A DNA stretch of 64,000 nucleotides, from contig OX460916.1 in NCBI GenBank assembly GCA_949788275.1, positions 62,001 through 126,000 of the forward strand, written 5' to 3'. The notes under the pieces were generated by a model, which was not told the origin of the DNA, ran no database searches, and worked only from the letters and a program-made list of their open reading frames with translations. Shown in pieces: positions 1 to 64,000 of this stretch. The stretch comes from Weeksellaceae bacterium. Its GTDB lineage: Bacteria > Bacteroidota > Bacteroidia > Flavobacteriales > Weeksellaceae. The position numbers were made by a program, and so were the translations under genes. The first letter of the stretch is position 1, and the number at the start of each line of letters is the position of its first letter.

Positions 1-2
1 AA

Positions 3-478
3 AAAAGGGAAGCTTACATTGATAACACACCTGTATCTGATATTGATAAAAATGTTTCATTAGGAGGAGAAGTTTTAGCAATACTTCCGATTACTAGAGT
101 AGGAAATACTATTACAAAAATTACAAAACCTTTATGGGGCGCTAAAATTTTTTATAAAGGAAATGGTTTTACTACAGCTATTGAGCATATTGCAGAAGGA
201 CATTTTTTTAATTCTAGAATCGGAGAGGGAACAAGCCATTTTTTACAATCTTTAAGCAATTCAACAAGTGTAAAAAATTAGTTCAAGAAGCAACAGCTTT
301 AGGAAACCATAGTAATAAAAATGGTAATTATTCTATTTTACATACATTTGATAAAACAATAGGAACAACATCAAATGGGAGATCGACAAATATTTTACAA
401 GTTTATCTAGATAAAAGTGGAAACGTATTGAATGCTTGCTTACCCAGTTCGAAAAAAATAAAAAATAATGAGATATAA
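3..478 (+). pseudogene. Rhs toxin C-terminal tip, left-truncated, frame broken
   Basis: An open frame entering from the left edge runs to a TAG at 279-281 and then continues without interruption in the -1 frame to a TAA at 476-478, so the two halves look like one protein. The joint is a run of six A followed by T (272-278, A AAA AAT in frame), which is both a canonical -1 slippery heptamer and a typical indel site. The C-terminal half (about 65 residues) contains HTFDKT and NILQVYLDKSGNV, reminiscent of small RNase-type polymorphic toxin tips, but I cannot assign a family. Its end overlaps the next gene by 11 bp, the toxin-immunity spacing seen again at 4202-4212. No Rhs core is visible because the window begins inside the tip. 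Confidence 0.6.
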
Positions 479-947
479 AGTTTTTTTTGATTACAAAATT
501 GATTTATCTGAAATGAAAAAGGAAAATCAAATAGATTTCAGTAGTTTAAGTTTTCAAGAATTATATGCAAATCTATTTGAAGGTAGAATTTATATATTCT
601 TCAATCATAGAGATGAACGAATTAAAAAAGATTTTATATTACTAAAAACAGGGATAATTGACTACATCTTACAGTTTGATGGAATAATTGAGGAAATCGA
701 TGGGGGTAATAATGAAACTTTTACAGTTTCAGCTGATTATTATAGTAATAGTCTAAAATATTTTTATTCAGACATTAATGATGAGTTAACAATATTAGAA
801 GTAAACGATAATTTATTTTCAATAATTTGTAAGTATAGTGACTTTAAATTAGGATATAAAAATTTCAGAAAAATAGTACTTGAGGAATTAATATATTACT
901 ATCCTAAACTTAAAGATAATATTGAATTTATAAAATATTTTACTTAG
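468..947 (+). CDS. putative immunity protein of a Rhs toxin cassette
   Basis: A 159-residue acidic, AT-rich protein without signal peptide or membrane segment, so probably cytoplasmic. I do not recognise the family. The immunity role is inferred from position: its start overlaps the 3' end of a Rhs-type toxin tip by 11 bp and it is followed by the cassette 3' repeat, the same layout as the other four pairs here. In such systems the partner binds and neutralises the cognate toxin. Aromatic and acidic residues are abundant (for example FFNHRDERIKKDF and the acidic middle), as is common for immunity proteins. The frame is intact, although the toxin in front of it is broken. Confidence 0.55.
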   Translation: MRYKVFFDYKIDLSEMKKENQIDFSSLSFQELYANLFEGRIYIFFNHRDERIKKDFILLKTGIIDYILQFDGIIEEIDGGNNETFTVSADYYSNSLKYFYSDINDELTILEVNDNLFSIICKYSDFKLGYKNFRKIVLEELIYYYPKLKDNIEFIKYFT

Positions 948-948
948 G

Positions 949-1046
949 TAATGTTTTACATGTGTTGTTATTACACAACGTATTAATTCAAACAAAAATT
1001 CACAATAAAACAAAAGGCAAACCAACGTTTGCCTTTTGTTATTTTA
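949..1046 (+). repeat. cassette 3' repeat, copy 1, with terminator hairpin
   Basis: About 98 bp following an immunity gene. It contains a small inverted repeat (GTTGT...ACAAC) and a 13-bp hairpin at 1010-1039 (arms ACAAAAGGCAAAC and GTTTGCCTTTTGT) followed by a T-rich tract, so it probably terminates the cassette transcript. Related copies lie at 1471, 3077, 4541 and 6496, each after an immunity gene. Confidence 0.75.
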
Positions 1047-1071
1047 TTAATTTTAGGTAAGCCTACAAAAA

Positions 1072-1131
1072 GGATATTCTAATAAATCAAATCAAGTAAT
1101 TTATATATTAAAAAATACTTATGGAAAATAA
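1072..1131 (+). pseudogene. last 20 codons of a deleted Rhs toxin
   Basis: The frame encodes GYSNKSNQVIYILKNTYGK and a stop, matching the C-terminus of the intact toxin tip ending at 4212 ([21 protein letters not shown]-type ending). Everything upstream of this tail is missing, replaced by the end of the preceding cassette repeat. The tail overlaps the following immunity gene by 11 bp exactly as in the intact pair at 4202-4212. It is therefore a remnant of the cognate toxin, not a gene. Confidence 0.8.
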
Positions 1132-1468
1132 TAATTATTCCTACACATTATTACATGAAATAGAAGATATTTTCAATGATGAGATTGATATTATAATAGA
1201 TTTACAAGAAGATAATTCTAAATATCATGTAACGTTTGTTACATATAAAAGGGTACAAGAATTAATGAATGATGAAAATAAATTAATATATTACTCAAAT
1301 ATTATTCTAATAGAATCTTTAACTGAAGAAAATATAAATTATAGTATTAAAAATGCCATTGATAACGGTATATATTTAAGTGTTTTTTATCCTATTAATA
1401 ATATTTCAATTAATAAATTAAATAGAAAATTTGATATAGAACAAGAAGCAATAGATAATGTGGGGTAA
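1121..1468 (+). CDS. orphan immunity protein, paralogue of the one at 4202
   Basis: A 115-residue cytoplasmic protein starting [14 protein letters not shown], clearly homologous over its whole length to the immunity protein at 4202-4534. Conserved blocks include DIFNDEIDII, the VTF(V/L)TY core and the FYPIN segment. The cognate toxin has been lost except for 20 codons, so this is an orphan immunity gene that could still protect against siblings carrying the full toxin. I do not know a named family. The RelE-like partner at 3526 suggests that it neutralises an RNase of that type (inference). The cassette 3' repeat follows, lacking its terminator half. Confidence 0.65.
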   Translation: MENNNYSYTLLHEIEDIFNDEIDIIIDLQEDNSKYHVTFVTYKRVQELMNDENKLIYYSNIILIESLTEENINYSIKNAIDNGIYLSVFYPINNISINKLNRKFDIEQEAIDNVG

Positions 1469-1470
1469 TT

Positions 1471-1516
1471 TGGTAGTGTTTCAAATGTGTTGTTATCACA
1501 CAACGAGTTAATTTAC
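1471..1516 (+). repeat. cassette 3' repeat, copy 2, truncated
   Basis: Only the first ~45 bp of the repeat remain (GTAGTGTTTC, then ATGTGTTGTTATCACACAAC). The terminator hairpin half is replaced by sequence leading to the 20-bp motif at 1555. Confidence 0.6.
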
Positions 1517-1554
1517 AATAGCATAAAAGTAAAAAATTGGTTTTCCTGCACTGT

Positions 1555-1574
1555 CTCTTAAAGTGTGTAAGTTA
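1555..1574 (+). repeat. 20-bp repeat shared with 8501-8520; possible IS end
   Basis: CTCTTAAAGTGTGTAAGTTA occurs identically here and at 8501-8520 in the same orientation, bracketing most of the toxin cassettes. The sequence resembles terminal repeats of IS256-type elements as I remember them, but no transposase is present. Treat it as a possible IS scar. Confidence 0.4.
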
Positions 1575-1600
1575 AAATCACAACTTGGATTAGGATTAAA

Positions 1601-1991
1601 AATTTACCAACAGAAGTTCTTTGGAGTAGTCGTAAGAAGATTAATTAGATTTATGATGTCTCGGGAGTTAATTTTAAAAACGTTGTTATAGATGGAACAA
1701 ACGTCATCTCAACAGATTATTTAGGTGGTTTTCAAATAAGTTAACGAGCAAATTCAGCAGGAGCTTTAGCGCTTTTAGAAGTAAATGATTATGATCTTTT
1801 TGGGATGAAACATCAAAATCAACCATTCATAAATAATTATAAATACAACGATTTTCAAGGACAAAGCGCATGCTTTGATCGTAGAAACCTAGCACAGCGA
1901 TGAACTGTAAGATGAGTTCAATATCAACTTATACGACTACGGCGCTCGTAACTACGATCCTGCTGTTGGACGTTGGTTTAACATCGACCCG
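1601..1991 (+). pseudogene. Rhs core remnant upstream of cassette 1
   Basis: Translated in pieces, this encodes typical YD-repeat core (NLPTEVLWSSRKKIN, VVIDGTNVISTDYLGGFQ, AGALALLEVND, NNYKYN). It is interrupted by a TAG after KKIN, by a deletion after GGFQ, and by a ~55-bp hairpin-containing insertion at about 1854-1900. After a TAA at 1908-1910 the frame is open and runs through the RHS signature ([20 protein letters not shown]) into the toxin tip. The same damaged segment is repeated at 4969 and 6947. Confidence 0.7.
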
Positions 1992-2672
1992 TTGGCGGAA
2001 AAAATGAGACGCCACTCGCCTTATAATTATGCGTTTAATAATCCTGTTTACTTTATTGATCCTGATGGGATGATGTCGGAAAGCTATAGCTTTCAAGGTG
2101 ATTTTAGCAGCTATAGTGATTTTAACAGAATGAATCCATTAAATACTGGATTTTATGATCCTCCCAGCAAAGGTACAGAATTAGGACAAACTCATAAAGA
2201 TGAAGATGGAGAATGGGTTTGGGATGGAACATCATGGGTAGGTCAAAATGGAACTCTTGATTACGTTTTTCTAGATGGGCCTACAATTACTCCAAATAAT
2301 TCAAGCGAGTTTCAAGTATCTCCAGAATTAATGGCTGCAGGTGTAGCTTTATCATTAGGCGATGGACCTTTACCTGTAGGTGAAATTATTTTCGCTGGAA
2401 TAGTAGCTTATCAAGTCTATTTATATTATAATGATATACCGAATGTTGTTATGCCTCCTAATAGAGTTGTAAATACAAGTGATTCAGAAAAAACAGCGGA
2501 TGATTTAATCCCTCCAAGTGTAAAAAAATCTCCATCTTACAATCCTAAGTATGGAGAAAAAACAAGATCTGAATTAGATAAATTGGCAAAACAAGGTGAT
2601 AAAATAGCAGGTAAAATGAAAAAATTAATAGATTCAGCAAAAAGATTATCAGATAAAAATAAAAATAAATGA
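1992..2672 (+). CDS. displaced Rhs C-terminal toxin tip, cassette 1
   Basis: About 226 residues, in frame with the Rhs core end: the frame is open from 1911 and passes through [16 protein letters not shown] and the conserved FIDPDGM boundary, after which a cassette-specific tip of about 200 residues begins. The chosen start is an arbitrary TTG, because a displaced tip has no start of its own and would be expressed only after recombination into a full-length Rhs gene. The tip has a Pro/Ser-rich stretch and a Lys-rich C-terminus ([18 protein letters not shown]), as in nucleic-acid-targeting toxins, but I cannot name its activity. It overlaps the next gene by 4 bp (ATGA). Confidence 0.6.
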
Positions 2673-3073
2673 TAGATATAAAAGATTTAATTAATCAATT
2701 GGATAAAAATCAAGAATTAATATCTTTAACATTGTTTGAGTTAAGAAAAAATTTTACAAATGATTATACACTTGAACAATTAAAATCAATAGATAAAACT
2801 ATAATTACGACACCAATTATTATGGATTTTATCGCGGATAAATTACAATTTATAGAAAATGAAGAATTTTTAAATACTTTTAATCTAGAAGATATTCAAT
2901 GTATATATAAATTACTTACAAAATATTATCCTTATGACTTACAGTATCAATTAGGTTTAATCAGTTTCACTTATATAATTTTAGATAAGCAAAATGAGGC
3001 TTTAGAAATGATAGATAATTTAAATGAAATAATTAAAGAGATTCAACTTAGTATAAGAGAGATTATTAGATAG
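2669..3073 (+). CDS. putative immunity protein, cassette 1
   Basis: A 134-residue acidic, mainly helical, cytoplasmic protein starting inside the stop codon of the toxin tip (ATGA overlap), which implies translational coupling. No known family is recognised. The role follows from its place between a Rhs toxin tip and the cassette 3' repeat. Leucine- and aspartate-rich helices (for example [18 protein letters not shown]) would suit a charge-based interaction with the Lys-rich toxin end (inference). Confidence 0.6.
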
Positions 3074-3076
3074 GTT

Positions 3077-3176
3077 CGGTAGTGTATCAGATGTGTTGTT
3101 ATTCTACAACATATTAATTACAAGAAAATTCACAATAACACCAAAGGAAAACGTTAGTTTGCCTTTGGTTCTTTTA
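3077..3176 (+). repeat. cassette 3' repeat, copy 3
   Basis: Same architecture as at 949: GTGTATCAGATGTGTTGTTA, a short inverted repeat and an imperfect hairpin (CCAAAGGAAAAC ... GTTTGCCTTTGG) with a T-rich tract. The following ~60 bp (AAGTAACAACATTTATATTG) are a degraded end of the XRE remnant better preserved at 4624 and 6583. Confidence 0.7.
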
Positions 3177-3296
3177 TAAAGTAACAACATTTATATTGAA
3201 GAAATCTTAACTTATTATATTTTTATCTTTGAAAAATAACTAGGTATTCATTTTAAATAGATTTATTATTTTAAATTAACTAGGCGTGTAGGAATA

Positions 3297-3535
3297 CAAA
3301 TACAACGATGTTCAAGGACAAAGCGTATGTTTTGACCGTAGAAACCTAGCGAAGCGATGAGTTTCAAGACGAATTCAATATTAATCTGTACGACTACGGC
3401 GCTCGTAACTACGACCCTGCTATCGGTAGATGGTTTAACATTGACCCGCTGGCGGAAACTTCTCGTAGATGGTCTCCTTATAATTATGCATATAATAACC
3501 CTATTTTATTTATAGACCCTGATGGATGGAGGCTG
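3297..3535 (+). pseudogene. Rhs core remnant upstream of cassette 2
   Basis: Encodes YKYN, then the same ~52-bp insertion seen at 1854, then [29 protein letters not shown] and FIDPDG. At the core/tip joint the reading frame ends GWRL-stop because one G appears to be missing (GATGGATGG where GATGGGATGG would keep frame), so core and tip are now in different frames. Confidence 0.7.
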
Positions 3536-4212
3536 TAAATAGTCTTCAAGAAATGTGGGACAAAACAACTTCTTCAAGTACTTGGACTAACAATGGTGAT
3601 GGAACTTACGAAGGTGGTGAAGATGAAAAAAAGGAAGATAATGAAGAGAAGTGTTGTAAAAACTTTTTTAATGGTTTAGTAAATAGTTTTAAAAGTGAAG
3701 CTAATAAATTTATAGATCAAACAGAAGGATTTAAACAATCCATGATTTCCGAATTTAATTCTGATGATTCTAATACTTTTATAGAAGGACATGATGGATA
3801 TACCTATACTATAAATCAGAACGGTAGTCTTTTTAGAGTTGAAAAAGGGCGTTGGGTTTCGGTAAATTCTGTTACATTACCATACATTGAATACTATGAA
3901 AATGGTGTAGGTAAATCTGTTGTTTCTCTTGTTAAGAATTCACCTAAATTATTAAAAATAGCAAGAGTTCTTGGACAAGGGAAAAATTGGAGTAATCAAG
4001 TAAATTCATTAATTTCACAATTAGGTAAAGGAAATAAAAATCCAGGAATTGGATCCAAACATTTATTTGGAAATGTTCATGAGTTAAGACCTGCAGAAGG
4101 AGCAAGAATTTACTTTAGAAATAATGGATTAACAACAGAAATCCTTGGATATTCAAATAAAGAAAATCAACAACAAGTCATTAATGTTTTAAAAAATATT
4201 TATGGAAAATAA
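3526..4212 (+). CDS. displaced Rhs toxin tip, RelE/BECR-like RNase, cassette 2
   Basis: A 228-residue tip starting just after the FIDPDG boundary. The first ~140 residues are cassette-specific linker with a Cys pair (CCKNF). The last ~70 residues ([18 protein letters not shown], then [10 protein letters not shown] and [15 protein letters not shown]) resemble the RelE/ParE/HigB fold found in polymorphic toxins, where GARxYxR and an ILGxSxKxNQ segment are common; these act as RNases. Catalytic residues cannot be proven from sequence. The ATG at 3526 lies in a different frame from the upstream core because of a 1-nt loss, so in its present place the tip is probably silent. It overlaps its immunity gene by 11 bp. 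Confidence 0.6.
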
Positions 4213-4534
4213 TAATTATTCTTATACATTATTACATGAAATAGATGATATTTTCAATGATGAAATTGATATTATAGTAAAATTTAAAAATGATAATTCT
4301 AAATTTCATGTTACTTTTTTAACCTATCAAAAAGTTGAAGAATTGATGAGAGAAGAACATAATTTTATACTATATTCAAATACGATATTGATAAAATCTT
4401 TAACTAAAGAAAATATCGAAGATAGTTTAAAATACACTATAGATAATAATATGTATTTAAACATCTTTTATCCAATTAATGATATTTCTATTAAAAAATT
4501 AAATGAAAAATTTGATTTAGAAAAAGAAATATAA
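4202..4534 (+). CDS. immunity protein of the RelE-like tip, cassette 2
   Basis: A 110-residue soluble protein, starting [16 protein letters not shown] within the end of the toxin tip (11-bp overlap). It is a close paralogue of the orphan gene at 1121-1468; differences concentrate in the middle (VKFKNDNSKF versus IDLQEDNSKY), as expected for immunity variants following toxin variants. Its job is inferred from the pairing. Two homologues in one locus, one with and one without its toxin, show duplication followed by loss of the toxin. Confidence 0.7.
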   Translation: MENNNYSYTLLHEIDDIFNDEIDIIVKFKNDNSKFHVTFLTYQKVEELMREEHNFILYSNTILIKSLTKENIEDSLKYTIDNNMYLNIFYPINDISIKKLNEKFDLEKEI

Positions 4535-4540
4535 AGAGGG

Positions 4541-4623
4541 GAGTGTTCCAGATGTGTTGTTATTATACAACCCAAAAATTCACAATATAACAAAAGGAAA
4601 ACCAACGTTTGTCTTTTTTTGTT
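4541..4623 (+). repeat. cassette 3' repeat, copy 4
   Basis: GTGTTCCAGATGTGTTGTTA, small inverted repeat, and hairpin AACAAAAGGAAAACC ... TTTGTCTTTTTTT. Together with the XRE remnant and the following Rhs core fragment it forms a ~570-bp unit repeated at 6496-7080. Confidence 0.7.
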
Positions 4624-4905
4624 TTATAAAGTAGCTACATTTTTATGAAAGAAATCCTTAAATTTTTTCTTAGTGAGGATAATTTCAATCATACCAAATA
4701 CAATCGTTTTGTCTTTTTCTTCAAGCTCGGAAATAAGTCGAACCTGCTCGTTTGCCGTTTTATCTTCAAGCGTTATTTCTTTAGGAACTTCATTCCCTAT
4801 GTGTATAATTTGGTCTGTTGTAAGATTAAAGAATTTAACTAACTTCAAAAGTTCTTCTACAGATAATTCACGATGTCCATTCTCCAACTTTAGAGCATCC
4901 TACAC
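4624..4905 (-). pseudogene. XRE-type HTH regulator, N-terminally truncated
   Basis: The frame reads ALKLENGHRELSVEELLKLV and then a ~65-residue C-terminal part to a stop at the low-coordinate end. LENGHRELSVEELLKLVKFF is the last helix region of an HTH_3/XRE domain, but the first ~30 residues carrying the recognition helix are missing, and a TAG lies just upstream (about 4900). The gene is therefore a remnant. The nearest usable start would be a TTG at 4885-4887. A further decayed copy lies at 6583-6868, and traces follow the repeat at 3177. The original Rhs locus probably had this regulator convergent to the immunity gene. Confidence 0.65.
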
Positions 4906-4968
4906 TATTATATAAAATCAATACAAGATTTCAACAAATGAATTACGCATATTCGTTATAATCATTTA

Positions 4969-5172
4969 AATTTACCACTAGAAGTTCTTTGGAGTAGTCG
5001 TAAGAAGATCAATTAGATTTATGATGCCTCGGGGGTTAAGTTAAAAAAGGTTGTTATAGATGGAACAAACGTCATCTCAACAGATTATTTAGGTGGTTTT
5101 CAAATAAGTTAACGAGCAAATTCAGCAGGAGCTTTAGCGCTTTTAGAAGTAAATGATTATTACCCTTTTGGG
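4969..5172 (+). pseudogene. Rhs core remnant upstream of cassette 3
   Basis: Second copy of the damaged core: NLPLEVLWSSRKKIN followed by the same TAG, VVIDGTNVISTDYLGGFQ followed by the same short deletion and TAA, then AGALALLEVNDYYPFGMKH, which is in frame with the next toxin tip. The preceding ~80 bp (from about 4890) are also repeated at 6868-6946. Confidence 0.7.
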
Positions 5173-6033
5173 ATGAAGCATCAGAAAGCGTCATTGCTGA
5201 TGAATTTATTATTTACTAAAAATAATTACAAATACAACGGAAAAGAACTGCAAGACGAATTAAGTCTTAATTGGACTGCAATGGACTTTAGAAATTATGA
5301 TGCTTCGATAGGGAGATTTCATAATATGGATCCTTTAGCAGAATATTCAACGAGTTGGACTCCTTATCGTTTCGCTTATAATAATCCTGTTTTTTGGAGT
5401 GATCCAACTGGTTTATTTGAAGAAAATTTTGAAACCTGTCCAACCTGTCCGAATAAACCTGAATTTAGGCCATTTATAGATGATCCAAATAATGAATTTG
5501 TATATGATCCTGAAACAAATACCGTAAGCGAAGTTATACAGCTAGCTGAAGCTGAAATTGTTAAATACGCAAATGTTTTTTCAGATGTAATTGAAAGTAT
5601 CGGTGGTGGTGCTTCAAGTATATTAAATGATCGTTATTCTTACGGAGAAGGCTTCTCCAATAAACCTATAATTATAAGTACAAAATTAGGTATAGGAATT
5701 AATACTACTGCTAAACAAATGGAGAAATTAAGTAAGATAGGTAAAACAGCAGGAAATATAAGTAAAGGTTTAGTTGTAGCTGATATAGCTTTAAGCGGAG
5801 AAATAAGAGCGTCTCATGTGCTAACTGGAGCTATGATTGGTGTAAACGCAATTCCTGTTATAGGTAATACTATATCTGGTATTTATTTTGGTGCTGATTT
5901 GATAACCATGGGTATTAGTTACACTATTTCAGGAGAAGCAAAAGGTATAGGAGATTATCTGGATGAATCTTTAAACGGAGGAGTTATTATTAATGCACAA
6001 GATGTAGGAGTTGAATATGAAGGGGTTTATTAA
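5173..6033 (+). CDS. displaced Rhs toxin tip, hydrophobic, cassette 3
   Basis: 286 residues beginning in the Rhs core (YPFGMKHQK upstream, then NNYKYNGKELQDELSL, the FRNYDASIGRFHNMDP signature and WSDPTG boundary at about residue 80). The tip that follows has a Gly/Ala/Ile-rich hydrophobic C-terminal third (TGAMIGVNAIPVIGNTISG, then FGADLITMGISYTISG), which could insert into membranes. Its partner is a multi-pass membrane protein, so a membrane-acting or pore-forming toxin is a reasonable inference, not a proven one. The start is not meaningful, since the frame is open from about 5112 and the tip would be fused to a full Rhs protein when active. Confidence 0.55.
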   Translation: MKHQKASLLMNLLFTKNNYKYNGKELQDELSLNWTAMDFRNYDASIGRFHNMDPLAEYSTSWTPYRFAYNNPVFWSDPTGLFEENFETCPTCPNKPEFRPFIDDPNNEFVYDPETNTVSEVIQLAEAEIVKYANVFSDVIESIGGGASSILNDRYSYGEGFSNKPIIISTKLGIGINTTAKQMEKLSKIGKTAGNISKGLVVADIALSGEIRASHVLTGAMIGVNAIPVIGNTISGIYFGADLITMGISYTISGEAKGIGDYLDESLNGGVIINAQDVGVEYEGVY

Positions 6034-6041
6034 ATTTTAAA

Positions 6042-6497
6042 ATGAAAAAAATAATATATTACCATATATATAATTTATTTAAATTTTCATATCGTGGAGA
6101 TTATGAAAATGCTGTTACAAAATCTAAAGAGACTTTATCATCTCATATAAATAATTTAATAATTATTTATATAATTTTTCCAATATGGATAATTTTTGAT
6201 GGAAATAGTTTTATAAAGGAATATATAGGGACTAACAAATATGAAGTAAAAAATTTTTTAATAATTATAATTTTATTAATTGTATTAATAGGATTTACAA
6301 AAGTCAATTTTATTAAAACTTACATAGATAAATTATATACTGATGATTTAATAAATAAAAGTTTGGAGATGTTTAAGGATAGTTCTAATATTTTAAATTT
6401 TTTATATAGATTTTTCTTTATTTTTCTTAACTTTTTTTGGGTAATGATCATGTTTTTTGTAGAATTAAAAATTTTTCAATTTATAAGAAATTGGTAG
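6042..6497 (+). CDS. membrane immunity protein, cassette 3
   Basis: 151 residues with about three hydrophobic segments (LIIIYIIFPIWIIF near 40-55, FLIIIILLIVLIGF near 72-86, FFFIFLNFFWVMIMFFV near 122-140), so an inner-membrane protein. It starts 8 bp after the hydrophobic toxin tip and is followed by the cassette 3' repeat. I recognise no family. A membrane location fits protection against a toxin that acts on the inner membrane (inference). Very AT-rich with many Ile codons, like the rest of the region. Confidence 0.6.
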   Translation: MKKIIYYHIYNLFKFSYRGDYENAVTKSKETLSSHINNLIIIYIIFPIWIIFDGNSFIKEYIGTNKYEVKNFLIIIILLIVLIGFTKVNFIKTYIDKLYTDDLINKSLEMFKDSSNILNFLYRFFFIFLNFFWVMIMFFVELKIFQFIRNW

Positions 6498-6581
6498 TGT
6501 TCTAGAAGTGTGTGTTATTACACAACGTATAATTAACAATAAATCAAAAGGCAAACGTTTGTTTGCCTTTTGTTATTTTAT
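6496..6581 (+). repeat. cassette 3' repeat, copy 5
   Basis: GTGTTCTAGAAGTGTGTGTTA, short inverted repeat, then a strong hairpin (CAAAAGGCAAAC, loop, GTTTGCCTTTTG) with a T-rich tract at about 6546-6578. Confidence 0.75.
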
Positions 6582-6582
6582 A

Positions 6583-6868
6583 AAGTTGCTACATTTTTAT
6601 TAAAGAAATCCTTAAATTTTTTAGTGGTTAGCATTTTGTCCACCATTCTAAAAATCATCGATTTATCTTCTTCATCCAATTGGTTTATCAAATGTAATTT
6701 TTCAAAATCGGTGGCACGTTCAGACCGAAATAACCACTTATCTTCAATCGTAATTTCTTCAGGAATTATGTTTTAATAATTCAAAATTTGGTCTGTGGTA
6801 AGATTAAAAAGTTTAGATAACTTCAAAAGTTCTTCTATAGATAATTAACGATGTCTATTCCCCAACTT
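6583..6868 (-). pseudogene. second XRE regulator remnant, with stop codons
   Basis: Homologous along its length to 4624-4905, beginning with the same AAAGT(A/T)GCTACATTTTTAT end. The equivalent of NGHREL is interrupted by TAA (CATCGTTAATTATC on the minus strand), and there is another stop near 6772 (TTATTAAAACATAA context). It is a fully decayed copy of the convergent regulator. Confidence 0.6.
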
Positions 6869-6946
6869 TAGAGAATCCTACACTATTATATAAAATCAAT
6901 ACAAGATTTCAACAAAGGAATTACACAGATTCGTTATAATCATTTA

Positions 6947-7373
6947 AATTTACCAAGAGAAGTTCTTTGGAGTAGTCTTAAGAAGATTAATTAGATTTAT
7001 GATACCTCAGGAGTTAAGTTTAAAAGGTTGATATAGATGGAACAAACGTCACCTCAACAGATTATTTGGGTGGTTTTCCAAATCGACAAAGGAGATTCGC
7101 GAATACCCGTTAAATAATCGTAAACGATGAGCAATACGAAAATAATGTCTTACAATTTTTCCCAACAGTCGAAGGGTATGTGGATGCTGCGAATGAAAGT
7201 ATTTCGGGTAAACCATTTGAATATGTGTATAATTACACGGATCATCTGGACAAACGAGTGCAAAGCTTGGCTTTGGGAGAAGTTTGAGAGCGTAGCTCAG
7301 TTCGGTAAGTTACCGAGCAAATTCAGCAGGAGCTTTAGAGCTTTTAGAAGTAAATGATTATTACCCTTTTGGG
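6947..7373 (+). pseudogene. Rhs core remnant upstream of cassette 4, longest copy
   Basis: Third copy of the damaged core. It keeps more than the others: after GGF it still encodes NNVLQFFPTVEGYVDAANES and YVYNYTDHLDK before rejoining AGALELLEVNDYYPFGLKHQ. It carries the same TAG after KKIN, an insertion near 7080-7135 and a hairpin-containing insertion at about 7250-7310 (GCAAAGCTTGGCTTTG). Confidence 0.65.
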
Positions 7374-7991
7374 TTGAAACATCAAAAAATATCATTTCGG
7401 CAAGATAATATATTTACTAAAAATAATTACAAATACAACGATTTTCAAGAAGTTGATTCAGGAACATTAACTGCAATAGATGGAAGTGTATACAATCTTT
7501 CTAGTAATGGGGAAATTTCTATTGATATGTTTTTTGGAACTACATCCTTTGATACTACAAGAGATGTTAAGACTTCAGGAGGTACAAATATCAAAGGACT
7601 CTTTAATGGATACAGGTACAATTCAGGTACAATTTCGGCACCTTCTAATAGTTATTTTAATAGATGGGATTGTCAAGTTGCTATGGGCTTATTACAAGGA
7701 GGAGCTGATGCAACTATTGGAGGAGCTATAGGTAAATCCATGAATGGAATTCAACGTGCAGTGGATTACAGCTCTCAGTGGGTTATTATGAGTAAAGGAA
7801 TCCCAAAAAACGGAAAATTTCAATATGGTATTCGAAATATTGAAACGAATTTTCATTTCAGAATTGAGAGGCATCGGCTTCAGACATCTAATGGAGGTGA
7901 GCTTGGTACTCATATTAATTATGGTGTTAATTGGAAAAAACATTATTTTCCAATTCATAATGATCGTTATAGACCTTATGTCAAAGAATAA
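7374..7991 (+). CDS. displaced Rhs toxin tip, cassette 4
   Basis: 205 residues joined to the core directly after NNYKYND, so the usual RHS signature and PDG boundary are missing, unlike the other tips. The tip has a Gly-rich centre (GLLQGGADATIGGAIGKS) and a His/Arg-rich end (FHFRIERHRLQTSN, then GELGTHINYG and KKHYFPIHNDRY). Several conserved-looking His residues suggest a nuclease-like or other enzymatic toxin, but I cannot name the family. It lies 5 bp before its putative immunity gene. The start given is simply the first Met, and the frame is continuous with the core fragment upstream. Confidence 0.55.
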   Translation: MKHQKISFRQDNIFTKNNYKYNDFQEVDSGTLTAIDGSVYNLSSNGEISIDMFFGTTSFDTTRDVKTSGGTNIKGLFNGYRYNSGTISAPSNSYFNRWDCQVAMGLLQGGADATIGGAIGKSMNGIQRAVDYSSQWVIMSKGIPKNGKFQYGIRNIETNFHFRIERHRLQTSNGGELGTHINYGVNWKKHYFPIHNDRYRPYVKE

Positions 7992-7996
7992 GAAAA

Positions 7997-8461
7997 ATGG
8001 AAAAAAAGAATTTTATAAGAGAGTTAAATGACTTAAAAACAAGTCAAAATAAAAATGTATCATTATTTGTAAATTTATTACTAGATATATGTGTGTTATT
8101 TTCAAATGACATTGAATATCAATTAGAGTATTCAAAAAACAATCTTTCAATAAGGATGATTAGATCTGGAAACGATTTAGATATTGATTTAAATAATAAT
8201 TTTTTAGATATTCGACTTAATTATAGTGAAATAAATTTTTTTATTGATGAAATTGAAAAAAGTGTATTAATGAAAATTATTGTTGATTTTTTTAAAGGAA
8301 ATTATTATATAAATTATTACTCTGATAGTGATAATAGACTGATTTCTTTAGAATTAATTTGGAATGATACATCGTTGGCTTCCTTTAATAAACCAGATAT
8401 TTACGCGAAAGGAAAATATCAGAATATGGTAGTAAAAGAGGGTATCAATTGGTTGGATTGA
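7997..8461 (+). CDS. putative immunity protein, cassette 4
   Basis: A 154-residue soluble acidic protein starting 5 bp after the cassette 4 tip, with many Asn/Asp and Ile residues and no signal peptide or membrane segment. No family is recognised; the role is inferred from its position. The last cassette lacks the usual 3' repeat: the next recognisable feature is the 20-bp motif at 8501, which suggests that the downstream end was cut by another event. Confidence 0.55.
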   Translation: MEKKNFIRELNDLKTSQNKNVSLFVNLLLDICVLFSNDIEYQLEYSKNNLSIRMIRSGNDLDIDLNNNFLDIRLNYSEINFFIDEIEKSVLMKIIVDFFKGNYYINYYSDSDNRLISLELIWNDTSLASFNKPDIYAKGKYQNMVVKEGINWLD

Positions 8462-8500
8462 ATTAAAATCTAAACCCAAGCTTGAATAAATTGTCACGGC

Positions 8501-8520
8501 CTCTTAAAGTGTGTAAGTTA
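8501..8520 (+). repeat. 20-bp repeat shared with 1555-1574
   Basis: Second identical copy of CTCTTAAAGTGTGTAAGTTA, same orientation, closing the cassette array on the right. A further near-duplicate pair (ACCCAAGCTTGAATAAA at about 8474 and ACCCCTAGCTTGAATTAAA at about 8522) surrounds it. Confidence 0.4.
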
Positions 8521-8525
8521 GACCC

Positions 8526-8678
8526 CTAGCTTGAATTAAAATACAATATACGAACAGTATCTGTCGTGGAGAGTTTAATCGATTGTTCTTCGTAAAAACG
8601 TAAAGCCGTTTTTAACCAATAATCTTGCTTCAATAATAGAAAAAGAGCAGAAATGTCTTTCGCATAAATCCGTTTCAT
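8526..8678 (-). CDS. small ORF, 50 residues, probably a gene fragment
   Basis: ATG at 8676-8678 to TAG at 8526-8528, encoding a protein starting MKRIYAKDISALFLLLKQ. It has ordinary coding character but no recognised family. It lies between the toxin archive and the YegP genes, right next to the possible IS scar, so it may be a truncated gene. The rest of 8679-8845 shows nothing I can support. Confidence 0.3.
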   Translation of the reverse strand: MKRIYAKDISALFLLLKQDYWLKTALRFYEEQSIKLSTTDTVRILYFNSS

Positions 8679-8845
8679 TTTAGACTCTTTTATCAGATTC
8701 AATTCCTTTGAGGGCTTGTTTAAACTAGTTCAATCTATCTTTAGGGGGTATGTGTGTTTTCTATGGAAGTAAAGTGTTCTAAAATGGTTTGTGGGTGTAG
8801 GCGATGGATTTGTAAGGTGTATGCAAGAAGAAATTACGCTATACT

Positions 8846-8879
8846 AAAAAAATCTTAGCCGGTAGGGTAAGATTTTTTA
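8846..8879 (-). terminator. terminator of the first YegP gene
   Basis: Hairpin AAAAAAATCTTA / TAAGATTTTTT with a run of T on the minus strand, 35 bp downstream of the YegP-type gene ending at 8914. Confidence 0.75.
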
Positions 8880-8913
8880 AACAGCGATTAAGGCAGAACG
8901 ATTTCTGCAAGGG

Positions 8914-9240
8914 CTATTTGGTTACTTCTTTAACGGGGGCACTAATGGCATTCGATTTCACCGATTCAATTCCTTTGAGGGCTTGTTTTTCCGATTGATA
9001 GAAAAGGCTTGTGCCAACAACCTGTCCATTGAGTGCTGTAATTGTAAAATGCCATGAGCCGGCTTCGTTTTGCGATAACGCGAAACTTTTTTCGAGGTGG
9101 GCATTTTTACGAACCGATTCGATGCCATTTTCGCAATTGGCTTTCTTGGTATAGCTTTCACTGATTAAGATAATTTCGCCACTTTTTGATTTTAGACGAA
9201 AGCGAAATTCTCCTGCATTGTCTTTGTATAGTTCGAACAT
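8914..9240 (-). CDS. YegP/DUF1508 family protein, copy 1
   Basis: 108 residues forming two tandem DUF1508 repeats (residues about 1-48 and 52-100). Each has the pattern FRFRLKSKSGEII...SE(S/G)Y followed by NGIESVRKNA, the second ending ALKGIESVKSNA. This small beta-rich domain is widespread and its molecular role is poorly defined. Three paralogues lie here in a row on the same strand (8914, 9438, 10003), each with its own terminator, so they are separate transcription units. The C-terminus (SAPVKEVTK) is divergent. Family assignment is firm; function unknown. Confidence 0.85.
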   Translation of the reverse strand: MFELYKDNAGEFRFRLKSKSGEIILISESYTKKANCENGIESVRKNAHLEKSFALSQNEAGSWHFTITALNGQVVGTSLFYQSEKQALKGIESVKSNAISAPVKEVTK

Positions 9241-9386
9241 AAGTTCATGATTAAGTATGATTTATAAAAGTAGGTGAAAGAAAAGGATTTTGAACTAGTT
9301 AGTTCCATTATATTATCGTTAAGCAGTCGATGGTTTTGGTCGTTTTAGGTCGTCGTCTTCAATAACATCTATCCGCTTCATTAAAA

Positions 9387-9413
9387 AAGCTCTTTTTTTA
9401 GGGAAAAGAGCTT
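9387..9413 (-). terminator. terminator of the second YegP gene
   Basis: Minus-strand hairpin AAGCTCTTTT / AAAAGAGCTT followed by T-run, 25 bp past the stop at 9438. Confidence 0.8.
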
Positions 9414-9437
9414 CTTGGTGTATTTGGATGGGAAAAA

Positions 9438-9764
9438 TTAATTTTCAGCTTCTATTAGCAAAGCTTCTTCCGATTGTCTTTTAACGGTATTCGCACCTTT
9501 TTGGGCGTTAATTTCGCTGTCGAACATTTCGCTTGTTCCCATGATCATTCCATTGTTGGCTTTTAAAATAAAAAACCATTGATCGTCTTTTGTTTTCTTA
9601 AAGTAAAAGTTGTTTTCATCTTGCGCATTGTAACGTGCCGATTCTATTCCGCTTTCACAATTTGTTTTTTGTTTGAATCCTTCACTGGTTAAGATGATTT
9701 CGCCATTTTTCGCTTTTAAATAAAAACGGAAATCACCTGCATGGTCTTTGTCTATTTCGAACAT
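9438..9764 (-). CDS. YegP/DUF1508 family protein, copy 2
   Basis: 108 residues with two DUF1508 repeats: FRFYLKAKNGEIILTSEG ... NCESGIESARYNAQ and FFILKANNGMIMGTSEM ... AQKGANTVKRQ. It is closer to copy 3 at 10003 (both have the DEN(N/K)F and GTSEM elements) than to copy 1, so the array grew by successive tandem duplication. A TATTTTTG box at 9788-9795 on the minus strand lies about 24 bp upstream of the ATG and is a plausible promoter. No catalytic motif is visible; function unknown. Confidence 0.85.
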   Translation of the reverse strand: MFEIDKDHAGDFRFYLKAKNGEIILTSEGFKQKTNCESGIESARYNAQDENNFYFKKTKDDQWFFILKANNGMIMGTSEMFDSEINAQKGANTVKRQSEEALLIEAEN

Positions 9765-9787
9765 AAGTCGATCGTTAAATTTAGCGA

Positions 9788-9795
9788 CAAAAATA
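9788..9795 (-). promoter_or_regulatory. -7 box upstream of YegP copy 2
   Basis: TATTTTTG on the minus strand fits TAnnTTTG; no clear TTG box at the expected distance. Confidence 0.35.
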
Positions 9796-9934
9796 AGTCG
9801 AAGAAAATAAACCTTCCGTAATTACTTCTATTATATTCGTGTAAGGCTTATTTTTAATAAAAATTAAATTACTGTAATTGAAGGTGTTGCTGACTTTGGT
9901 GGAATAATTTTAAACGAATAATTTGTTCTATTGT

Positions 9935-9977
9935 GAAAAAATGGACCTCTAACAAATAAAGAGAAGTCCATTTTTTG
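9935..9977 (-). terminator. terminator of the third YegP gene
   Basis: Minus-strand hairpin with arms AAAAAATGGACTTCT and AGAGGTCCATTTTTT, 26 bp past the stop at 10003. Confidence 0.8.
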
Positions 9978-10002
9978 TTTTGATGAATAGGAAAATGCTT
10001 TT

Positions 10003-10323
10003 TTATTCCTCTGTAACGATGGCTTCCTCGGCATGTTTTTTTACGGAAGAAGCACCATTTTGTGCGTTTACTTTGGATTCGTACATTTCACTGGTTCCAA
10101 TGATCTGCCCGTTGGTCGCTTTTAAGTTAAAGTACCATTTACCGTTGGTTGATTCTTTGAATTCGAACTTATTTTCATCTTGTGAATTTCGCCGAACCGA
10201 TTCAATTCCATTCATGCAATTGGTTTTTTGTTTATAACCTTCACTGGCTAAAATAGTTTGTCCATTACTCGCTTTTAATCGAAAACGGAACTCACCCGCT
10301 TTGTCTGTGTATACTTCAAACAT
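10003..10323 (-). CDS. YegP/DUF1508 family protein, copy 3
   Basis: About 106 residues from MFEVYTDKAGEFRFRLKA, the start that aligns with the other two copies; an upstream in-frame ATG at 10345-10347 would add eight residues and is less likely. Two DUF1508 repeats: ASNGQTILASEGYKQKTN ... MNGIESVRRNSQ and FNLKATNGQIIGTSEMYE ... NGASSVKKHA. It probably arose with copy 2 by duplication. Cytoplasmic, no signal peptide. The family is clear; the function is not. Confidence 0.85.
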   Translation of the reverse strand: MFEVYTDKAGEFRFRLKASNGQTILASEGYKQKTNCMNGIESVRRNSQDENKFEFKESTNGKWYFNLKATNGQIIGTSEMYESKVNAQNGASSVKKHAEEAIVTEE

Positions 10324-10605
10324 AGTCGTTAATTTAATGTTAACCATAAAGTTACACGAAAAAATAATTAGTTGCGTAAAAGTTATGTTATTTTTAATGG
10401 GGACTGTGATGCTTATGCTTCGACGATTGAAAAGATTCTGTTGTAATTCGTATTTTTAAGAAAGCCGTAAATTCAAGCGCATAGAGCGTTGAGGTAAACG
10501 ATGAGGCTCTCAAAGTTGAAAAGCTTTATTGGACTCAATGCGACTGTCTTTTTCGAATTCTTCCACATGCTATAGAGTCTTTTTTAACATCAATTCTAAT
10601 GGATT
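10324..10605. other. intergenic, nothing recognised
   Basis: Contains no supported gene, RNA or promoter that I can see. Several weak GCAT/TGAG-containing stretches near 10460-10550 have no coding continuity. The interspersed repeat begins at 10606. Confidence 0.4.
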
Positions 10606-10764
10606 CTTTCTTAAAGTGTTCGGCTGAGAACACTTTAAGAAAGAGGCTCTGCGGCAGGGATTGTAGCGGAAATCCTTTGCAGCACCTCCGAATTTTCATT
10701 TAAAAACGAAATTTTCTTGTTGCAAAGATTGGGAGTGGAAAGCCCGGCGCGTAGCGGCCGCCCC
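10606..10764 (+). repeat. interspersed 3'-end repeat, copy A
   Basis: A 15-bp perfect stem (CTTTCTTAAAGTGTT at 10606-10620 and its complement at 10629-10643) precedes the conserved core GCGGCAGGGATTG ... ATCCTTTGC ... GCAAAGAT ... AGCCCGGCGC-GTAGCGGCCGCCCC. Inside the core, CCTTTGCA and TGCAAAG are inverted. The GGCCGCCCC end faces the kup 3' end. Confidence 0.8.
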
Positions 10765-10796
10765 ATAAAAAAAGCCCAATCTTATGATTGAGCTTT
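10765..10796 (-). terminator. kup terminator
   Basis: Minus-strand hairpin AAAGCTCAATC / GATTGGGCTTT followed by T-run, 10 bp past the kup stop and directly next to repeat copy A. Confidence 0.8.
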
Positions 10797-10804
10797 GCGT
10801 GGGT

Positions 10805-12766
10805 TTATTTGATTCGAACCAAATCTTTTACGGTTTGTTGATGGTAATAGAGTGGAACTTGTTCAACAACGACATCGTTTTTCTCTAAACCAAAACTTTT
10901 GGGAATATTGTATTCGATTTTCTTGAGTAAATAATACATTTTTAAGGTGAAGAATTCCTTCATGGTTAGGGTGCTTTCAATGGATGGGAATTTTTCGATT
11001 AACACAAATTTCATATCGGGATCTTGGTTGTATTTTTTTAAGTTTTGGTTGAGGTATTTCAGTTCAAGTTCACCGTTGATGTACATATCATTAATTACCT
11101 TCTTGATATATTGTTCTGTTTTAGGTTGTACCCGAAAACCGATGTTGAAGGTAATGCGATAAATTTTTTGTTCAACGATTGGTTCTATGGCATAGTTTAA
11201 GGTGTATGGCTGATTGTCGCGATTGATGTTGACAAACCAATAATAGTCGGCCCGTTTCGGTCGTTTGGCTAAAATGGATTGCATTACATATTTTTCGATG
11301 TTGCGGGGATTGGTCGATTTGGTTAAATAAAATAAGAAGGTTGAATATTTATTGATGGTCTTATCTTCACTTAATTCGCCCAATATTTTTCCGTATTTTT
11401 TTATTTTTACATACTTCAAGTTACGGGAGTTAAGGATTTTTCCGTAGTAACTGCAATACATGACTACGAGAAAGATGCCAGCGATAAGTAAGGCAATGTA
11501 TCCGCCGTCTTTGAATTTTACCACGTTGGCAATGAAGAATGAGGTTTCTATGACCACGAAAATAGATAGAATAGCCGCAATAATAATCTTGTGCAATTTG
11601 AGGTAAAACATCAGGTAATAGGCCAGGAGGAAGGTGGTCATTAGCATGGTGATGGTGATGGCTAAACCGTAGGCGGCTTCCATATTCGAAGAGGTTTCGA
11701 AGTAAAGCACCACAAAGACGCAACCGCACCACAGTAAAAAGTTGATGATGGGTATATAGACCTGACTTTTGAATTCGTTGGGCTGAATGATCATGGTTCT
11801 TGGCCAGAAACCTAAGTTGATAGCTTCGTTAATAAGGGTAAATGAACCCGTGATTAAGGCTTGTGAGGCGATAACGGCTGCGCCGGTTGCCACCATAATG
11901 CCAGGAATTAAAAACCATTGGGGCATCATTTCAAAAAACGGATTTCGACCGTCCAATAACGTTCCTTCTTGGGTGAGTAACCACGAGGCTTGACCAAGGT
12001 AATTAACCACCAAGCATATTTTGACGTAGACCCAACTGATGCGAATATTTTTTCGACCGCAGTGGCCCATGTCCGAATAGAGGGCTTCGGCTCCTGTGGT
12101 ACATAAAAAAACGGCGCCTAATAACCAAAATCCGTGGGGATATTTAGCCAATAAGTCGTAGGCATAGACCGGGTTTAAGGCTTCGATAATTTCGGGGGTG
12201 TGAATAATATGCAGTAACCCTAAGCCAAAAAGCATGGAGAACCAGATAAACATAAACGGTCCAAAAATCTTTCCCACTTTGTTGGTTCCATAACGTTGGA
12301 ACAAAAAGAGAATAGATAGTATGGTGATTACAATGGGAATTGTAGGTAGGTCTTGCAAGCCATCGAGCATAGTAAGTCCCTCTACAGCCGATGAAACCGA
12401 CACAGGTGGCGTGATAATACCGTCGGCCAAAAGTGCCGAGGCGCCAATAATGGTGGGGATAATTAAATTCTTTCCTTTTTTCTTTATTAATGAATAGAGT
12501 GAGAAAATTCCCCCCTCGCCTTGGTTGTCGGCCTTTAGTGTAAGCCATACGTATTTAACCGAGGTTTGAAAGACCAATGTCCAAAAAATACAAGAGACCC
12601 CTCCGTAAACAATCATTTTTTGAATGCTGTGGGTCTCTCCAAGAATTGCCTTCATCACATACAAAGGACTTGTACCGATGTCGCCATAAATAATCCCAAA
12701 AGTGATTAATAACGTGGCTGCTGTTACCTTATTGGATACATGATTATCCTGCATATTTTTCTTCAA
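10805..12766 (-). CDS. kup: KUP/HAK/KT-type potassium uptake protein
   Basis: 653 residues, the normal KUP length. The family signature GDIGTSPLY lies at residues 28-36, followed by about twelve hydrophobic segments to residue ~440 and a cytoplasmic C-terminal domain of ~200 residues. KUP proteins are inner-membrane K+/H+ symporters used for potassium uptake. The gene stands alone, with its own terminator downstream and a well-formed promoter (12907-12936) that gives a leader of about 130 nt. Divergent to the fatty-acid operon. No damage is seen. The start MKKNMQDNH places the first helix at the usual distance. Confidence 0.95.
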   Translation of the reverse strand: MKKNMQDNHVSNKVTAATLLITFGIIYGDIGTSPLYVMKAILGETHSIQKMIVYGGVSCIFWTLVFQTSVKYVWLTLKADNQGEGGIFSLYSLIKKKGKNLIIPTIIGASALLADGIITPPVSVSSAVEGLTMLDGLQDLPTIPIVITILSILFLFQRYGTNKVGKIFGPFMFIWFSMLFGLGLLHIIHTPEIIEALNPVYAYDLLAKYPHGFWLLGAVFLCTTGAEALYSDMGHCGRKNIRISWVYVKICLVVNYLGQASWLLTQEGTLLDGRNPFFEMMPQWFLIPGIMVATGAAVIASQALITGSFTLINEAINLGFWPRTMIIQPNEFKSQVYIPIINFLLWCGCVFVVLYFETSSNMEAAYGLAITITMLMTTFLLAYYLMFYLKLHKIIIAAILSIFVVIETSFFIANVVKFKDGGYIALLIAGIFLVVMYCSYYGKILNSRNLKYVKIKKYGKILGELSEDKTINKYSTFLFYLTKSTNPRNIEKYVMQSILAKRPKRADYYWFVNINRDNQPYTLNYAIEPIVEQKIYRITFNIGFRVQPKTEQYIKKVINDMYINGELELKYLNQNLKKYNQDPDMKFVLIEKFPSIESTLTMKEFFTLKMYYLLKKIEYNIPKSFGLEKNDVVVEQVPLYYHQQTVKDLVRIK

Positions 12767-12906
12767 TTAAGGTTACGAATGTAGGTGTTCGCCTGCATAT
12801 TTTTTCATACTATTTATTTATAATAGGGGCTTTTAATTATAGTAAATTCTTTGGTTTATGGGCCCTGTTTTCTTCATCTCAACTTGATCGGTTTTACTTT
12901 GTTTAA

Positions 12907-12936
12907 CAAAATTAAATGCTTAAATTAGTGGTTCAA
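12907..12936 (-). promoter_or_regulatory. kup promoter, full consensus
   Basis: On the minus strand: TTG, 19 nt, TAATTTTG, matching the Bacteroidota consensus at both boxes. It implies a start near 12900 and a long (~130 nt) untranslated leader. The rest of 12767-13082 holds only this and the marR promoter. Confidence 0.6.
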
Positions 12937-13054
12937 CTTATTTTATTTACAAGAAGATATAAAGATAAAGCCTTATAAATAAAATAATTAAATATTTTTT
13001 TGGTTGAAGTGGAATATTTTACTAACTTTACTATGCTTGCATAATAAAAAAAAT

Positions 13055-13062
13055 TATATTTG
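13055..13062 (+). promoter_or_regulatory. -7 box of the marR-fad operon
   Basis: TATATTTG 20 bp before the marR start. The nearest TTG (13037-13039) is only 15 nt away, so the -33 box is weak, which would suit a regulated promoter. Confidence 0.45.
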
Positions 13063-13082
13063 TTAAACCTACAGTATCAACT

Positions 13083-13544
13083 ATGATAAGAGAAGATTTA
13101 ACGATTGATTATTTATTAAGGTCAACTTGGTTGTCTGTGCAGAAAATGTACAATGAGCAAGCGGGCCCATACGACTCGACAATGGTATATGCATTTACAC
13201 TATTGTCTATAGATCCCAAAGGAGGTACCCCAAGTACTTCTTTAGGGCCAAAGATGGGAATAGAACCCACGAGTTTATCGAGAACTTTAAAGAATTTAGA
13301 AACCCGAGGTTTTATTGTACGCAAGCCCAATCCGGAAGATGGTCGAAGTGTCTTAATTACGCTAACCCCCGAAGGATTAAAGATGCGGGATATATCGAAA
13401 CATTTTGTTTTACAGTTCAACGATACCATAAAACAGCATATTGAGCCCGAGAAGATGGAAATTTTCTTGGAAGTAATCTACAAAATAAACCACTTAATAT
13501 CAGACAAAAAAATATTTAAAAACAATTATGAGAAGACACGTTAA
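13083..13544 (+). CDS. MarR-family transcriptional regulator of the fad operon
   Basis: 153 residues with the MarR winged-helix core: GIEPTSLSRTLKNLETRGFI (recognition helix region, about 60-80), then the wing with KPNPEDGRSVLITLTPEG (about 82-100). DGRS is the classic MarR wing motif. It is the first gene of the beta-oxidation operon and its 3' end overlaps fadN by 17 bp, so it is almost certainly a local regulator, probably sensing acyl-CoA or fatty acid (inference). Bacillus uses the TetR-type FadR for a similar fadNAE set; here a MarR protein takes the place. Confidence 0.9.
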   Translation: MIREDLTIDYLLRSTWLSVQKMYNEQAGPYDSTMVYAFTLLSIDPKGGTPSTSLGPKMGIEPTSLSRTLKNLETRGFIVRKPNPEDGRSVLITLTPEGLKMRDISKHFVLQFNDTIKQHIEPEKMEIFLEVIYKINHLISDKKIFKNNYEKTR

Positions 13545-15927
13545 ACATGTAACCGTATTAGGTTCAGGAGTAATGGGTTCTGGAATTGCTTGTCATTTGG
13601 CAGGAATCGGAATCGAAGTCTTGATGCTAGATATGGTTCCTCGCGAGCTTACACCACAAGAGCAAGCGAAAGGATTAACCTTAGAAGATAAGGTTGTACG
13701 CAATAGAACCGCACAATCCCATTTGGATTTTGCGTTGAAGAGTAACCCATCACCCATTTATGATAAAGCGTTTGCTTCACGAATTACCGTTGGTAATTTT
13801 GATGATGATTTAACGAAAATAAGCTTATCCGATTGGGTAATTGAAGTGATAATAGAGCGTTTAGATATTAAAAAATCGATGTTCGAGAAAGTAGATGCCT
13901 TGCGTAAGCCCGGCACATTAATTACCTCTAATACATCGGGTATTCCGATTCATTTAATGGCGGAAGGCCGTTCAGAAGATTTCCAAAAACACTTCTGTGG
14001 AACCCACTTTTTTAATCCACCACGTTATTTAAAATTATTCGAAATCATTCCAGGGCCTAAAACGTCTTCGGAAGTGCTTTCATTTTTCCAAAACTACGCT
14101 TCGTTATTTTTAGGAAAAACACCTGTACTATGTAAAGATACCCCAGGGTTTATTGGGAACAGAGTGGGTGTTTATTCTATGGCGATGGTAATGCAGTTAG
14201 CCCAAGAAATTGATTTAACCGTGGAAGAAGCCGATACATTAACTGGATCTATCCTTGGTCGCCCAAAAACGGGAACGTTTAAATTAGGCGATTTAGTTGG
14301 TTTGGATACGGCGATTAATGTGACCAAAGGTCTACAAGAAAATTGCCCGAATGATGCCATGATCCAAGGAATTAAAGCGTCAAAGGCGTTGGATTTCTTA
14401 GGTGAAAATAAATTTTTAGGCGATAAAACGGGGAAAGGTTTTTACTACAAAGAAAGAGACAAAGAAGGAAACACCAATCGTTTTGCGTTAGACTTGGATA
14501 CTTTAACGTATCGTCCAATGGTTCGTGCGAAAGTAGGGGCTGTGGAAGCTGCAAAGCAAGCGGGTTCAACAAAAAACAAATTGGCCGTATTAATTAAAGA
14601 TAGCGGAAAAGCGGGTGAATTAATTCGCAAGCATTTCGCTTCTTTATTTGCATACGTTTCTCAACGTGTTCCCGAAATTTCAGATACCTTATTTCCAATT
14701 GATGATGCGATTCGTACAGGTTATGCTTGGAAATATGGACCGTTTCAGACATGGGATTTTGTTGGTTTACAAAAAGGAATCGATTTAGTGGAAGCTGAAG
14801 GGTTTGCTGTAGCCGACTGGGTAAAAGAATTAGCCGCTTCGGGTGCAGACTCTTTCTACAAAGTAGAAAACGGCAAAAAATTATTTTACAACCAACAAAC
14901 CAAACAATTTGAACCAATTCCTGGTCAAGATGCCTTTATTATCTTAGATAACATTCGTAAAACCAATGAAATTTGGGCCAACAAAGAAGCTTCTATTCAA
15001 GACCTGGGTGATGGAATCATCAACCTTGAGTTCCGTTCTAAAATGAACTCATTAGGGGGTGGTGTATTGCAAGGAATAAACAAAGCGATTGAATTAGCGG
15101 AAAAAGATCACCGTGGTTTAGTGATTGGTAACCAGGCAGATAATTTCTCTGTGGGAGCCAACTTAGCCATGATTATGATGATGGCTGCTGAACAAGATTG
15201 GTGGGAATTAAATATGGCCATTAAAATGTTCCAAGACACCATGATGCGCGTTCGTTACTCAGCTGTTCCTGTGGTGGTTGCTCCACACGGAATGACCCTT
15301 GGAGGCGGATGTGAAATGTCGATGCATGCCGATAAAATTGTAGCTGCTGCCGAAACCTATATCGGTTTAGTAGAAGTGGGTGTTGGGCTAATCCCTGGCG
15401 GTGGTGGTTCAAAAGAATTTGCCTTAAGAGCTGCGAAAAACGTGTTGAAAGACGACGTGAAAGTAAATCACTTAAGAGAATACTTTATGAATATTGCCAT
15501 GGCAAAAGTGGCTACGTCTGCACATGAAGCAAAAAACATGGGCATTATTCGTGACCAAGATATTATTGTTGTCGATAGAGACCGTCAGATTGCCGTTGCA
15601 AAGAAACAAGCCATTATGCTTGACGAGGCTGGTTACACTCAGCCAATTAAGCAAAAAGTACGCGTTCTTGGACGCGAAGCTATGGGAATGTTCTATGTAG
15701 GAACCGACCAGTTAGTTGCCGGACGTTATGCTTCGGATCACGATCGTAAGATTGCCAATAAATTAGGGTATGTGATGACTGGTGGAAACCTTTCTGAATC
15801 AACCGAAGTTTCTGAGCAATATCTTTTAGACCTCGAACGAGAAGCGTTCTTATCACTGTGTGGTGAACGTAAAACATTGGAGCGTATTCAACATATGTTA
15901 AAAACAGGTAAACCGTTGAGAAATTAG
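13528..15927 (+). CDS. fadN: 3-hydroxyacyl-CoA dehydrogenase / enoyl-CoA hydratase
   Basis: 799 residues. The N-terminal NAD-binding domain carries GSGVMGSGIA (residues ~12-21), followed by the C-terminal dehydrogenase domain (CKDTPGFIGNRVG) to about residue 400, then an enoyl-CoA hydratase/crotonase domain in the last ~300 residues (GMTLGGGCEMSMHAD, VGVGLIPGGGG). This dehydrogenase-first order and length match FadN of Bacillus rather than FadB of E. coli. It carries out two consecutive steps of fatty-acid beta-oxidation in the cytoplasm. Overlap with marR suggests coupled translation; thiolase and acyl-CoA dehydrogenase follow. Confidence 0.95.
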   Translation: MRRHVKHVTVLGSGVMGSGIACHLAGIGIEVLMLDMVPRELTPQEQAKGLTLEDKVVRNRTAQSHLDFALKSNPSPIYDKAFASRITVGNFDDDLTKISLSDWVIEVIIERLDIKKSMFEKVDALRKPGTLITSNTSGIPIHLMAEGRSEDFQKHFCGTHFFNPPRYLKLFEIIPGPKTSSEVLSFFQNYASLFLGKTPVLCKDTPGFIGNRVGVYSMAMVMQLAQEIDLTVEEADTLTGSILGRPKTGTFKLGDLVGLDTAINVTKGLQENCPNDAMIQGIKASKALDFLGENKFLGDKTGKGFYYKERDKEGNTNRFALDLDTLTYRPMVRAKVGAVEAAKQAGSTKNKLAVLIKDSGKAGELIRKHFASLFAYVSQRVPEISDTLFPIDDAIRTGYAWKYGPFQTWDFVGLQKGIDLVEAEGFAVADWVKELAASGADSFYKVENGKKLFYNQQTKQFEPIPGQDAFIILDNIRKTNEIWANKEASIQDLGDGIINLEFRSKMNSLGGGVLQGINKAIELAEKDHRGLVIGNQADNFSVGANLAMIMMMAAEQDWWELNMAIKMFQDTMMRVRYSAVPVVVAPHGMTLGGGCEMSMHADKIVAAAETYIGLVEVGVGLIPGGGGSKEFALRAAKNVLKDDVKVNHLREYFMNIAMAKVATSAHEAKNMGIIRDQDIIVVDRDRQIAVAKKQAIMLDEAGYTQPIKQKVRVLGREAMGMFYVGTDQLVAGRYASDHDRKIANKLGYVMTGGNLSESTEVSEQYLLDLEREAFLSLCGERKTLERIQHMLKTGKPLRN

Positions 15928-15939
15928 AAAGCAATCGTA

Positions 15940-15971
15940 TAGTTATTAGTACATAGTCGTTAGCCCTTAGT
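15940..15971 (-). repeat. degenerate 7-bp repeat array left of the S23 gene
   Basis: On the minus strand it reads ACTAAGG GCTAACG ACTATGT ACTAATA ACTA, a 7-bp periodicity. It is in inverted orientation relative to the array at 16341-16378 on the other side of the S23-type gene. Confidence 0.6.
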
Positions 15972-15980
15972 GAAAGCCTT

Positions 15981-16352
15981 GTGAATGTTCTAGAAGATTT
16001 AAAAGTTTGGAATAAAGCGATGAAACTCACCATAGAGATTTATCGCTTAACGAATCTCTATCCTATAGACGAACGCTTTGGCTTAGTTTCACAAATGCGA
16101 AGATCAGCTCTTTCAATTCCTTCTAATATTGCTGAAGGGGCTGGGAGAAATTCCAGCAAAGAGTTCGTAAGGTTTCTTAGTATTGCTCAAGGTTCATCGT
16201 ATGAATTGTATTCACAAATAATTTTATCCGTTGAATTAGGTTTTATTCATCAAAAAGATGTTTATCCCGCTCTTCAGCTTTTAGATGAAATACAACGAAT
16301 GAATTTTGCGCTACAGTTAAAAATTAAAAACGATTTGCTAACTAAAGACTAA
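15981..16352 (+). CDS. S23/four-helix-bundle (23S rRNA IVS-type) protein
   Basis: 123 residues beginning MNVLEDLKVWNKAMKL, with the family hallmarks RRSALSIPSNIAEGAGR (about 38-55) and SSYELYSQI. This family was first seen as the ORF within 23S rRNA intervening sequences and is also related to the Avd proteins of diversity-generating retroelements; it forms a pentameric four-helix bundle with a basic surface. No reverse transcriptase is nearby. It lies inside an otherwise contiguous fad operon and is flanked by inverted arrays of ACTAAxx heptads, the right one overlapping its stop codon, so it looks like an insertion. Function here unknown. Confidence 0.9.
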   Translation: MNVLEDLKVWNKAMKLTIEIYRLTNLYPIDERFGLVSQMRRSALSIPSNIAEGAGRNSSKEFVRFLSIAQGSSYELYSQIILSVELGFIHQKDVYPALQLLDEIQRMNFALQLKIKNDLLTKD

Positions 16353-16378
16353 GAACTAAGAACTAAAGACTAAGAACT
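16341..16378 (+). repeat. 7-bp tandem repeat array right of the S23 gene
   Basis: ACTAAAG ACTAAGA ACTAAGA ACTAAAG ACTAAGA ACT: 5.4 units of 7 bp, beginning inside the last codons of the S23-type gene. It mirrors the more degenerate array at 15940-15971. Confidence 0.8.
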
Positions 16379-16396
16379 CAAATAAAACATAAAAAA

Positions 16397-17578
16397 ATGA
16401 AACAAGCATATATAGTTACAGGGTATAGAACGGCTGTAGGTAAAGCACCAAAAGGGTCTTTACGTTTCACCCGTCCCGACGAAATGGCGGCAACGGTTCT
16501 AAAAAGACTGATGCAAGATCTACCAAATCTAGATCCAGCACGCATCGACGATATGATCGTTGGTTGTGCCATGCCAGAAGCAGAACAAGGATTGAATATG
16601 GCGCGTTTAATCTCTTTGATGGGATTGGATACCGATAAGGTTCCCGGTGTAACTGTTAACCGTTACTGTGCCTCAGGATCTGAAGCTATTGCTTTAGCGG
16701 CTGCGAAAATCCGCACAGGAATGGCCGAATGTATTATTGCCGGTGGTGCCGAGTCGATGTCATACATCCCAATGGGCGGATACAAACCAATTCCAGACAC
16801 CGATTTAGCCAAAGACAATCCCGATTATTATTGGGGAATGGGTTTAACGGCAGAGGCGGTTGCACAAGAGTATAAAGTTTCCCGTGAAGATCAGGATCAA
16901 TTCGCTTTTAACTCTCACCAAAAAGCCTTAAAAGCTTTGGCAGAGGGAAAATTCGAATCGCAAATTGTTCCAATCGACGTCGATTACAACTTCTTAGATG
17001 CCAATGAAAAACTACAAACCAAAAAATCGGTTTTCAAACAAGACGAAGGACCACGACTAGACACATCTCTTGCAGGTTTAGCAAAATTACGTCCTGTATT
17101 TGCGCAAGGTGGTTCCGTAACTGCGGGTAACTCATCGCAAATGTCAGATGGTGCGGCCTTCGTTATGGTGATGTCAGAAGATATGGTGAAAGAATTAGGG
17201 TTAGAGCCAATAGCGCGCTTAGTCGCCTATTCTACGGTAGGTGTACCACCAAGAATCATGGGGGTTGGACCAATGTACGCTATTCCTAAAGCCTTAGAAC
17301 AAGCAGGTTTAAAATTAGAAGACATTGATCTGATCGAATTAAATGAAGCCTTCGCTTCTCAGTCGGTTGCCATTTTACGCGAATTAAACATCGATCCTGC
17401 AAAGGTAAACGTAAACGGTGGCGCAATTGCCTTAGGTCATCCACTAGGATGTACAGGAACCAAGCTAACCGTACAGTTGTTAAACGAAATGGCTGCCCGT
17501 CAATCAAAATACGGTATGGTAACCATGTGTGTGGGAACTGGACAAGGGGCTGCATCGATTTTTGAATATTTAAAATAA
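16397..17578 (+). CDS. fadA: acetyl-CoA acyltransferase (3-ketoacyl-CoA thiolase)
   Basis: 393 residues, standard thiolase length. The acyl-accepting Cys lies in NRYCASGSEA (about residue 92), and the C-terminal catalytic set in NVNGGAIALGHPLGCTG and MVTMCVGTGQGAA (His ~353, Cys ~383). It cleaves 3-ketoacyl-CoA to acetyl-CoA and a shortened acyl-CoA, the last beta-oxidation step. It is preceded by the inserted S23-type gene and followed 26 bp later by the acyl-CoA dehydrogenase, so fadN-fadA-fadE form one pathway operon. Confidence 0.95.
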   Translation: MKQAYIVTGYRTAVGKAPKGSLRFTRPDEMAATVLKRLMQDLPNLDPARIDDMIVGCAMPEAEQGLNMARLISLMGLDTDKVPGVTVNRYCASGSEAIALAAAKIRTGMAECIIAGGAESMSYIPMGGYKPIPDTDLAKDNPDYYWGMGLTAEAVAQEYKVSREDQDQFAFNSHQKALKALAEGKFESQIVPIDVDYNFLDANEKLQTKKSVFKQDEGPRLDTSLAGLAKLRPVFAQGGSVTAGNSSQMSDGAAFVMVMSEDMVKELGLEPIARLVAYSTVGVPPRIMGVGPMYAIPKALEQAGLKLEDIDLIELNEAFASQSVAILRELNIDPAKVNVNGGAIALGHPLGCTGTKLTVQLLNEMAARQSKYGMVTMCVGTGQGAASIFEYLK

Positions 17579-17604
17579 ACAAAACCTAAAAAAATAACAA
17601 TACA

Positions 17605-19407
17605 ATGTCTACAAATCCAAATAGATTAAAAGGAGGAGAATACTTAGTAAAGAACGCCTCTTACAACGATATTTTTACATACGAAGACCTTTCAGAAGAA
17701 CAAAAGATGATTCTTGAATCAGCGCGTGAGTTCATCGATAAAGAAGTGGTACCCAACAAACACCAATTAGAGAAAAAAGATTACGCCTTAATTGAAGAAT
17801 TAATGCGCAAGATTGGAGAACTAGGTTTATTGGGAATCTCTGTTCCTACCGAATACGGTGGAATGGGAATGGGCTTTGTGTCGACCATGTTAGTGTGTGA
17901 TTACATTTCTGGTGCAACAGGATCGTTAGCGACTGCTTTCGGCGCTCATACCGGAATTGGAACAATGCCTATAACCTTATACGGTACCGAAGAGCAAAAA
18001 TTAAAATACTTACCCAAATTAGCAACGGGTGAATGGTTTGCCTCTTACTGTTTAACCGAGCCAGAAGCGGGTTCAGATGCGAACTCAGGAAAAACAAAAG
18101 CCGTTTTATCGCCAGACGGAAAAGAATACATCATCACCGGACAAAAAATGTGGATTACCAATGCTGGTTTTGCCGATTTGTTCATCGTATTTGCGCGTAT
18201 TGAAGACGATAAAAACATTACCGGATTTATCGTAGAAAGAGCAAAAGCAGGTGAAGGATTCTCTTTGGGCGAAGAAGAAGATAAATTAGGAATCGTTTCT
18301 TCATCAACCCGTCAAGTTTTCTTTAACGAAGTACGTGTTCCAGCAGAAAACATGTTAGGCGAAAGAAATGGTGGTTTTAAAATCGCTATGAATGCCCTTA
18401 ACGTAGGCCGCATCAAATTAGGTGCAGCTTGTTTAGATGCTCAACGTCGTATTTTAGATCATTCGTTACAATACGCATCAGAAAGAAAACAATTTGGCGT
18501 ATCGATCAATACTTTCGGTGCTATCCAAGAAAAATTAGCCGATATGGCTGTAGCAACCTTTACATCAGAAGCAGGTGCATACCGTTCTGCCAAAGATGTG
18601 GAAGATGCAATTGCAGACAATATTGCCAATGGAATGCCGCATAACGAAGCCGAATTAAAAGGAATCGAAGAATACGCTATTGAAGCATCGATCCTAAAAG
18701 TATGGATTTCTGAAGCAGCCCAAGTAGCTGCTGACGAAGGAATTCAAATTTATGGCGGAATGGGCTATTCAAAAGAAATGCCAATGGAAAGCGCTTGGCG
18801 TGATGCCCGTATCTCTAGAATCTACGAAGGAACAAACGAAATCAATACCCTGTTATGTGTATCGATGCTTGTTAAACGTGCCTTCAAAGGTAAAATTGAC
18901 TTAATGACGCCAGCGATGAATGTTGCCAACGAATTAATGTCGATCCCTTCTTTTGATATTCCAGATTACAGCGAATTATTCGCACAAGAAAAAGAAATCA
19001 TCGAAAACCTAAAGAAAGCTTTCTTTATGGTCGCTGGTGCAGCCTTACAGAAATTTGGTGCAGAATTAGAACAACACCAACAATTAATTATCTGTGCATC
19101 ACGTATCCTACAAGAAATCTACATGGTAGAGTCGGCTATGTTACGTGCCGAAAAATTGGCGAATACCAAAGGACAAGACGCTGCGAAAAACGCAGAAAAA
19201 ATAGTTCAATTGCAATTATTCAAATCGGTCGAAATCGTTAAAACGGAAGCTACACGCGGTATTGTTTCTTTTGCAGAAGGAGACGAACAACGTATGATGT
19301 TGAGTGGACTTAGACGTTTCACCCGTTACAACGAATACCCGAATGTGGTTGGATTGAAAAACGATATTGCTGATTTAATTATCAAAGAAAATAAATATAC
19401 GTTTTAA
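17605..19407 (+). CDS. fadE: acyl-CoA dehydrogenase
   Basis: 600 residues, the long bacterial form with an extra C-terminal helical domain. Signatures: YCLTEPEAGSDANSGKT (FAD/substrate region, ~150), WITNAGFADLFIVFAR, and the catalytic-Glu segment RIYEGTNEIN (~410). It catalyses the first, FAD-dependent step of beta-oxidation and passes electrons to ETF. Last gene of the fad operon, with a strong terminator 110 bp downstream. The N-terminus (MSTNPNRLKGGEYLVKNAS) matches family members, supporting this start. Confidence 0.95.
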   Translation: MSTNPNRLKGGEYLVKNASYNDIFTYEDLSEEQKMILESAREFIDKEVVPNKHQLEKKDYALIEELMRKIGELGLLGISVPTEYGGMGMGFVSTMLVCDYISGATGSLATAFGAHTGIGTMPITLYGTEEQKLKYLPKLATGEWFASYCLTEPEAGSDANSGKTKAVLSPDGKEYIITGQKMWITNAGFADLFIVFARIEDDKNITGFIVERAKAGEGFSLGEEEDKLGIVSSSTRQVFFNEVRVPAENMLGERNGGFKIAMNALNVGRIKLGAACLDAQRRILDHSLQYASERKQFGVSINTFGAIQEKLADMAVATFTSEAGAYRSAKDVEDAIADNIANGMPHNEAELKGIEEYAIEASILKVWISEAAQVAADEGIQIYGGMGYSKEMPMESAWRDARISRIYEGTNEINTLLCVSMLVKRAFKGKIDLMTPAMNVANELMSIPSFDIPDYSELFAQEKEIIENLKKAFFMVAGAALQKFGAELEQHQQLIICASRILQEIYMVESAMLRAEKLANTKGQDAAKNAEKIVQLQLFKSVEIVKTEATRGIVSFAEGDEQRMMLSGLRRFTRYNEYPNVVGLKNDIADLIIKENKYTF

Positions 19408-19515
19408 GATAAATTAACAAACCTTGGTACAGAACTTGATTTTAGAAAGATTAAGTACTAGTCTTTTATATAAGTTAGTTGAGTTTTCATAGTACTTAAG
19501 TTTTAGTAGAGAAGG

Positions 19516-19546
19516 CCTCGATTGTGTAAGCAATCGAGGTTTTTTT
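19516..19546 (+). terminator. fad operon terminator
   Basis: Hairpin CCTCGATTG / CAATCGAGG followed by seven T. Confidence 0.9.
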
Positions 19547-19576
19547 ATGCGATGAGGTTTCGAGATGAAAATAATT

Positions 19577-19731
19577 GGGCGGCCGCTGCGCGCCGGGCTA
19601 TTCGCTCTATCTTTGCTGCAAGAGCATTTCGAGTTAAATTCATTTTAAAGGTGGCAGCAAAGGATGCCGCTGCTATCCCTGCCGCTACGCCTTCCATGTA
19701 CATGTTTTGAAAAAACATGTACATGGAAGGC
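19577..19731 (-). repeat. interspersed 3'-end repeat, copy B
   Basis: Minus-strand orientation: a perfect 20-bp stem with a 3-nt loop (19689-19731) adjoins GCGGCAGGGATAGCAGCGG ... GCAGCAAAG ... TAGCCCGGCGCGCAGCGGCCGCCC. The GGGCGGCC end (19577) faces the fad operon terminator. The core contains a TTTGCTGC / GCAGCAAA inverted pair. The remainder of 19408-19765 holds only the terminator. Confidence 0.85.
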
Positions 19732-19765
19732 TAAAAGCCATGAGTTAAAACCTTCGATGGTCCAC

Positions 19766-21196
19766 CTATAACTGACTTCCTCGGGTGGTATTTCCCTCGT
19801 GTAGTACAATTTCGGAATGCAGAAATTGGGCAGCCTCCGCTGAATCTTTCACTTTAACGGCACTCCGCTGAATCATCTCGGCTTCAAAATCAATTAAAAC
19901 ACTTTTTTTAAGTCCTTTCACTTTCCAATCTGAAGAACAGCTGCATACATTGTTGATCGCTCGAGCCAGTGCAATGGCATCTAGTAAAGCCTGATTGGCA
20001 CCTTGCCCTTTAAAAGGACTCATGGGATGGGCCGCGTCGCCGATAAGGGTTGCCGAGTTCGATTTCTCTAACCATGCAGGTTGAAGTAGTTCGCGATCGT
20101 AAACCGGATAACCCGAAATATGTGTTGTTTCGGTAGCGGATACGATTTCAGGAATCGGTTCGTGCCATGGTGTTCTTCGGCGAGCTTCCTCCTTAAGGGC
20201 TTCCGTACCTTTGGCACTTAAAGCTATCGCTTCCTCTTCAGATATCGGGAAACTGAGTTGCCACATCACAGAGTCGGCCGTAAAAGGCATCATATAGATC
20301 CGTTCATGGCCATTGGCGGTCTGAAATACGGTGGCTGAGTCCAATAAAGGATGGTCTATTTGGGGTAATGAACTCAAGGGACAAATGCCTAAGATGACCA
20401 TGCAGCCGAGGTAGCGTAAAGGGGAAGTCTCATCTCCCATGATTTTTTTTCGAACACCACTGCGAATGCCATCGGCGCCAACGATAAGATTCGCTTGAAT
20501 GGCCTTCAATTCACCATTGACCTCAAAGCTTAATTCGGCCCCATGTTCGCTTTCTGTATACTCTACCAGTTGATGCCCCCATTCTACCATTTCGTGTCCA
20601 CCAAGCTGATCCAAGAGGGCGTGACGTAAAGATTGGCGGGCGATATGGATATTGTTGTTTTTTGAATCGGTAATTTCATCTGAATCTTTCCATTTTCGTG
20701 CACCCCATTCACCAATCACTTTTCCAGCAGCCGTATGCACCCTGTGTTTTGTGGAGATCACGCCTTCCTTCAATGAAAAAATTCCCAATGCTTTCATGGC
20801 TTTACTCGCTTGTTGAAGTGTTAGGCCATAACCCTGTGCCCGAGCTTGGAAGTTTTTATCTCGCTCGTAAATGGTAAATGGAATTCGGCGGTGTAAACAA
20901 GCAACAGCAAAAGCTAAACCGCCAATGCCTCCGCCTATAATGGCGATATGTGGAAAGAGATCGGGGTTTGGCGTTGGGGCTTGCTCTGCGTAAATCAACC
21001 CAGATCCAGCACAGGTTAAACACGGATGCAAATGACCTTTGGGTGGAGTAGGAGGTGTATCTGTTTTACCAGTCTCCACCAACTGTTTGCATTGTTTTTG
21101 GTAGTGAAGGTGGGCTTTCTTGCTAATTCCGCGACTTTTTTTACCAACGCCTTGGCATGCTAGACAAATGGTCCAACTGTTTCCGTTTTTTTCCAC
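19766..21196 (-). CDS. FAD-dependent monooxygenase with N-terminal CxxCxGxG motifs
   Basis: 476 residues. The main part is a class A flavin monooxygenase: GGGIGG Rossmann motif at 88-93, LIVGADGIRSGVR (DG motif, ~240) and LIGDAAHPMSPFKGQGAN (GD motif, ~390). Such enzymes hydroxylate aromatic or other small substrates with NAD(P)H and O2; the substrate here is unknown. Unusually, the first ~75 residues carry CLACQGVG (11-18) and CLTCAGSG (59-66), the CxxCxGxG pattern of DnaJ zinc fingers, with further His and Cys between, so the domain may bind zinc. Convergent to the fad operon; no obvious operon partner. Confidence 0.85.
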   Translation of the reverse strand: MEKNGNSWTICLACQGVGKKSRGISKKAHLHYQKQCKQLVETGKTDTPPTPPKGHLHPCLTCAGSGLIYAEQAPTPNPDLFPHIAIIGGGIGGLAFAVACLHRRIPFTIYERDKNFQARAQGYGLTLQQASKAMKALGIFSLKEGVISTKHRVHTAAGKVIGEWGARKWKDSDEITDSKNNNIHIARQSLRHALLDQLGGHEMVEWGHQLVEYTESEHGAELSFEVNGELKAIQANLIVGADGIRSGVRKKIMGDETSPLRYLGCMVILGICPLSSLPQIDHPLLDSATVFQTANGHERIYMMPFTADSVMWQLSFPISEEEAIALSAKGTEALKEEARRRTPWHEPIPEIVSATETTHISGYPVYDRELLQPAWLEKSNSATLIGDAAHPMSPFKGQGANQALLDAIALARAINNVCSCSSDWKVKGLKKSVLIDFEAEMIQRSAVKVKDSAEAAQFLHSEIVLHEGNTTRGSQL

Positions 21197-21459
21197 GTTT
21201 TTCTTAAAAATAGTTTTTTATTTCTTCAAATAAAAAAGTTGACAATTAGGGAGACTGATTTAGTGAAAAAATTAGTAACGAAGTTGTTTTATAGTCCCTT
21301 GTATTTATTCAACGATGATTATATATGGTTATATTTTGTAAAATTAGAATAAAAAAGATCAACATGAAAGACGATCATACATATTTAATGTCTAAAATTT
21401 AAACTTTTCTATAGTTGATTCATCAAAGCTTATATTATGTAATTTTACAAAAAAAAAAC

Positions 21460-22329
21460 ATGAATATCGTATATTTCGTTTTTGGAAATGATATTAATTA
21501 TTACCAACAAGTATATTTTTCTATTTATACAGCTTTAGCTCATAAAGAGGAGTCAGATCAGATTATTGTAATGACTGAGGATAGCTCTTTTTTTAAACAA
21601 TTAGAGAATCGGATTCGTATAGTTCCTATAAATCGAAATAGGATTACTGAATGGGAAGGCGATTATAAATATTTGTTTAGAATAAAGATAAAAGCTTTGG
21701 AATTCATAACAAAAAAATTTCCGTCTCAACCTATTTTATATTTAGATGGAGATACATTTGTATATAAGTCGCTAAGTATTTTAAAAAATGAATTAAACAA
21801 AGGATATAATTTGATGCATTTAAATGAAGGGACTTTGCCTAAATTCACAACTAAAACAGGTAAGAAATTTTGGAAATTGATTAAGAATAAAAAATTTTCA
21901 GATATTTTGATCGATGAAAATACTTGCATGTGGAACTCAGGAGTTATTGGGATATCGCCTAAGCATTTTGAAACTATTCCTTTAGCTTTACGAATTACGG
22001 ATGAGATGTGTGCGATGAATATAACTTGTTTTACAATGGAACAATTGTCGTTTGCTTTAGCAAGTAGTCATCATTCTTTATTAAAACCTGCTGATCATAT
22101 TGTTGGTCATTACTGGGGGAATAAAGATCAATGGAATGAAGTAATTTCAAACTGGATAAAGAAATCAATGATGGGTAATTTAACCGCTAAAGAAATGACG
22201 GAAGAGGTTAAATGTTTTCCTTTTAAAGAAATTCCATATTATTTGAAGTATTCAAATACTTATAAAAGATTAGCTTCACAATTAAAGCGGGTATTTAAAC
22301 CAAAGAAGGCATTCTATATTCAAGAGTAG
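21460..22329 (+). CDS. nucleotide-sugar glycosyltransferase, GT-A type
   Basis: 289 residues from MNIVYFVFGNDINYYQQ. An upstream in-frame ATG at 21415 would add 15 residues that do not resemble the fold, so the inner start is preferred. The GT-A fold is shown by the N-terminal beta strand, a YLDGDTFVY motif (DxD, metal and sugar-nucleotide binding, ~residue 100) and MWNSGVIGI. Such Bacteroidota proteins transfer sugars in surface glycan synthesis; the acceptor is unknown. It stands alone, convergent with the tRNA operon. AT-rich compared with neighbours, which hints at transfer. Confidence 0.75.
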   Translation: MNIVYFVFGNDINYYQQVYFSIYTALAHKEESDQIIVMTEDSSFFKQLENRIRIVPINRNRITEWEGDYKYLFRIKIKALEFITKKFPSQPILYLDGDTFVYKSLSILKNELNKGYNLMHLNEGTLPKFTTKTGKKFWKLIKNKKFSDILIDENTCMWNSGVIGISPKHFETIPLALRITDEMCAMNITCFTMEQLSFALASSHHSLLKPADHIVGHYWGNKDQWNEVISNWIKKSMMGNLTAKEMTEEVKCFPFKEIPYYLKYSNTYKRLASQLKRVFKPKKAFYIQE

Positions 22330-22353
22330 TATTGAGAAAATCAAAAGGTTATA

Positions 22354-22390
22354 AATAAAAAAAGCCCAAGAAAATAAATTCTTGAGCTTT
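22354..22390 (-). terminator. tRNA operon terminator
   Basis: Minus-strand hairpin AAAGCTCAAGAA / TTCTTGGGCTTT followed by seven T, 4 bp after the last tRNA. Confidence 0.85.
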
Positions 22391-22393
22391 TAG

Positions 22394-22477
22394 TACCTCG
22401 GGCGGGACTTGAACCCGCACGTCCTAATGGACACAGGATTTTAAGTCCTGCGTGTCTACCAATTCCACCACCAAGGC
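22394..22477 (-). tRNA. tRNA-Leu (TAA), copy 2
   Basis: 84 nt with a long variable arm. Acceptor GCCTTGG pairs with CCGAGGT, discriminator A; anticodon loop CTTAAAA gives TAA. T-arm GGGTTCAAGTCCC. Sequence identical to the copy at 22597-22680. Fourth and last gene of the operon. Confidence 0.95.
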
Positions 22478-22494
22478 TACTCTTAGTAAAGTAG

Positions 22495-22567
22495 AGCGGG
22501 AAACGAGACTCGAACTCGCAACATTCAGCTTGGAAGGCTGACGCTCTACCAATTGAGCTATTCCCGC
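22495..22567 (-). tRNA. tRNA-Gly (TCC)
   Basis: 73 nt, acceptor GCGGGAA / TTCCCGC, anticodon loop CTTCCAA, T-loop GAGTTCGAGTCTC. Third gene of the operon. Confidence 0.95.
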
Positions 22568-22596
22568 ATAGAATTCAACAAATTAAATAATAAAAG

Positions 22597-22680
22597 TACC
22601 TCGGGCGGGACTTGAACCCGCACGTCCTAATGGACACAGGATTTTAAGTCCTGCGTGTCTACCAATTCCACCACCAAGGC
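22597..22680 (-). tRNA. tRNA-Leu (TAA), copy 1
   Basis: 84 nt, identical to 22394-22477, with a similar 3' flank (AGTACC on the plus strand). A recent duplication within the operon. Confidence 0.95.
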
Positions 22681-22713
22681 AAAATTTAATTTATTGTTTT
22701 CACTATTTCAAAG

Positions 22714-22786
<73 letters not shown>

Positions 22787-22796
22787 GATTGGAGTG

Positions 22797-22804
22797 CAAA
22801 TATA
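22797..22804 (-). promoter_or_regulatory. -7 box of the tRNA operon
   Basis: TATATTTG on the minus strand, 10 bp before the first tRNA. The -33 box is not clear. Confidence 0.55.
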
Positions 22805-22873
22805 TAAAATCAATTTCTATAAAACCTAACGTTTTGGTGGAAATTTATTTCAAATACGTGCACTTTTTTTTAA

Positions 22874-23722
22874 TTAGTTGATTGGCATCAACATATCAAC
22901 CACATCTTTTATCTTCGATTTCATTTTCTTGCGGTGTACAATCATATCGACAAAGCCTTTTTCTAATAAAAATTCTGAAGTTTGGAATCCTTCAGGAAGG
23001 TCGCGTCCAATGGTTTCTTTAATTACACGTGGACCAGCAAACCCAATTAAAGCGCCTGGTTCGGCAATAATCACATCACCAATCGATCCAAATGAAGCAG
23101 TAATACCACCAAAAGAAGGATTTGTTAATACGGTAATATATGGAAGTTTATGATCGGCTAATTGAATTAACTTCGCTTCAACTTTCGCTAATTGCATTAA
23201 AGAAATAGCGGCTTCCATCATACGGGCACCACCCGATTGGGTAATAATAACAAGGGGTAATTTGTTGGCGATACAGTAATCGATTGCACGAGCAATTTTT
23301 TCACCCATCACCGATCCTAGCGATCCACCAATGAATTTAAAGTCCATACACGAAATAACGATTTCTCTACCGTGCATTTTCCCAACTGCGTTACGCAATG
23401 AATCGGTTAAACCCGTCTGTTTTTTCATCGCTTTTAAACGATCAACATAAGGTTTAGTATCGGTCCAGTTTAGCGGATCCTTACTTTGTACATCTTTATC
23501 CAATTCAGTAAATTTACCCTCATCAAATAAAATTTCGAAGTATTCTTGTGAACCAATTTGAACATGGTGATCATCTTCGGGGCTCACATAGGCATTCGCT
23601 TTTAGCTCTTCCGTTTCAATGATTTTCCCTGTAGGAGATTTGTACCATAATCCTTTCTGAACGTCTTTTTTAGATTCAGTAGGAGTTGTAATATTTTTCT
23701 TGCGTCTAATAAACCAAGGCAT
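22874..23722 (-). CDS. accD: acetyl-CoA carboxylase carboxyltransferase beta subunit, zinc cysteines absent
   Basis: 282 residues. The crotonase-fold carboxyltransferase core is clear ([40 protein letters not shown]). With AccA it transfers CO2 from biotin to acetyl-CoA, the first step of fatty-acid synthesis. In E. coli an N-terminal ribbon with four zinc-binding Cys precedes the core. Here the equivalent reads [11 protein letters not shown] and [11 protein letters not shown], so all four Cys are replaced while the spacing and surrounding fold residues are kept. As I recall, other Flavobacteriia share this, so it is a lineage trait rather than damage. Lies downstream of fba on the same strand. 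Confidence 0.93.
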
Positions 23723-23765
23723 ATTTTCTCTATTTAGTATGGATTAGAAAAATTGATAAACTAAA

Positions 23766-24833
23766 TTATCCTAATCGATTGATATTATTTAAATCGTGGA
23801 AAGCTTGAATTAAACGTTCTTTGAACGTTACTTCTCCGGCTCTTAACCACACACGTGGGTCGTAATATTTTTTATTCGGTTGGTGATCACCATCGGGATT
23901 TCCAATTTGAGCTTGTAAATAGTCGGTATTTTTGGCAAAATAATCACGGATACCTTCCATATATGCATATTGTAAATCGGTATCGATGTTCATTTTAATC
24001 ACACCATAGCCAATAGCTTCTCTAATTTCTTCAAGTGTTGAACCTGAACCACCGTGAAAAACAAAGTTAACATCTTTGTTGACTCCAAATTTTTGATCGA
24101 TGTATTGTTGAGAGTTATCTAAGATTTTAGGCGTTAAGACTACGTTTCCTGGTTTGTAAACCCCATGTACGTTTCCAAAAGCAGCGGCAATCCAGAAATT
24201 GTCAGATACTTCTTTTAAGTTTTCGTAAACATAGGCGACTTCTTCGGGTTGGGTATATAATAATGAATTGTCAACATTAGAATTGTCAACACCATCCTCT
24301 TCACCGCCTGTGATTCCTAATTCCATTTCTAGGGTCATGCCAATTTTAGCCATGCGCTCTAGGTAGGTTTTACAAATAGCCACATTTTCTTCTAGAGGTT
24401 CCTCAGAAAGATCTAACATGTGTGAACTGAAAAGCGTTTTACCATATATGCGGTAATGCTCTTCGTTGGCATCCATAATGCCATCGATCCAAGGAAGTAG
24501 TTTTTTTGAACAATGGTCGGTGTGTAAAATAACCGTTGCACCATAAGCTTCAGCAAGGGTATGAATGTGTTTAGCACCCGCAATTGCTCCTTGAATTGCA
24601 GCAAGTTGATTGTCTCCTTTTAGACCTTTTCCAGCGTTGAAAACAGCACCACCATTCGAAAATTGAATAATAATTGGTGAGTTGACTTCAGCAGCAGCTT
24701 CCATCGCAGCGTTGATGGAATCAGAACCAATTACATTACACGCAGGTAATGCATATTGATTAGCTTTAGCATCATTAATGATTTCTTGTACCAATGATCC
24801 GGTAGCTACTCCGGCAGGGAATTTTCTGCTCAT
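23766..24833 (-). CDS. fbaA: class II fructose-bisphosphate aldolase
   Basis: 355 residues, class IIA size. Zinc ligands and active site: ILHTDHCSKK (about residue 105-114), GNVHGVYKPG (~225) and FHGGSGST (~265). It interconverts fructose-1,6-bisphosphate with dihydroxyacetone phosphate and glyceraldehyde-3-phosphate in glycolysis and gluconeogenesis. accD follows 43 bp downstream, so the two are probably cotranscribed. A TATCTTTG box at 24853 gives a very short leader. Confidence 0.95.
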   Translation of the reverse strand: MSRKFPAGVATGSLVQEIINDAKANQYALPACNVIGSDSINAAMEAAAEVNSPIIIQFSNGGAVFNAGKGLKGDNQLAAIQGAIAGAKHIHTLAEAYGATVILHTDHCSKKLLPWIDGIMDANEEHYRIYGKTLFSSHMLDLSEEPLEENVAICKTYLERMAKIGMTLEMELGITGGEEDGVDNSNVDNSLLYTQPEEVAYVYENLKEVSDNFWIAAAFGNVHGVYKPGNVVLTPKILDNSQQYIDQKFGVNKDVNFVFHGGSGSTLEEIREAIGYGVIKMNIDTDLQYAYMEGIRDYFAKNTDYLQAQIGNPDGDHQPNKKYYDPRVWLRAGEVTFKERLIQAFHDLNNINRLG

Positions 24834-24852
24834 GATGTTATATTTTATTAAA

Positions 24853-24860
24853 CAAAGATA
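24853..24860 (-). promoter_or_regulatory. -7 box of fbaA-accD
   Basis: TATCTTTG on the minus strand, 20 bp upstream of the fbaA ATG; no clear -33 box. Confidence 0.45.
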
Positions 24861-24869
24861 TACGTTTTT

Positions 24870-27485
24870 TTAAAAAGGATAATTAATTCCGAAATGTAAT
24901 CTTGGTTTTAGCAGGTTAAAGTTGTTAAACTGCCATCTATCCCCTGGGGCATAAGAAGGGTCATAGACCTTATAACCAAAATCGAATCGGATGATTGCAA
25001 AGGTACCAATATGGTAACGAAAACCAAGTCCAGAACCAATCCCGAGTTGTTTATAAAATTCGTCGAATTTGAATAAAGTTTCTTCCCGGTCTTTGTTTAC
25101 GCCCCAGATATTACCCGCATCTAAGAAAAGCGCACCTTCAAGGCTACCAAACATATTGAAACGGTATTCCGCATTGAAGAGCAATTTTAAACTTTCGAAT
25201 TCTAAACTCTGTTGACCAGAAGCTAAACGTCGCTTGTCTGCTGGACCTAAGGTTAAAGGTGCCCAACCTCGAACATCATTGGCACCACCGGCAGAATAGC
25301 TTCGTATGAATGGCGTATAATTGGTATTCCCATAAGGTTGAATAAAACCAACTAAAAATCGGGAAGCAAAACTAGAGCTGGCATCAATTTTCCACTTTCG
25401 TCTTACATCCACATCCACTTTGACAAATTGAGAATAAGGAATTCCAAAGACGGCTCCTGTGTCACCATCAAAGTCATCTTCTTTACGATTAAAATCGAAG
25501 GTTTTATCTAATACACGAAGCAGATTTCCAGCTAATTCAATCCGTGCCGTAACAAACCACGGGTTAGCAACGGTTCGAAATGCATTTTCTTGATTGTACG
25601 TAAACTGATAAATAAATGAATTAATTAAGACGTTTTGCGAAATACTCGCTTTCCTATAAAGCATATTTTCAAAATTGACGTATAAATTCGATTCACCATT
25701 GTCAAGTGATCCACGGAATGCATCATCTTTTCGAACAATGTCTGTCATTTCATCATCGGTAATATAGCCATTCTGATATTCTTGCTGATGTTGATCATCA
25801 TAATCGAAATAAATAGAAAGGATATCCTCTTTTATACGTTGATCATTTTTGAAAACATCGTAATATCGATCTCTACGTCGGTTACTAACAAATTCGGTAT
25901 TGAATAAAGAGACTTTGTGTTGAAATTCTCCACTGGTGATATCCATATCTAAACCTAAACCATAAGAGGTACGGTCTAACCCTACATTTCGTTGGGTACT
26001 AACGTTCATGCGCAATGAAGATTCAGCACTAAAGCGCTTAGGGAGAATGTTGTCTAAGTTGATTGGTGTAAACAAATAAGGAAACTTTAAACGCGTCTCC
26101 AACGATATTTCATAAGCGTTTAAGAATTTATCACTCATAGAGAATTCTTTATCAACCGAACCTAAGTTTCCTTTTAGAGTGGTTTCTAAATTTTCTCCAC
26201 CCCCGAAGAGATTACGAGAAATCAAGGTAACCCCAGGCGATATAGCGAAATCCATATAACCCGATGTATAGCCTTCTAAGAAAATGTTAAGGTCAAATTT
26301 CTTTTTTGGTGTAAAGAAGACATCGACATTTAAGATGGAATCTTGAACACTGATTTCAAATTTATGCAAATTGATGTTCTCTTTTTTGAATATATTTCGT
26401 TTCGTCTGAATCTCTTGGCGTTGACGGTACAATTGATCAGGTTTTATAACAAAGGCATCGGTAAAGTAACGCGGTCTGTAAGCCTTCTTATCGGTATAAA
26501 ACACGGAATAGCCATCATATTCTTCTCGGATAGTGTTTTTATTCGTTTCATCAGCTGATTTTCGATCGGCATAGATATTAATATCTCCAAAACTGTAACG
26601 AACAAATTGACGTGTACTGTCTTTGCTCATTAAAGAATCCTGAATGTATTTGTCAACAAATAGGGTGACATCTAGTCGTTTATCCGATTTCATGGTATCG
26701 GCTTCGAAATATAAATCTTCTTGCGAATCATTAAAATCGTAATAACCTCTATTCTTTAAGAAGTCAACAATTTGCTTGCGCTCATCTTCAAATTTATCTA
26801 ACGTGTATTGATCTCCTTGATGAATTTTTGTTCGGCGTTCAAAGCGCTCCAAATCATTTTCGATATTTGAATCGAATATTTTTTTAGAATAGGTTTCAAT
26901 GTAGGACGGTTCACCAAGATCTATTTTATAGATAGCGGTAGCCTTCTTCGTTTTATCGTTTTTGTCGTATTCAACCTTTACTTTCGAGTCGAAATACCCT
27001 TTGTCATGAAATAACCGATTTAAATTTTGCGCTGAAAATTCGGATTGTTCCTGATCGAGTAATAAGGGTGGTTCACCTTGGCTATAAAAAAAACGCTCTT
27101 TACGAAGACTCTTCCCTACGTATTCAGGGAGTTGATTTTTAGTCAACAAGCTATCTAAAACGGTTTGATTTCGACGTTTTTGATCAATTTGATAATATTC
27201 TTCAAATGTTTTATCAAATTTAGCAGGTGACCAATTGTATACCCATTGCCATAATGGAATAGCTCCAAGGAAGCGACCATCGGGTTTTTGTTTTACATAA
27301 TTCCCTAAATCTTCATTGATGATTTTTTGTTTTTTCTTGGAGTCGGGATCACTCTTATCGTACTCAAATTTATTTTTTACAAACAGGTACTCATTCGCCG
27401 GCACTTTCTTCGTCAAGCTACAGCTCGATAAAAATAAGCTTAGGCAAGAGATAAATGCTATATTTGTGGTGGTTTTTTTACGCAT
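24870..27485 (-). CDS. BamA/TamA-family outer-membrane protein, lipoprotein signal
   Basis: 871 residues from MRKKTTTNIAF; a start five codons upstream (27500) would delay the signal peptide and overlap the divergent gene. The signal ends LFLSSC-S, a lipobox. POTRA-like segments occupy roughly residues 30-400 (FHDKGYFDSKVKVEYDK, FLKNRGYYDFN), then a 16-stranded Omp85-type barrel with the conserved GGANDVRGW loop and RFLVGF, ending in NYPF (terminal aromatic residue). Members assemble or export outer-membrane proteins or lipids. A lipid-modified N-terminus is found in some Bacteroidota homologues. Divergent from the methyltransferase with only 5 bp between start codons. Confidence 0.9.
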   Translation of the reverse strand: MRKKTTTNIAFISCLSLFLSSCSLTKKVPANEYLFVKNKFEYDKSDPDSKKKQKIINEDLGNYVKQKPDGRFLGAIPLWQWVYNWSPAKFDKTFEEYYQIDQKRRNQTVLDSLLTKNQLPEYVGKSLRKERFFYSQGEPPLLLDQEQSEFSAQNLNRLFHDKGYFDSKVKVEYDKNDKTKKATAIYKIDLGEPSYIETYSKKIFDSNIENDLERFERRTKIHQGDQYTLDKFEDERKQIVDFLKNRGYYDFNDSQEDLYFEADTMKSDKRLDVTLFVDKYIQDSLMSKDSTRQFVRYSFGDINIYADRKSADETNKNTIREEYDGYSVFYTDKKAYRPRYFTDAFVIKPDQLYRQRQEIQTKRNIFKKENINLHKFEISVQDSILNVDVFFTPKKKFDLNIFLEGYTSGYMDFAISPGVTLISRNLFGGGENLETTLKGNLGSVDKEFSMSDKFLNAYEISLETRLKFPYLFTPINLDNILPKRFSAESSLRMNVSTQRNVGLDRTSYGLGLDMDITSGEFQHKVSLFNTEFVSNRRRDRYYDVFKNDQRIKEDILSIYFDYDDQHQQEYQNGYITDDEMTDIVRKDDAFRGSLDNGESNLYVNFENMLYRKASISQNVLINSFIYQFTYNQENAFRTVANPWFVTARIELAGNLLRVLDKTFDFNRKEDDFDGDTGAVFGIPYSQFVKVDVDVRRKWKIDASSSFASRFLVGFIQPYGNTNYTPFIRSYSAGGANDVRGWAPLTLGPADKRRLASGQQSLEFESLKLLFNAEYRFNMFGSLEGALFLDAGNIWGVNKDREETLFKFDEFYKQLGIGSGLGFRYHIGTFAIIRFDFGYKVYDPSYAPGDRWQFNNFNLLKPRLHFGINYPF
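27459..27466 (+). promoter_or_regulatory. -7 box of the TrmH-type gene, inside the divergent gene
   Basis: TATATTTG 25 bp upstream of the ATG at 27491, lying within the signal-peptide codons of the opposite gene. Confidence 0.4.
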
Positions 27486-27490
27486 AAAAT

Positions 27491-28234
27491 ATGTTATCAA
27501 ATAACGCTATCAAGATAATAACTTCTTTAGGTTCTAAAAAATATAGACAAAAATATAATATGTTTGTCGTAGAAGGTGTTAAAAATATCACCGAAGTCTT
27601 GAAAAGTACAATAAAAGTACAAGAATTATTCATAACAGAAGACCTTTGGCCTGAAAATTCAGGTGTAAAGAAAACTTTTGTGGATGATCAACAATTAAAA
27701 AAGATTAGCTTTTTGTCTACGCCTAATATAGGTTTAGCGCTATGTGAACTTCCACCATCGTCGTGTTCAACGGCTTTTGACGGATTGGCTATTGCATTGG
27801 ATGATATTCGAGATCCTGGAAATTTAGGCACGATAATCCGAATGGCCGATTGGTTTGGGATAGAACATCTATTTTGTTCGGTAGAATCGGTCGATCTTTA
27901 CAATCCAAAGGTCATTATGTCAACGATGGGATCATTTAGTCGGGTCCATGTGCATTATTTGGATTTAAAATCATTTCTAGGAAATTATTCCGGACCCATT
28001 ATGGGGACTTTTATGGAGGGCACCTCGATTTACGGATCGGTTTTACCTCAATCGGGTATATTGGTCATGGGAAATGAAGCCAATGGCGTTTCAAAAGACA
28101 TAGAGCAATTGGCAACACACCAGCTAAGCATTCCGTTTTTTGGGAAAAATGGACAAACGGAAAGTTTAAATGTTGCGGCTGCCACAAGTGTCATCTTGGG
28201 TGAATTTGCTTCGCAGCGTATGCGCAAATCTTAA
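27491..28234 (+). CDS. TrmH/SpoU-family RNA 2'-O-methyltransferase
   Basis: 247 residues. N-terminal substrate-binding domain (~1-95), then the knotted SPOUT domain with its three motifs: LDDIRDPGNLGTIIR (motif 1), ILVMGNEANGVS (motif 2) and LSIPFFGKNGQTESLNVAAA (motif 3, close to its start SIPFFG). It methylates a ribose in rRNA or tRNA using SAM; RlmB and TsnR-like proteins share this layout and the exact target cannot be read from the sequence. The start codon lies 5 bp from the start of the divergent outer-membrane gene. Confidence 0.9.
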   Translation: MLSNNAIKIITSLGSKKYRQKYNMFVVEGVKNITEVLKSTIKVQELFITEDLWPENSGVKKTFVDDQQLKKISFLSTPNIGLALCELPPSSCSTAFDGLAIALDDIRDPGNLGTIIRMADWFGIEHLFCSVESVDLYNPKVIMSTMGSFSRVHVHYLDLKSFLGNYSGPIMGTFMEGTSIYGSVLPQSGILVMGNEANGVSKDIEQLATHQLSIPFFGKNGQTESLNVAAATSVILGEFASQRMRKS

Positions 28235-28330
28235 AGTATTCTTAATCTTGCTAGGAGTTGACCCGCTAACTGAAAAAAAATTTTACATTAGCTTTTCAAC
28301 AAGTTTAGGGTTTAATTATAAAAAATAGGA

Positions 28331-29551
28331 ATGAAAATTTTAGGTATTCTAGCCAGTAGTTTACTCATTGCATTAGCGAGTTGTAGCTCGGGAGGGAAAG
28401 AGATTGAAAAGAAGGAAGTTGATCCCAATGCACCCCCTCGATTTGACTCCATCGATTGGAAGGCAGAGTATAAAAAGGATACAAAAGAGCAAGGTGATGC
28501 ACTCGACTACCAGGAAAAAGTGAGTAAGTTTTACCAAGATTTTTGGCAAACTTCCGATGTTAGTGGCGGCCTATTGGTTGCTAAAAACGGGAAAATCATT
28601 TTTGAGCGATACAATGGTCTAGCTAATGTTGAAAAAAATATTCCCATTAATTTAGAAACGCCGCTTCATTTAGCATCCATTTCGAAAGTATTTACCTCCA
28701 TGGCCGTTTTAAAATTGGTCGAAAAAGAAAAAATCCAACTCGATCAGAAAGTAAATACCATTTTAGCCGATTTTCCTTACGATGAAATTCGCGTGCGTGA
28801 TTTATTAAATCACCGAAGTGGATTACCCAATTATGCCAATGTTTTATGGAATAATAAATTGATAGGTAAGGATCATGTGCTTTCGAACCAAGAAGTTTTA
28901 ACGATTTTTAATCAAGAAAAAGTTCCTTTGATTCGCAAGGTGGATACCGGATTTTACTACTCGAATACCAATTACGTTTTTTTAGCTTTAATTATTGAGA
29001 AGATCATGAAGATGGATTATCCCAAGGCGATGAAATACATGGTTTTTGATCCGTTAAACATGGATAAAACGTTTGTTTTTGATTATGAAAAGGACAAGGA
29101 TAATGTGGCTTTATCGTACGGATTTAAAGGAAAGAAATGGGAATGGGATTCGTTTGATAAAACCTATGGCGATAAGAATATTTATTCAACTCCACGCGAT
29201 TTATTGAAATTAGATATGGCGATGTATTCGGATAAATTTTTGTCGAAAGAATTAAAAGACGAAGCGTTTAGAGGGTATAGTTATGAACAGAAAGGGGTGA
29301 AGAATTATGGTCTTGGGATGCGAATGTTGGAATTTGAAAACGGAAATCGTTTATTGTATCACAATGGTTGGTGGCATGGAAATTACACCGTTTTTGTGCA
29401 TGATGTAAATAATCAATTTACGGTAATTGCCCTGGGGAACAAACAAAATAAAAATATTTATACAGCATTCCGTTTGTCGGGTATTAGTGATAGTTATCCC
29501 ATTGAACTACCCAACAAGGATTCGGTGAAAGTAGAAAAAGAGGTTTTTTAA
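28331..29551 (+). CDS. serine hydrolase, class C beta-lactamase/PBP4 fold, lipoprotein
   Basis: 406 residues. The lipoprotein signal is LIALASC-S (Cys18). The catalytic triad of motifs is complete: SxxK at 116-119 (SISK), YxN at 210-212 (YSN) and HNG at 344-346. The fold includes beta-lactamases, D-Ala-D-Ala peptidases and esterases; without a clear AmpC-type context it is more likely a cell-wall or ester hydrolase than a resistance enzyme. A strong terminator follows, and it is convergent with the ABC permease. The anchor suggests a periplasmic or outer-membrane position. Confidence 0.88.
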   Translation: MKILGILASSLLIALASCSSGGKEIEKKEVDPNAPPRFDSIDWKAEYKKDTKEQGDALDYQEKVSKFYQDFWQTSDVSGGLLVAKNGKIIFERYNGLANVEKNIPINLETPLHLASISKVFTSMAVLKLVEKEKIQLDQKVNTILADFPYDEIRVRDLLNHRSGLPNYANVLWNNKLIGKDHVLSNQEVLTIFNQEKVPLIRKVDTGFYYSNTNYVFLALIIEKIMKMDYPKAMKYMVFDPLNMDKTFVFDYEKDKDNVALSYGFKGKKWEWDSFDKTYGDKNIYSTPRDLLKLDMAMYSDKFLSKELKDEAFRGYSYEQKGVKNYGLGMRMLEFENGNRLLYHNGWWHGNYTVFVHDVNNQFTVIALGNKQNKNIYTAFRLSGISDSYPIELPNKDSVKVEKEVF

Positions 29552-29584
29552 AGTGAATGAAGAGGTACTTCGTACTTCTTTATC

Positions 29585-29628
29585 CAACAAAGCGGTTATA
29601 GGATTTATATAACCGCTTTGTTGTTTTA
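29585..29628 (+). terminator. terminator of the serine hydrolase gene
   Basis: 16-bp perfect stem (arms CAACAAAGCGGTTATA and its complement) with TTTT. Confidence 0.85.
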
Positions 29629-29740
29629 TGGAGACAGGTATTGCTGAATTGTTGTAATCTGTTCATAGATACACCTCGTTGGGTGTTAAGGGCGATGTGG
29701 AAGGAAATTATGAAGGTTTAGATGTGAGCTACCATCTACA

Positions 29741-29899
29741 AAAAGCAATCCCTTAAAATGTTCTCGAGAACATTTTAAGGGATTGCTTTTGCGGCAGGGA
29801 TTGCAACGGCATCCTTTGCCACAAGGCCAGATGCTGATAATTGCCGCGTATTTCTTGTGGCAAAGATACAGTGGAAAGCCCGGCGCGTAGCGGCCGCCC
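29741..29899 (+). repeat. interspersed 3'-end repeat, copy C
   Basis: A perfect 50-bp palindrome (29741-29790, centre CTCGAG) directly abuts GCGGCAGGGATTGCAACGG ... ATCCTTTGCCACAAG ... CTTGTGGCAAAGAT ... AGCCCGGCGC ... GCGGCCGCCC. CTTTGCCACAAG and CTTGTGGCAAAG form an internal stem. The GGCCGCCC end lies 8 bp from the stop codon of the ABC permease. Confidence 0.88.
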
Positions 29900-29907
29900 A
29901 AATTCTT

Positions 29908-31011
29908 TTAATCTTTCACGGCTAAGACGTCTCGCAACACGTTTCCGAAAATATTGAAGCCAAGCACGAGGAGCATAATGGCTGCACCAGGAAGGATAGC
30001 CAAGTGCTGTTGTCCTAGAATAATATGGCTGTAATGTTCTTTTATAATATTTCCCCATGAAGGTGTTGGTGGTTGAGCACCGATACCTAGAAAACTCAAT
30101 CCGCTTTCAACCAAGATGGCAGAAGCAAAATTGGCTGCTGAGATAACAATAATGGGCGCAACAACATTGGGCAATATTTGTTTGAAGATAATACGCATAT
30201 CTGAGAAGCCTAATGCTCTAGCGGCTTCTACAAATTCTTTTTCGCGATACGATAAAAACTGACCCCGAACAACACGGGCTACTTCTACCCACATGGTTAA
30301 ACCGACGGCAATAAATATTTGCCAAAATCCTTTGCCAATGGCTAAGGTGATGGCGATAACGAGTAGCAGGGTAGGGATTGACCAAACGATGTTGATAATC
30401 CACATAATGAAATTATCGACATGGCCTTTGTAATAACCCGCCACTGCACCAAGTGTTACACCTACAAGAAGGGAAATTAATACGGCGATAAAACCAATTA
30501 AAAAGGAAATACGTGTACCAATCATTAGGCGAGAATAAAAATCGCGACCGTAGCTATCGGTTCCCAGTAAATAGGTTTTTGTTTTAACAAACGTGGTCGC
30601 TAAGTGTTCGGATGGTATGCCGTGATCGGTCCATGTTGTAAGCGGTTCTACGAGTGGTTCTCCTTCTAGTCCATTGCCGAGGTAAGGGGTGTACTCTAGC
30701 TGATTCCCTTTGATCTGATAGTTGGTAATGGCGAGGTGTTCTGAATCAATTTCTCGACCGAAGAGGTAGCGTTTGAAGGATTGGTCTTGTTGATAATTGG
30801 GTAATGGAATCTCTAAGGTTAATTGCTTGTATCCCATGGGAGCAAAAGCAATGGTTAAATCTTGTCGATTGGCATTTTCTGTTTTGTCTGCTGCGAATAG
30901 GTAGGCGAAAATGGTTATAAGTCCTGCGATGACTATAACGCTAAAAGAAAGAACACCCAAGGTGTTCTTTCTTAATTTATTCATAATTGATTGAGAAGCG
31001 TACTCAGTCAT
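29908..31011 (-). CDS. ABC transporter permease, DppC/OppC type
   Basis: 367 residues, inner membrane. An N-terminal TM segment (~15-37) is followed by a ~110-residue periplasmic insert, then five to six TM helices. The EAA loop EAARALGFSDMRIIFKQILPN is diagnostic (about 250, its start EAARALG), and LGTDSYGRDFYSR is the usual sequence before the second helix. Such permeases import peptides, nickel or oligosaccharides with a DppB partner, two ATPases and a binding protein, none of which is in the window, so it is an orphan here. A second Met (residue 10) is also possible as start. Seven bp downstream of prc. Confidence 0.9.
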   Translation of the reverse strand: MTEYASQSIMNKLRKNTLGVLSFSVIVIAGLITIFAYLFAADKTENANRQDLTIAFAPMGYKQLTLEIPLPNYQQDQSFKRYLFGREIDSEHLAITNYQIKGNQLEYTPYLGNGLEGEPLVEPLTTWTDHGIPSEHLATTFVKTKTYLLGTDSYGRDFYSRLMIGTRISFLIGFIAVLISLLVGVTLGAVAGYYKGHVDNFIMWIINIVWSIPTLLLVIAITLAIGKGFWQIFIAVGLTMWVEVARVVRGQFLSYREKEFVEAARALGFSDMRIIFKQILPNVVAPIIVISAANFASAILVESGLSFLGIGAQPPTPSWGNIIKEHYSHIILGQQHLAILPGAAIMLLVLGFNIFGNVLRDVLAVKD

Positions 31012-31017
31012 TGTAGG

Positions 31018-33159
31018 TTATCTTAAATCTCTTAATACGTTAATTGATTCTTCTAGGTAGACATCTTTTTGAAGTCCTTTAAACCAATTTTCACGTCGCG
31101 CTTTAAAGACAGTATCTTTTTTCGCTGTTGCTGCATCAATTTGCGTCATGGCAAATTTGAAGTTGTTTTTGTATTTATCTAAGTCTTCGAATTTCTTGAT
31201 TTTATCTTCTCTTGCTGATCGATACGCTTTGTATTCCGCAATGTTTAAAGGAACCGATTTGGTGTCTTCCATTGTTTTAATGAATTTGAAGCTATCATCG
31301 ATTAATTTTAAGTGCGTATTGTTTTTTAAACGAGCTTCACTTTTCGCTTTAATCACTTTAAGATCGAATGGGTTCGTCCATTTGGCGAAGTTTAGAGCGC
31401 CGATTTGATCCCAAGCTAAGGCTTCTGTTCTTGAGGCTTCGCTATAATCGCTGTAGGTGAATTGATCGACCATTGAAATATCCGAATTCACCCCTTTTAA
31501 TTGAGTTGATCCGCCGTTAACACGGTAGAATTTCTGGATGGTTAATTTAACAGCACCGTATTCGTCGCTACCGGTATTTCGATCTAAAGGAAGAACGGTT
31601 TGAACGGTTCCTTTTCCGAATGTTTTTGGACTACCAACAATAACGGCACGACCGTAATCTTGCATGGCAGCTGCCAGAATTTCGGAAGCTGAGGCCGACA
31701 ATTCGTTGACCATAACCACTAAAGGACCATCGTATGCTATGGTGTTGTCTTTGTCTTCGTGTACTTTTAGCATGCCGTCGCTGCGTTTAACTTGTACAAT
31801 TGGTCCGTTTTTGATGAACAAACCAGAGATTTGAACAACTTCTTCTAGTGAACCACCGCCGTTGTTACGAACGTCGAATACCAACCCTTTGATATTTTCT
31901 TTTTTAAGAATTTCAATTTCTTTTAAGACATCGTCTGATGGATCTCTACCCGTTTTATCACCCATGGATGTATAAAATTCTGGAAGGTAGATGATACCGT
32001 ATTTGTCACCTTTCGCGTCGGTAATAATCGAAGAGCGGGCAAAAATTTCGTCGTATTCAATTACATCCCGTACAATGGAGATTTCTTGGGTAGAAGAATC
32101 TTTCTTTTTAACGGTAAGAATAACTTCGGTTCCCTTTTTACCACGGATAAGGCGAATAGCTTCATCCAATAACATTCCAACGATATTAACAGGTTCTCCT
32201 TTTTTACCTTGAGCAACTTTTAAAATTTGATCACCCACTTCTAGCTTACCCCCTTTCCAAGCAGGTCCACCAACCACTAATTCAGCAATGGTTGCATAGC
32301 CTTTTTTGTCTTGAAGTTTAGCACCAATACCTTCTAGTTGACCCGACATAGTTACATCGAAATCCTCTTTGTCTTGGGGAGAATAGTAACTGGTGTGTGG
32401 ATCGTATTGTTCGGTAAAGGAGTTCATGTATACCGTAAAATAGGTATTCTTTTTACGTTTTTTTAAACGTCTGAAATAATCGGTGATTAATTCTTTGACG
32501 TCTTCACGAGCAATTTTTTCGACTTCAGCGAAAGGGGTGTCTTTGGTAATTTTCTTTTTGTCTTTATCGTCGTCTAAAGGGTCTATAAATTCGTTTTCTT
32601 CTTTTTTGCCTTTCTTATTATCGGTAAGACGGTCTTGCATTGAGGTAATCTCGAGTAAAACATTGTATTTTAGATATTTTCTCCATAACTCTTTGGCATC
32701 TTTCTTATCTTTGGCATATTTGGATGTTTTATAGTCTAAATCGATGCTTTCCTTTTGATTAAAATCGAAAGGTTTATCCAAAATTTCAAGCGCATATTTT
32801 TCAGATTCCTCAATACGCTTATAGATGCTATCGACTGTTGAGTGATAGAACTTTAAGTCTTCCGTTTTATAGAAATCATCTAAGTTATGACGGTCTTTTT
32901 TAAAGAAGTCATAGTCGGATTGCAATAAAAAGCGTTTCGCAGGATCGATGTATTCCATGTATTTATCGAAAACATTCTCCGAAAATTTATCATCGATTTG
33001 TGCCGGCTTATAATGCAAATAGGTAAGCGTGTTTCGGGTGTTCTTGATCACAATTTTGGCCTTATCATCATCGTTATCAAACATTGGTTTACAAAAGCAG
33101 AACGCTAGTAAACTCATAGAAAGAAATGATAAAAGGATATACGTTTTCTTAATTAACAT
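31018..33159 (-). CDS. prc: C-terminal processing (tail-specific) protease
   Basis: 713 residues with a hydrophobic N-terminal signal (residues ~5-22). The N-terminal helical region (~35-240) and PDZ domain (~270-350) are followed by the S41 peptidase domain: the nucleophile lies in NELSASASEI (Ser in 488-492) and the general base Lys in FGKGTVQ (~516). The DUF3340-type tail completes the Prc architecture. Prc degrades or trims periplasmic proteins and regulates cell-wall hydrolases. Transcribed toward the ABC permease (6-bp gap), divergent from surE. A Lys/Asp-rich insert (KKGKKEENEF, DDDKDKKK) near 183-205 is a lineage feature. Confidence 0.93.
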   Translation of the reverse strand: MLIKKTYILLSFLSMSLLAFCFCKPMFDNDDDKAKIVIKNTRNTLTYLHYKPAQIDDKFSENVFDKYMEYIDPAKRFLLQSDYDFFKKDRHNLDDFYKTEDLKFYHSTVDSIYKRIEESEKYALEILDKPFDFNQKESIDLDYKTSKYAKDKKDAKELWRKYLKYNVLLEITSMQDRLTDNKKGKKEENEFIDPLDDDKDKKKITKDTPFAEVEKIAREDVKELITDYFRRLKKRKKNTYFTVYMNSFTEQYDPHTSYYSPQDKEDFDVTMSGQLEGIGAKLQDKKGYATIAELVVGGPAWKGGKLEVGDQILKVAQGKKGEPVNIVGMLLDEAIRLIRGKKGTEVILTVKKKDSSTQEISIVRDVIEYDEIFARSSIITDAKGDKYGIIYLPEFYTSMGDKTGRDPSDDVLKEIEILKKENIKGLVFDVRNNGGGSLEEVVQISGLFIKNGPIVQVKRSDGMLKVHEDKDNTIAYDGPLVVMVNELSASASEILAAAMQDYGRAVIVGSPKTFGKGTVQTVLPLDRNTGSDEYGAVKLTIQKFYRVNGGSTQLKGVNSDISMVDQFTYSDYSEASRTEALAWDQIGALNFAKWTNPFDLKVIKAKSEARLKNNTHLKLIDDSFKFIKTMEDTKSVPLNIAEYKAYRSAREDKIKKFEDLDKYKNNFKFAMTQIDAATAKKDTVFKARRENWFKGLQKDVYLEESINVLRDLR

Positions 33160-33238
33160 ATGAAGTTGATTATTTTAATTACTCATTAAATAGGACGCTC
33201 AAATATAAAACCAAAAATCAGAATAACTTTAAGTTTTT

Positions 33239-33246
33239 TACATTTG
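33239..33246 (+). promoter_or_regulatory. -7 box of surE
   Basis: TACATTTG 30 bp before the surE ATG. Confidence 0.5.
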
Positions 33247-33276
33247 TAGTTCAAAGAATAAAAATAGACATAAAAT

Positions 33277-34041
33277 ATGGAAAGACCATTAATATTGGTG
33301 ACAAATGACGATGGCGTTACCGCTCCTGGTATACGCGCATTGATCGAAATGGTGAAAGAGTTTGGTGATGTTTATGTGGTTGCGCCCGATAGTCCACAAA
33401 GTGGAATGGGGCATGCAGTAACGATTAATTCAACCATCTTTTGTGAAGAAATAGAAGTAGATAGTGAAGTCAAGGAATATTCGTGTTCAGGAACACCTGT
33501 TGATTGTGTTAAGTTAGCGGTTGCTCATATTCTTCCGCGCAAGCCCGATTTATGTGTTTCGGGGATTAATCATGGTTCGAATTCCTCAATTAATGTCATT
33601 TATTCAGGAACCATGTCTGCCGCGGTAGAAGCGGGGATAGAAGGGATTCCAGCGATCGGATTTTCGTTATGCGATTTTTCGTACAACGCTAATTTTTCAG
33701 CCGCTGAGAAATACATTAAAACAATCATTGGCCAGGTTTTGGAAAATAAATTACCCAAAGGAGTCGTCTTGAATGTAAATATCCCGAAATTGGAAGAAGA
33801 CCAATTAAAAGGAATTCGTGTGTGCCGTCAAGCGGATGCCAAATGGGAAGAGAAATTCGACAAACGGGAAGATCCTCGTGGTCGTACCTATTATTGGATG
33901 TGTGGGGAGTTTGTGAATTTTGATAAAGGAGATGATACAGACGAAGCGGCTTTAGCCGATGGGTATGTATCGGTCGTTCCTGTTCGTTATGATCTAACAG
34001 CGCATCATTTCTTAGGCGATTTGAAGAACTGGAGTTTATAA
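33277..34041 (+). CDS. surE: 5'-nucleotidase SurE
   Basis: 254 residues. The metal-binding start VTNDDGVTAPGI (8-19) and VAPDSPQSGMGHAVT are SurE signatures, with SGINHGSNSSINVIYSGTM-type region (SGINHGSN then VIYSGTMSAA) in the centre. SurE dephosphorylates nucleoside 5'-monophosphates and short polyphosphate, and helps stationary-phase survival. Monocistronic, with its own -7 box and a bidirectional terminator shared with the convergent TPR gene. Confidence 0.96.
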   Translation: MERPLILVTNDDGVTAPGIRALIEMVKEFGDVYVVAPDSPQSGMGHAVTINSTIFCEEIEVDSEVKEYSCSGTPVDCVKLAVAHILPRKPDLCVSGINHGSNSSINVIYSGTMSAAVEAGIEGIPAIGFSLCDFSYNANFSAAEKYIKTIIGQVLENKLPKGVVLNVNIPKLEEDQLKGIRVCRQADAKWEEKFDKREDPRGRTYYWMCGEFVNFDKGDDTDEAALADGYVSVVPVRYDLTAHHFLGDLKNWSL

Positions 34042-34045
34042 AAAC

Positions 34046-34078
34046 AAAAAGGAGCGATTTTAAATCGCTCCTTTTTTT
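34046..34078. terminator. bidirectional terminator, surE / TPR gene
   Basis: AAAAAGGAGCGATTTA and its complement, with T-run on both strands; 7 bp after the TPR stop and 5 bp after the surE stop. Confidence 0.9.
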
Positions 34079-34085
34079 ATGTTGA

Positions 34086-35288
34086 TTATTTTCGAATTAT
34101 TTTTTTCTCTACATCGCGGTAAAAATCTTCTTTCGTTTGATTTTCGGTCGTTTTGTATGCTTCAATTAGATTTCGAATCACTTGATGATTGTTAGGATCT
34201 ATCTCGTGCATTTTTTCTAAATATGGCAGAACTTCTTTAAAAAGTTCTTTACGCTTTAAAAGATTTTCGCTGTATATCGCTTTTTCTTTCTTTGAAGTTC
34301 CTAAGTTGTTGTTCATGCTTTCAACAATCTCTTTATCCTTTTTCAAATTTGTAAGGACTAAATTGCTATAAGACTCAATGTGTTTAGGATTTAGCTCAAT
34401 CGATTTTTTAAATAAATTCTTGGCTTCTTCAATACTGTTTTCATCATCCAGTAATAACACCCCTAAGTTGTAATAGTTTAAGTGTTCATTTGGGCTGATT
34501 TTAATATTCTCACGAATTTTACCCACCAATTTATCACTCATCCCACTAACTTGGTATATGCTTGTTGCTAGGTTATTCATGTCAGCATCTGAAGGGTATT
34601 TCGCTAAGGCTTCATCTAAAATAGGATCGTACTTTTTAGCGGTATACAAATTGTTTAAAGCCAATACATATAAATCACGGTTCAAATTTTTCGTTTGACT
34701 TCCTGAGATACCTGTAAAGTTGCTTTTCGCTAATTCTTTAATAATCACCAACGATTTGTCGAAATCATGACCGTTATAATAGGTAATGGCTGCTTGGTAT
34801 TTATAAATATCATCTTTTGCACCTAAGGCGGTAACAAGGTTATAGACATTCATAAATTTATCGCCTGCAACAATGAAGTTTTTTGCTTCAATCGCTGTGT
34901 TGGCGGCATCTAATTCTTTATTGGCTAAGGCAGAAACTTCCGACTGCAATAAAAAACCATATTTAGGCGCTAATACAACTTCTTTTGGTTTAGCATAGTT
35001 TCCTTTTGCAACAGCAGCATCTAATTCTTCTTTTGAGTAGTAGAACTCATCTGCTTTACTGTCTTTGTTTCTAATTTGAAAAACTTTACCAGATTCATAT
35101 TTGCTTAATTTGGCTAGATCCTGACTGGCTTTTTTAACATCACCTTTCGCTAAATTAGCTTTGGCGGATGCATTATATTTTTCAGCTAATGTGATTGGAC
35201 TAACAGTTAACTCTTCATTATTTTGTTGTGCAAATGAAGATATTGAAAGTGCTAATACGAGTCCAAGGCTAAATACTATTTTTTTCAT
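34086..35288 (-). CDS. exported TPR-repeat protein
   Basis: 400 residues with a Sec signal (MKKIVFSLGLVLALSIS, cleavage near SFAQ). Tetratricopeptide repeats are visible (LNYYNLGVLLLDDENSIEEA, its second half; KSIELNPKHIESYSNLVL; EIDPNNHQVIRNLIEAYK), so it is probably a periplasmic or membrane-associated scaffold. The exact role is unknown. It follows gyrA by 12 bp on the same strand, which suggests cotranscription with gyrase, an arrangement I recall from other Flavobacteriia but cannot check here. Confidence 0.85.
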   Translation of the reverse strand: MKKIVFSLGLVLALSISSFAQQNNEELTVSPITLAEKYNASAKANLAKGDVKKASQDLAKLSKYESGKVFQIRNKDSKADEFYYSKEELDAAVAKGNYAKPKEVVLAPKYGFLLQSEVSALANKELDAANTAIEAKNFIVAGDKFMNVYNLVTALGAKDDIYKYQAAITYYNGHDFDKSLVIIKELAKSNFTGISGSQTKNLNRDLYVLALNNLYTAKKYDPILDEALAKYPSDADMNNLATSIYQVSGMSDKLVGKIRENIKISPNEHLNYYNLGVLLLDDENSIEEAKNLFKKSIELNPKHIESYSNLVLTNLKKDKEIVESMNNNLGTSKKEKAIYSENLLKRKELFKEVLPYLEKMHEIDPNNHQVIRNLIEAYKTTENQTKEDFYRDVEKKIIRK

Positions 35289-35300
35289 GTTCTATATTAT

Positions 35301-37880
35301 TTAATCTTCTGAAGGAGTTTCTTCTTCAAAAGGCAATTCATTTTGCTCCTCATTAATCGAGGCAACTACTTCAATGATGTTTCCATCTTCATCTAAGATA
35401 TCGTCAATAATTTCATCATCTACATCGACTTCCACTTTTGCAATTGCAGCAATTTCATCGCTTGTTTTTAGATTGATTAATCGTACACCTTGTGTAGCAC
35501 GGCCCATTACACGAATCTGATCTAATCCTGTACGAATCGCAACCCCAGACTTGTTAATGATCATTAAATCATTGTCATCTGTTACCGATTCAATAGCGAT
35601 TAATTTACCTGTTTTCTCGGTAATGTTTAAGGTTGTTACCCCTTTTCCACCACGGTTTGTTTCGCGGTAATCTTCAATTGAAGTACGTTTTCCATACCCT
35701 CTTTCTGATACCACTAAAACAGTTTCATTGTCCATATCCGATACCACAATCATACCGATAACTTCGTTGTCTAATTCGTCGCCTAAGTTGATTCCACGAA
35801 CTCCTGAAGCAGTACGACCCATTGGGCGAACTTTCTCGTCGTAGAAACGAATGGCTTTTCCATATTTAGAAGCAATCATAATTTGTGATTTACCATCGGT
35901 AAGCAATGCTTCTAAGAGAACATCGCCGTCGCGTACCGTAATGGCATTAATTCCATTAATACGTGGACGAGAATAAGCTTCTAGAGAAGTTTTCTTGATA
36001 ATTCCATTTTTGGTAATCATCATCACATAATGGTTGTTTACATATTCTTCATCCATTAAATCATGCGTACGAATATAGGCTTTCACCTTGTCGTCGGACT
36101 CTAGATTAATCAGATTCTGAATTGCACGACCTTTTGATGTTTTTGATCCTTCTGGGATTTCGAATACACGCATCCAGAAACATTTTCCTTTTTCAGTGAA
36201 GAAAAGCATGTACTGGTGGTTGGTTGCAACGACCATGTATTCTAAGAAATCTTCGTCACGTGTTGTGGCACCTTTGTTTCCAACGCCACCGCGTGTTTGT
36301 TTTCTGTATTCTGAAAGTGGCGTACGTTTGATGTATCCCATACGAGAAATCGTCAGAACAACTTTCTCATCTGGAATTAAATCTTCGATGTTTAAATCAC
36401 CACCAGCATAGTTAATATCTGTACGACGTTCGTCACCATATTTGGTACGAACTTCAATTAATTCATCCTTGATGATTTGCATACGAAGCTCTTCATTGGC
36501 TAAGATTTCACGCAAGTAATTAATCTTTTTCATGATTTCATCGTATTCTTCACGAATTTTATCAATCTCAAGACCGGTTAATGTACGTAAACGAAGTTCT
36601 AGAATCGCTTTTGCTTGAATTTCAGATAAGGCAAATCCTTCAATTAAACCATTACGAGCATCTTCTGGCGTTGCCGATTCTCGAATAATTTTAATGGCAC
36701 GATCTAAATCGTCTTGGGTACCGATTACTTTCATGTAACCTTCCAAGATATGTGCTCTTTCCTGTGCTTTTCTCAATTCGTATTCCGCACGACGAATCAC
36801 AACCTCATGGCGGTGTTCAACGAAATAGTGAATCAAATCTTTTAGGTTTAATTGCTCTGGACGTCCATTGACTAGGGCAATATTATTAACACTAAACGAC
36901 GATTGTAATTGCGTATATTTATAAAGTTTATTTAAAACAACATTCGGAACGGCGTCCATTTTCATCACATAAACGATACGCATACCATTACGATCCGATT
37001 CATCACGAATTTCTGAAATACCTTCCAATTTACCATCCTTCACTAAATCGGCCGTTTTGGCGATCATGTCGGCTTTATTTACTTGGTAAGGAATCTCTGT
37101 GACAATGATACATTCACGTCCATGAACTTCTTCAAAATTAGTTTTCGCGCGTAAAACCACACGTCCACGTCCAGTTTCAAAGGCTTGTTTAACCCCCTCG
37201 TAACCATAAATGGTTCCTCCGGTAGGGAAATCAGGCGCTTTAATGTACTGCATTAATTCTTCGATCAGTATATCACGGTTTTCAATGTAGGCAATGGTTC
37301 CATCAATAACTTCGGTTAAGTTATGAGGGGCCATATTGGTTGCCATACCAACTGCAATCCCTGAAGCTCCGTTAATAAGAAGCGTAGGTACGCGGGTTGG
37401 TAATACCTTTGGTTCGTAAATGGTATCATCAAAATTCAATTGGAAATCGACCGTTTCTTTATCTAAATCAGATAATAATTCATCTGAAATTTTTTGAAGT
37501 CGAGCTTCCGTATAACGCATGGCTGCAGGTGGATCACCATCAACAGAACCGTAGTTCCCTTGTCCGTCCACTAGCATGTATCGCAATGACCATGGCTGGG
37601 CCATACGTACCATAGCATCGTATACCGAACCATCTCCGTGTGGATGAAATTTACCTAAAACCTCTCCAACAATACGTGCTGATTTTTTATAAGATCGATT
37701 AGAAAAAACACCTAATTCATACATCCCGAATAATACCCTTCTGTGTACGGGTTTTAAACCATCGCGTACATCAGGAAGAGCTCGTGATACGATCACCGAC
37801 ATCGAGTAATCGATATATGCCGATTTCATTTCATCCTCAATATTGATTGGGATTAGTTTTTCTCCTTCAGTCATATTCAT
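35301..37880 (-). CDS. gyrA: DNA gyrase subunit A
   Basis: 859 residues. The breakage-reunion domain has the catalytic Tyr in [10 protein letters not shown] (about residue 122), and the C-terminal part contains the six-bladed beta-pinwheel with a GyrA box of [10 protein letters not shown] type (~535), plus an acidic tail. It introduces negative supercoils with GyrB. The quinolone-resistance region reads [12 protein letters not shown]: the position equivalent to E. coli Ser83 is Gly, while Asp87 is retained. Start [19 protein letters not shown] fits; an alternative Met at position 3 is equally possible. Confidence 0.97.
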
Positions 37881-37970
37881 TTGTTATATAAGGTTGCTAA
37901 GATACAAATTTTAGGATGAATTCTTATCCTGTCTAAATACGTTTTTCAATATTTTAAGTAAAAATTTATA

Positions 37971-38000
37971 TTGTTTAACTAGAAATATTATTTATATTTG
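37971..38000 (+). promoter_or_regulatory. rpmH promoter, full consensus
   Basis: TTG (37971-37973), 19 nt, TATATTTG (37993-38000). Predicted start near 38006, giving a ~137-nt leader. A second TATATTTG at 38096-38103 has no matching -33 box. Confidence 0.65.
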
Positions 38001-38006
38001 CACTTC

Positions 38007-38087
38007 GAAAATTACAAGTATTAAACGGAAACACAGTTTAAATTAATTCATTTTTTTTGTAATTTTCATTCTAAGGATGAATTAATT
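38007..38087 (+). promoter_or_regulatory. rpmH leader with two interlocked perfect inverted repeats
   Basis: Two 11-bp perfect helices can form: GAAAATTACAA (38007-38017) with 38057-38067, and AATTAATTCAT (38041-38051) with 38077-38087. The arms alternate (L1, L2, R1, R2), so together they would make a pseudoknot, or they are mutually exclusive. The first arm begins at the predicted transcript start. Confidence 0.5.
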
Positions 38088-38142
38088 AAGCACTGTATAT
38101 TTGCAACCCCCATTCGTGTAATGGTTTAGAAACTTAGTAAAG

Positions 38143-38298
38143 ATGAAAAGAACATTTCAACCAAGTAACAGAAAGAAAAGAAACAAACACGGATTCCGTG
38201 AGCGTATGGCGACTAAAAATGGTCGTAGATTATTAGCAAATCGTAGAAAAAAAGGCAGAAAAGCAGTGTCAATTAGTGCGGTTAGAGCTAAACGATAA
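38143..38298 (+). CDS. rpmH: 50S ribosomal protein L34
   Basis: 51 residues, [20 protein letters not shown] at the N-terminus, then [18 protein letters not shown], the invariant L34 pattern. A very basic protein of the large subunit. No dnaA or rnpA is next to it; instead it has its own consensus promoter, a long structured leader and a terminator, so it is a single-gene unit between gyrA and ftsE. Start chosen by family alignment. Confidence 0.98.
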
Positions 38299-38319
38299 TA
38301 GCTACTGGTTATAAAAAAT

Positions 38320-38354
38320 AAAGCTTGGAGGTCTTTCTTTCAAGCTTTTTTTTT
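38320..38354 (+). terminator. rpmH terminator
   Basis: AAAGCTTG / CAAGCTTT stem with eight or more T, running into the ftsE promoter box. Confidence 0.8.
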
Positions 38355-38361
38355 ACATTTG
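38354..38361 (+). promoter_or_regulatory. -7 box of ftsE
   Basis: TACATTTG 21 bp before the ftsE ATG; immediately follows the rpmH terminator T-run. A GGAG lies 5 bp before the ATG. Confidence 0.5.
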
Positions 38362-38382
38362 AAAAAAAGACTGTAAAGGAGT

Positions 38383-39081
38383 ATGGAAGCTAAAAATGTA
38401 ATAGAACTTAGTCAAACCTCGATTTATCAAAGAAGTCATTTGGTTTTATCCAATGTGAATTTTACCTTAAAAGAAGGCGAATTTATCTATCTTATCGGGA
38501 AAACAGGAAGTGGAAAAAGTAGCTTGTTAAAAGTATTGTATGGCGATTTGCCACTCGATAACGGCTTAGGAAGTGTTGTTGGTATGGACTTAAAAACCCT
38601 AAAGACAAGTAAAATCCCCGATTTAAGAAGGCATTTAGGAATTGTATTCCAAGATTTCCAACTGTTAACAGATCGAACTGTTGAACAAAACTTGGCTTTT
38701 GTCCTAAAGGCAACGGGCTGGAAAGATTCCAAAACCATTCAAGCTCGTATTGATGAAGTTTTAGACTCGGTCGGTATGCTTTCTAAAAAGAAAATGATGC
38801 CTTTCCGACTTTCAGGTGGTGAACAACAAAGGGTATCTATTGCTCGTGCACTACTGAATCATCCCGACCTTATCCTAGCCGATGAGCCTACCGGAAATTT
38901 AGATCCAGAAACATCCAATGAAATTATGAACTTATTGCTTTCAGTTTCTGCACAAAATAATTGTGCTGTATTGATGGCGACACACGATTATGAAATCATT
39001 CGTCGTTACCCTGCTAGAATGCTTCGTTGCGAGGACGGAAGCGTTTTCGAAGTAGAATCTGAAACCTTAAACGTAGAATAA
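38383..39081 (+). CDS. ftsE: FtsE-type ABC transporter ATPase
   Basis: 232 residues, a single ABC domain: Walker A GKTGSGKSS (~37-45), signature LSGGEQQRVSIARALL (~140), Walker B LILADEPTGNLD. FtsE pairs with FtsX to activate peptidoglycan hydrolases at the septum. The short length and EPTGNLDPETSNEIM (start EPTGNLD) are typical of FtsE/LolD proteins; ftsX is not adjacent, as I recall is usual in Flavobacteriia, so LolD-like or other identity cannot be fully excluded. Monocistronic with terminator. Confidence 0.8.
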   Translation: MEAKNVIELSQTSIYQRSHLVLSNVNFTLKEGEFIYLIGKTGSGKSSLLKVLYGDLPLDNGLGSVVGMDLKTLKTSKIPDLRRHLGIVFQDFQLLTDRTVEQNLAFVLKATGWKDSKTIQARIDEVLDSVGMLSKKKMMPFRLSGGEQQRVSIARALLNHPDLILADEPTGNLDPETSNEIMNLLLSVSAQNNCAVLMATHDYEIIRRYPARMLRCEDGSVFEVESETLNVE

Positions 39082-39099
39082 CAATGTTACCCTATGTTT

Positions 39100-39136
39100 A
39101 AAAAAGAGATTAATTGAAATAATTAATCTCTTTTTT
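39100..39136 (+). terminator. ftsE terminator
   Basis: 16-bp perfect stem AAAAAAGAGATTAATT and its complement ending in T-run. Confidence 0.88.
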
Positions 39137-39163
39137 AGTTTATATAGTTTAGAATCATTCAAA

Positions 39164-40276
39164 ATGAAAGACAAAACGTTACATCTCGTTAGTTTCGACC
39201 AACCTTATCCACCTAATTATGGGGGTATTATTGATGTCTTCTTTAAATTGAAGGCGTTACACGAAGCTGGGTGTAAAATTCACTTCCATTGTTTTACGTT
39301 TAACCCTCAAGTCCATGAGGAACTAGAGCGTTATGCGGAAAAAGTGTACTATTATAAAATTAATCAATCACCTCTATATATATTTAATCGGGTTCCACTT
39401 TCTATCGCTTCTCGAAATGGAAGACAATTGGCTAGTAATATCGCTAGGGTTAAAGCACCCATTCTTTTTGAAAGCCTTAAAACAATCGATGCGCTTCGAT
39501 TTGTAGAACCCGCCTCTCATTCAATCTTCATTCGTTTACATAATATCGAAAAAAACTATTTTAAAGGCATCGCGAAAAGTGAAAAAAATGTATTTAAACG
39601 GTTTTTATTTCATCTAGAAGCCATTAAATACAAACATGTTGAACAAAAATTAAATACCTTCGATAAAGTATTTACCCTTTCAAAATTTGAAAGTAGGTAT
39701 GTCAATAAACGTGCAAAAAACGCCTGTTTTATCCCTGTATTTCATGGCAATTCTTTGGTAAAAGAATTATCTAAATTTGGGGATTTTGCCCTATATCACG
39801 GTGATCTCCGTGCTTCAGATAACCGAAAGGTAGTCTCGTATTTAATCGAATTGTTTCGCGGATTGCCCTATCCCTTAAGAATTGCATCAAGCACACATCA
39901 AGATTGGGTCACGAAACAAATCAAGGAAGCTGAAAATATACAGTTTGTTCAATTAACCGATTTTAATCATTTACTTCAATTGTTCAAACAAGCCCATATC
40001 AATATCAGTTGGTCTTTTCAACAATCAGGCACTAAATTAAAAGTGATTAACGCTTTATTTAACAGTCGTTTTTCGATTATCAATACCAATATTGTCGACG
40101 ACCCCATAATTAATAAACTCTGTATTTCTGTCAATACAGAGCAACAGTTAAAAGAGGCTATCCTTTTGTATAAAGACATGCCTTATGAACATGTAACAGA
40201 TAGAGCAGAAGTGCTAGAATATTATTTAAGTGATAAGATCAATGCACAAAACATTATGAACCAGATTTTTAATTAA
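39164..40276 (+). CDS. glycosyltransferase, GT-B (GT4-like)
   Basis: 370 residues. The Rossmann start (LHLVSFDQPYPPNYGGI) with PPNYGG, common in Bacteroidota GT4 enzymes, is followed by RLHNIEKNYF (donor-domain boundary) and a second Rossmann half with ALYHGDLRASDN (~205) and SGTKLKVINALF (~287), in place of the usual EX7E. Probably adds a sugar to a surface polysaccharide or LPS. It lies 20 bp upstream of the 2-oxoglutarate oxygenase, so the pair forms a small operon. Confidence 0.8.
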   Translation: MKDKTLHLVSFDQPYPPNYGGIIDVFFKLKALHEAGCKIHFHCFTFNPQVHEELERYAEKVYYYKINQSPLYIFNRVPLSIASRNGRQLASNIARVKAPILFESLKTIDALRFVEPASHSIFIRLHNIEKNYFKGIAKSEKNVFKRFLFHLEAIKYKHVEQKLNTFDKVFTLSKFESRYVNKRAKNACFIPVFHGNSLVKELSKFGDFALYHGDLRASDNRKVVSYLIELFRGLPYPLRIASSTHQDWVTKQIKEAENIQFVQLTDFNHLLQLFKQAHINISWSFQQSGTKLKVINALFNSRFSIINTNIVDDPIINKLCISVNTEQQLKEAILLYKDMPYEHVTDRAEVLEYYLSDKINAQNIMNQIFN

Positions 40277-40296
40277 ATTTACAAGAAACTCTACAG

Positions 40297-41115
40297 ATGA
40301 ATCGATACCTACTCGCTACCTTAATTCTTGAACGAATAGAACAAAGCAGAACACGCATAGAACACCAATTCAAAGCCTCCGAAAACAAAATAGGCTATTT
40401 TTGGATAGATGATCTACTTCCAGAAGAAATTGTTCATCAAATAGCCGAACAATTTCCTTCAAAAAAAGAAATGGTTCTTAAAAAAAGCCTTAAAGAAGAT
40501 AAACATATTGGCGTACAGATGAATCAATATCCGCCTTTGTTAGAAGAAATCACCTATGCTTTTCAAGACCCGCGTATTGTTGCCTTAATCGCTAATATTT
40601 GCAGCATTAAAAATCCCATTCCAGACGATTCACTTTATGCTGGTGGTCTTTCATTAATGGCAGAAAAACAATTTCTACAACCTCATCTCGATAATTCACA
40701 TGATGCCAATAGAGAAATGTGGCGAGTATTGAATCTTTTATATTACGTTACACCCCAATGGGAGGAAGAATTCGGCGGTAATCTAGAAATATGGCCTAAT
40801 GGATTAAATCAGCCACCCATTACCATTTGGAGCAAATTTAATCGCCTTGCCGTTATGACGACTCACAATGATTCCTTGCATTCGGTTTCTCCCGTTGTCG
40901 TAGATAATGAGCGAAAATGTGTTTCCAATTACTACTTTTCAAAAAAACCATTACGAGAAACCGATACTTTTCATGTCACATCATTCCGTGGAAGACCCAA
41001 TCAAAAAGTACTCGATAAAGTATTGCAAATAGATACTGCTCTTCGAATGGGAATTCGTAAAGTGTTTAAAAAAGGAATCAAAGAAAATCCGCATATTTAC
41101 AAAAAAAGCGAATAA
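40297..41115 (+). CDS. 2-oxoglutarate/Fe(II)-dependent oxygenase
   Basis: 272 residues. The double-stranded beta-helix core shows the iron ligands HLD (His and Asp of HxD in LQPHLDNSHD, ~129) and a distal His in SLHSVSPVV (~190), with the 2-oxoglutarate-binding Arg in NERKCVSNYYFS. These enzymes hydroxylate proteins, sugars or lipids; the family is close to prolyl-hydroxylase-like Ofd/EgtN proteins, with the substrate unknown. Pairing with a glycosyltransferase suggests modification of a glycan or of a sugar-acceptor protein (inference). Repeat copy D follows 8 bp after the stop. Confidence 0.8.
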   Translation: MNRYLLATLILERIEQSRTRIEHQFKASENKIGYFWIDDLLPEEIVHQIAEQFPSKKEMVLKKSLKEDKHIGVQMNQYPPLLEEITYAFQDPRIVALIANICSIKNPIPDDSLYAGGLSLMAEKQFLQPHLDNSHDANREMWRVLNLLYYVTPQWEEEFGGNLEIWPNGLNQPPITIWSKFNRLAVMTTHNDSLHSVSPVVVDNERKCVSNYYFSKKPLRETDTFHVTSFRGRPNQKVLDKVLQIDTALRMGIRKVFKKGIKENPHIYKKSE

Positions 41116-41123
41116 TTTTTGTT

Positions 41124-41281
41124 GGGCGGCCGCTTCGCGCCGTGCTTTCCACTGTATCTTTGCCACAAGATGTTCTCGGCAATTATCAGCATATGGCCTT
41201 GTGGCAAAGGATGCCGTTTCAATCCCTGCCGCTGGGGCTTTTATGTAGATTGTTCTAATTAGAACAATCTACATAAAAGCC
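41124..41281 (-). repeat. interspersed 3'-end repeat, copy D
   Basis: Minus orientation: a perfect 46-bp palindrome (41236-41281) next to CAGCGGCAGGGATTGAAACG ... CTTTGCCACAAG ... CTTGTGGCAAAGAT ... AGCACGGCGC ... GCGGCCGCCC. The GGGCGGCC end is 8 bp from the oxygenase stop. The core is close to copy C, including GCTGATAATTGCCG. 41282-41422 shows nothing else. Confidence 0.88.
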
Positions 41282-41422
41282 GTTTGAACGTGTTGAAGAA
41301 TTAGAGTATCAAGAGGTTGTGTTTCGGTGTATGGAAGAATCAAAATTCCAATAAATTTGTAAAAACATTTCTATAATTCTAAATCCATTTAGGCGTCTTT
41401 ATCTAAAAGATAAACAACGTTA

Positions 41423-42541
41423 TTATTTAATGAATTCCGCATATACTTTTTTCAATTGCGCTTCCTCATTCTCCCAACAAAATACATGGGCCGCTTTGCT
41501 TAAAGCCTCGCGGTAACTCATTTTTCCTTCAGATAAAAGTTCATTTAGCTTTTCTGCAATATGATGGGGATTATGATTTTCTATTACTTTACCCACCTTA
41601 TAGGTTTCAATGGTGTGTTTTATTTCAGGTAAGTAAGTTCCTAATACCGGGACCTTTGCCTGAAAATAATCGAATAATTTGTTGGGTAAAGCATAGCGAT
41701 AACTAATGCCTAAATCTTCCTCTATAGAGACACCCACATCGGCTAAGGGTGTAATCGATTGAAGTATTTTTGGGGTTATTTTTCCCAAGAAAAAAACGGT
41801 ATTTTCTAATCCCAAGGTGCGGGTAAGTTGTTCGTATTCTTTTTTCTTCGGACCATCACCAGCAATCCATAACTGGCTATTAGGTACTTCCTTCATAGCT
41901 TTTATCAGATGATCTAAACCTCTGCTCATGTTAATAGCGCCTTGGTATAAAACAACATTCTTTGCTTGCGGGTTAAGCGGTAATGGAAAAAAGATATAGG
42001 AATCTTGCTCGTTAAAACGTTGACGTTTGGGGACGTTTCGTACAACAACAGGTTCAATTTTATAGTGTTCCTTAAACCATTGGGCATAACCTTCGCTCAC
42101 GGTATAAAAACGATTCATTTTCGGTAATAAAAAACGCTCTAATGTTTTCCATATTTTTTTAGCGGTGGGTCGATCCGATAATGAAGGTAACTCAGAAAAA
42201 ATTTCGTGACTATCAAAAATCAAGGGTCTTTTTTTTATTTTGCTCACCAAATAAAATGGCAATAAACTATCTAAATCATTCGCCACCAAAACAGTCGAAT
42301 CCGTGGTTTTTCGCATTAATCTAAAAAATAACTTCCAATTAAATTCAGCATACATCTTAAACGACGATATGTACTTAAGGTGGATGAAGTCGGTTTGGAA
42401 GGGCTTATTCAATAATGGTTGCCCTCCCAATGTCGTTCCAATAAGTTCAACCTCAAACCCGAATTTCACCAAAGAATGACAAACCTTATCTAAACGCTGA
42501 TCATTTTCTAGGTTGTTAATAACCGCTGTAAGAACTTTCAC
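41423..42541 (-). CDS. glycosyltransferase, GT4 family
   Basis: 372 residues of GT-B fold. Acceptor half: NNLENDQRLDKVCHSL and FDSHEIFSELPSLSDRP (DSHE is a common GT4 sequence). Donor half: VLYQGAINMSRGLDHLI, WIAGDGPKKKEY and the EX7E-like segment at 276-286 (SIEEDLGISYRYALPNKLFDY). Likely builds surface polysaccharide. Its start overlaps the 3' end of the YgjV-like gene by 4 bp, so the two are cotranscribed. Confidence 0.85.
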   Translation of the reverse strand: MKVLTAVINNLENDQRLDKVCHSLVKFGFEVELIGTTLGGQPLLNKPFQTDFIHLKYISSFKMYAEFNWKLFFRLMRKTTDSTVLVANDLDSLLPFYLVSKIKKRPLIFDSHEIFSELPSLSDRPTAKKIWKTLERFLLPKMNRFYTVSEGYAQWFKEHYKIEPVVVRNVPKRQRFNEQDSYIFFPLPLNPQAKNVVLYQGAINMSRGLDHLIKAMKEVPNSQLWIAGDGPKKKEYEQLTRTLGLENTVFFLGKITPKILQSITPLADVGVSIEEDLGISYRYALPNKLFDYFQAKVPVLGTYLPEIKHTIETYKVGKVIENHNPHHIAEKLNELLSEGKMSYREALSKAAHVFCWENEEAQLKKVYAEFIK

Positions 42542-42780
42542 GAGGCTTTATTTTGTTGCTTAAAAAAGATATAATACAATTGGACAAAGAATAAAAGTCC
42601 GTTGGGTATTACTACAGGCCAGGCCTCTGTCATTACGCCAAAAATAACAAAGCATAAACAACCAATGGCGTTAATAATTCGTATTCGCAATACATTGTGA
42701 CTTAGAAATGCACCAATGATAAACACCGAGGCAAAATAACCGAAAAAATCAGCTACACTGAGGTTTGATAAAAAATCCAT
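42538..42780 (-). CDS. small YgjV-like inner-membrane protein
   Basis: 80 residues from MDFLSNLSVADFFGYFAS; longer upstream reading would cross the kdsA start region and gives no homology-like sequence. Three hydrophobic segments (FFGYFASVFIIGAFL, IINAIGCLCFVIFGVM, VVIPNGLLFFVQLYYIF) with the Asn/Pro pattern of YgjV-type proteins. These are poorly characterised membrane proteins, sometimes annotated as lipid or sugar related. It ends by overlapping the following GT4 gene (4 bp), so a joint role in envelope glycan work is plausible but unproven. Confidence 0.7.
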   Translation of the reverse strand: MDFLSNLSVADFFGYFASVFIIGAFLSHNVLRIRIINAIGCLCFVIFGVMTEAWPVVIPNGLLFFVQLYYIFFKQQNKAS

Positions 42781-42844
42781 AGTTGTGTATATTAAGAATG
42801 ACAAAGTATAGGACAAAAATAAAAAAATAGTCGATAACTTTGTG

Positions 42845-42852
42845 TAAATTTG
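42845..42852 (+). promoter_or_regulatory. -7 box of kdsA, near-leaderless
   Basis: TAAATTTG ends only 4 bp before the kdsA ATG at 42857, so transcription would start at or within a few nt of the start codon. Confidence 0.4.
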
Positions 42853-42856
42853 CAAA

Positions 42857-43666
42857 ATGATACAGACCTTATCTAATATTAAGCATAAAGATTCTTCCAA
42901 TTTTTTCTTAATTGCAGGACCTTGTGCAATTGAAAACGAAGAAATGGCTATGAACATTGCTGAAAGGGTAGTGAAAATAGCTGATAAATACCAGATTCCT
43001 TATATTTTCAAAGGATCTTTTAGAAAGGCTAATCGCTCACGTATAGATAGTTTTACGGGAATTGGAGATGAAAAAGCATTGGCCATTATCCGTAAGGTTG
43101 GAGAGACATTTGATGTTCCTACAACAACAGACATCCATGAGCCTTACCAAGCCGAATTGGCTGCAGCTTATGTCGATGTATTACAAATCCCTGCTTTTTT
43201 AGTAAGACAAACTGATTTGGTGGTCGCTGCGGCGAAAACAGGAAAACACGTTACTTTAAAAAAAGGTCAATTTCTATCACCAGAAGCCATGAAGTTTCCG
43301 GTAGAAAAAGTCACTGATTCAGGGAATACCAATGTGGCTATTATTGAGCGCGGTACCATGTTAGGGTATGGTGATTTGGTCGTTGATTACAGAGGAATTC
43401 CAGCGATGCAAAACTATGCACCAGTTATCTTAGATATTACCCATTCTTTACAACAACCCAACCAAGCCTCTGGGGTAACTGGTGGAAAACCAGAATTAAT
43501 TGAAACCATTGCTAAAGCAGGAATTGCTGTTGGTGCGGATGGTATTTTTATTGAAACACATCCCGATCCATCGTGTGCGATGAGTGACGGTGCAAATATG
43601 TTACAACTCGATTTATTAGAAGACTTGTTAGAAAAATTAACCCGGGTAAGACAAGCGATTCTTTAA
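42857..43666 (+). CDS. kdsA: 3-deoxy-8-phosphooctulonate (Kdo-8-P) synthase
   Basis: 269 residues. FLIAGPCAIENEEMA, FKGSFRKANRSRIDSF (from FKGSF) and GVTGGKPELIE, and MSDGANML are KdsA hallmarks; the enzyme condenses arabinose-5-phosphate with phosphoenolpyruvate to make Kdo-8-phosphate for LPS core. GPCAIEN followed by a KANRSR substrate loop is complete. Its start agrees with the family alignment. The gene neighbours two glycosyltransferases, in line with envelope glycan synthesis. 81 bp separate it from hemN. Confidence 0.96.
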   Translation: MIQTLSNIKHKDSSNFFLIAGPCAIENEEMAMNIAERVVKIADKYQIPYIFKGSFRKANRSRIDSFTGIGDEKALAIIRKVGETFDVPTTTDIHEPYQAELAAAYVDVLQIPAFLVRQTDLVVAAAKTGKHVTLKKGQFLSPEAMKFPVEKVTDSGNTNVAIIERGTMLGYGDLVVDYRGIPAMQNYAPVILDITHSLQQPNQASGVTGGKPELIETIAKAGIAVGADGIFIETHPDPSCAMSDGANMLQLDLLEDLLEKLTRVRQAIL

Positions 43667-43747
43667 GAGAATTACGGCCCCAATAAATCATTTTGTTGAC
43701 CGATAATTCATCCAATAAATTGGATGAATTCGTAATTTCTAATCATC

Positions 43748-45109
43748 ATGGATAATTTAATTCAAAAATATAATATTCCTGGACCTCGATATACGAGTTA
43801 TCCAACCGTGCCTTTTTGGGATGAAGCTAGCTTTACCAAACAAGGATGGATTTCGACCTTACAAAAGTCTTTTGACGAGAGTAATGATACCGAAGGAATC
43901 TCCATTTATATACATTTACCCTATTGTGAAAGTTTATGTACGTTTTGTGCATGTAACAAACGCATCACCAAGCAACATGCTGTTGAGTTACCGTACATTG
44001 AAACGGTTTTAGCAGAATGGAATTTATATTTAAACCTCTTATCGGCTAAACCAAAAATCAAAGAAATTCACTTGGGTGGTGGAACACCAACCTTCTTTTC
44101 TCCTGAAAATTTGAACTATCTTTTGAAAACAATTCTTGATACTTCAGATGTAGCAGAAGGGCATGAATTTAGTTTAGAAGGTCATCCCAACAATACAAAT
44201 CGTGAACATTTACAGGTCTTATTCGACTTAGGATTTCGTCGTATTTCTTATGGTGTACAAGATTATGATCCGAAGGTACAAGAATCAATTAACCGTGTTC
44301 AGCCTTTTGAAAACGTTCAACGAGCGACTGATGAAGCAAGGGAAATTGGCTTTACTTCGATCTCACACGATTTAGTTTTTGGTCTTCCTCATCAAAGCCT
44401 TCAAGGCATGATCGATACCATTGAAAAAACTAAATTGTTACAACCCGATCGTATTTCGTTCTATAGCTACGCTCATGTGCCTTGGATTAAAGGCGTAGGA
44501 CAACGCGGCTTTGATGAAGCCGATTTACCGACGCCAGAAGAAAAGCGGAATCTGTACGAAACAGGGAAAAGATTATTTGAAGAAATGGACTACTTTGAAG
44601 TCGGAATGGATCACTTTGCTCTAAAAGAGGATACTATGTACCAATCGATGAAAAAGAATGAGTTACACCGTAACTTTATGGGGTATTCGTCGTCTAAAAC
44701 ACAAGTCATGATTGGACTAGGGGTTTCTTCTATTAGTGACTCTTGGTACAGCTTTGGTCAGAACGAAAAAACGGTTGAAGCCTATGAAAAAACAATTCGT
44801 AGTGGTGAACTTTCGGTATTTAAGGGGCATATTTTAACCCAAGAAGATTTGGTTATGCGTCGTCATATCCTCAATTTAATGTGTAATTTATCAACTTCAT
44901 GGAAAGAAGAAGAGATGCATATTGAAAATAGTGAAGAAATTAAAGCTATGCTTGTGGGAATGGAAGAAGATGGTTTAATCCAAATTCTTGAAGATGGTTT
45001 AATCGTTAATGAAGCTGGACGACCTTTTGTAAGGAACGTTTGTATGGCTTTTGATAAGCGGATGATCGTTAATCAACCCGAAACACGCATATTTTCAATG
45101 ACAATTTAA
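43748..45109 (+). CDS. hemN: oxygen-independent coproporphyrinogen III oxidase
   Basis: 453 residues, the HemN size. The radical-SAM cluster is CESLCTFCACNKR (CxxxCxxC, about residue 59-66), with a preceding PRYTSYPTVPFW typical of HemN, followed by GGGTPTFF and the C-terminal HemN domain (NFMGYSSSKT, IGLGVSSIS). It converts coproporphyrinogen III to protoporphyrinogen IX without oxygen, in heme synthesis. It stands alone after kdsA; no other heme genes are in the window. Confidence 0.96.
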   Translation: MDNLIQKYNIPGPRYTSYPTVPFWDEASFTKQGWISTLQKSFDESNDTEGISIYIHLPYCESLCTFCACNKRITKQHAVELPYIETVLAEWNLYLNLLSAKPKIKEIHLGGGTPTFFSPENLNYLLKTILDTSDVAEGHEFSLEGHPNNTNREHLQVLFDLGFRRISYGVQDYDPKVQESINRVQPFENVQRATDEAREIGFTSISHDLVFGLPHQSLQGMIDTIEKTKLLQPDRISFYSYAHVPWIKGVGQRGFDEADLPTPEEKRNLYETGKRLFEEMDYFEVGMDHFALKEDTMYQSMKKNELHRNFMGYSSSKTQVMIGLGVSSISDSWYSFGQNEKTVEAYEKTIRSGELSVFKGHILTQEDLVMRRHILNLMCNLSTSWKEEEMHIENSEEIKAMLVGMEEDGLIQILEDGLIVNEAGRPFVRNVCMAFDKRMIVNQPETRIFSMTI

Positions 45110-45127
45110 AAGTTTTTGAATAATTTA

Positions 45128-45157
45128 TTGTAAAATTTATCCAAAATAGTATATTTG
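45128..45157 (+). promoter_or_regulatory. hpt-adk promoter, full consensus
   Basis: TTG (45128-45130), 19 nt, TATATTTG (45150-45157), 14 bp before the hpt ATG: a very good match to the Bacteroidota consensus. Confidence 0.7.
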
Positions 45158-45171
45158 AACATCTCAGAGTA

Positions 45172-45708
45172 ATGAAGGAAATAGAAATTCACGGGAAAAA
45201 ATTCGTACCGTACATCGCATTCGAAGAAATCGAACATGCCATCAAAGAAATGGCGAACAAAGTCTATGAAGAATATAGAGACGAAACACCTATTTTTATT
45301 GGGGTTTTAAACGGAGTAGTCATGTTCATGAGTGATTTCTTGAAACAATATCCAGGAGATTGTGAAATTTCTTTTCTGAAACTAAAATCATATGAAGGCA
45401 CTTCATCTACAGGGCAAGTGAGTATCGAAATGGATATTCCAATGAGTGTAGAGGGACGTCATGTTGTTATTTTAGAGGATATTGTTGATACAGGGAATAC
45501 ATTGGTCGAATTGCACCGAATTCTAAAAGAGAAAAAAGTTAAATCTTTGAAAGTAGCTACCTTATTATTTAAGCCAGAAGCTTACAAGAAAGACTTAAAA
45601 GTTGATCACGTAGGTTTGTCTATTCCCGACAAGTTTGTCGTTGGATATGGGTTAGATTTTGATGGTTATGGAAGAAATTTACCAGATATTTATCAAATAA
45701 AATCGTAA
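45172..45708 (+). CDS. hpt: hypoxanthine phosphoribosyltransferase
   Basis: 178 residues. The PRPP-binding motif VVILEDIVDTGNTL (~101-114) is complete, and the N-terminal PIFIGVLNGVVMFMSD with LNG is typical. It salvages hypoxanthine (and guanine) to IMP/GMP using PRPP. The gene is 6 bp upstream of adk, so both nucleotide enzymes share one promoter with a strong consensus. Confidence 0.96.
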   Translation: MKEIEIHGKKFVPYIAFEEIEHAIKEMANKVYEEYRDETPIFIGVLNGVVMFMSDFLKQYPGDCEISFLKLKSYEGTSSTGQVSIEMDIPMSVEGRHVVILEDIVDTGNTLVELHRILKEKKVKSLKVATLLFKPEAYKKDLKVDHVGLSIPDKFVVGYGLDFDGYGRNLPDIYQIKS

Positions 45709-45714
45709 TTTAAA

Positions 45715-46293
45715 ATGCTAAACATCGTATTGTTCGGACCTCCCGGTTGTGGTAAAGGAACGCAAGCCCAATTTTTGGAAGAAAAGTATCAAACACCACA
45801 GATTTCAACAGGAGATTTATTCCGATTCAATTTGAAACAGGAAACTGAGTTAGGTCAATTGGCTAAAACCTTTATGGATAATGGTCAATTGGTTCCCGAT
45901 GAAGTAACCACCAATATGCTATGTGAGCATTTGGATAATCATCCAAATCCGCATGGATATATTTTTGATGGCTACCCAAGAACAACAACTCAAGCACAGA
46001 AGTTAGATGTCATCTTGGCTGAAAAATACAACAAAGAAGTTAGCATTACTGTTGCCTTAGTTGTCGATGACGAATTGCTGGTTCAACGTTTATTAGAGCG
46101 TGGAAAAACAAGCGGTCGTGCCGATGATGTAGACGAATCAATAATCCGTAACCGAATCAAAGAGTATTATGCGAAAACGGCCGCTGTCGCTGAGCATTAT
46201 AAAGCCCAGGGTAAATGGGTAGAAATTGATGGTGTAGGAACAATCGAAGATATTACCGCTAAATTGTGTGCGGCTATTAACGACGTATTGTAA
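45715..46293 (+). CDS. adk: adenylate kinase
   Basis: 192 residues, the short type without a zinc LID domain. P-loop GPPGCGKGTQ (8-17), AMP-binding QISTGDLFRFN, and FDGYPRTTTQA with catalytic Arg; LID region RGKTSGRADD. It interconverts AMP plus ATP with two ADP. The start is adjacent to hpt (6 bp), suggesting coupled purine salvage and energy balance. A bidirectional terminator follows, shared with the convergent pyrD. Confidence 0.97.
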   Translation: MLNIVLFGPPGCGKGTQAQFLEEKYQTPQISTGDLFRFNLKQETELGQLAKTFMDNGQLVPDEVTTNMLCEHLDNHPNPHGYIFDGYPRTTTQAQKLDVILAEKYNKEVSITVALVVDDELLVQRLLERGKTSGRADDVDESIIRNRIKEYYAKTAAVAEHYKAQGKWVEIDGVGTIEDITAKLCAAINDVL

Positions 46294-46305
46294 GTTCAAT
46301 GCATA

Positions 46306-46346
46306 AAACCTAAAAAAAACCTCCATCATGGGGGTTTTTTTAGGTC
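46306..46346. terminator. bidirectional terminator, adk / pyrD
   Basis: ACCTAAAAAAAACC and the nearly complementary GGTTTTTTTAGGT around a CCTCCATCATGGGGG core; T-runs on both strands. Confidence 0.8.
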
Positions 46347-46347
46347 T

Positions 46348-47376
46348 TTATTTTTTCGATAATCCTTCGCATATTTCTCGAACCACGCCTGGGCCTTCAT
46401 AGATAAAACTGGTATATACTTGCACGAGGCTTGCACCTGCATCTAGTTTTTCTTGGGCATCTTCGGCTGTGAAAATTCCACCAACGCCAATAATAGGGAA
46501 TGCGCCTTTCGACTGGGTCGATAAATAGCGTATAACCTCTGTAGAACGTTTGGTTAAGGGTTTGCCACTAATTCCACCCGCTTCATTAATTAAGGCTGTA
46601 GGACTTACTAAACCGGCTCTAGAAAGTGTTGTATTGGTGGATATGACCCCTCCAATTTTTGTTGTAGCTACTATTTCTATAATATCATCCAACTGTTCAT
46701 CGCTTAAGTCGGGCGCTATTTTAAGCAAGATGGGTTTCGGTTTCGGTTTTAAATGATTTAGGTTTTGAAGGCTGTTTAAAATGAATGTCAAAGGCTCCTT
46801 TTCTTGTAAATCCCGAAGTCCAGGTGTATTGGGAGAACTTACATTCACCACGAAATAATCGACATAGTCATAAAGGGCATTAAAGCAATCCATATAATCA
46901 TTGACAGCGACATCATTGGGAGTCGTTTTATTTTTCCCAATGTTTCCTCCAATAATATACTGGTTTCTATTTTTTAATCGTTGAAGTTGAGTTACCGCAT
47001 AGTCGACTCCTTTGTTGTTGAAGCCCATACGGTTAATAAGGGCTTGGTCCTCTGTTAACCGAAACATGCGTGGAAGATCATTTCCTGGCTGTGGGCGAGG
47101 TGTAACGGTTCCAATTTCAATAAATCCAAAACCGAAATGATTTAATTCTTGAATATAGTCGGCATTTTTATCAAAACCAGCGGCTAAACCAACAGGATTT
47201 TTGAAATGTATACCGAAAACTTCTCGTGCTAAATCATCTGATTTATACATAAACTTCCGATCGAGTAAACGATCAATTCCAGGGAAGTTTGCATAGGTTT
47301 TTAGTTGGCGTGTGACAAAATCGTGTGCATCTTCTGGTTGCAACTGAAAAAGAATTTGTTTGACGTATTTATACAT
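46348..47376 (-). CDS. pyrD: dihydroorotate dehydrogenase (quinone), class 2
   Basis: 342 residues. N-terminal extension ([17 protein letters not shown]) typical of the membrane-bound class 2 enzyme; FMN-binding core with [29 protein letters not shown] (catalytic Ser region) and [15 protein letters not shown]. It oxidises dihydroorotate to orotate with quinone as acceptor in pyrimidine synthesis. Divergent from obg, with about 100 bp between the two starts. Confidence 0.96.
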
Positions 47377-47435
47377 GCCGCAAAATTAATAAATCCTTCG
47401 GCAATATTAGATTTTAATATCAACGTAAGAAATTG

Positions 47436-47443
47436 TAAATTTG
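47436..47443 (+). promoter_or_regulatory. -7 box of obg
   Basis: TAAATTTG 32 bp upstream of the ATG at 47476, after the divergent pyrD start. Confidence 0.45.
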
Positions 47444-47475
47444 CAAACTATTATTATTTTAAAAGTAAAAACTAT

Positions 47476-48462
47476 ATGCAATCAAATTTTGTTGACTACG
47501 TAAAAATTCATTGTAAAAGTGGACACGGTGGTGCGGGTTCAACGAATTTGCATCGCGAGAAATACATTGATAAAGGTGGTCCCGATGGTGGAGATGGAGG
47601 TCGTGGAGGACACATTATTTTAAAAGGTAGTGCCAATTTATGGACATTGCTTGAATTTAAATTTAAAAAACACTTCCGTGCGGAAAACGGTGGACGTGGT
47701 GGAAAATCCCGTTCAACTGGTAAAGATGGTGATGATGTGACGCTTTTAGTTCCTGTGGGTGTAATTGCCAAGGACGAAGACGGAAATATCTTAGGTGAGA
47801 TTGTGGAAGATGGACAAGAGATTATCATCCGTAGAGGAGGGAAAGGAGGTCTTGGAAACTGGCATTTTAAATCAGCCACACGTCAAACACCACGCTATGC
47901 TCAACCTGGTATTCCTGGAGAGGAAGATTGGTTGATCCTTGAATTAAAAGTATTGGCCGATGTTGGTTTAGTTGGATTTCCGAATGCAGGAAAATCGACC
48001 TTATTATCTGTGCTTTCTGCTGCAAAACCTAAAATTGCCGATTATGCCTTTACCACATTAACGCCTAACTTAGGAATTGTACAATACCACGATCATCAGT
48101 CGTTTATTATGGCCGATATTCCTGGGATTATTGAAGGAGCTGCGGAAGGAAAAGGATTAGGACATCGTTTCTTACGCCATATTGAGCGTAACTCGACCTT
48201 GTTATTTTTAATTCCTGCCGATGCTGAAGATTATCTGAAAGAATATAATATTCTAGTGAACGAACTTAAAAAGTACAATCCAGAATTATTGGATAAATCA
48301 CGCGTATTGGCTATCTCGAAATCGGATATGCTCGATGATGAATTGAAAGCAGAGGTTAAAAAACAATTACCAACTGATTTGGAAACATTGTTTATTTCTT
48401 CGGTCGCCAATCAAGGTTTAGCCGAATTAAAGGATTTATTGTGGAAAAAATTAATTGATTAA
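47476..48462 (+). CDS. obg: GTPase Obg/CgtA
   Basis: 328 residues from [19 protein letters not shown]; an earlier in-frame ATG at 47305 would run through the promoter and into pyrD, so this start is used. The glycine-rich Obg fold ([20 protein letters not shown]) covers residues 1-158, followed by the G domain: G1 [10 protein letters not shown]3 DIPGI, G4 SKSD. Obg helps 50S ribosome assembly and links growth to nutrient state. Cotranscribed with the YbaB-like gene (22-bp gap). Confidence 0.96.
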
Positions 48463-48484
48463 TAATTGACTAAATAGAGACACT

Positions 48485-48796
48485 ATGTTTGGAAATATGA
48501 TGGAAATAATGGGGAAAATTGGTTCTTTTAAAGAAAAGTTCTCTTCATTAAAAGATGAATTAGAAAATGAAGTTTTTACAACGGTTTCGGCTGATCAAAC
48601 CGTAAAAATTACCATGTCTAAATTGGCTACGATCAAAGATATTCAGTTAGCGGATGGAATGGAGAAGGAGCAAATTGAAGATATGCTTGTAATGACGTTA
48701 AACAAAGCTTTAGAGCAAGTGAAAACAGAAGCAATTGAACGCGCGAAGTCAACGGCTAAAGCGAATCTTCCTAGTATTCCTGGGATGCCTTTCTAA
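48485..48796 (+). CDS. YbaB/EbfC-family nucleoid-associated protein
   Basis: 103 residues. MFGNMMEIMGKIGSFKEKFS at the N-terminus and the central VKITMSKLATIKDIQ with C-terminal LNKALEQVKTEAIERAK fit the YbaB fold, a small dimer that binds DNA. It lacks the Gly/Met-rich end of the E. coli form, instead ending PSIPGMPF. Directly downstream of obg (22 bp) and followed by a strong terminator. Confidence 0.85.
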   Translation: MFGNMMEIMGKIGSFKEKFSSLKDELENEVFTTVSADQTVKITMSKLATIKDIQLADGMEKEQIEDMLVMTLNKALEQVKTEAIERAKSTAKANLPSIPGMPF

Positions 48797-48821
48797 GATC
48801 ATTCCTTAAATAAGAAATTAT

Positions 48822-48858
48822 AAAAGCCCCAATTCATGGAATGAATTGGGGCTTTTTA
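48822..48858 (+). terminator. obg-ybaB terminator
   Basis: 16-bp perfect stem AAAAGCCCCAATTCAT with T-run; also usable on the minus strand by the convergent protease gene. Confidence 0.9.
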
Positions 48859-48873
48859 TTGCTAATCAACCAA

Positions 48874-51099
48874 TTATTGAACAATTAATTTGCTCGTTAA
48901 CTTGTCGTGAGAAGACACCAAACTGACGATATAGGTTCCTTTCGGAATATGTACCGTCATGGTTTTGGAGAATTCACCGCCCGAATGCCGGTATGCTTTT
49001 TTATAAACCATTCGACCTGTAAGATCGGCTAATTGTATTGTAACCATACCTGGCCTAAGGTCTTTTGTAATCGTGAACTTTCCTGGCGTAGGATTGGGGT
49101 GAAGAAGGAAGGTTTTTTTACGATCAAAATCGTTTATTCCTAGAACGTCATTGTTCGATTTAAAATTCTTTACAGCTAAAAATACATTATCAACGGCTTC
49201 CAGCATAATGAACCCATTGTCGGTCACAATGGCATTATCAGGGAGTGGGAATTGTGCTTCTCCATTATTCGGAACTTCACCTAGTTCGTTAAATGTTAGT
49301 CCATTATCCCATGAAATTGAGACTTTTACAAATTCTGTGTTAATGGGGGCTATGTCTGTACCCGCTACATTCCAAGAGATTAGCAAAGAGTCTTTTAATA
49401 TATTGACTTGGTGATCTGTGATATTGGGTGTGGTTATGATAAAAGGCCCATTATTGAGTACCCGTACGCGAACGAGTTTCGTCTCTGTTTGTGGACCCGC
49501 TATATTGTGATCCCTGGCGGTTACTGAAAAATCGAAAACACGTTCAACCGTTGTTATCGACTCCCAAACGCTGTTATTCGCTCCTGTATGGGTTAGTGTA
49601 TTTTTCAAGATTCGATCGAAGGTTGGAAAATAGCGATAGGTTTCATTAACGGGTGAAAAAGAACGAAAATTTGGGCCAATAGTCTTGGTAGCTGAAACCC
49701 GACTATTGGCATTTTGTGTTCTAAGTGTCCCTGTATTATTTTGTTCCCAAGTGGTGACTACTTGATCGCCATCGGAATCTGTAATCTGTGCGTCTAATTT
49801 GAAAGCGGTTCCTTTTGGAATAGCATAGTTATCTTGAATTAACGTTATTTCTGGAGGTGCATTGAGAATAGGTACTTCTACCCCACATAGGGTTTTGTTA
49901 GCCAGATTGCTTTGTATTTGATCAATGCTTCGGTACGCAAAATAATCGTCCGAATTGTTTTGCACATTATATTGAGTAATTCCAGCATAAGCCATAATTG
50001 TCGATCCACCACCTGGCTCTACGTTTACACCTGTGCCTTCTGTACGATAGGAAAATGTATGATTAGCACCCACTTGATGACCAATTTCATGGGCGACATA
50101 GTCGATATCGAATAAATCACCATGGGGTTGATTGTTATACGGAGAGGTAAATGCACTTCCTTTTGCACGATGGTTAGCGTTAACAGGGTCTACACAGACA
50201 CAGCCAATACAACCGGCATTTCCACCACCACCACTATGCCCAAATAAATGCCCAAGATCGTAATTTTCATTTCCAAAATGATTGGTTAAATGGTTTTGCA
50301 ATTCTAAATTCCAATTACCCATCCCACTAATATCGGAGTAAGGATCGTTTTCTGCATCGAGGAAAATAAGACTTTCGATATTGTCTGCTAGCACAAAATT
50401 GATGGCTAAATCTTTTTCAAAAACCCCATTAACACGGGTCATGGTCGCATTCATTGCGGCTAAGGCATCTGCAATTGTCCCTCCAAAATACTGAGAATAT
50501 TCTCCTGTAACAGAAAGGGCAAAACGATACGTTCTAAACTTTTGATCGCTCGATTTATTAGTGAAATCCTCTATTGTATATTGGTGCTCATGGTCTTCAA
50601 GTGTTGAACAAATAAAATTTTCACGACCGCCTTTTTCCGTATGCACTTCAAAAAAACGACCATCGGCGGAATAAGTTTCTAAAAACTCAGAAGGTTTGTG
50701 TGCTCTGAAAATCGTTGAACTAATGCCTTTGGGGTTTGTACTTAAGCGTAAATAGGCACTAGGGTCGGAAGCACTTTTACCGACGTAGGAACGAATTTGT
50801 GGATATTTGGCTTGTGTGCTAGGATGGAAGTTGGAGGCTTCCCAAACGAGGAATTGTTCAATAGTTCCTTGGGCGTTGGGTAATAATAAGGGTGTACCTC
50901 GTTTCCCCGTGTTTCTAGGTTCTACAAAACGCAGTTGCTGATCAAAAGACGTGCGGTCGAGTTGATAAACTGCCAGGTTCGTTTTTTGGGTGTGCGCTGG
51001 TCGAGGAATAGCTTGCTCGGGGCTTGCTGGTTTCCAGTTTTGTGCCATAACTGCCGTAAATGATAATAGCAGCGACATGGATAGTAAATATGATCTCAT
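48874..51099 (-). CDS. T9SS-exported metzincin protease (reprolysin-like), copy 1
   Basis: 741 residues: Sec signal (MRSYLLSMSLLLSFTAVMAQ), propeptide-like region to ~185, metzincin domain with zinc site HEIGHQVGANH (337-347) and Met-turn TIMAYAG (~365), a Cys cluster GCIGCVC (~296-302), then a fibronectin/cadherin-like region with GxxQTE and DSDGDQ, and a T9SS type A C-terminal sorting domain (FLLHPNPTPGKFTI start, ending KLTSKLIVQ). It is predicted to be secreted across the outer membrane and cleaved from its sorting domain. Paralogous to the next gene upstream (51650). Confidence 0.92.
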   Translation of the reverse strand: MRSYLLSMSLLLSFTAVMAQNWKPASPEQAIPRPAHTQKTNLAVYQLDRTSFDQQLRFVEPRNTGKRGTPLLLPNAQGTIEQFLVWEASNFHPSTQAKYPQIRSYVGKSASDPSAYLRLSTNPKGISSTIFRAHKPSEFLETYSADGRFFEVHTEKGGRENFICSTLEDHEHQYTIEDFTNKSSDQKFRTYRFALSVTGEYSQYFGGTIADALAAMNATMTRVNGVFEKDLAINFVLADNIESLIFLDAENDPYSDISGMGNWNLELQNHLTNHFGNENYDLGHLFGHSGGGGNAGCIGCVCVDPVNANHRAKGSAFTSPYNNQPHGDLFDIDYVAHEIGHQVGANHTFSYRTEGTGVNVEPGGGSTIMAYAGITQYNVQNNSDDYFAYRSIDQIQSNLANKTLCGVEVPILNAPPEITLIQDNYAIPKGTAFKLDAQITDSDGDQVVTTWEQNNTGTLRTQNANSRVSATKTIGPNFRSFSPVNETYRYFPTFDRILKNTLTHTGANNSVWESITTVERVFDFSVTARDHNIAGPQTETKLVRVRVLNNGPFIITTPNITDHQVNILKDSLLISWNVAGTDIAPINTEFVKVSISWDNGLTFNELGEVPNNGEAQFPLPDNAIVTDNGFIMLEAVDNVFLAVKNFKSNNDVLGINDFDRKKTFLLHPNPTPGKFTITKDLRPGMVTIQLADLTGRMVYKKAYRHSGGEFSKTMTVHIPKGTYIVSLVSSHDKLTSKLIVQ

Positions 51100-51446
51100 A
51101 GTGTAAGTATATATGATTTATATACACTAAAATAAAGGTAAATCTAACTAAAAACAAATATTATTTCTATGTAAACATTTGATAATTAGATAATTAATCT
51201 AAATATATGTATTGTTCTTTTTTATAATTAGTATTCCCTATTTGCTCAGTTACAATTGGAGTGATATTTCTATTGAATAGAAAATTCAGTGAAAATGATT
51301 TAGAGTTAACGATGCGTATTCTTAGATGGACTAAAATAGAGTTAATCTTTATGCGATTTAGAATGAAGTTCATCGTAGAGTTTTAGGTAAAATAAAACCA
51401 GAAATATGTCTTATAGTCGGGTGATTTCTTCATGCTATTTTGATAA
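51100..51446. other. AT-rich intergenic region, no gene seen
   Basis: About 350 bp upstream of the first protease gene with no supported gene, RNA or consensus promoter. Presumably contains the protease promoter, but no TAnnTTTG box with a proper -33 partner is evident. Confidence 0.4.
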
Positions 51447-51554
51447 AAATCCTGGAATGAATTTAAGTAGGATTTGCGGCAGGGATAGAAGTGGAAATCC
51501 TTTGCGATTAAGCAAAGATTGGGAACGAATAGCCCGGCGCGAAGCGGCCGCCCC
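51447..51554 (+). repeat. interspersed 3'-end repeat, copy E, short
   Basis: Core GCGGCAGGGATAGAAGTGG AAATCCTTTGC ... GCAAAGATTGGGAACGAATA GCCCGGCGCGAAGCGGCCGC CCC. It is shorter inside than A-D, with only a 7-bp stem (AAATCCT / AGGATTT) in place of the long palindrome. The GGCCGCCC end faces the protease 2 terminator. Confidence 0.82.
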
Positions 51555-51597
51555 TAAAATACGAGTGGAGTTTTCAGTCGTTCAACTAAAAATGGTC

Positions 51598-51626
51598 AAA
51601 AAAAACCCGATTCGTGTGAATCGGGT
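51598..51626 (-). terminator. terminator of protease copy 2
   Basis: Minus-strand hairpin ACCCGATTC / GAATCGGGT followed by T-run, about 24 bp past the stop. Confidence 0.88.
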
Positions 51627-51649
51627 AGATGGTATAACCTAGACTATTA

Positions 51650-53905
51650 TTAGTCAATAATTAATTTGGAGGTATGTGTATTGTTGTTCGATTTTATCTG
51701 AAGTATATATACGCCTTTGGCTACGTGTGTTGTAAAATTTTTACTATATAGACCACCAAGGTGCTTTGAATTCTGATTGAAGACTACACGACCCGTTAAG
51801 TCGATAAGTTGTACATCTATATTTCCTGCTTCGAATGGATGGGCAATAGTAAAATGCCCTTTTGAAGGATTTGGGTAAATTTGAATAGCATTGGATTGAG
51901 GTGTGGCTTCAGTTAAACTCAAAGCATTGGTCGAGCTAAAAGGTTTAACCGCTAAGAAAATATTATCAATCGCTTCAATCATGATAAATCCGTTATTGGT
52001 TATTTGACCATCTGAGGGTTGAGGGAAATTTGCCGTTCCGGTATTGTTTACTATGCCTAATTCCTGGAAGGTTTCACCGTTATCCCAGGAGATTGATATT
52101 TTTACTTTTTCTGTATTGATAGGGGCTGTATTGGTTGCCGCTACATCCCAAGTCACCGTAATGGTTTCATTTTTTAGAGGTAGTTTAGCATCGGTAGTGT
52201 TAGGTGTTAATACCGTGAAAGCTTCTGTTCCTATTGCCTGAATGCGGAGTGTTTTAAATTGTGTTTGAGGCCCTTCAGGATTTTGGTCTCTTGCTGTCAC
52301 CGTAAAGTTATAAACTCTTGGTACGGTTGTTACCGATTCCCAAATTGCATTGTTGATTGAAGTGTTAAGGGATGCTTGCCTAGTAAGCGTCCCCTTAAGG
52401 ATGCTTTGAAATTTTGGGAAGTAACGGTATGTTTCTGGTACGGGTGCAAAAGAGCGAAAATTAGGCCCTTTTGTTTTTGTTGCTGAAACGCGACTATTCG
52501 CACCAACCGTTAAATAATCGGCATTGTCGTTTTGTTCCCAATTGGTTAAAATATGATCCCCTTCCGCATCGGTTACGGTGGCATCTAATTTAAAGGCCGT
52601 GCCAACTGGAATGGTATAATTTGTTTTTGTTAATTCAATTTGAGGGGGTGTATTAAGAATGGGTCTTGCGATTCCACATCCATTTAAACTTGCTAAATTC
52701 GCTTGTACTTGCTGTATGTTTCGGTTGGTAAAATAAGCATCCGAATTTTTTTGGACATCGTAGTTAGTGATTCCTGCATACCCCATAATACTAGATCCAC
52801 TACCTGGTTCTACATTTACACCGTACATTTCTGATTTAAACGAAAAAGAATGGTTTGCACCTACCTGATGACCTATCTCATGAACCACAAAGTTAATGTC
52901 GAAACCGTCACCTGAGGGAGGGCCGTCTAATGGTGATGTATATCCACTTCCTTTACCATAAGGATCATTTCTACTTGGATCGCTACATATACAACCAATA
53001 CAGCCAGCATTACCGCCGCCGCCGCTATCACCAAATAAATGTCCGATATCGTATTTTTCGTTCCCGTAATTGTTAGTTAAGTGACGTTGGAGTTCGAGAT
53101 TCCATTTCGATAAAGACAAGGAATTAGAGTAGGGATCGGTTTTAGGATCTAGAAATATTAATTGTTCTATATTTTCTGAAAATACAAAGTTTATCGCCAT
53201 ATCTTTTTCAAAAACGCCATTAACGCGAGTCATGGTATTGTTCATGGCTTCTAAGGCTTGTTCAACCGTTCCGCCAAAATATTGGGCGTATTCTCCTGTA
53301 ACAGATAACGCTAATCGGTAAGTACGAAACGTTTTGTCACTCGCTTTTTTCCCTAGACTTTCATCTAAATTAATCCCAACATGCGCAGGGTGGTCATCTG
53401 GTGTAGAGCAAATAAGTGATTTGCTCGTGTTGCCATTCGTATGAACTTCAAAGTATTGGCCATCCGATGAATAGGTTTCCATGAATTCAGGTTGATTACC
53501 CTCTCTAAATATCGTTGAACTAATTCCTGAAGGACCTGTGCTAAGGCGTAAATACGCATTGGAATCTTCTAAACTTTTTCCAACATAAGAGCGCAGAGCC
53601 GGAAATTTGGCTTGCGTTTCTGGTGTAAAATTGGATGCTTCCCAAATGACAAAGCGTTCAATGTGCCCTTGTGCATTGGGTATTTTAATAACATTTCCTT
53701 CTTCTTGACTGTAGCGTGAGGCAATATAAGTTAGTTTATCATCGAATGTTTTTCGATCTAATGCATATATTTTTGCGTTTTTTAACGCCTTATGGTTATC
53801 TTTAACCTGAACACGCAAAGTGTTTTGATTAACGGGTTTCCAATCTTGAGCATTTACCGTGCTGATTGTTAACAGGATATAAAAAGGGAGTAATAATTTT
53901 TTCAT
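51650..53905 (-). CDS. T9SS-exported metzincin protease (reprolysin-like), copy 2
   Basis: 751 residues, colinear with copy 1: signal MKKLLLPFYILLTISTVNAQ, zinc site HEIGHQVGANH (342-352), Met-turn SIMGYAG, CIGCIC cluster, the same Ig/cadherin-like segment (TDAEGDHILTNWEQN) and T9SS type A sorting domain (IQIYPNPSKGHFTIAHP). The two genes lie in tandem on one strand and differ most in their propeptide and the region before the sorting domain, so they may have different substrates. Each has its own terminator, so they are not strictly an operon. Confidence 0.92.
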   Translation of the reverse strand: MKKLLLPFYILLTISTVNAQDWKPVNQNTLRVQVKDNHKALKNAKIYALDRKTFDDKLTYIASRYSQEEGNVIKIPNAQGHIERFVIWEASNFTPETQAKFPALRSYVGKSLEDSNAYLRLSTGPSGISSTIFREGNQPEFMETYSSDGQYFEVHTNGNTSKSLICSTPDDHPAHVGINLDESLGKKASDKTFRTYRLALSVTGEYAQYFGGTVEQALEAMNNTMTRVNGVFEKDMAINFVFSENIEQLIFLDPKTDPYSNSLSLSKWNLELQRHLTNNYGNEKYDIGHLFGDSGGGGNAGCIGCICSDPSRNDPYGKGSGYTSPLDGPPSGDGFDINFVVHEIGHQVGANHSFSFKSEMYGVNVEPGSGSSIMGYAGITNYDVQKNSDAYFTNRNIQQVQANLASLNGCGIARPILNTPPQIELTKTNYTIPVGTAFKLDATVTDAEGDHILTNWEQNDNADYLTVGANSRVSATKTKGPNFRSFAPVPETYRYFPKFQSILKGTLTRQASLNTSINNAIWESVTTVPRVYNFTVTARDQNPEGPQTQFKTLRIQAIGTEAFTVLTPNTTDAKLPLKNETITVTWDVAATNTAPINTEKVKISISWDNGETFQELGIVNNTGTANFPQPSDGQITNNGFIMIEAIDNIFLAVKPFSSTNALSLTEATPQSNAIQIYPNPSKGHFTIAHPFEAGNIDVQLIDLTGRVVFNQNSKHLGGLYSKNFTTHVAKGVYILQIKSNNNTHTSKLIID

Positions 53906-53987
53906 GTTAGGCTTATTTAGACTAATTTTAGCTAAAATACTTCGAAAAATTTAGAAATAAAAAAGATAGACTATGACTAAAGTAATG

Positions 53988-54416
53988 ATAAAGACAATTT
54001 TTATTTCGGTAGGGCTTTTCTTTATGAGTTGTAGCAACACTGTACGGGAAGTAGCCGAACCAATAAGTCAAGTAGAGCGAAGTGAATCATCTAGGCGGCA
54101 TTGGTCTAGTGTCGTTGTAAATAAAGAAACGACTTTGGTAATCATTAAAAATGATACGGTAAAGTTGAAAACATCGCCTAAGCAATGGGCTAAAATAACA
54201 ACTGTTGTGAATAAAATTAATCTCTCTGAACTAGCTAATTTGAAAGTGCCTCAGGATGCCCGTCAGCACGAATTTGATGGAGCACCCATTGTGTCTTTAA
54301 GTTTGCAAGATAATAAAGGCGGAGAGGTCTATTATTCGCCTTCCTATGATGCCAGTAAAGCACCTGCGATGATTTATGAGTTGGATAGCTTATTATCGTC
54401 ACTGGTTTCTGAATGA
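53988..54416 (+). CDS. small lipoprotein, function unknown
   Basis: 142 residues from MIKTIFISVGLFFMSCSN; an ATG five codons upstream (53973) is possible but would lengthen the signal. The lipobox FFMSC-S places it in the envelope. The mature part is small and charged, with no recognised domain; a hydrophobic DGAPIVSLSLQDNKGGEVYY section may form a beta-sheet. Divergent from the protease pair and convergent with the rhomboid gene, whose coding end overlaps it by 43 bp. Confidence 0.75.
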   Translation: MKTIFISVGLFFMSCSNTVREVAEPISQVERSESSRRHWSSVVVNKETTLVIIKNDTVKLKTSPKQWAKITTVVNKINLSELANLKVPQDARQHEFDGAPIVSLSLQDNKGGEVYYSPSYDASKAPAMIYELDSLLSSLVSE

Positions 54417-55168
54417 TGCTCATCAACAACAACAGAGGAAATTTCTTCGGCCTCAATTTCATAGGGTTGACTGGTTTGGCTGTCTAAATAGCGTTGCCAT
54501 AATTCTTCTTCTCGTGGATCGTAATAATTCGGTTGTTCCCATGGTGCTTTTTTCTTTTGTGGTCCTAGTCGTCGGAAGAGATAGGCGAAAAATAACCCGG
54601 TGATAAAACCACTAAAATGCCCTTCCCAAGAGATGGGATTATTGGTTTCTGAACCGATTATTTGAGGTAAGAAATTTTCTGGAATCATTCCCCAGATCAT
54701 ACTACCATACATAAAAATAATAATTAAGGACACCGCCATTAACCCTTTTTCTTTCCGAAATAATCCACTAAAAAACAGGAAGGCGGCTAACATATACACG
54801 ATGGAACTAGCACCGATATGGCAACCGACATAGTCGTCGAGAAAGGGAGGATTTCCAATCAGCCATAAAATACTTCCCGAAATGATCCACCCAAAAAATA
54901 AGACATAATAGGCTAATCGGTCATACAGCAGGAAAGCTAAAAAACTAAGAAAAAGCAAAGGAAAACTGTTGCTGATGATATGACGCCAGCCCGAATGAAA
55001 TAAAGGCGATAATAAGATCCCTTTAAGACCTGTGAATGTTCTTGGAATAACGCCATAACAGTTTTGTAGACCAAAGCCGTTAACTTCAATAAAAAAAATA
55101 CTCCATATAGCAAGAAGTAAAAATATAGGGATAACCAGCGTTTTTTTCTGGAATGGATAATGCATCAT
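54374..55168 (-). CDS. rhomboid-family intramembrane protease
   Basis: 264 residues with six hydrophobic helices in the first ~200, then a ~60-residue acidic cytoplasmic tail. Loop/TM2 motif GWRHIISNSFPL (HxxxN), catalytic Ser in GASSIVY (~127, GxSx) and catalytic His in EGHFSGFITG (~183) make a complete rhomboid active site. It cleaves TM segments of membrane proteins; substrates unknown. The start may be Met1 or Met2 (MM). The last 43 bp overlap the convergent lipoprotein gene. Confidence 0.9.
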   Translation of the reverse strand: MMHYPFQKKTLVIPIFLLLAIWSIFFIEVNGFGLQNCYGVIPRTFTGLKGILLSPLFHSGWRHIISNSFPLLFLSFLAFLLYDRLAYYVLFFGWIISGSILWLIGNPPFLDDYVGCHIGASSIVYMLAAFLFFSGLFRKEKGLMAVSLIIIFMYGSMIWGMIPENFLPQIIGSETNNPISWEGHFSGFITGLFFAYLFRRLGPQKKKAPWEQPNYYDPREEELWQRYLDSQTSQPYEIEAEEISSVVVDEHHSETSDDNKLSNS

Positions 55169-55231
55169 TCTGTGGCGTTTGCCAAGATGATTTCAGAAAC
55201 CATTCCTTTTTGGGAAAGATGACAGAACGGC

Positions 55232-56224
55232 TTATTTTGTTTTAAAATAAATAAGGAGTTCTTGGGCGAGTTTTGTCCATTTTATATAGCTGTTTCCGAG
55301 CTGTTTATTTTGAACAGCAATTTTATGTTGATAATTTAAATGACGAAGCACCTCGCCATAGGCTTTTATCAAGGAATAAGAAGGGTCATAGATATGGGTT
55401 GCTTCTGAATTAGTCCCATTGACTTCAAGAATGACAAAATTGCCGTTTTTTAAAGCTTCCGCCGATGGTGATTTTACATCGAAACGTCCATAGTAGAAAC
55501 CATCGATGTTTTTCGATACCGCATCAATCGCTTTTTCCAAGGCGTTAGTTTTTAAATGGCTAGCATCTAAAAAAGTGGTGCCTCGTGAATGATTACCAAT
55601 AGGTTCTAAAAGGAGAGTGGTGTTTTGGGGAAGTATTTCCTTTAACCGCACGGCATATTTGCTTAATAAATACGTTTTATTTCGAAATGCGCGGTAGTTA
55701 TTTAGAATTAATTCTTGAATGGTCGATTGACCATCCCCTGCAATGGTTAGAAAGTCTTTTTCAGTCACTGAAATTATTTTTCCGTGTTCTTCCATCGGCA
55801 TACGTACATAAAAAATACCAAATTCTTTAGGGTGGGCACAATAGTCTTGTATAATTAAATCGGTTGAATACGTTTGGGTATATACTTGCCAATCGGTGGT
55901 GTTCTTTATAATTTCAACGCCTGTTCCTCTTTCACCTAAATTGGGTTTTGCAACAAAAGGGGTTTTTAAGGGCAACGTTGAAGAACGAACTTCTGAAAGG
56001 TAGAGGGTTTTGGGTAGATAGGCGGTCGGGATATTTTTTAAAAAATCATATTTGGGGTAATTGATAAAGCCGCCGTAAAGAAAGCCCGGATTGGCGGTAC
56101 AAAAATAAGCCGGTGCTTTGGTCTTCAGCACAAAATAAATATAAAAAGGGGTTAATGGGCCATAAAATGCCCAAAAAGGCCAATATTCATAGCGGCTCCA
56201 TTTTAACCAAAAATTTTTCAGCAT
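55232..56224 (-). CDS. ATP-grasp-fold enzyme
   Basis: 330 residues. The ATP-grasp core is visible: FVAKPNLGERGTGVEII (P-loop-like, ~90), IIQDYC and HPKEFGIFYVRMP, and the metal-binding VILEVNGTNSEATHIYDP (~273, E and N ligands). It couples a carboxylate to an amine or similar nucleophile using ATP; the exact ligase type is not clear (a D-Ala-D-Ala-ligase-like or sugar/peptide ligase). Its start overlaps the DinB-like gene by 7 bp, so they are cotranscribed. Confidence 0.75.
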   Translation of the reverse strand: MLKNFWLKWSRYEYWPFWAFYGPLTPFYIYFVLKTKAPAYFCTANPGFLYGGFINYPKYDFLKNIPTAYLPKTLYLSEVRSSTLPLKTPFVAKPNLGERGTGVEIIKNTTDWQVYTQTYSTDLIIQDYCAHPKEFGIFYVRMPMEEHGKIISVTEKDFLTIAGDGQSTIQELILNNYRAFRNKTYLLSKYAVRLKEILPQNTTLLLEPIGNHSRGTTFLDASHLKTNALEKAIDAVSKNIDGFYYGRFDVKSPSAEALKNGNFVILEVNGTNSEATHIYDPSYSLIKAYGEVLRHLNYQHKIAVQNKQLGNSYIKWTKLAQELLIYFKTK

Positions 56225-56709
56225 GGGTTCGATTGGTGATTAATAGTAGAATAAGCATATCCAAAAGTAGGGGGGACTTCGATGTTTGGGAAATCGGCTG
56301 CCAAGGCTATTTTAAGGATGGCTGCATGATGGATTGCATGATCTAGGCAATACAGTAATTCTCGACCAATGGTTGTGGGAAGACTGTGTTTGATAGCGTT
56401 AAGGCTGTAGGTTAAACGGATAGCCTTTCCTTGATCAATTGTCGAAAAATCCATCATGATTTTCTCCAAGGAATGAAGGGCCAATTCCAGGTTAGTTTCT
56501 AACCTTAAATCCCTTGGTCGTTCATCATAACAGATAAATTCAGAGGTGTAAAGCACACAGCTGTAAAATTCAATCACATGCCGAATCTGCTGACCCAAAG
56601 ATGCATTTCCTAAGAGAGAAAGTGGTTGGGTGTACTCATCGTCTGTGAGTTGTTGTAAAATACTTCGATATATCCTTAAACTCGCTATTGTCGCTTCTTT
56701 CATATTCAT
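56218..56709 (-). CDS. DinB-like four-helix metalloprotein
   Basis: 163 residues. Three His expected for a DinB/YfiT metal site are at QQIRHVIEFY (~48) and LDHAIHHAAILKIA (~128-132), in a mostly helical protein. Family members are metal-binding thiol-transferase-like or stress proteins; here the function is unknown. Transcribed with the downstream ATP-grasp gene (7-bp overlap). Start at Met1 or the nearby Met3. Confidence 0.8.
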   Translation of the reverse strand: MNMKEATIASLRIYRSILQQLTDDEYTQPLSLLGNASLGQQIRHVIEFYSCVLYTSEFICYDERPRDLRLETNLELALHSLEKIMMDFSTIDQGKAIRLTYSLNAIKHSLPTTIGRELLYCLDHAIHHAAILKIALAADFPNIEVPPTFGYAYSTINHQSNPC

Positions 56710-56733
56710 GATCCTTTTACAAAGATAAATTTT

Positions 56734-56741
56734 TACATTTG
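56734..56741 (+). promoter_or_regulatory. -7 box of the NRDE gene; decides its start
   Basis: TACATTTG overlaps a possible ATG at 56739, so that codon would lie upstream of transcription; the ATG at 56760 is therefore the real start. Confidence 0.55.
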
Positions 56742-56759
56742 AATCTAAATGAAAATCAA

Positions 56760-57410
56760 ATGTGTATTGTCAGTTTTTATAGAAATAACGATCAAATTGT
56801 TTTAACCCATAATCGGGATGAAGAAATTAAGCGGTTAGCATCTACGGATGTGGAAGAACATGTTTTTTTGGGGAAGACTTATAGGGCACCAGTCGATCAA
56901 AGAGCCAAAGGGACTTGGATGTTTTTATCCGATCAATACATGGCTTGTATTCTCAATGGCGGCAAAGAAAAAACGATCATCAAAGACGCCCATTACCGTT
57001 TAAGTCGTGGAATTATTTTATTGCATCTCTTAAAGTACAATTCGGTACCCGAATTTATAAAAGCGGAAAATTTGTCAGCTATAGCCCCTTTTACCATTTT
57101 TGTATACGACCGCATCGCCCAAGAAAGTTACAAACTATTTTGGAATGAAAAAGAACTGACCGTTGAAGAATTTGGATCAGAAAATTTTATTTCGCATTCG
57201 TCTACTACACTTTATACCGAGGCACAAGCCGCCTACAATACAACACAGCTAGAAAATGGACTTCAATGGACGCCAGAAGAAATTTACGAGAAACACTTCG
57301 CGCTTAAAATGGAAGACGGACAGGTTGCACCAGGTTTAGCCACTACCAGTATTACCCAAATACGAGTTGAAAATAATACAGGAAAGATGCAATATTGGCA
57401 GTTATTCTAA
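56760..57410 (+). CDS. NRDE/TANGO2-family protein
   Basis: 216 residues from MCIVSFYRNNDQIVLTHNRDE. The Met-Cys N-terminus with an NRDE motif (HNRDE) is the family mark; removal of Met would expose Cys2 as an N-terminal nucleophile, a suggested mechanism for this group. Cellular role is uncertain (linked to stress and, in eukaryotes, to metabolic disease as TANGO2). A start seven codons upstream is excluded by the promoter box and would hide the Cys. Stands alone before clpC. Confidence 0.85.
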   Translation: MCIVSFYRNNDQIVLTHNRDEEIKRLASTDVEEHVFLGKTYRAPVDQRAKGTWMFLSDQYMACILNGGKEKTIIKDAHYRLSRGIILLHLLKYNSVPEFIKAENLSAIAPFTIFVYDRIAQESYKLFWNEKELTVEEFGSENFISHSSTTLYTEAQAAYNTTQLENGLQWTPEEIYEKHFALKMEDGQVAPGLATTSITQIRVENNTGKMQYWQLF

Positions 57411-57523
57411 TTTTAATCCCAAAAAATACGACTTAAAATCTTTAATTAATCAGATTTGGACAAAGGCATAATTTGTGCTATATTCTCCTTGATTAAGTAA
57501 AGTAGTTATACATATAAAAAAGA

Positions 57524-60049
57524 ATGAACGATAATTTCTCACAACAAGTAAAAGACGTAATTGCTTTTTCTAAAGAAGAAGCCTTACGATTAGGGCACGA
57601 CCAAATTGGTACAGAACACCTTCTATTGGGAATTATCCGTGATGGAGAAGGGAAAGCCGTATCGGTTTTGGAAGCCTTGAACCTCGATTTAAATGATATA
57701 CGCCAGAAGATCGAAAGTATCAATCCAGCTCGGGAAACAGAGGGGAATCATATAAAAAATTTAAGCCTAACCAAACAAGCGGAAAGGGCGTTAAAAACCA
57801 CCTTCTTAGAAGCCAAATTATTTAAAAGTGCAACCGTCAATACAGTTCACTTATTACTTTGTATTCTTCGAAATGAGAATGATCCCATTACCAAATTAAT
57901 GAACAAATTGGCCATTGATTATGATACGGTAAAAGAAGAGTTTAAATTTCAATTTCAAGATGAAGAAGCGACCAAAGGACCTCGCGCTGAAAACCCTTCG
58001 TATGAAGGCGATTCAGATGCCAGTGAATTCGAGCGAGCTTCTACACAAAAGGCGCCTTCAAAAAGTAAGACACCTGTTTTAGATAATTTTGGACGCGACT
58101 TAACAGCCATTGCCCAAGAAGGTAAATTGGATCCGGTGGTTGGTCGTGAAAAAGAAATTGAACGCGTATCTCAAATTTTATCGAGACGTAAAAAGAATAA
58201 TCCCCTTTTAATAGGTGAGCCAGGTGTAGGTAAATCGGCTATAGCCGAAGGTTTAGCCCTGCGCATTATTCAACGCAAAGTATCACGGGTCTTATTCAAT
58301 AAGCGCGTTGTTACCCTAGATTTAGCCAGCCTAGTCGCCGGTACTAAATACAGAGGACAATTCGAAGAGCGCATGAAAGCCATTATGAACGAATTGGAGA
58401 AAAATGATGACATCATTTTATTCATCGATGAGTTACATACCATTGTGGGTGCTGGTGGAGCAACCGGATCACTGGATGCTTCAAACATGTTTAAACCCGC
58501 GTTAGCTCGTGGAGAACTACAATGTATTGGTGCAACAACCCTAGACGAATACCGTCAGTATATTGAGAAAGATGGAGCCTTGGTGCGACGTTTTCAAAAT
58601 GTGATGGTAGAGCCTACAACGCCAGAAGAAACCTTGCAGATTCTTCACCAAATTAAAGAAAAATACGAAGCGCATCACAATGTAAATTACACAGACGAAG
58701 CATTAAAAGCCTGTGTAAACTTAACAAACCGTTATATTTCCGATCGTTTCTTACCCGATAAAGCCATTGACGCTTTAGACGAAGCCGGATCGCGTGTTCA
58801 TATTAAGAACATCAAAGTCCCCCAAGAAATTTTAGACTTAGAACAAAAGCTAGAAGAAGTTCGCGAAGAGAAAACCAAAGTGGTAAAATCGCAGAAATAC
58901 GAAGAAGCTGCACGCTTACGCGATTCTGAAAAACAACTTGAATCTGATCTTAAACGCGAGCAAGCCCAATGGATGCAAACGTCTAAAGAAAACAGAGAAA
59001 CCGTCACCGATGAAAACGTTGCCGAGGTTGTTTCTATGATGAGTGGCGTACCTGTACACCGTGTAGCCGAAAAAGAGCTGAAGAAACTCGCACAAATGGA
59101 CGAGCTAATGCGTGGTAAAGTCATCGGTCAAAACGATGCCGTTGCCAAAGTCGTTAAAGCGATTCAACGGAACCGTGCCGGATTAAAAGATCCCAATAAA
59201 CCGATTGGGTCATTTATTTTCTTAGGAACAACCGGTGTGGGTAAAACGCAATTAGCGAAAGTTTTGGCCCGTGAATTATTCGATTCATCCGAAGCCTTAA
59301 TTCGCATCGATATGAGTGAATACATGGAGAAATTCGCTGTATCTCGCTTAGTAGGAGCACCTCCGGGTTATGTAGGTTACGAAGAAGGCGGACAATTAAC
59401 CGAAGCCGTTCGTCGTAAACCCTATGCTGTTATCCTATTAGATGAGATCGAAAAAGCCCATCCCGATGTGTTCAATATCTTATTACAAATCTTAGACGAT
59501 GGGTATGTAACCGATAGTTTAGGTAGAAAAGTAGATTTTAGAAATACCATTATTATTCTAACCTCAAACATTGGTACACGTCAGTTAAAAGATTTCGGAG
59601 ACGGTGTTGGTTTTGGAACAACAGCCAAAAAAGATTCCATCGACGATCGCGCAAAATCGACCATCGAAACAGCGCTTAAGCGTGCTTTTGCACCTGAGTT
59701 CTTAAACCGTATCGACGATATTATTTTCTTTAACTCTTTGTCAAAAGAAAACATTATGTCGATTATCGATATCGAATTAGCGCAATTATTTGAACGTTTA
59801 ACGGCTTTAGATTACCATTTAGAACTAGCTGAAGACGCTAAAAACTTTATTGCCGACAAAGGGTTCGATAAAGATTATGGGGCACGTCCTTTAAAACGAG
59901 CTATCCAAAAATACATCGAAGACCCAATGGCCGAAGAGATTATTAATACCAAGGTAACAGAAGGTGACCATTTGCTACTCGAATTAAACGAGGCAAAAGA
60001 CGGTGTGAAAATTACGGTCAAAGAAAAAGCAGAAGAAAGCAAATCATAA
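57524..60049 (+). CDS. clpC: Clp protease ATP-binding subunit ClpC
   Basis: 841 residues. Two Clp_N repeats (1-145), AAA-1 with Walker A GEPGVGKS (231-238), a UVR-like linker ([19 protein letters not shown], about 445), AAA-2 with GTTGVGKT (~565) and ARRK-type sensor regions, and a C-terminal D2-small domain. A VGFG region in AAA-2 precedes the hydrophobic loop needed for ClpP docking. ClpC unfolds proteins for ClpP. Followed 22 bp later by a strong terminator; monocistronic. Confidence 0.95.
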
Positions 60050-60071
60050 CAACAGCTCCGCTGTAAACATT

Positions 60072-60103
60072 ATCCCCAAACAACCTTGTTTGGGGATTTT
60101 TTA
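60072..60103 (+). terminator. clpC terminator
   Basis: ATCCCCAAACA / TGTTTGGGGAT stem with T-run. Confidence 0.9.
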
Positions 60104-60116
60104 TTTTTGGGTGCTC

Positions 60117-60240
60117 CAGTAAAGCACGTTGCATTTTTATTCAAAAATACAACATACTTTACTGTCGGGCTGTCCGCACTCGCTCTTGCTTCACTGCGTT
60201 ACGCAAAAGCTCAAACAATTGCTCCCATCCCTAGCACAAG
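60117..60240 (-). repeat. divergent interspersed 3'-end repeat, copy F
   Basis: An imperfect long hairpin (60117-60164, ends CAGTAAAG / CTTTACTG) is followed by CGGGCTGTCCGC ... CTCTTGC ... GCAAAAGC ... ATTGCTCCCATCCCTAGC. This aligns with the CGGGCT..CGC, CTTTGC, GCAAAG and ATCCCTGCC blocks of copy B read in the same direction. It lacks GGGCGGCCGCTGCGCGC, and its hairpin is on the gene-proximal side. 60241-60357 shows nothing recognised. Confidence 0.55.
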
Positions 60241-60357
60241 AGCTGGGTAAATTTTTTATAGCTTGACTTCAAAATATAAAACAGAAATATACTTTATTGT
60301 TAATTAGTTCAGTGAGTTACGTCCAAATGATTACTTTAAATCATGATATAAGTCATG

Positions 60358-60386
60358 TTGTTTTATTAGGTAATTTTATATATTTG
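60358..60386 (+). promoter_or_regulatory. promoter of the tRNA-like element, full consensus
   Basis: TTG (60358-60360), 18 nt, TATATTTG (60379-60386), predicting a start near 60393-60395, the first base of the tRNA-like element. Confidence 0.6.
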
Positions 60387-60394
60387 TTACCAAA

Positions 60395-60471
60395 GGGTGA
60401 TTTGTCTATTATTTAAGTAGTTATTGGAAAGTGAAGAATAATCGGTTCGAATCCGGTATCACCCTTTTTTT
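60395..60471 (+). ncRNA. tRNA-like element, 70 nt, not a canonical tRNA
   Basis: GGGTGAT (60395-60401) pairs perfectly with ATCACCC (60458-60464) as a 7-bp acceptor stem. Immediately inside it is a 5-bp T-arm with loop TTCGAAT (60441-60457), i.e. GGTTCGAATCC, the tRNA B-box. T8 and A14 are present. The rest does not form D and anticodon arms; instead CTATT/AGTAG and TTATT/AATAA hairpins are possible. Seven T follow (60465-60471). It may be a degraded tRNA, an integration site or a tRNA-derived small RNA. Confidence 0.5.
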
Positions 60472-60493
60472 ATTAACACATATTCTTAAACAA

Positions 60494-61894
60494 ATGAAAC
60501 ACTCTAGACGGAGATTCATTCAGCAGACTTCTTTAGGACTGATAGGTTTTACCTTCTTTTCAAATACTTTTTTTATTTATGGTAAATCAGTCTTATACTC
60601 TTCAAATATTGAAGAAATGCTCATTGAAGCCTCAAATTTTAAAAAGACAAAAGAATACATAAAAGCAGAGAATATCTATTTAAGTATTATACAGCAATTT
60701 CCTTCTGATAATAGAGCATATTTTGGATTAAGAAAAATTTTTTTAGTTCAAAATAAATTTATTAAAGTTATACGTCTATTTGAGAAGAGTGTAAAATTTA
60801 ATCCAGAAAATCCTGTTCTTTTAAATCAATTAGCAAAAGAATATACGAGTATACATTTGGGGAATAGTAAAGTTGTTGAGGAATTAAATTATAATTTTTC
60901 TTTAGTTGATAAAGCAAAAGAATTATATTTATTAGCTAAGGATTATTCTTCTAACTATAAATCAACAGAACGTTTATATAATGATTCAATTGTAATTGAT
61001 AATTCAATAGTAGGTCTAAATAAAATAGATAAAATTATTGAAAATGAATTAGAGGTTTTGGATGCAAGAGATAATAAGAAAGCCAAGGAAATTCTTAAAG
61101 ATAATAGATCTAAAAGCAGATTATATGAGGCTGGTCTATCAGAAGATTTACTGGTTAGTAGAATAATTAAATTAAAGAATAAGTCAAGAAATAATCAACG
61201 AGATATATATATAAAACGTACATATAGAGAGTTAATATATAAAAATATTAAATCAAAGAATTTTGGAGATGCTCATCGATTCGCAGGAGAACTTTATACC
61301 TATGACAAAGAAGATATTTTTAGTCTAAATTTATACAAAAAATCGACATATCGTAATAATAGCTTTGATACTTTAGTACTCATATGTAAAGAGAATGATG
61401 ATTTTCAGAAAACAAATTGGTCGCGAATTGGCTATATTAAAGCCTTATTAAAACGATATGAAAAAGATAATATTGCTAATTTGTCATTAATACATTCTTT
61501 GATAAATTCCTTTCATACTTTATATATTAAGAAACCTTCCACTTCCTTAGAAATTTATTTTTTAGAAGCTAAATTTTCATTTTTAAAAAAAGATTATGCC
61601 TTAATGCAAGAAAATATTAAAACTATTTCAGGTAATCTGATTGGTACTAATAATACGCATAGTTTGGTAAGATTTATGAAAATTTTTTCGAATTATTATA
61701 TGGCAATTGGTAAAAAAGATGAAGCTATTATATTAATTAATTCCTTTTTGTCAAATGCTGTTAAGGATTATATTATTACAGAGGAATTATCAAATAGAAT
61801 TCTTGCTGTGTCACAAACTAAATCTTATACCATAAAAGAGTTTGGACATCAAAAGGAAATCATGGAATTAAAAAAAACAATTCAATCCGTTTAG
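60494..61894 (+). CDS. Tat-signal TPR-like protein of the Rhs/T9SS cluster
   Basis: 466 residues from MKHSRRRFIQQTSLG; a longer reading from 60431 would begin inside the tRNA-like element and hide the signal. The N-terminus is a twin-arginine signal (SRRRFIQ) with a hydrophobic stretch (LGLIGFTFFSNTFFI). The mature part is helical with TPR-like repeats (KAENIYLSIIQQFPSDNRAYF, its central part; EKSVKFNPENPVLLNQLA). The rest is Lys/Asn-rich. Function unknown; it is followed immediately by the lamin-tail and Rhs genes, so it may serve their export or folding (inference). AT content is high, unlike clpC. Confidence 0.75.
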   Translation: MKHSRRRFIQQTSLGLIGFTFFSNTFFIYGKSVLYSSNIEEMLIEASNFKKTKEYIKAENIYLSIIQQFPSDNRAYFGLRKIFLVQNKFIKVIRLFEKSVKFNPENPVLLNQLAKEYTSIHLGNSKVVEELNYNFSLVDKAKELYLLAKDYSSNYKSTERLYNDSIVIDNSIVGLNKIDKIIENELEVLDARDNKKAKEILKDNRSKSRLYEAGLSEDLLVSRIIKLKNKSRNNQRDIYIKRTYRELIYKNIKSKNFGDAHRFAGELYTYDKEDIFSLNLYKKSTYRNNSFDTLVLICKENDDFQKTNWSRIGYIKALLKRYEKDNIANLSLIHSLINSFHTLYIKKPSTSLEIYFLEAKFSFLKKDYALMQENIKTISGNLIGTNNTHSLVRFMKIFSNYYMAIGKKDEAIILINSFLSNAVKDYIITEELSNRILAVSQTKSYTIKEFGHQKEIMELKKTIQSV

Positions 61895-61898
61895 ATAT

Positions 61899-63095
61899 AT
61901 GGAAAAAATTATACTTTCTATTATTGGTTTTTTTACAGCATAAAGTGTCATTTCTCAAATAGCTATTACTGAGATTTATTTTGACTCGGATCATATGGAG
62001 TATTCTAAAGTAGATCCTTATCATCATGCAGGGGAATTTATAGAATTATTTAATTACACCACTGAAGATATAGACATCGGAAGTTGGATTATAGCAGATG
62101 ATGAAAATAGTTTTATCTTTCCAAGGAATACTGTAGTGAAATCTAATGATTTTTTAATCATCGCATATATCAATGATGCCATTAAATCAAAAAATGCAAA
62201 TTATTTTTTAGATTTTTTTCCTACAACAAGACCCCACAGCGATAAGATTATTTATACTGATAAAATAATTTTAAATAACTACAAGGAATCAGTTTCTCTT
62301 TTTATGACAACGATTAGAGGTGAAAAATTAAATACTAATTTCTCAGGCGTTAGAATAGATGGTATATCTTGGGAATTCTCTGAAAAAAAACTACCTAAAG
62401 GAAAGTATTCAACGCATAATTTAATAACGGATTTTGATTATTACTCATCTTCATATCACAAAAATGCTCCAAAAGACTATATTAATATAGTTGAGATGAG
62501 CAGAGTGAATACATTTAATTCTAACTTCGATAAAGCTAATCCATTTGAACTATATTATAAACCATCTCTAATTAATTTAGAAGATATAACCTATGTAAAA
62601 GAGGCAATATATCAGTTTGAACATTTTGGAAAGATGAAAATAATACCTGAATTGTTTAATTTAACGTGCAATATACATATTCCTACAATTGGTTATACTA
62701 TTCCAAGTGATAATTATACGAACAGTAGATGTTTTCAATATGATTCGGCAGGAAATTACATAAATTCAATGCGATTTTGTTTAGAGCAGGCAAGTGATCC
62801 TATTGGAGATGATGAAATTGTTATAGGTGTAGAAAAAAGCATCGAAGAATTATTTTTTGTTACGCCAAACCCTACGAATGGAAAAATCACAATTTCTTGG
62901 GATAAATCATTAAAGCATTCATTATCTCAAATTTATATTATACCATTTAATGGATCAAATTCAATTCAAATAAAGTTTAATTCTCTGGATTTTGAAACGA
63001 GTTATGACTTAATAACTTTTTCAAAAGGAATTTATTTCGTGGAATTTATTTTAGAGGATGGGCGTAAAATTTCTAAAAAAATAATAAAACTCTAA
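61899..63095 (+). pseudogene. lamin-tail-domain protein with T9SS sorting domain, stop in signal peptide
   Basis: ATG at 61899 begins a signal-like MEKIILSIIGFFTA, then an in-frame TAA (61941-61943), then SVISQIAITEIYFDSDH, with the same frame continuing to 63095. Reading past the stop gives a 398-codon gene: a lamin-tail domain (GEFIELFNYTTEDIDIGSW, then NDFLIIAY) and a T9SS type A sorting domain (FFVTPNPTNGKITISWDK, ending KKIIKL). Translation restarting at 61995 would lack a signal. LTD proteins are often surface or nucleic-acid-binding modules. Located between the Tat-TPR gene and the Rhs gene. Confidence 0.75.
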
Positions 63096-63110
63096 ATAAT
63101 AAAATTCATT

Positions 63111-64000
63111 ATGAGTAAATTAATTACACTTGTTTTTCTATTATCTAGTTTTGTATTTGCTCAACAGATAGAAGACGTTAAAGAATTCAAATCAGATCGC
63201 AGTTCTTATATAAATATTATATCTCATCCTAATACTTCCGATTTTATTCCTACTATTAATGCAGAATCAGATGTTAGCGTGAGTGGGGCATTTTCTCAAA
63301 TAATTCCTATTGAAGTTTTGGGAGGAATAAATAATTTTCAACCAAATATTTCCCTTGTTTATAATAGTCAAACCCATGGAGGATTAGCGGGGGAAGGATG
63401 GAATATTTCAGGTTTATCATCTATAACCTTGGGAGGGAAAAGCCTACAAATAGATAACAATAGCGAAGGGATTACTTTCGATGGTACGGATCCATATTAT
63501 TTGGACGGACAACGACTTATTGAGTCAAATGGGGAATATTATACTGAAGCGTTATCAGCTATTAAGATTAGAAAAAATGATGCGACAACTTTTACTGTTC
63601 ATTTTACTGATGGTCGTGTTTCTACCTACCGCAAGATAGGTCTCTTTGATTTTGTTATAACAGAGATGAGAGATGCTTTTAACAATAAGATAACATATGA
63701 ATATGAAAATAATGGAAATATAAGTTATATAAAAAAAATTAGCTATGGTCTTAATGCATTGTTCTCTCTTGAATTTGATTATACTGAAAATCCTAATCGA
63801 ATTATTTCTTATGTGAATGGAAGTGAGATTATTTCAAATAAAGTATTATCGCAAATTACAATAAATTCTAGAGAAGGATTATTTCGTAAATACTCATTAA
63901 CACATGACCTTACGAGTTTAAAATATCCTAGATTAAGGGAAGTAAATGTATTTAATAATAAAAATGAAGTATTAAAACCTCTTAAGTTTGATTATAATAG
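63111..64000 (+). CDS. SpvB/Rhs-type secreted protein, 3'-truncated by the window
   Basis: At least 296 residues, still open at the window end. Sec signal MSKLITLVFLLSSFVFAQ. The SpvB-type N-terminal region follows: NFQPNISLVYNSQTHGGL, GEGWNISGLSSIT, and GRVSTYRKIGLF, common in large Rhs/YD-repeat proteins where it forms the start of the toxin shell. The C-terminal toxin tip lies outside the window. It follows the LTD gene by 15 bp and has the same high AT content, so all three genes form one accessory operon. A Sec signal suggests export to the periplasm followed by outer-membrane export. Confidence 0.8.
   Translation, partial: MSKLITLVFLLSSFVFAQQIEDVKEFKSDRSSYINIISHPNTSDFIPTINAESDVSVSGAFSQIIPIEVLGGINNFQPNISLVYNSQTHGGLAGEGWNISGLSSITLGGKSLQIDNNSEGITFDGTDPYYLDGQRLIESNGEYYTEALSAIKIRKNDATTFTVHFTDGRVSTYRKIGLFDFVITEMRDAFNNKITYEYENNGNISYIKKISYGLNALFSLEFDYTENPNRIISYVNGSEIISNKVLSQITINSREGLFRKYSLTHDLTSLKYPRLREVNVFNNKNEVLKPLKFDYN

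Follow-up and report, generated by a model that had tools for sequence, protein, structure and literature searches.

Near the end of the window, by which we mean the whole stretch of 64,000 nucleotides that was analysed, a predicted promoter and a short predicted RNA stand directly before the first of three genes on the forward strand. The parts of the locus are as follows.

60358..60386 (+): predicted promoter, with a putative TTG element at 60358-60360, an N18 spacer and the -7 box TATATTTG at 60379-60386, read directly.
60391..60471 (+): predicted leader RNA, from the start, placed by the position of the -7 box, to the end of the T tract, placed by P1 and that tract.
60392..60401 (+): 5' strand of P1, the acceptor-like closing stem, AAAGGGTGAT, supported by covariation of its inner seven pairs.
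60406..60420 (+): hairpin CTATT-ATTTA-AGTAG at the D-arm position, seen in the minimum-energy fold only; by eye, the related copy G002 lacks it.
60421..60434 (+): candidate P2, a weak middle hairpin at the anticodon-arm position, present in the minimum-energy fold and missing from the centroid.
60441..60457 (+): P3, the T-arm hairpin ATCGG-TTCGAAT-CCGGT (5+7+5), stacked on P1 with zero spacer and supported by covariation.
60458..60467 (+): 3' strand of P1, ATCACCCTTT, from stem finding and covariation.
60465..60471 (+): T tract of seven T, the first three able to pair within P1; together with P1 it forms an intrinsic-terminator-like end.
60494..61894 (+): first gene, for a 466-aa protein with a twin-arginine-like signal, read from an RRxF motif, and an all-helical TPR-like body.
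61995..63095 (+): second gene, with a lamin-tail-like domain (LTD 34.2 bits, cut-off 34.3) and a T9SS sorting domain (Por_Secre_tail 38.6 bits, cut-off 27).
63111..63998 (+): third gene, whose 2242-aa SpvB/RHS protein begins here and continues past the window (RHS_repeat 68.4 bits, cut-off 22).

Direct reading bears out the parts that an earlier note on this DNA had named: TTG-N18-TATATTTG at 60358-60386, a 7-bp stem with the strands GGGTGAT (60395-60401) and ATCACCC (60458-60464), a 5+7+5 T-arm joined to it without spacer, and seven T at the end. The stem reaches 10 bp in the window, AAAGGGTGAT pairing with ATCACCCTTT (60392-60401 with 60458-60467). That note had also placed the start of transcription at the first base of the stem. 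The promoter box behind this claim recurs in 26 of 34 loci, but the box puts the start at 60391, four bases earlier and one base ahead of the 10-bp P1, when it is set at -12 to -5; the consensus and this placement of the flavobacterial sigma-A -7 box are those given in the passages of PMC9723704 used here. The TATATTTG box also precedes the first tRNA-Gly gene of the window. In isolation the folding of the window RNA is unremarkable, with z of -1.32 over 79 nt and -2.1 over 76 nt with slightly other ends. In the window and in G002 the frame of the first gene extends back through the T-arm (GTG 63 nt, ATG 69 nt upstream), and this extension is not common to the family. Elsewhere the window holds five matches to the Flavo-1 RNA (RF01705; 10649, 19587, 29789, 41134 and 51474) and, at 22393-22786, a cluster of tRNA-Gly(gcc), tRNA-Leu(taa), tRNA-Gly(tcc) and tRNA-Leu(taa), both tRNA-Leu scoring 58.1 bits.

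The first gene is called the Tat-signal gene below. Its protein scores below the cut-off of the Pfam TPR models, is predicted all helical by AlphaFold2 (mean pLDDT 76.5, pTM 0.51), and has TPR proteins as its nearest PDB folds, at low TM. Pfam gives it no match to a nuclease family, and no sign of RNA binding was seen. The second gene has in the window an in-frame stop within its would-be signal peptide (61886-61995), whereas its G002 counterpart is open throughout and has a complete N-terminus. The same order recurs in ten neighbourhoods, each at most 20 kb long, namely the RNA, the Tat-signal gene, a T9SS/lamin-tail-like gene of 366-403 codons and a giant Rhs/SpvB-type gene of 2,200-2,303 codons. 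Small genes resembling immunity genes and displaced toxin tips often follow at the rear of the third gene. The flanking genes vary between genomes: the cassette with its leader lies in different chromosomal neighbourhoods. The neighbourhood labels are readings of translations, and Pfam was applied to the genes of the window and to the Rhs gene and following gene of another cassette. An orphan frame behind the Rhs gene in the window genome (L027, 11349-11840) matches the colicin E5 ribonuclease at 27 bits, with the cut-off at 25. In G150 (L024) another Rhs-like frame seems, by eye, to end just upstream of the leader, which suggests tandem cassettes.

Of 320 genomes in the family, 33 have a relative of the Tat-signal gene (E ≤ 1e-10); a sampled scan gives 20 of 197 (E ≤ 1e-8). 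When related genomes were searched for the element, as the earlier note had proposed, the leader was found to precede the gene in all 33 gene-carrying family genomes and in Flavobacterium filum, hence at 34/34 loci. Conservation of the leader follows the gene and not the chromosomal position. The automatic stem finder recognised 33 of these leaders, and the one in G610, with its short T tract, was recognised by eye. Named carriers, with 18 loci, are Chryseobacterium (Weeksellaceae, Flavobacteriales), Epilithonimonas, two metagenome-assembled flavobacteria and F. filum; they overlap the G-numbered genomes and are not independent of the 33. Within the window's own genus two of 14 genomes have the element, and in both it precedes a gene whose product has 466-471 aa and a twin-arginine-like signal. 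Among the 33 carriers, G141, G526 and G610 have a broken or interrupted copy of the gene, and G534 gives a partial match. The order-wide protein scan, with four candidates per genome scored, places the Tat-signal protein in at least 10 of 395 genomes, all within this family. Carriage on plasmids or phages is not indicated: tblastn at E ≤ 1e-5 finds no match to the protein in the plasmid or phage collections.

Across the 34 loci the leader is 68-91 nt long, P1 has 7-14 bp, and the distance from the end of P1 to the start codon is 16-36 nt. At least five T are found among the eight bases after P1 at 33 loci, and four T in G610. An exact TAnnTTTG is found in the 24 nt ahead of P1 at 26/34 loci as against 2/92 control windows, with a median distance of 6 nt from the -7 box to P1; the exact box is missing at eight loci. 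Since P1 was sought by complementarity, part of its perfect pairing stems from the search itself, and shuffles and slid partners serve as the controls. Shuffled upstream regions reach a P1 score of the observed level in 51 of 3400 trials, 14 of the 51 coming from G610. The mean folding z over the 34 leaders is -1.63, with nine below -2, compared with 0.02 and one of 34 for upstream controls, which is a modest effect.

For its inner seven pairs, P1 shows nine distinct versions among the leaders, every one of them complementary when G-U is included. For the covariation check that the earlier note had suggested, two alignments were used. The core alignment holds 18 Chryseobacterium/Epilithonimonas-type leaders; removal of four duplicates had left 19 distinct ones, and F. 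filum was then dropped. Without guidance, RNAalifold recovers from it P1, P3 and a small P2. In these 18 leaders 94.8% of cells are paired, compared with at best 62.1% for slid partners, and both-side changes occur in all three helices; two of the five measures fall within the shuffled range (double-change pairs, 43/500; further pair types, 115/500). The 3-bp helix at the place of P2 pairs in 90.7% of cells in the core family. The unpaired stretches of the core leaders are conserved as well, and mean column identity is 80% over all columns versus 65% in nine proteins of the same group, two values that are not strictly comparable.

The second alignment joins the four divergent copies of the window, G002, G073 and F. 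filum. P1 and P3 are paired there in 48/48 cells, both-side changes affect 8 of 12 pairs, three of the five P3 pairs among them, and the covariation score is 0.861 with the true partners and at most 0.347 with slid ones, so the check came out in favour of both stems. G077 stands outside this alignment, as MAFFT misplaced its 5' strand, and P1 of G002 was set by hand to 7 bp after the finder had over-extended it into P3. Covariation was counted on 18 + 4 rows; G033, G187, G164, G612, G127, G150 and G077 are in neither alignment. The automatic picker of P3 chose weak helices in several copies, hence no total for P3 over the 34 loci is given. We regard the element as standing above chance because of three comparisons, which are the recurrence at 34/34 loci, the covariation, and the TAnnTTTG box at 26/34 against 2/92. 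The promoter box, the structure with its covariation, the T tract and the fixed linkage to the operon are all matters of observation.

How far the likeness to a tRNA goes differs from part to part. A 5+7+5 T-arm stacked without spacer on the acceptor-like stem is present in the window, G002, G073, F. filum and G077, and the other 29 of the 34 copies differ in the loop or the stem of the T-arm. The loop TTCGAAT itself occurs in four of the 34 copies (window, G002, G073 and G077), on different stems. In a tree of 30 proteins these four copies fall outside the large Chryseobacterium/Epilithonimonas clade; two state changes suffice, and 5 of 500 shuffles are as low. The root of this tree is arbitrary (midpoint, with the long branch of G150), and the incomplete or broken proteins of G141, G534, G526 and G610 were left out. 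We suggest that the T-loop could be ancestral. As to the D and anticodon arms, which the earlier note had found undrawable, the claim holds for the D-arm, which pairs in 45.8% of cells of the core alignment of 18 (MAFFT gaps may blur this value) and is not supported; it does not hold for the middle of the molecule, since a short hairpin can be drawn there, weak as it is in the window. A hint of a D-arm is the change from AATC/GATT in G033 to AAAC/GTTT, seen in G187, G164 and G612 only.

Covariance models were used to ask how closely the forms belong together. The model of the core leaders, R1, matches in 12 of 197 genomes, at one place each; at most 25 candidates per genome were scored under strict filters, so second copies may be missed. 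Eleven of its matches stand before a full Tat-signal gene and the twelfth, in G141, before a gene interrupted by a transposase-like ORF (read from translations). R1 misses nine of the 20 carriers, the window included. The model of the four divergent copies, R2, matches at least six of 33 carriers in a scan of few candidates per genome with strict filters; three are its own rows and three are unseen core leaders (G126, G143 and G021). It gives equally high scores to four degenerate tRNA-like arrays, and for this reason R2 alone is no proof of kinship. The unity of the divergent forms appears to rest mainly on position, promoter, the plan of P1 and the T tract. Rfam 15 has nothing at the window leader at gathering cut-offs; at 11 of the 20 loci, searched with E up to 1, the leader is overlapped only by RF00005 (27.3 bits, L008), and three leader regions searched alone with E up to 10 give no match at cut-off.

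Tandem arrays of degenerate tRNA-like genes were seen at L122 (1501-1897), L124 (1501-1813), L127 (1502-2116) and L128 (955-1568), in four genomes of genus g21, which we infer to be Chryseobacterium. They have unusual anticodons, including agc, acc, aac and att, and adjoin a dehydrogenase-like ORF, some also Sir2- and TatD-like ORFs, all named from translations.

We suggest, with about even confidence, that 60391-60471 would encode the leader RNA of a T9SS-linked Rhs toxin cassette, an RNA that resembles a tRNA in part and terminates itself. RNA polymerase would start at the sigma-A promoter and make an RNA of about 75-80 nt, in which the acceptor-like P1 carries the stacked T-arm hairpin P3. 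Ahead of the first start codon the polymerase would then meet P1 and the T tract, which together resemble an intrinsic terminator. Only 16-36 nt separate P1 from the ATG, too few for another promoter, therefore the operon mRNA would have to arise by read-through of the leader RNA or by transcription from further upstream. Premature termination at the leader may keep the operon low, and a protein or small molecule that recognises the conserved fold may set the read-through. Transcription, termination, their regulation and the regulator are here what we infer from the sequence. The layout along the DNA is that of an attenuator, with promoter, structured RNA, stem plus T tract and start codon in this order (exact -7 box at 26/34 loci).

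Some features fit this self-terminating leader less easily. P1 closes over 53-68 nt. Terminators are usually short-looped, and the long loop of P1 thus counts against the terminator reading. Nothing points to a leader-peptide or two-hairpin attenuator: there is no conserved upstream ORF or leader peptide common to the family, and alternative helices lie at the level of shuffles. The best alternative partners of the arms of P1, sought inside P1 only, reach 3.7 bp for the 3' arm (4.0 in shuffles) and 4.9 bp for the 5' arm (4.7 in shuffles), P1 itself having 9.0; exceptions are the 5' arms of G077 and G127 (9 and 4 of 200 shuffles). Antitermination of the UpxY/RfaH kind is not indicated either, as no extra NusG was found in the 20 carriers tested out of 33: 19 of them have one NusG and G126 has none, and of 20 non-carriers 19 have one and G114 has two.

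The missing alternative structure is equally expected of an independent small RNA, and this is the other reading to be taken seriously, possible but clearly less probable than the cis leader. The RNA would be a trans-acting, tRNA-like sRNA of about 75 nt, and expression of the operon would be a by-product of incomplete termination; its targets, proposed just as tentatively, would be mRNAs, the toxin or immunity partner, or an RNA-binding protein. The strong closing stem with its T tract, the predicted start right at that stem, the conserved unpaired stretches of the core leaders (mean column identity, all columns counted, 80%) and the alternative structures that do no better than shuffles are all in line with it. 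So is a weak share in the P1/T-arm plan with the Streptococcus SpF41 model (17.6, 15.6 and 20.7 bits; cut-off 52), F41 being a real transcript that pulls down RNase Z and Cbf1 according to the passages used from PMC7196914. However, all 34 copies stand directly before the same gene, a fixed cis position that is more typical of leaders, and the R1 candidates scored in the 197 genomes include no copy at any other place. A coaxial acceptor/T-arm is the part of a tRNA that the processing enzymes RNase Z and RNase P recognise, and on this ground such enzymes might cut the fold off the operon mRNA as a processed 5' leader, setting mRNA stability. The canonical TTCGAAT loop kept on different stems in the window, G002, G073 and G077 speaks for this quite improbable case; but 30 of the 34 copies lack the loop, the predicted transcript begins at the stem and leaves nothing for RNase P, and the T tract is unnecessary for such processing. 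In type III toxin-antitoxin systems the layout is promoter, RNA, terminator and protein gene. The cassette has its parts in the same order, yet that our RNA is the RNA arm of such a pair is the least credible of the readings, for the protein that follows combines a Tat-like signal with a predicted TPR-like fold and matches no nuclease family, and the RNA is single, with no repeat array.

The earlier note had offered, among others, a decayed tRNA or a site where the cassette had integrated, and neither idea is supported. Against an intact or decayed tRNA speak ARAGORN, which calls no tRNA at the window element, the Rfam score (RF00005, 20.8 bits in the window and 27.3 in G077, cut-off 29) and the covariation: the stems covary across genera, and the RNA stands before one gene at 34/34 loci. 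Against integration into a tRNA speak the congeneric sites, the unrepeated left flank and the tail search. In 13 of 13 congeneric genomes, among them G002 with its cassette elsewhere, rnpB comes next after clpC, and these loci (3.6 kb) gave no further Rfam RNA at gathering level. The window genome has the cassette between the two; there rnpB (contig positions 140326-140639) is some 18 kb away from clpC, and the left flank of the cassette has no repeat at its right end. A copied tail of an intact tRNA, which the note had named as counting against its reading, finds no exact match in the genome; a search to two mismatches gives one tRNA-Tyr (two mismatches in 16 specified bases), the only tRNA found, and one place without a called tRNA. 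A pseudo-tRNA or remnant of a tRNA gene that marks the integration of the toxin cassette is hence very unlikely. The acceptor and T-arm geometry and the tRNA-model scores, both below 29, are in its favour. The uniform clpC-rnpB junction of the congeners, the window genome's own rnpB downstream of clpC beyond the cassette, the unrepeated flank and the two mismatches of the nearest tail tell against it, as does the fact that the RNA accompanies the cassette in different neighbourhoods (translation reading), and no relative was seen with an empty site and an intact tRNA there.

Of what the note had offered, a tRNA-derived regulatory RNA comes closest. The tRNA-like leader with covarying stems stands; its transcription and regulation are predicted, and descent from a tRNA is possible rather than proven. 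Taken together, we have a leader RNA or sRNA built on the acceptor/T-arm plan, probably a switch or a small RNA tied to the toxin cassette and not a dead tRNA gene. We also put forward, as a rather improbable idea, that this could be an undescribed, tRNA-descended RNA family tied to a secreted Rhs weapon operon, with its fold sensed by a tRNA-handling protein such as RNase Z or a modifying enzyme. If this were true, such sensing would couple toxin production to the state of translation or tRNA processing.

In the open-access literature, surveyed mostly by titles and the starts of abstracts, we found no leader RNA described for T9SS/Rhs cassettes, and titles and abstract starts gave no account of the activation of T9SS-linked Rhs toxin operons. 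A conserved leader at the head of such an operon provides a defined, testable point of control. It is also a sequence handle for finding T9SS/Rhs cassettes, and it adds to the cases in which an acceptor/T-arm architecture is used outside translation.

In systems of the UpxY, RfaH and LoaP type a long operon is controlled at its leader. The present operon is likewise long with a leader at its head, but here the 20 carriers tested have no extra NusG-family protein. The SpF41 sRNA of Streptococcus (RF02435), a useful analogue, resembles our RNA in P1, the middle hairpin and a T-arm with GGUUCGAAUCC adjoining P1, as the model alignment shows; it belongs to another phylum, the leaders score 15.6-20.7 of the 52 bits required, and the SpF41 model runs past P1 into a further hairpin and T tract. 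The flavobacterial structured 5' cis-regulatory leaders likewise place a structured RNA between promoter and first gene: for F. psychrophilum PMC9723704, in the passages used, counts 64 structured 5' regions, of which some have no Rfam match. Its leader section names no Rhs/T9SS operon and no tRNA-like fold, whereas here a closing stem and T tract end the leader, with no conserved leader peptide. The T9SS-linked and Rhs polymorphic toxins of Bacteroidota belong to cassettes of the same general kind, O. hominis having a SpvB/TcdB-like rhs gene of more than 9 kb with displaced tips (PMC7073777, PMC6421346); unlike here, the passages of these papers that we used describe no leader RNA. Last, the pseudo-tRNA tRNA-Other of Bacillus cereus is, in the part of PMC3399842 used, also a tRNA-like RNA outside translation beside accessory genes; its anticodon is that for Trp and it is made as part of a larger RNA, while the leader of the Rhs cassette has no drawable anticodon and comes with its own predicted promoter and end.
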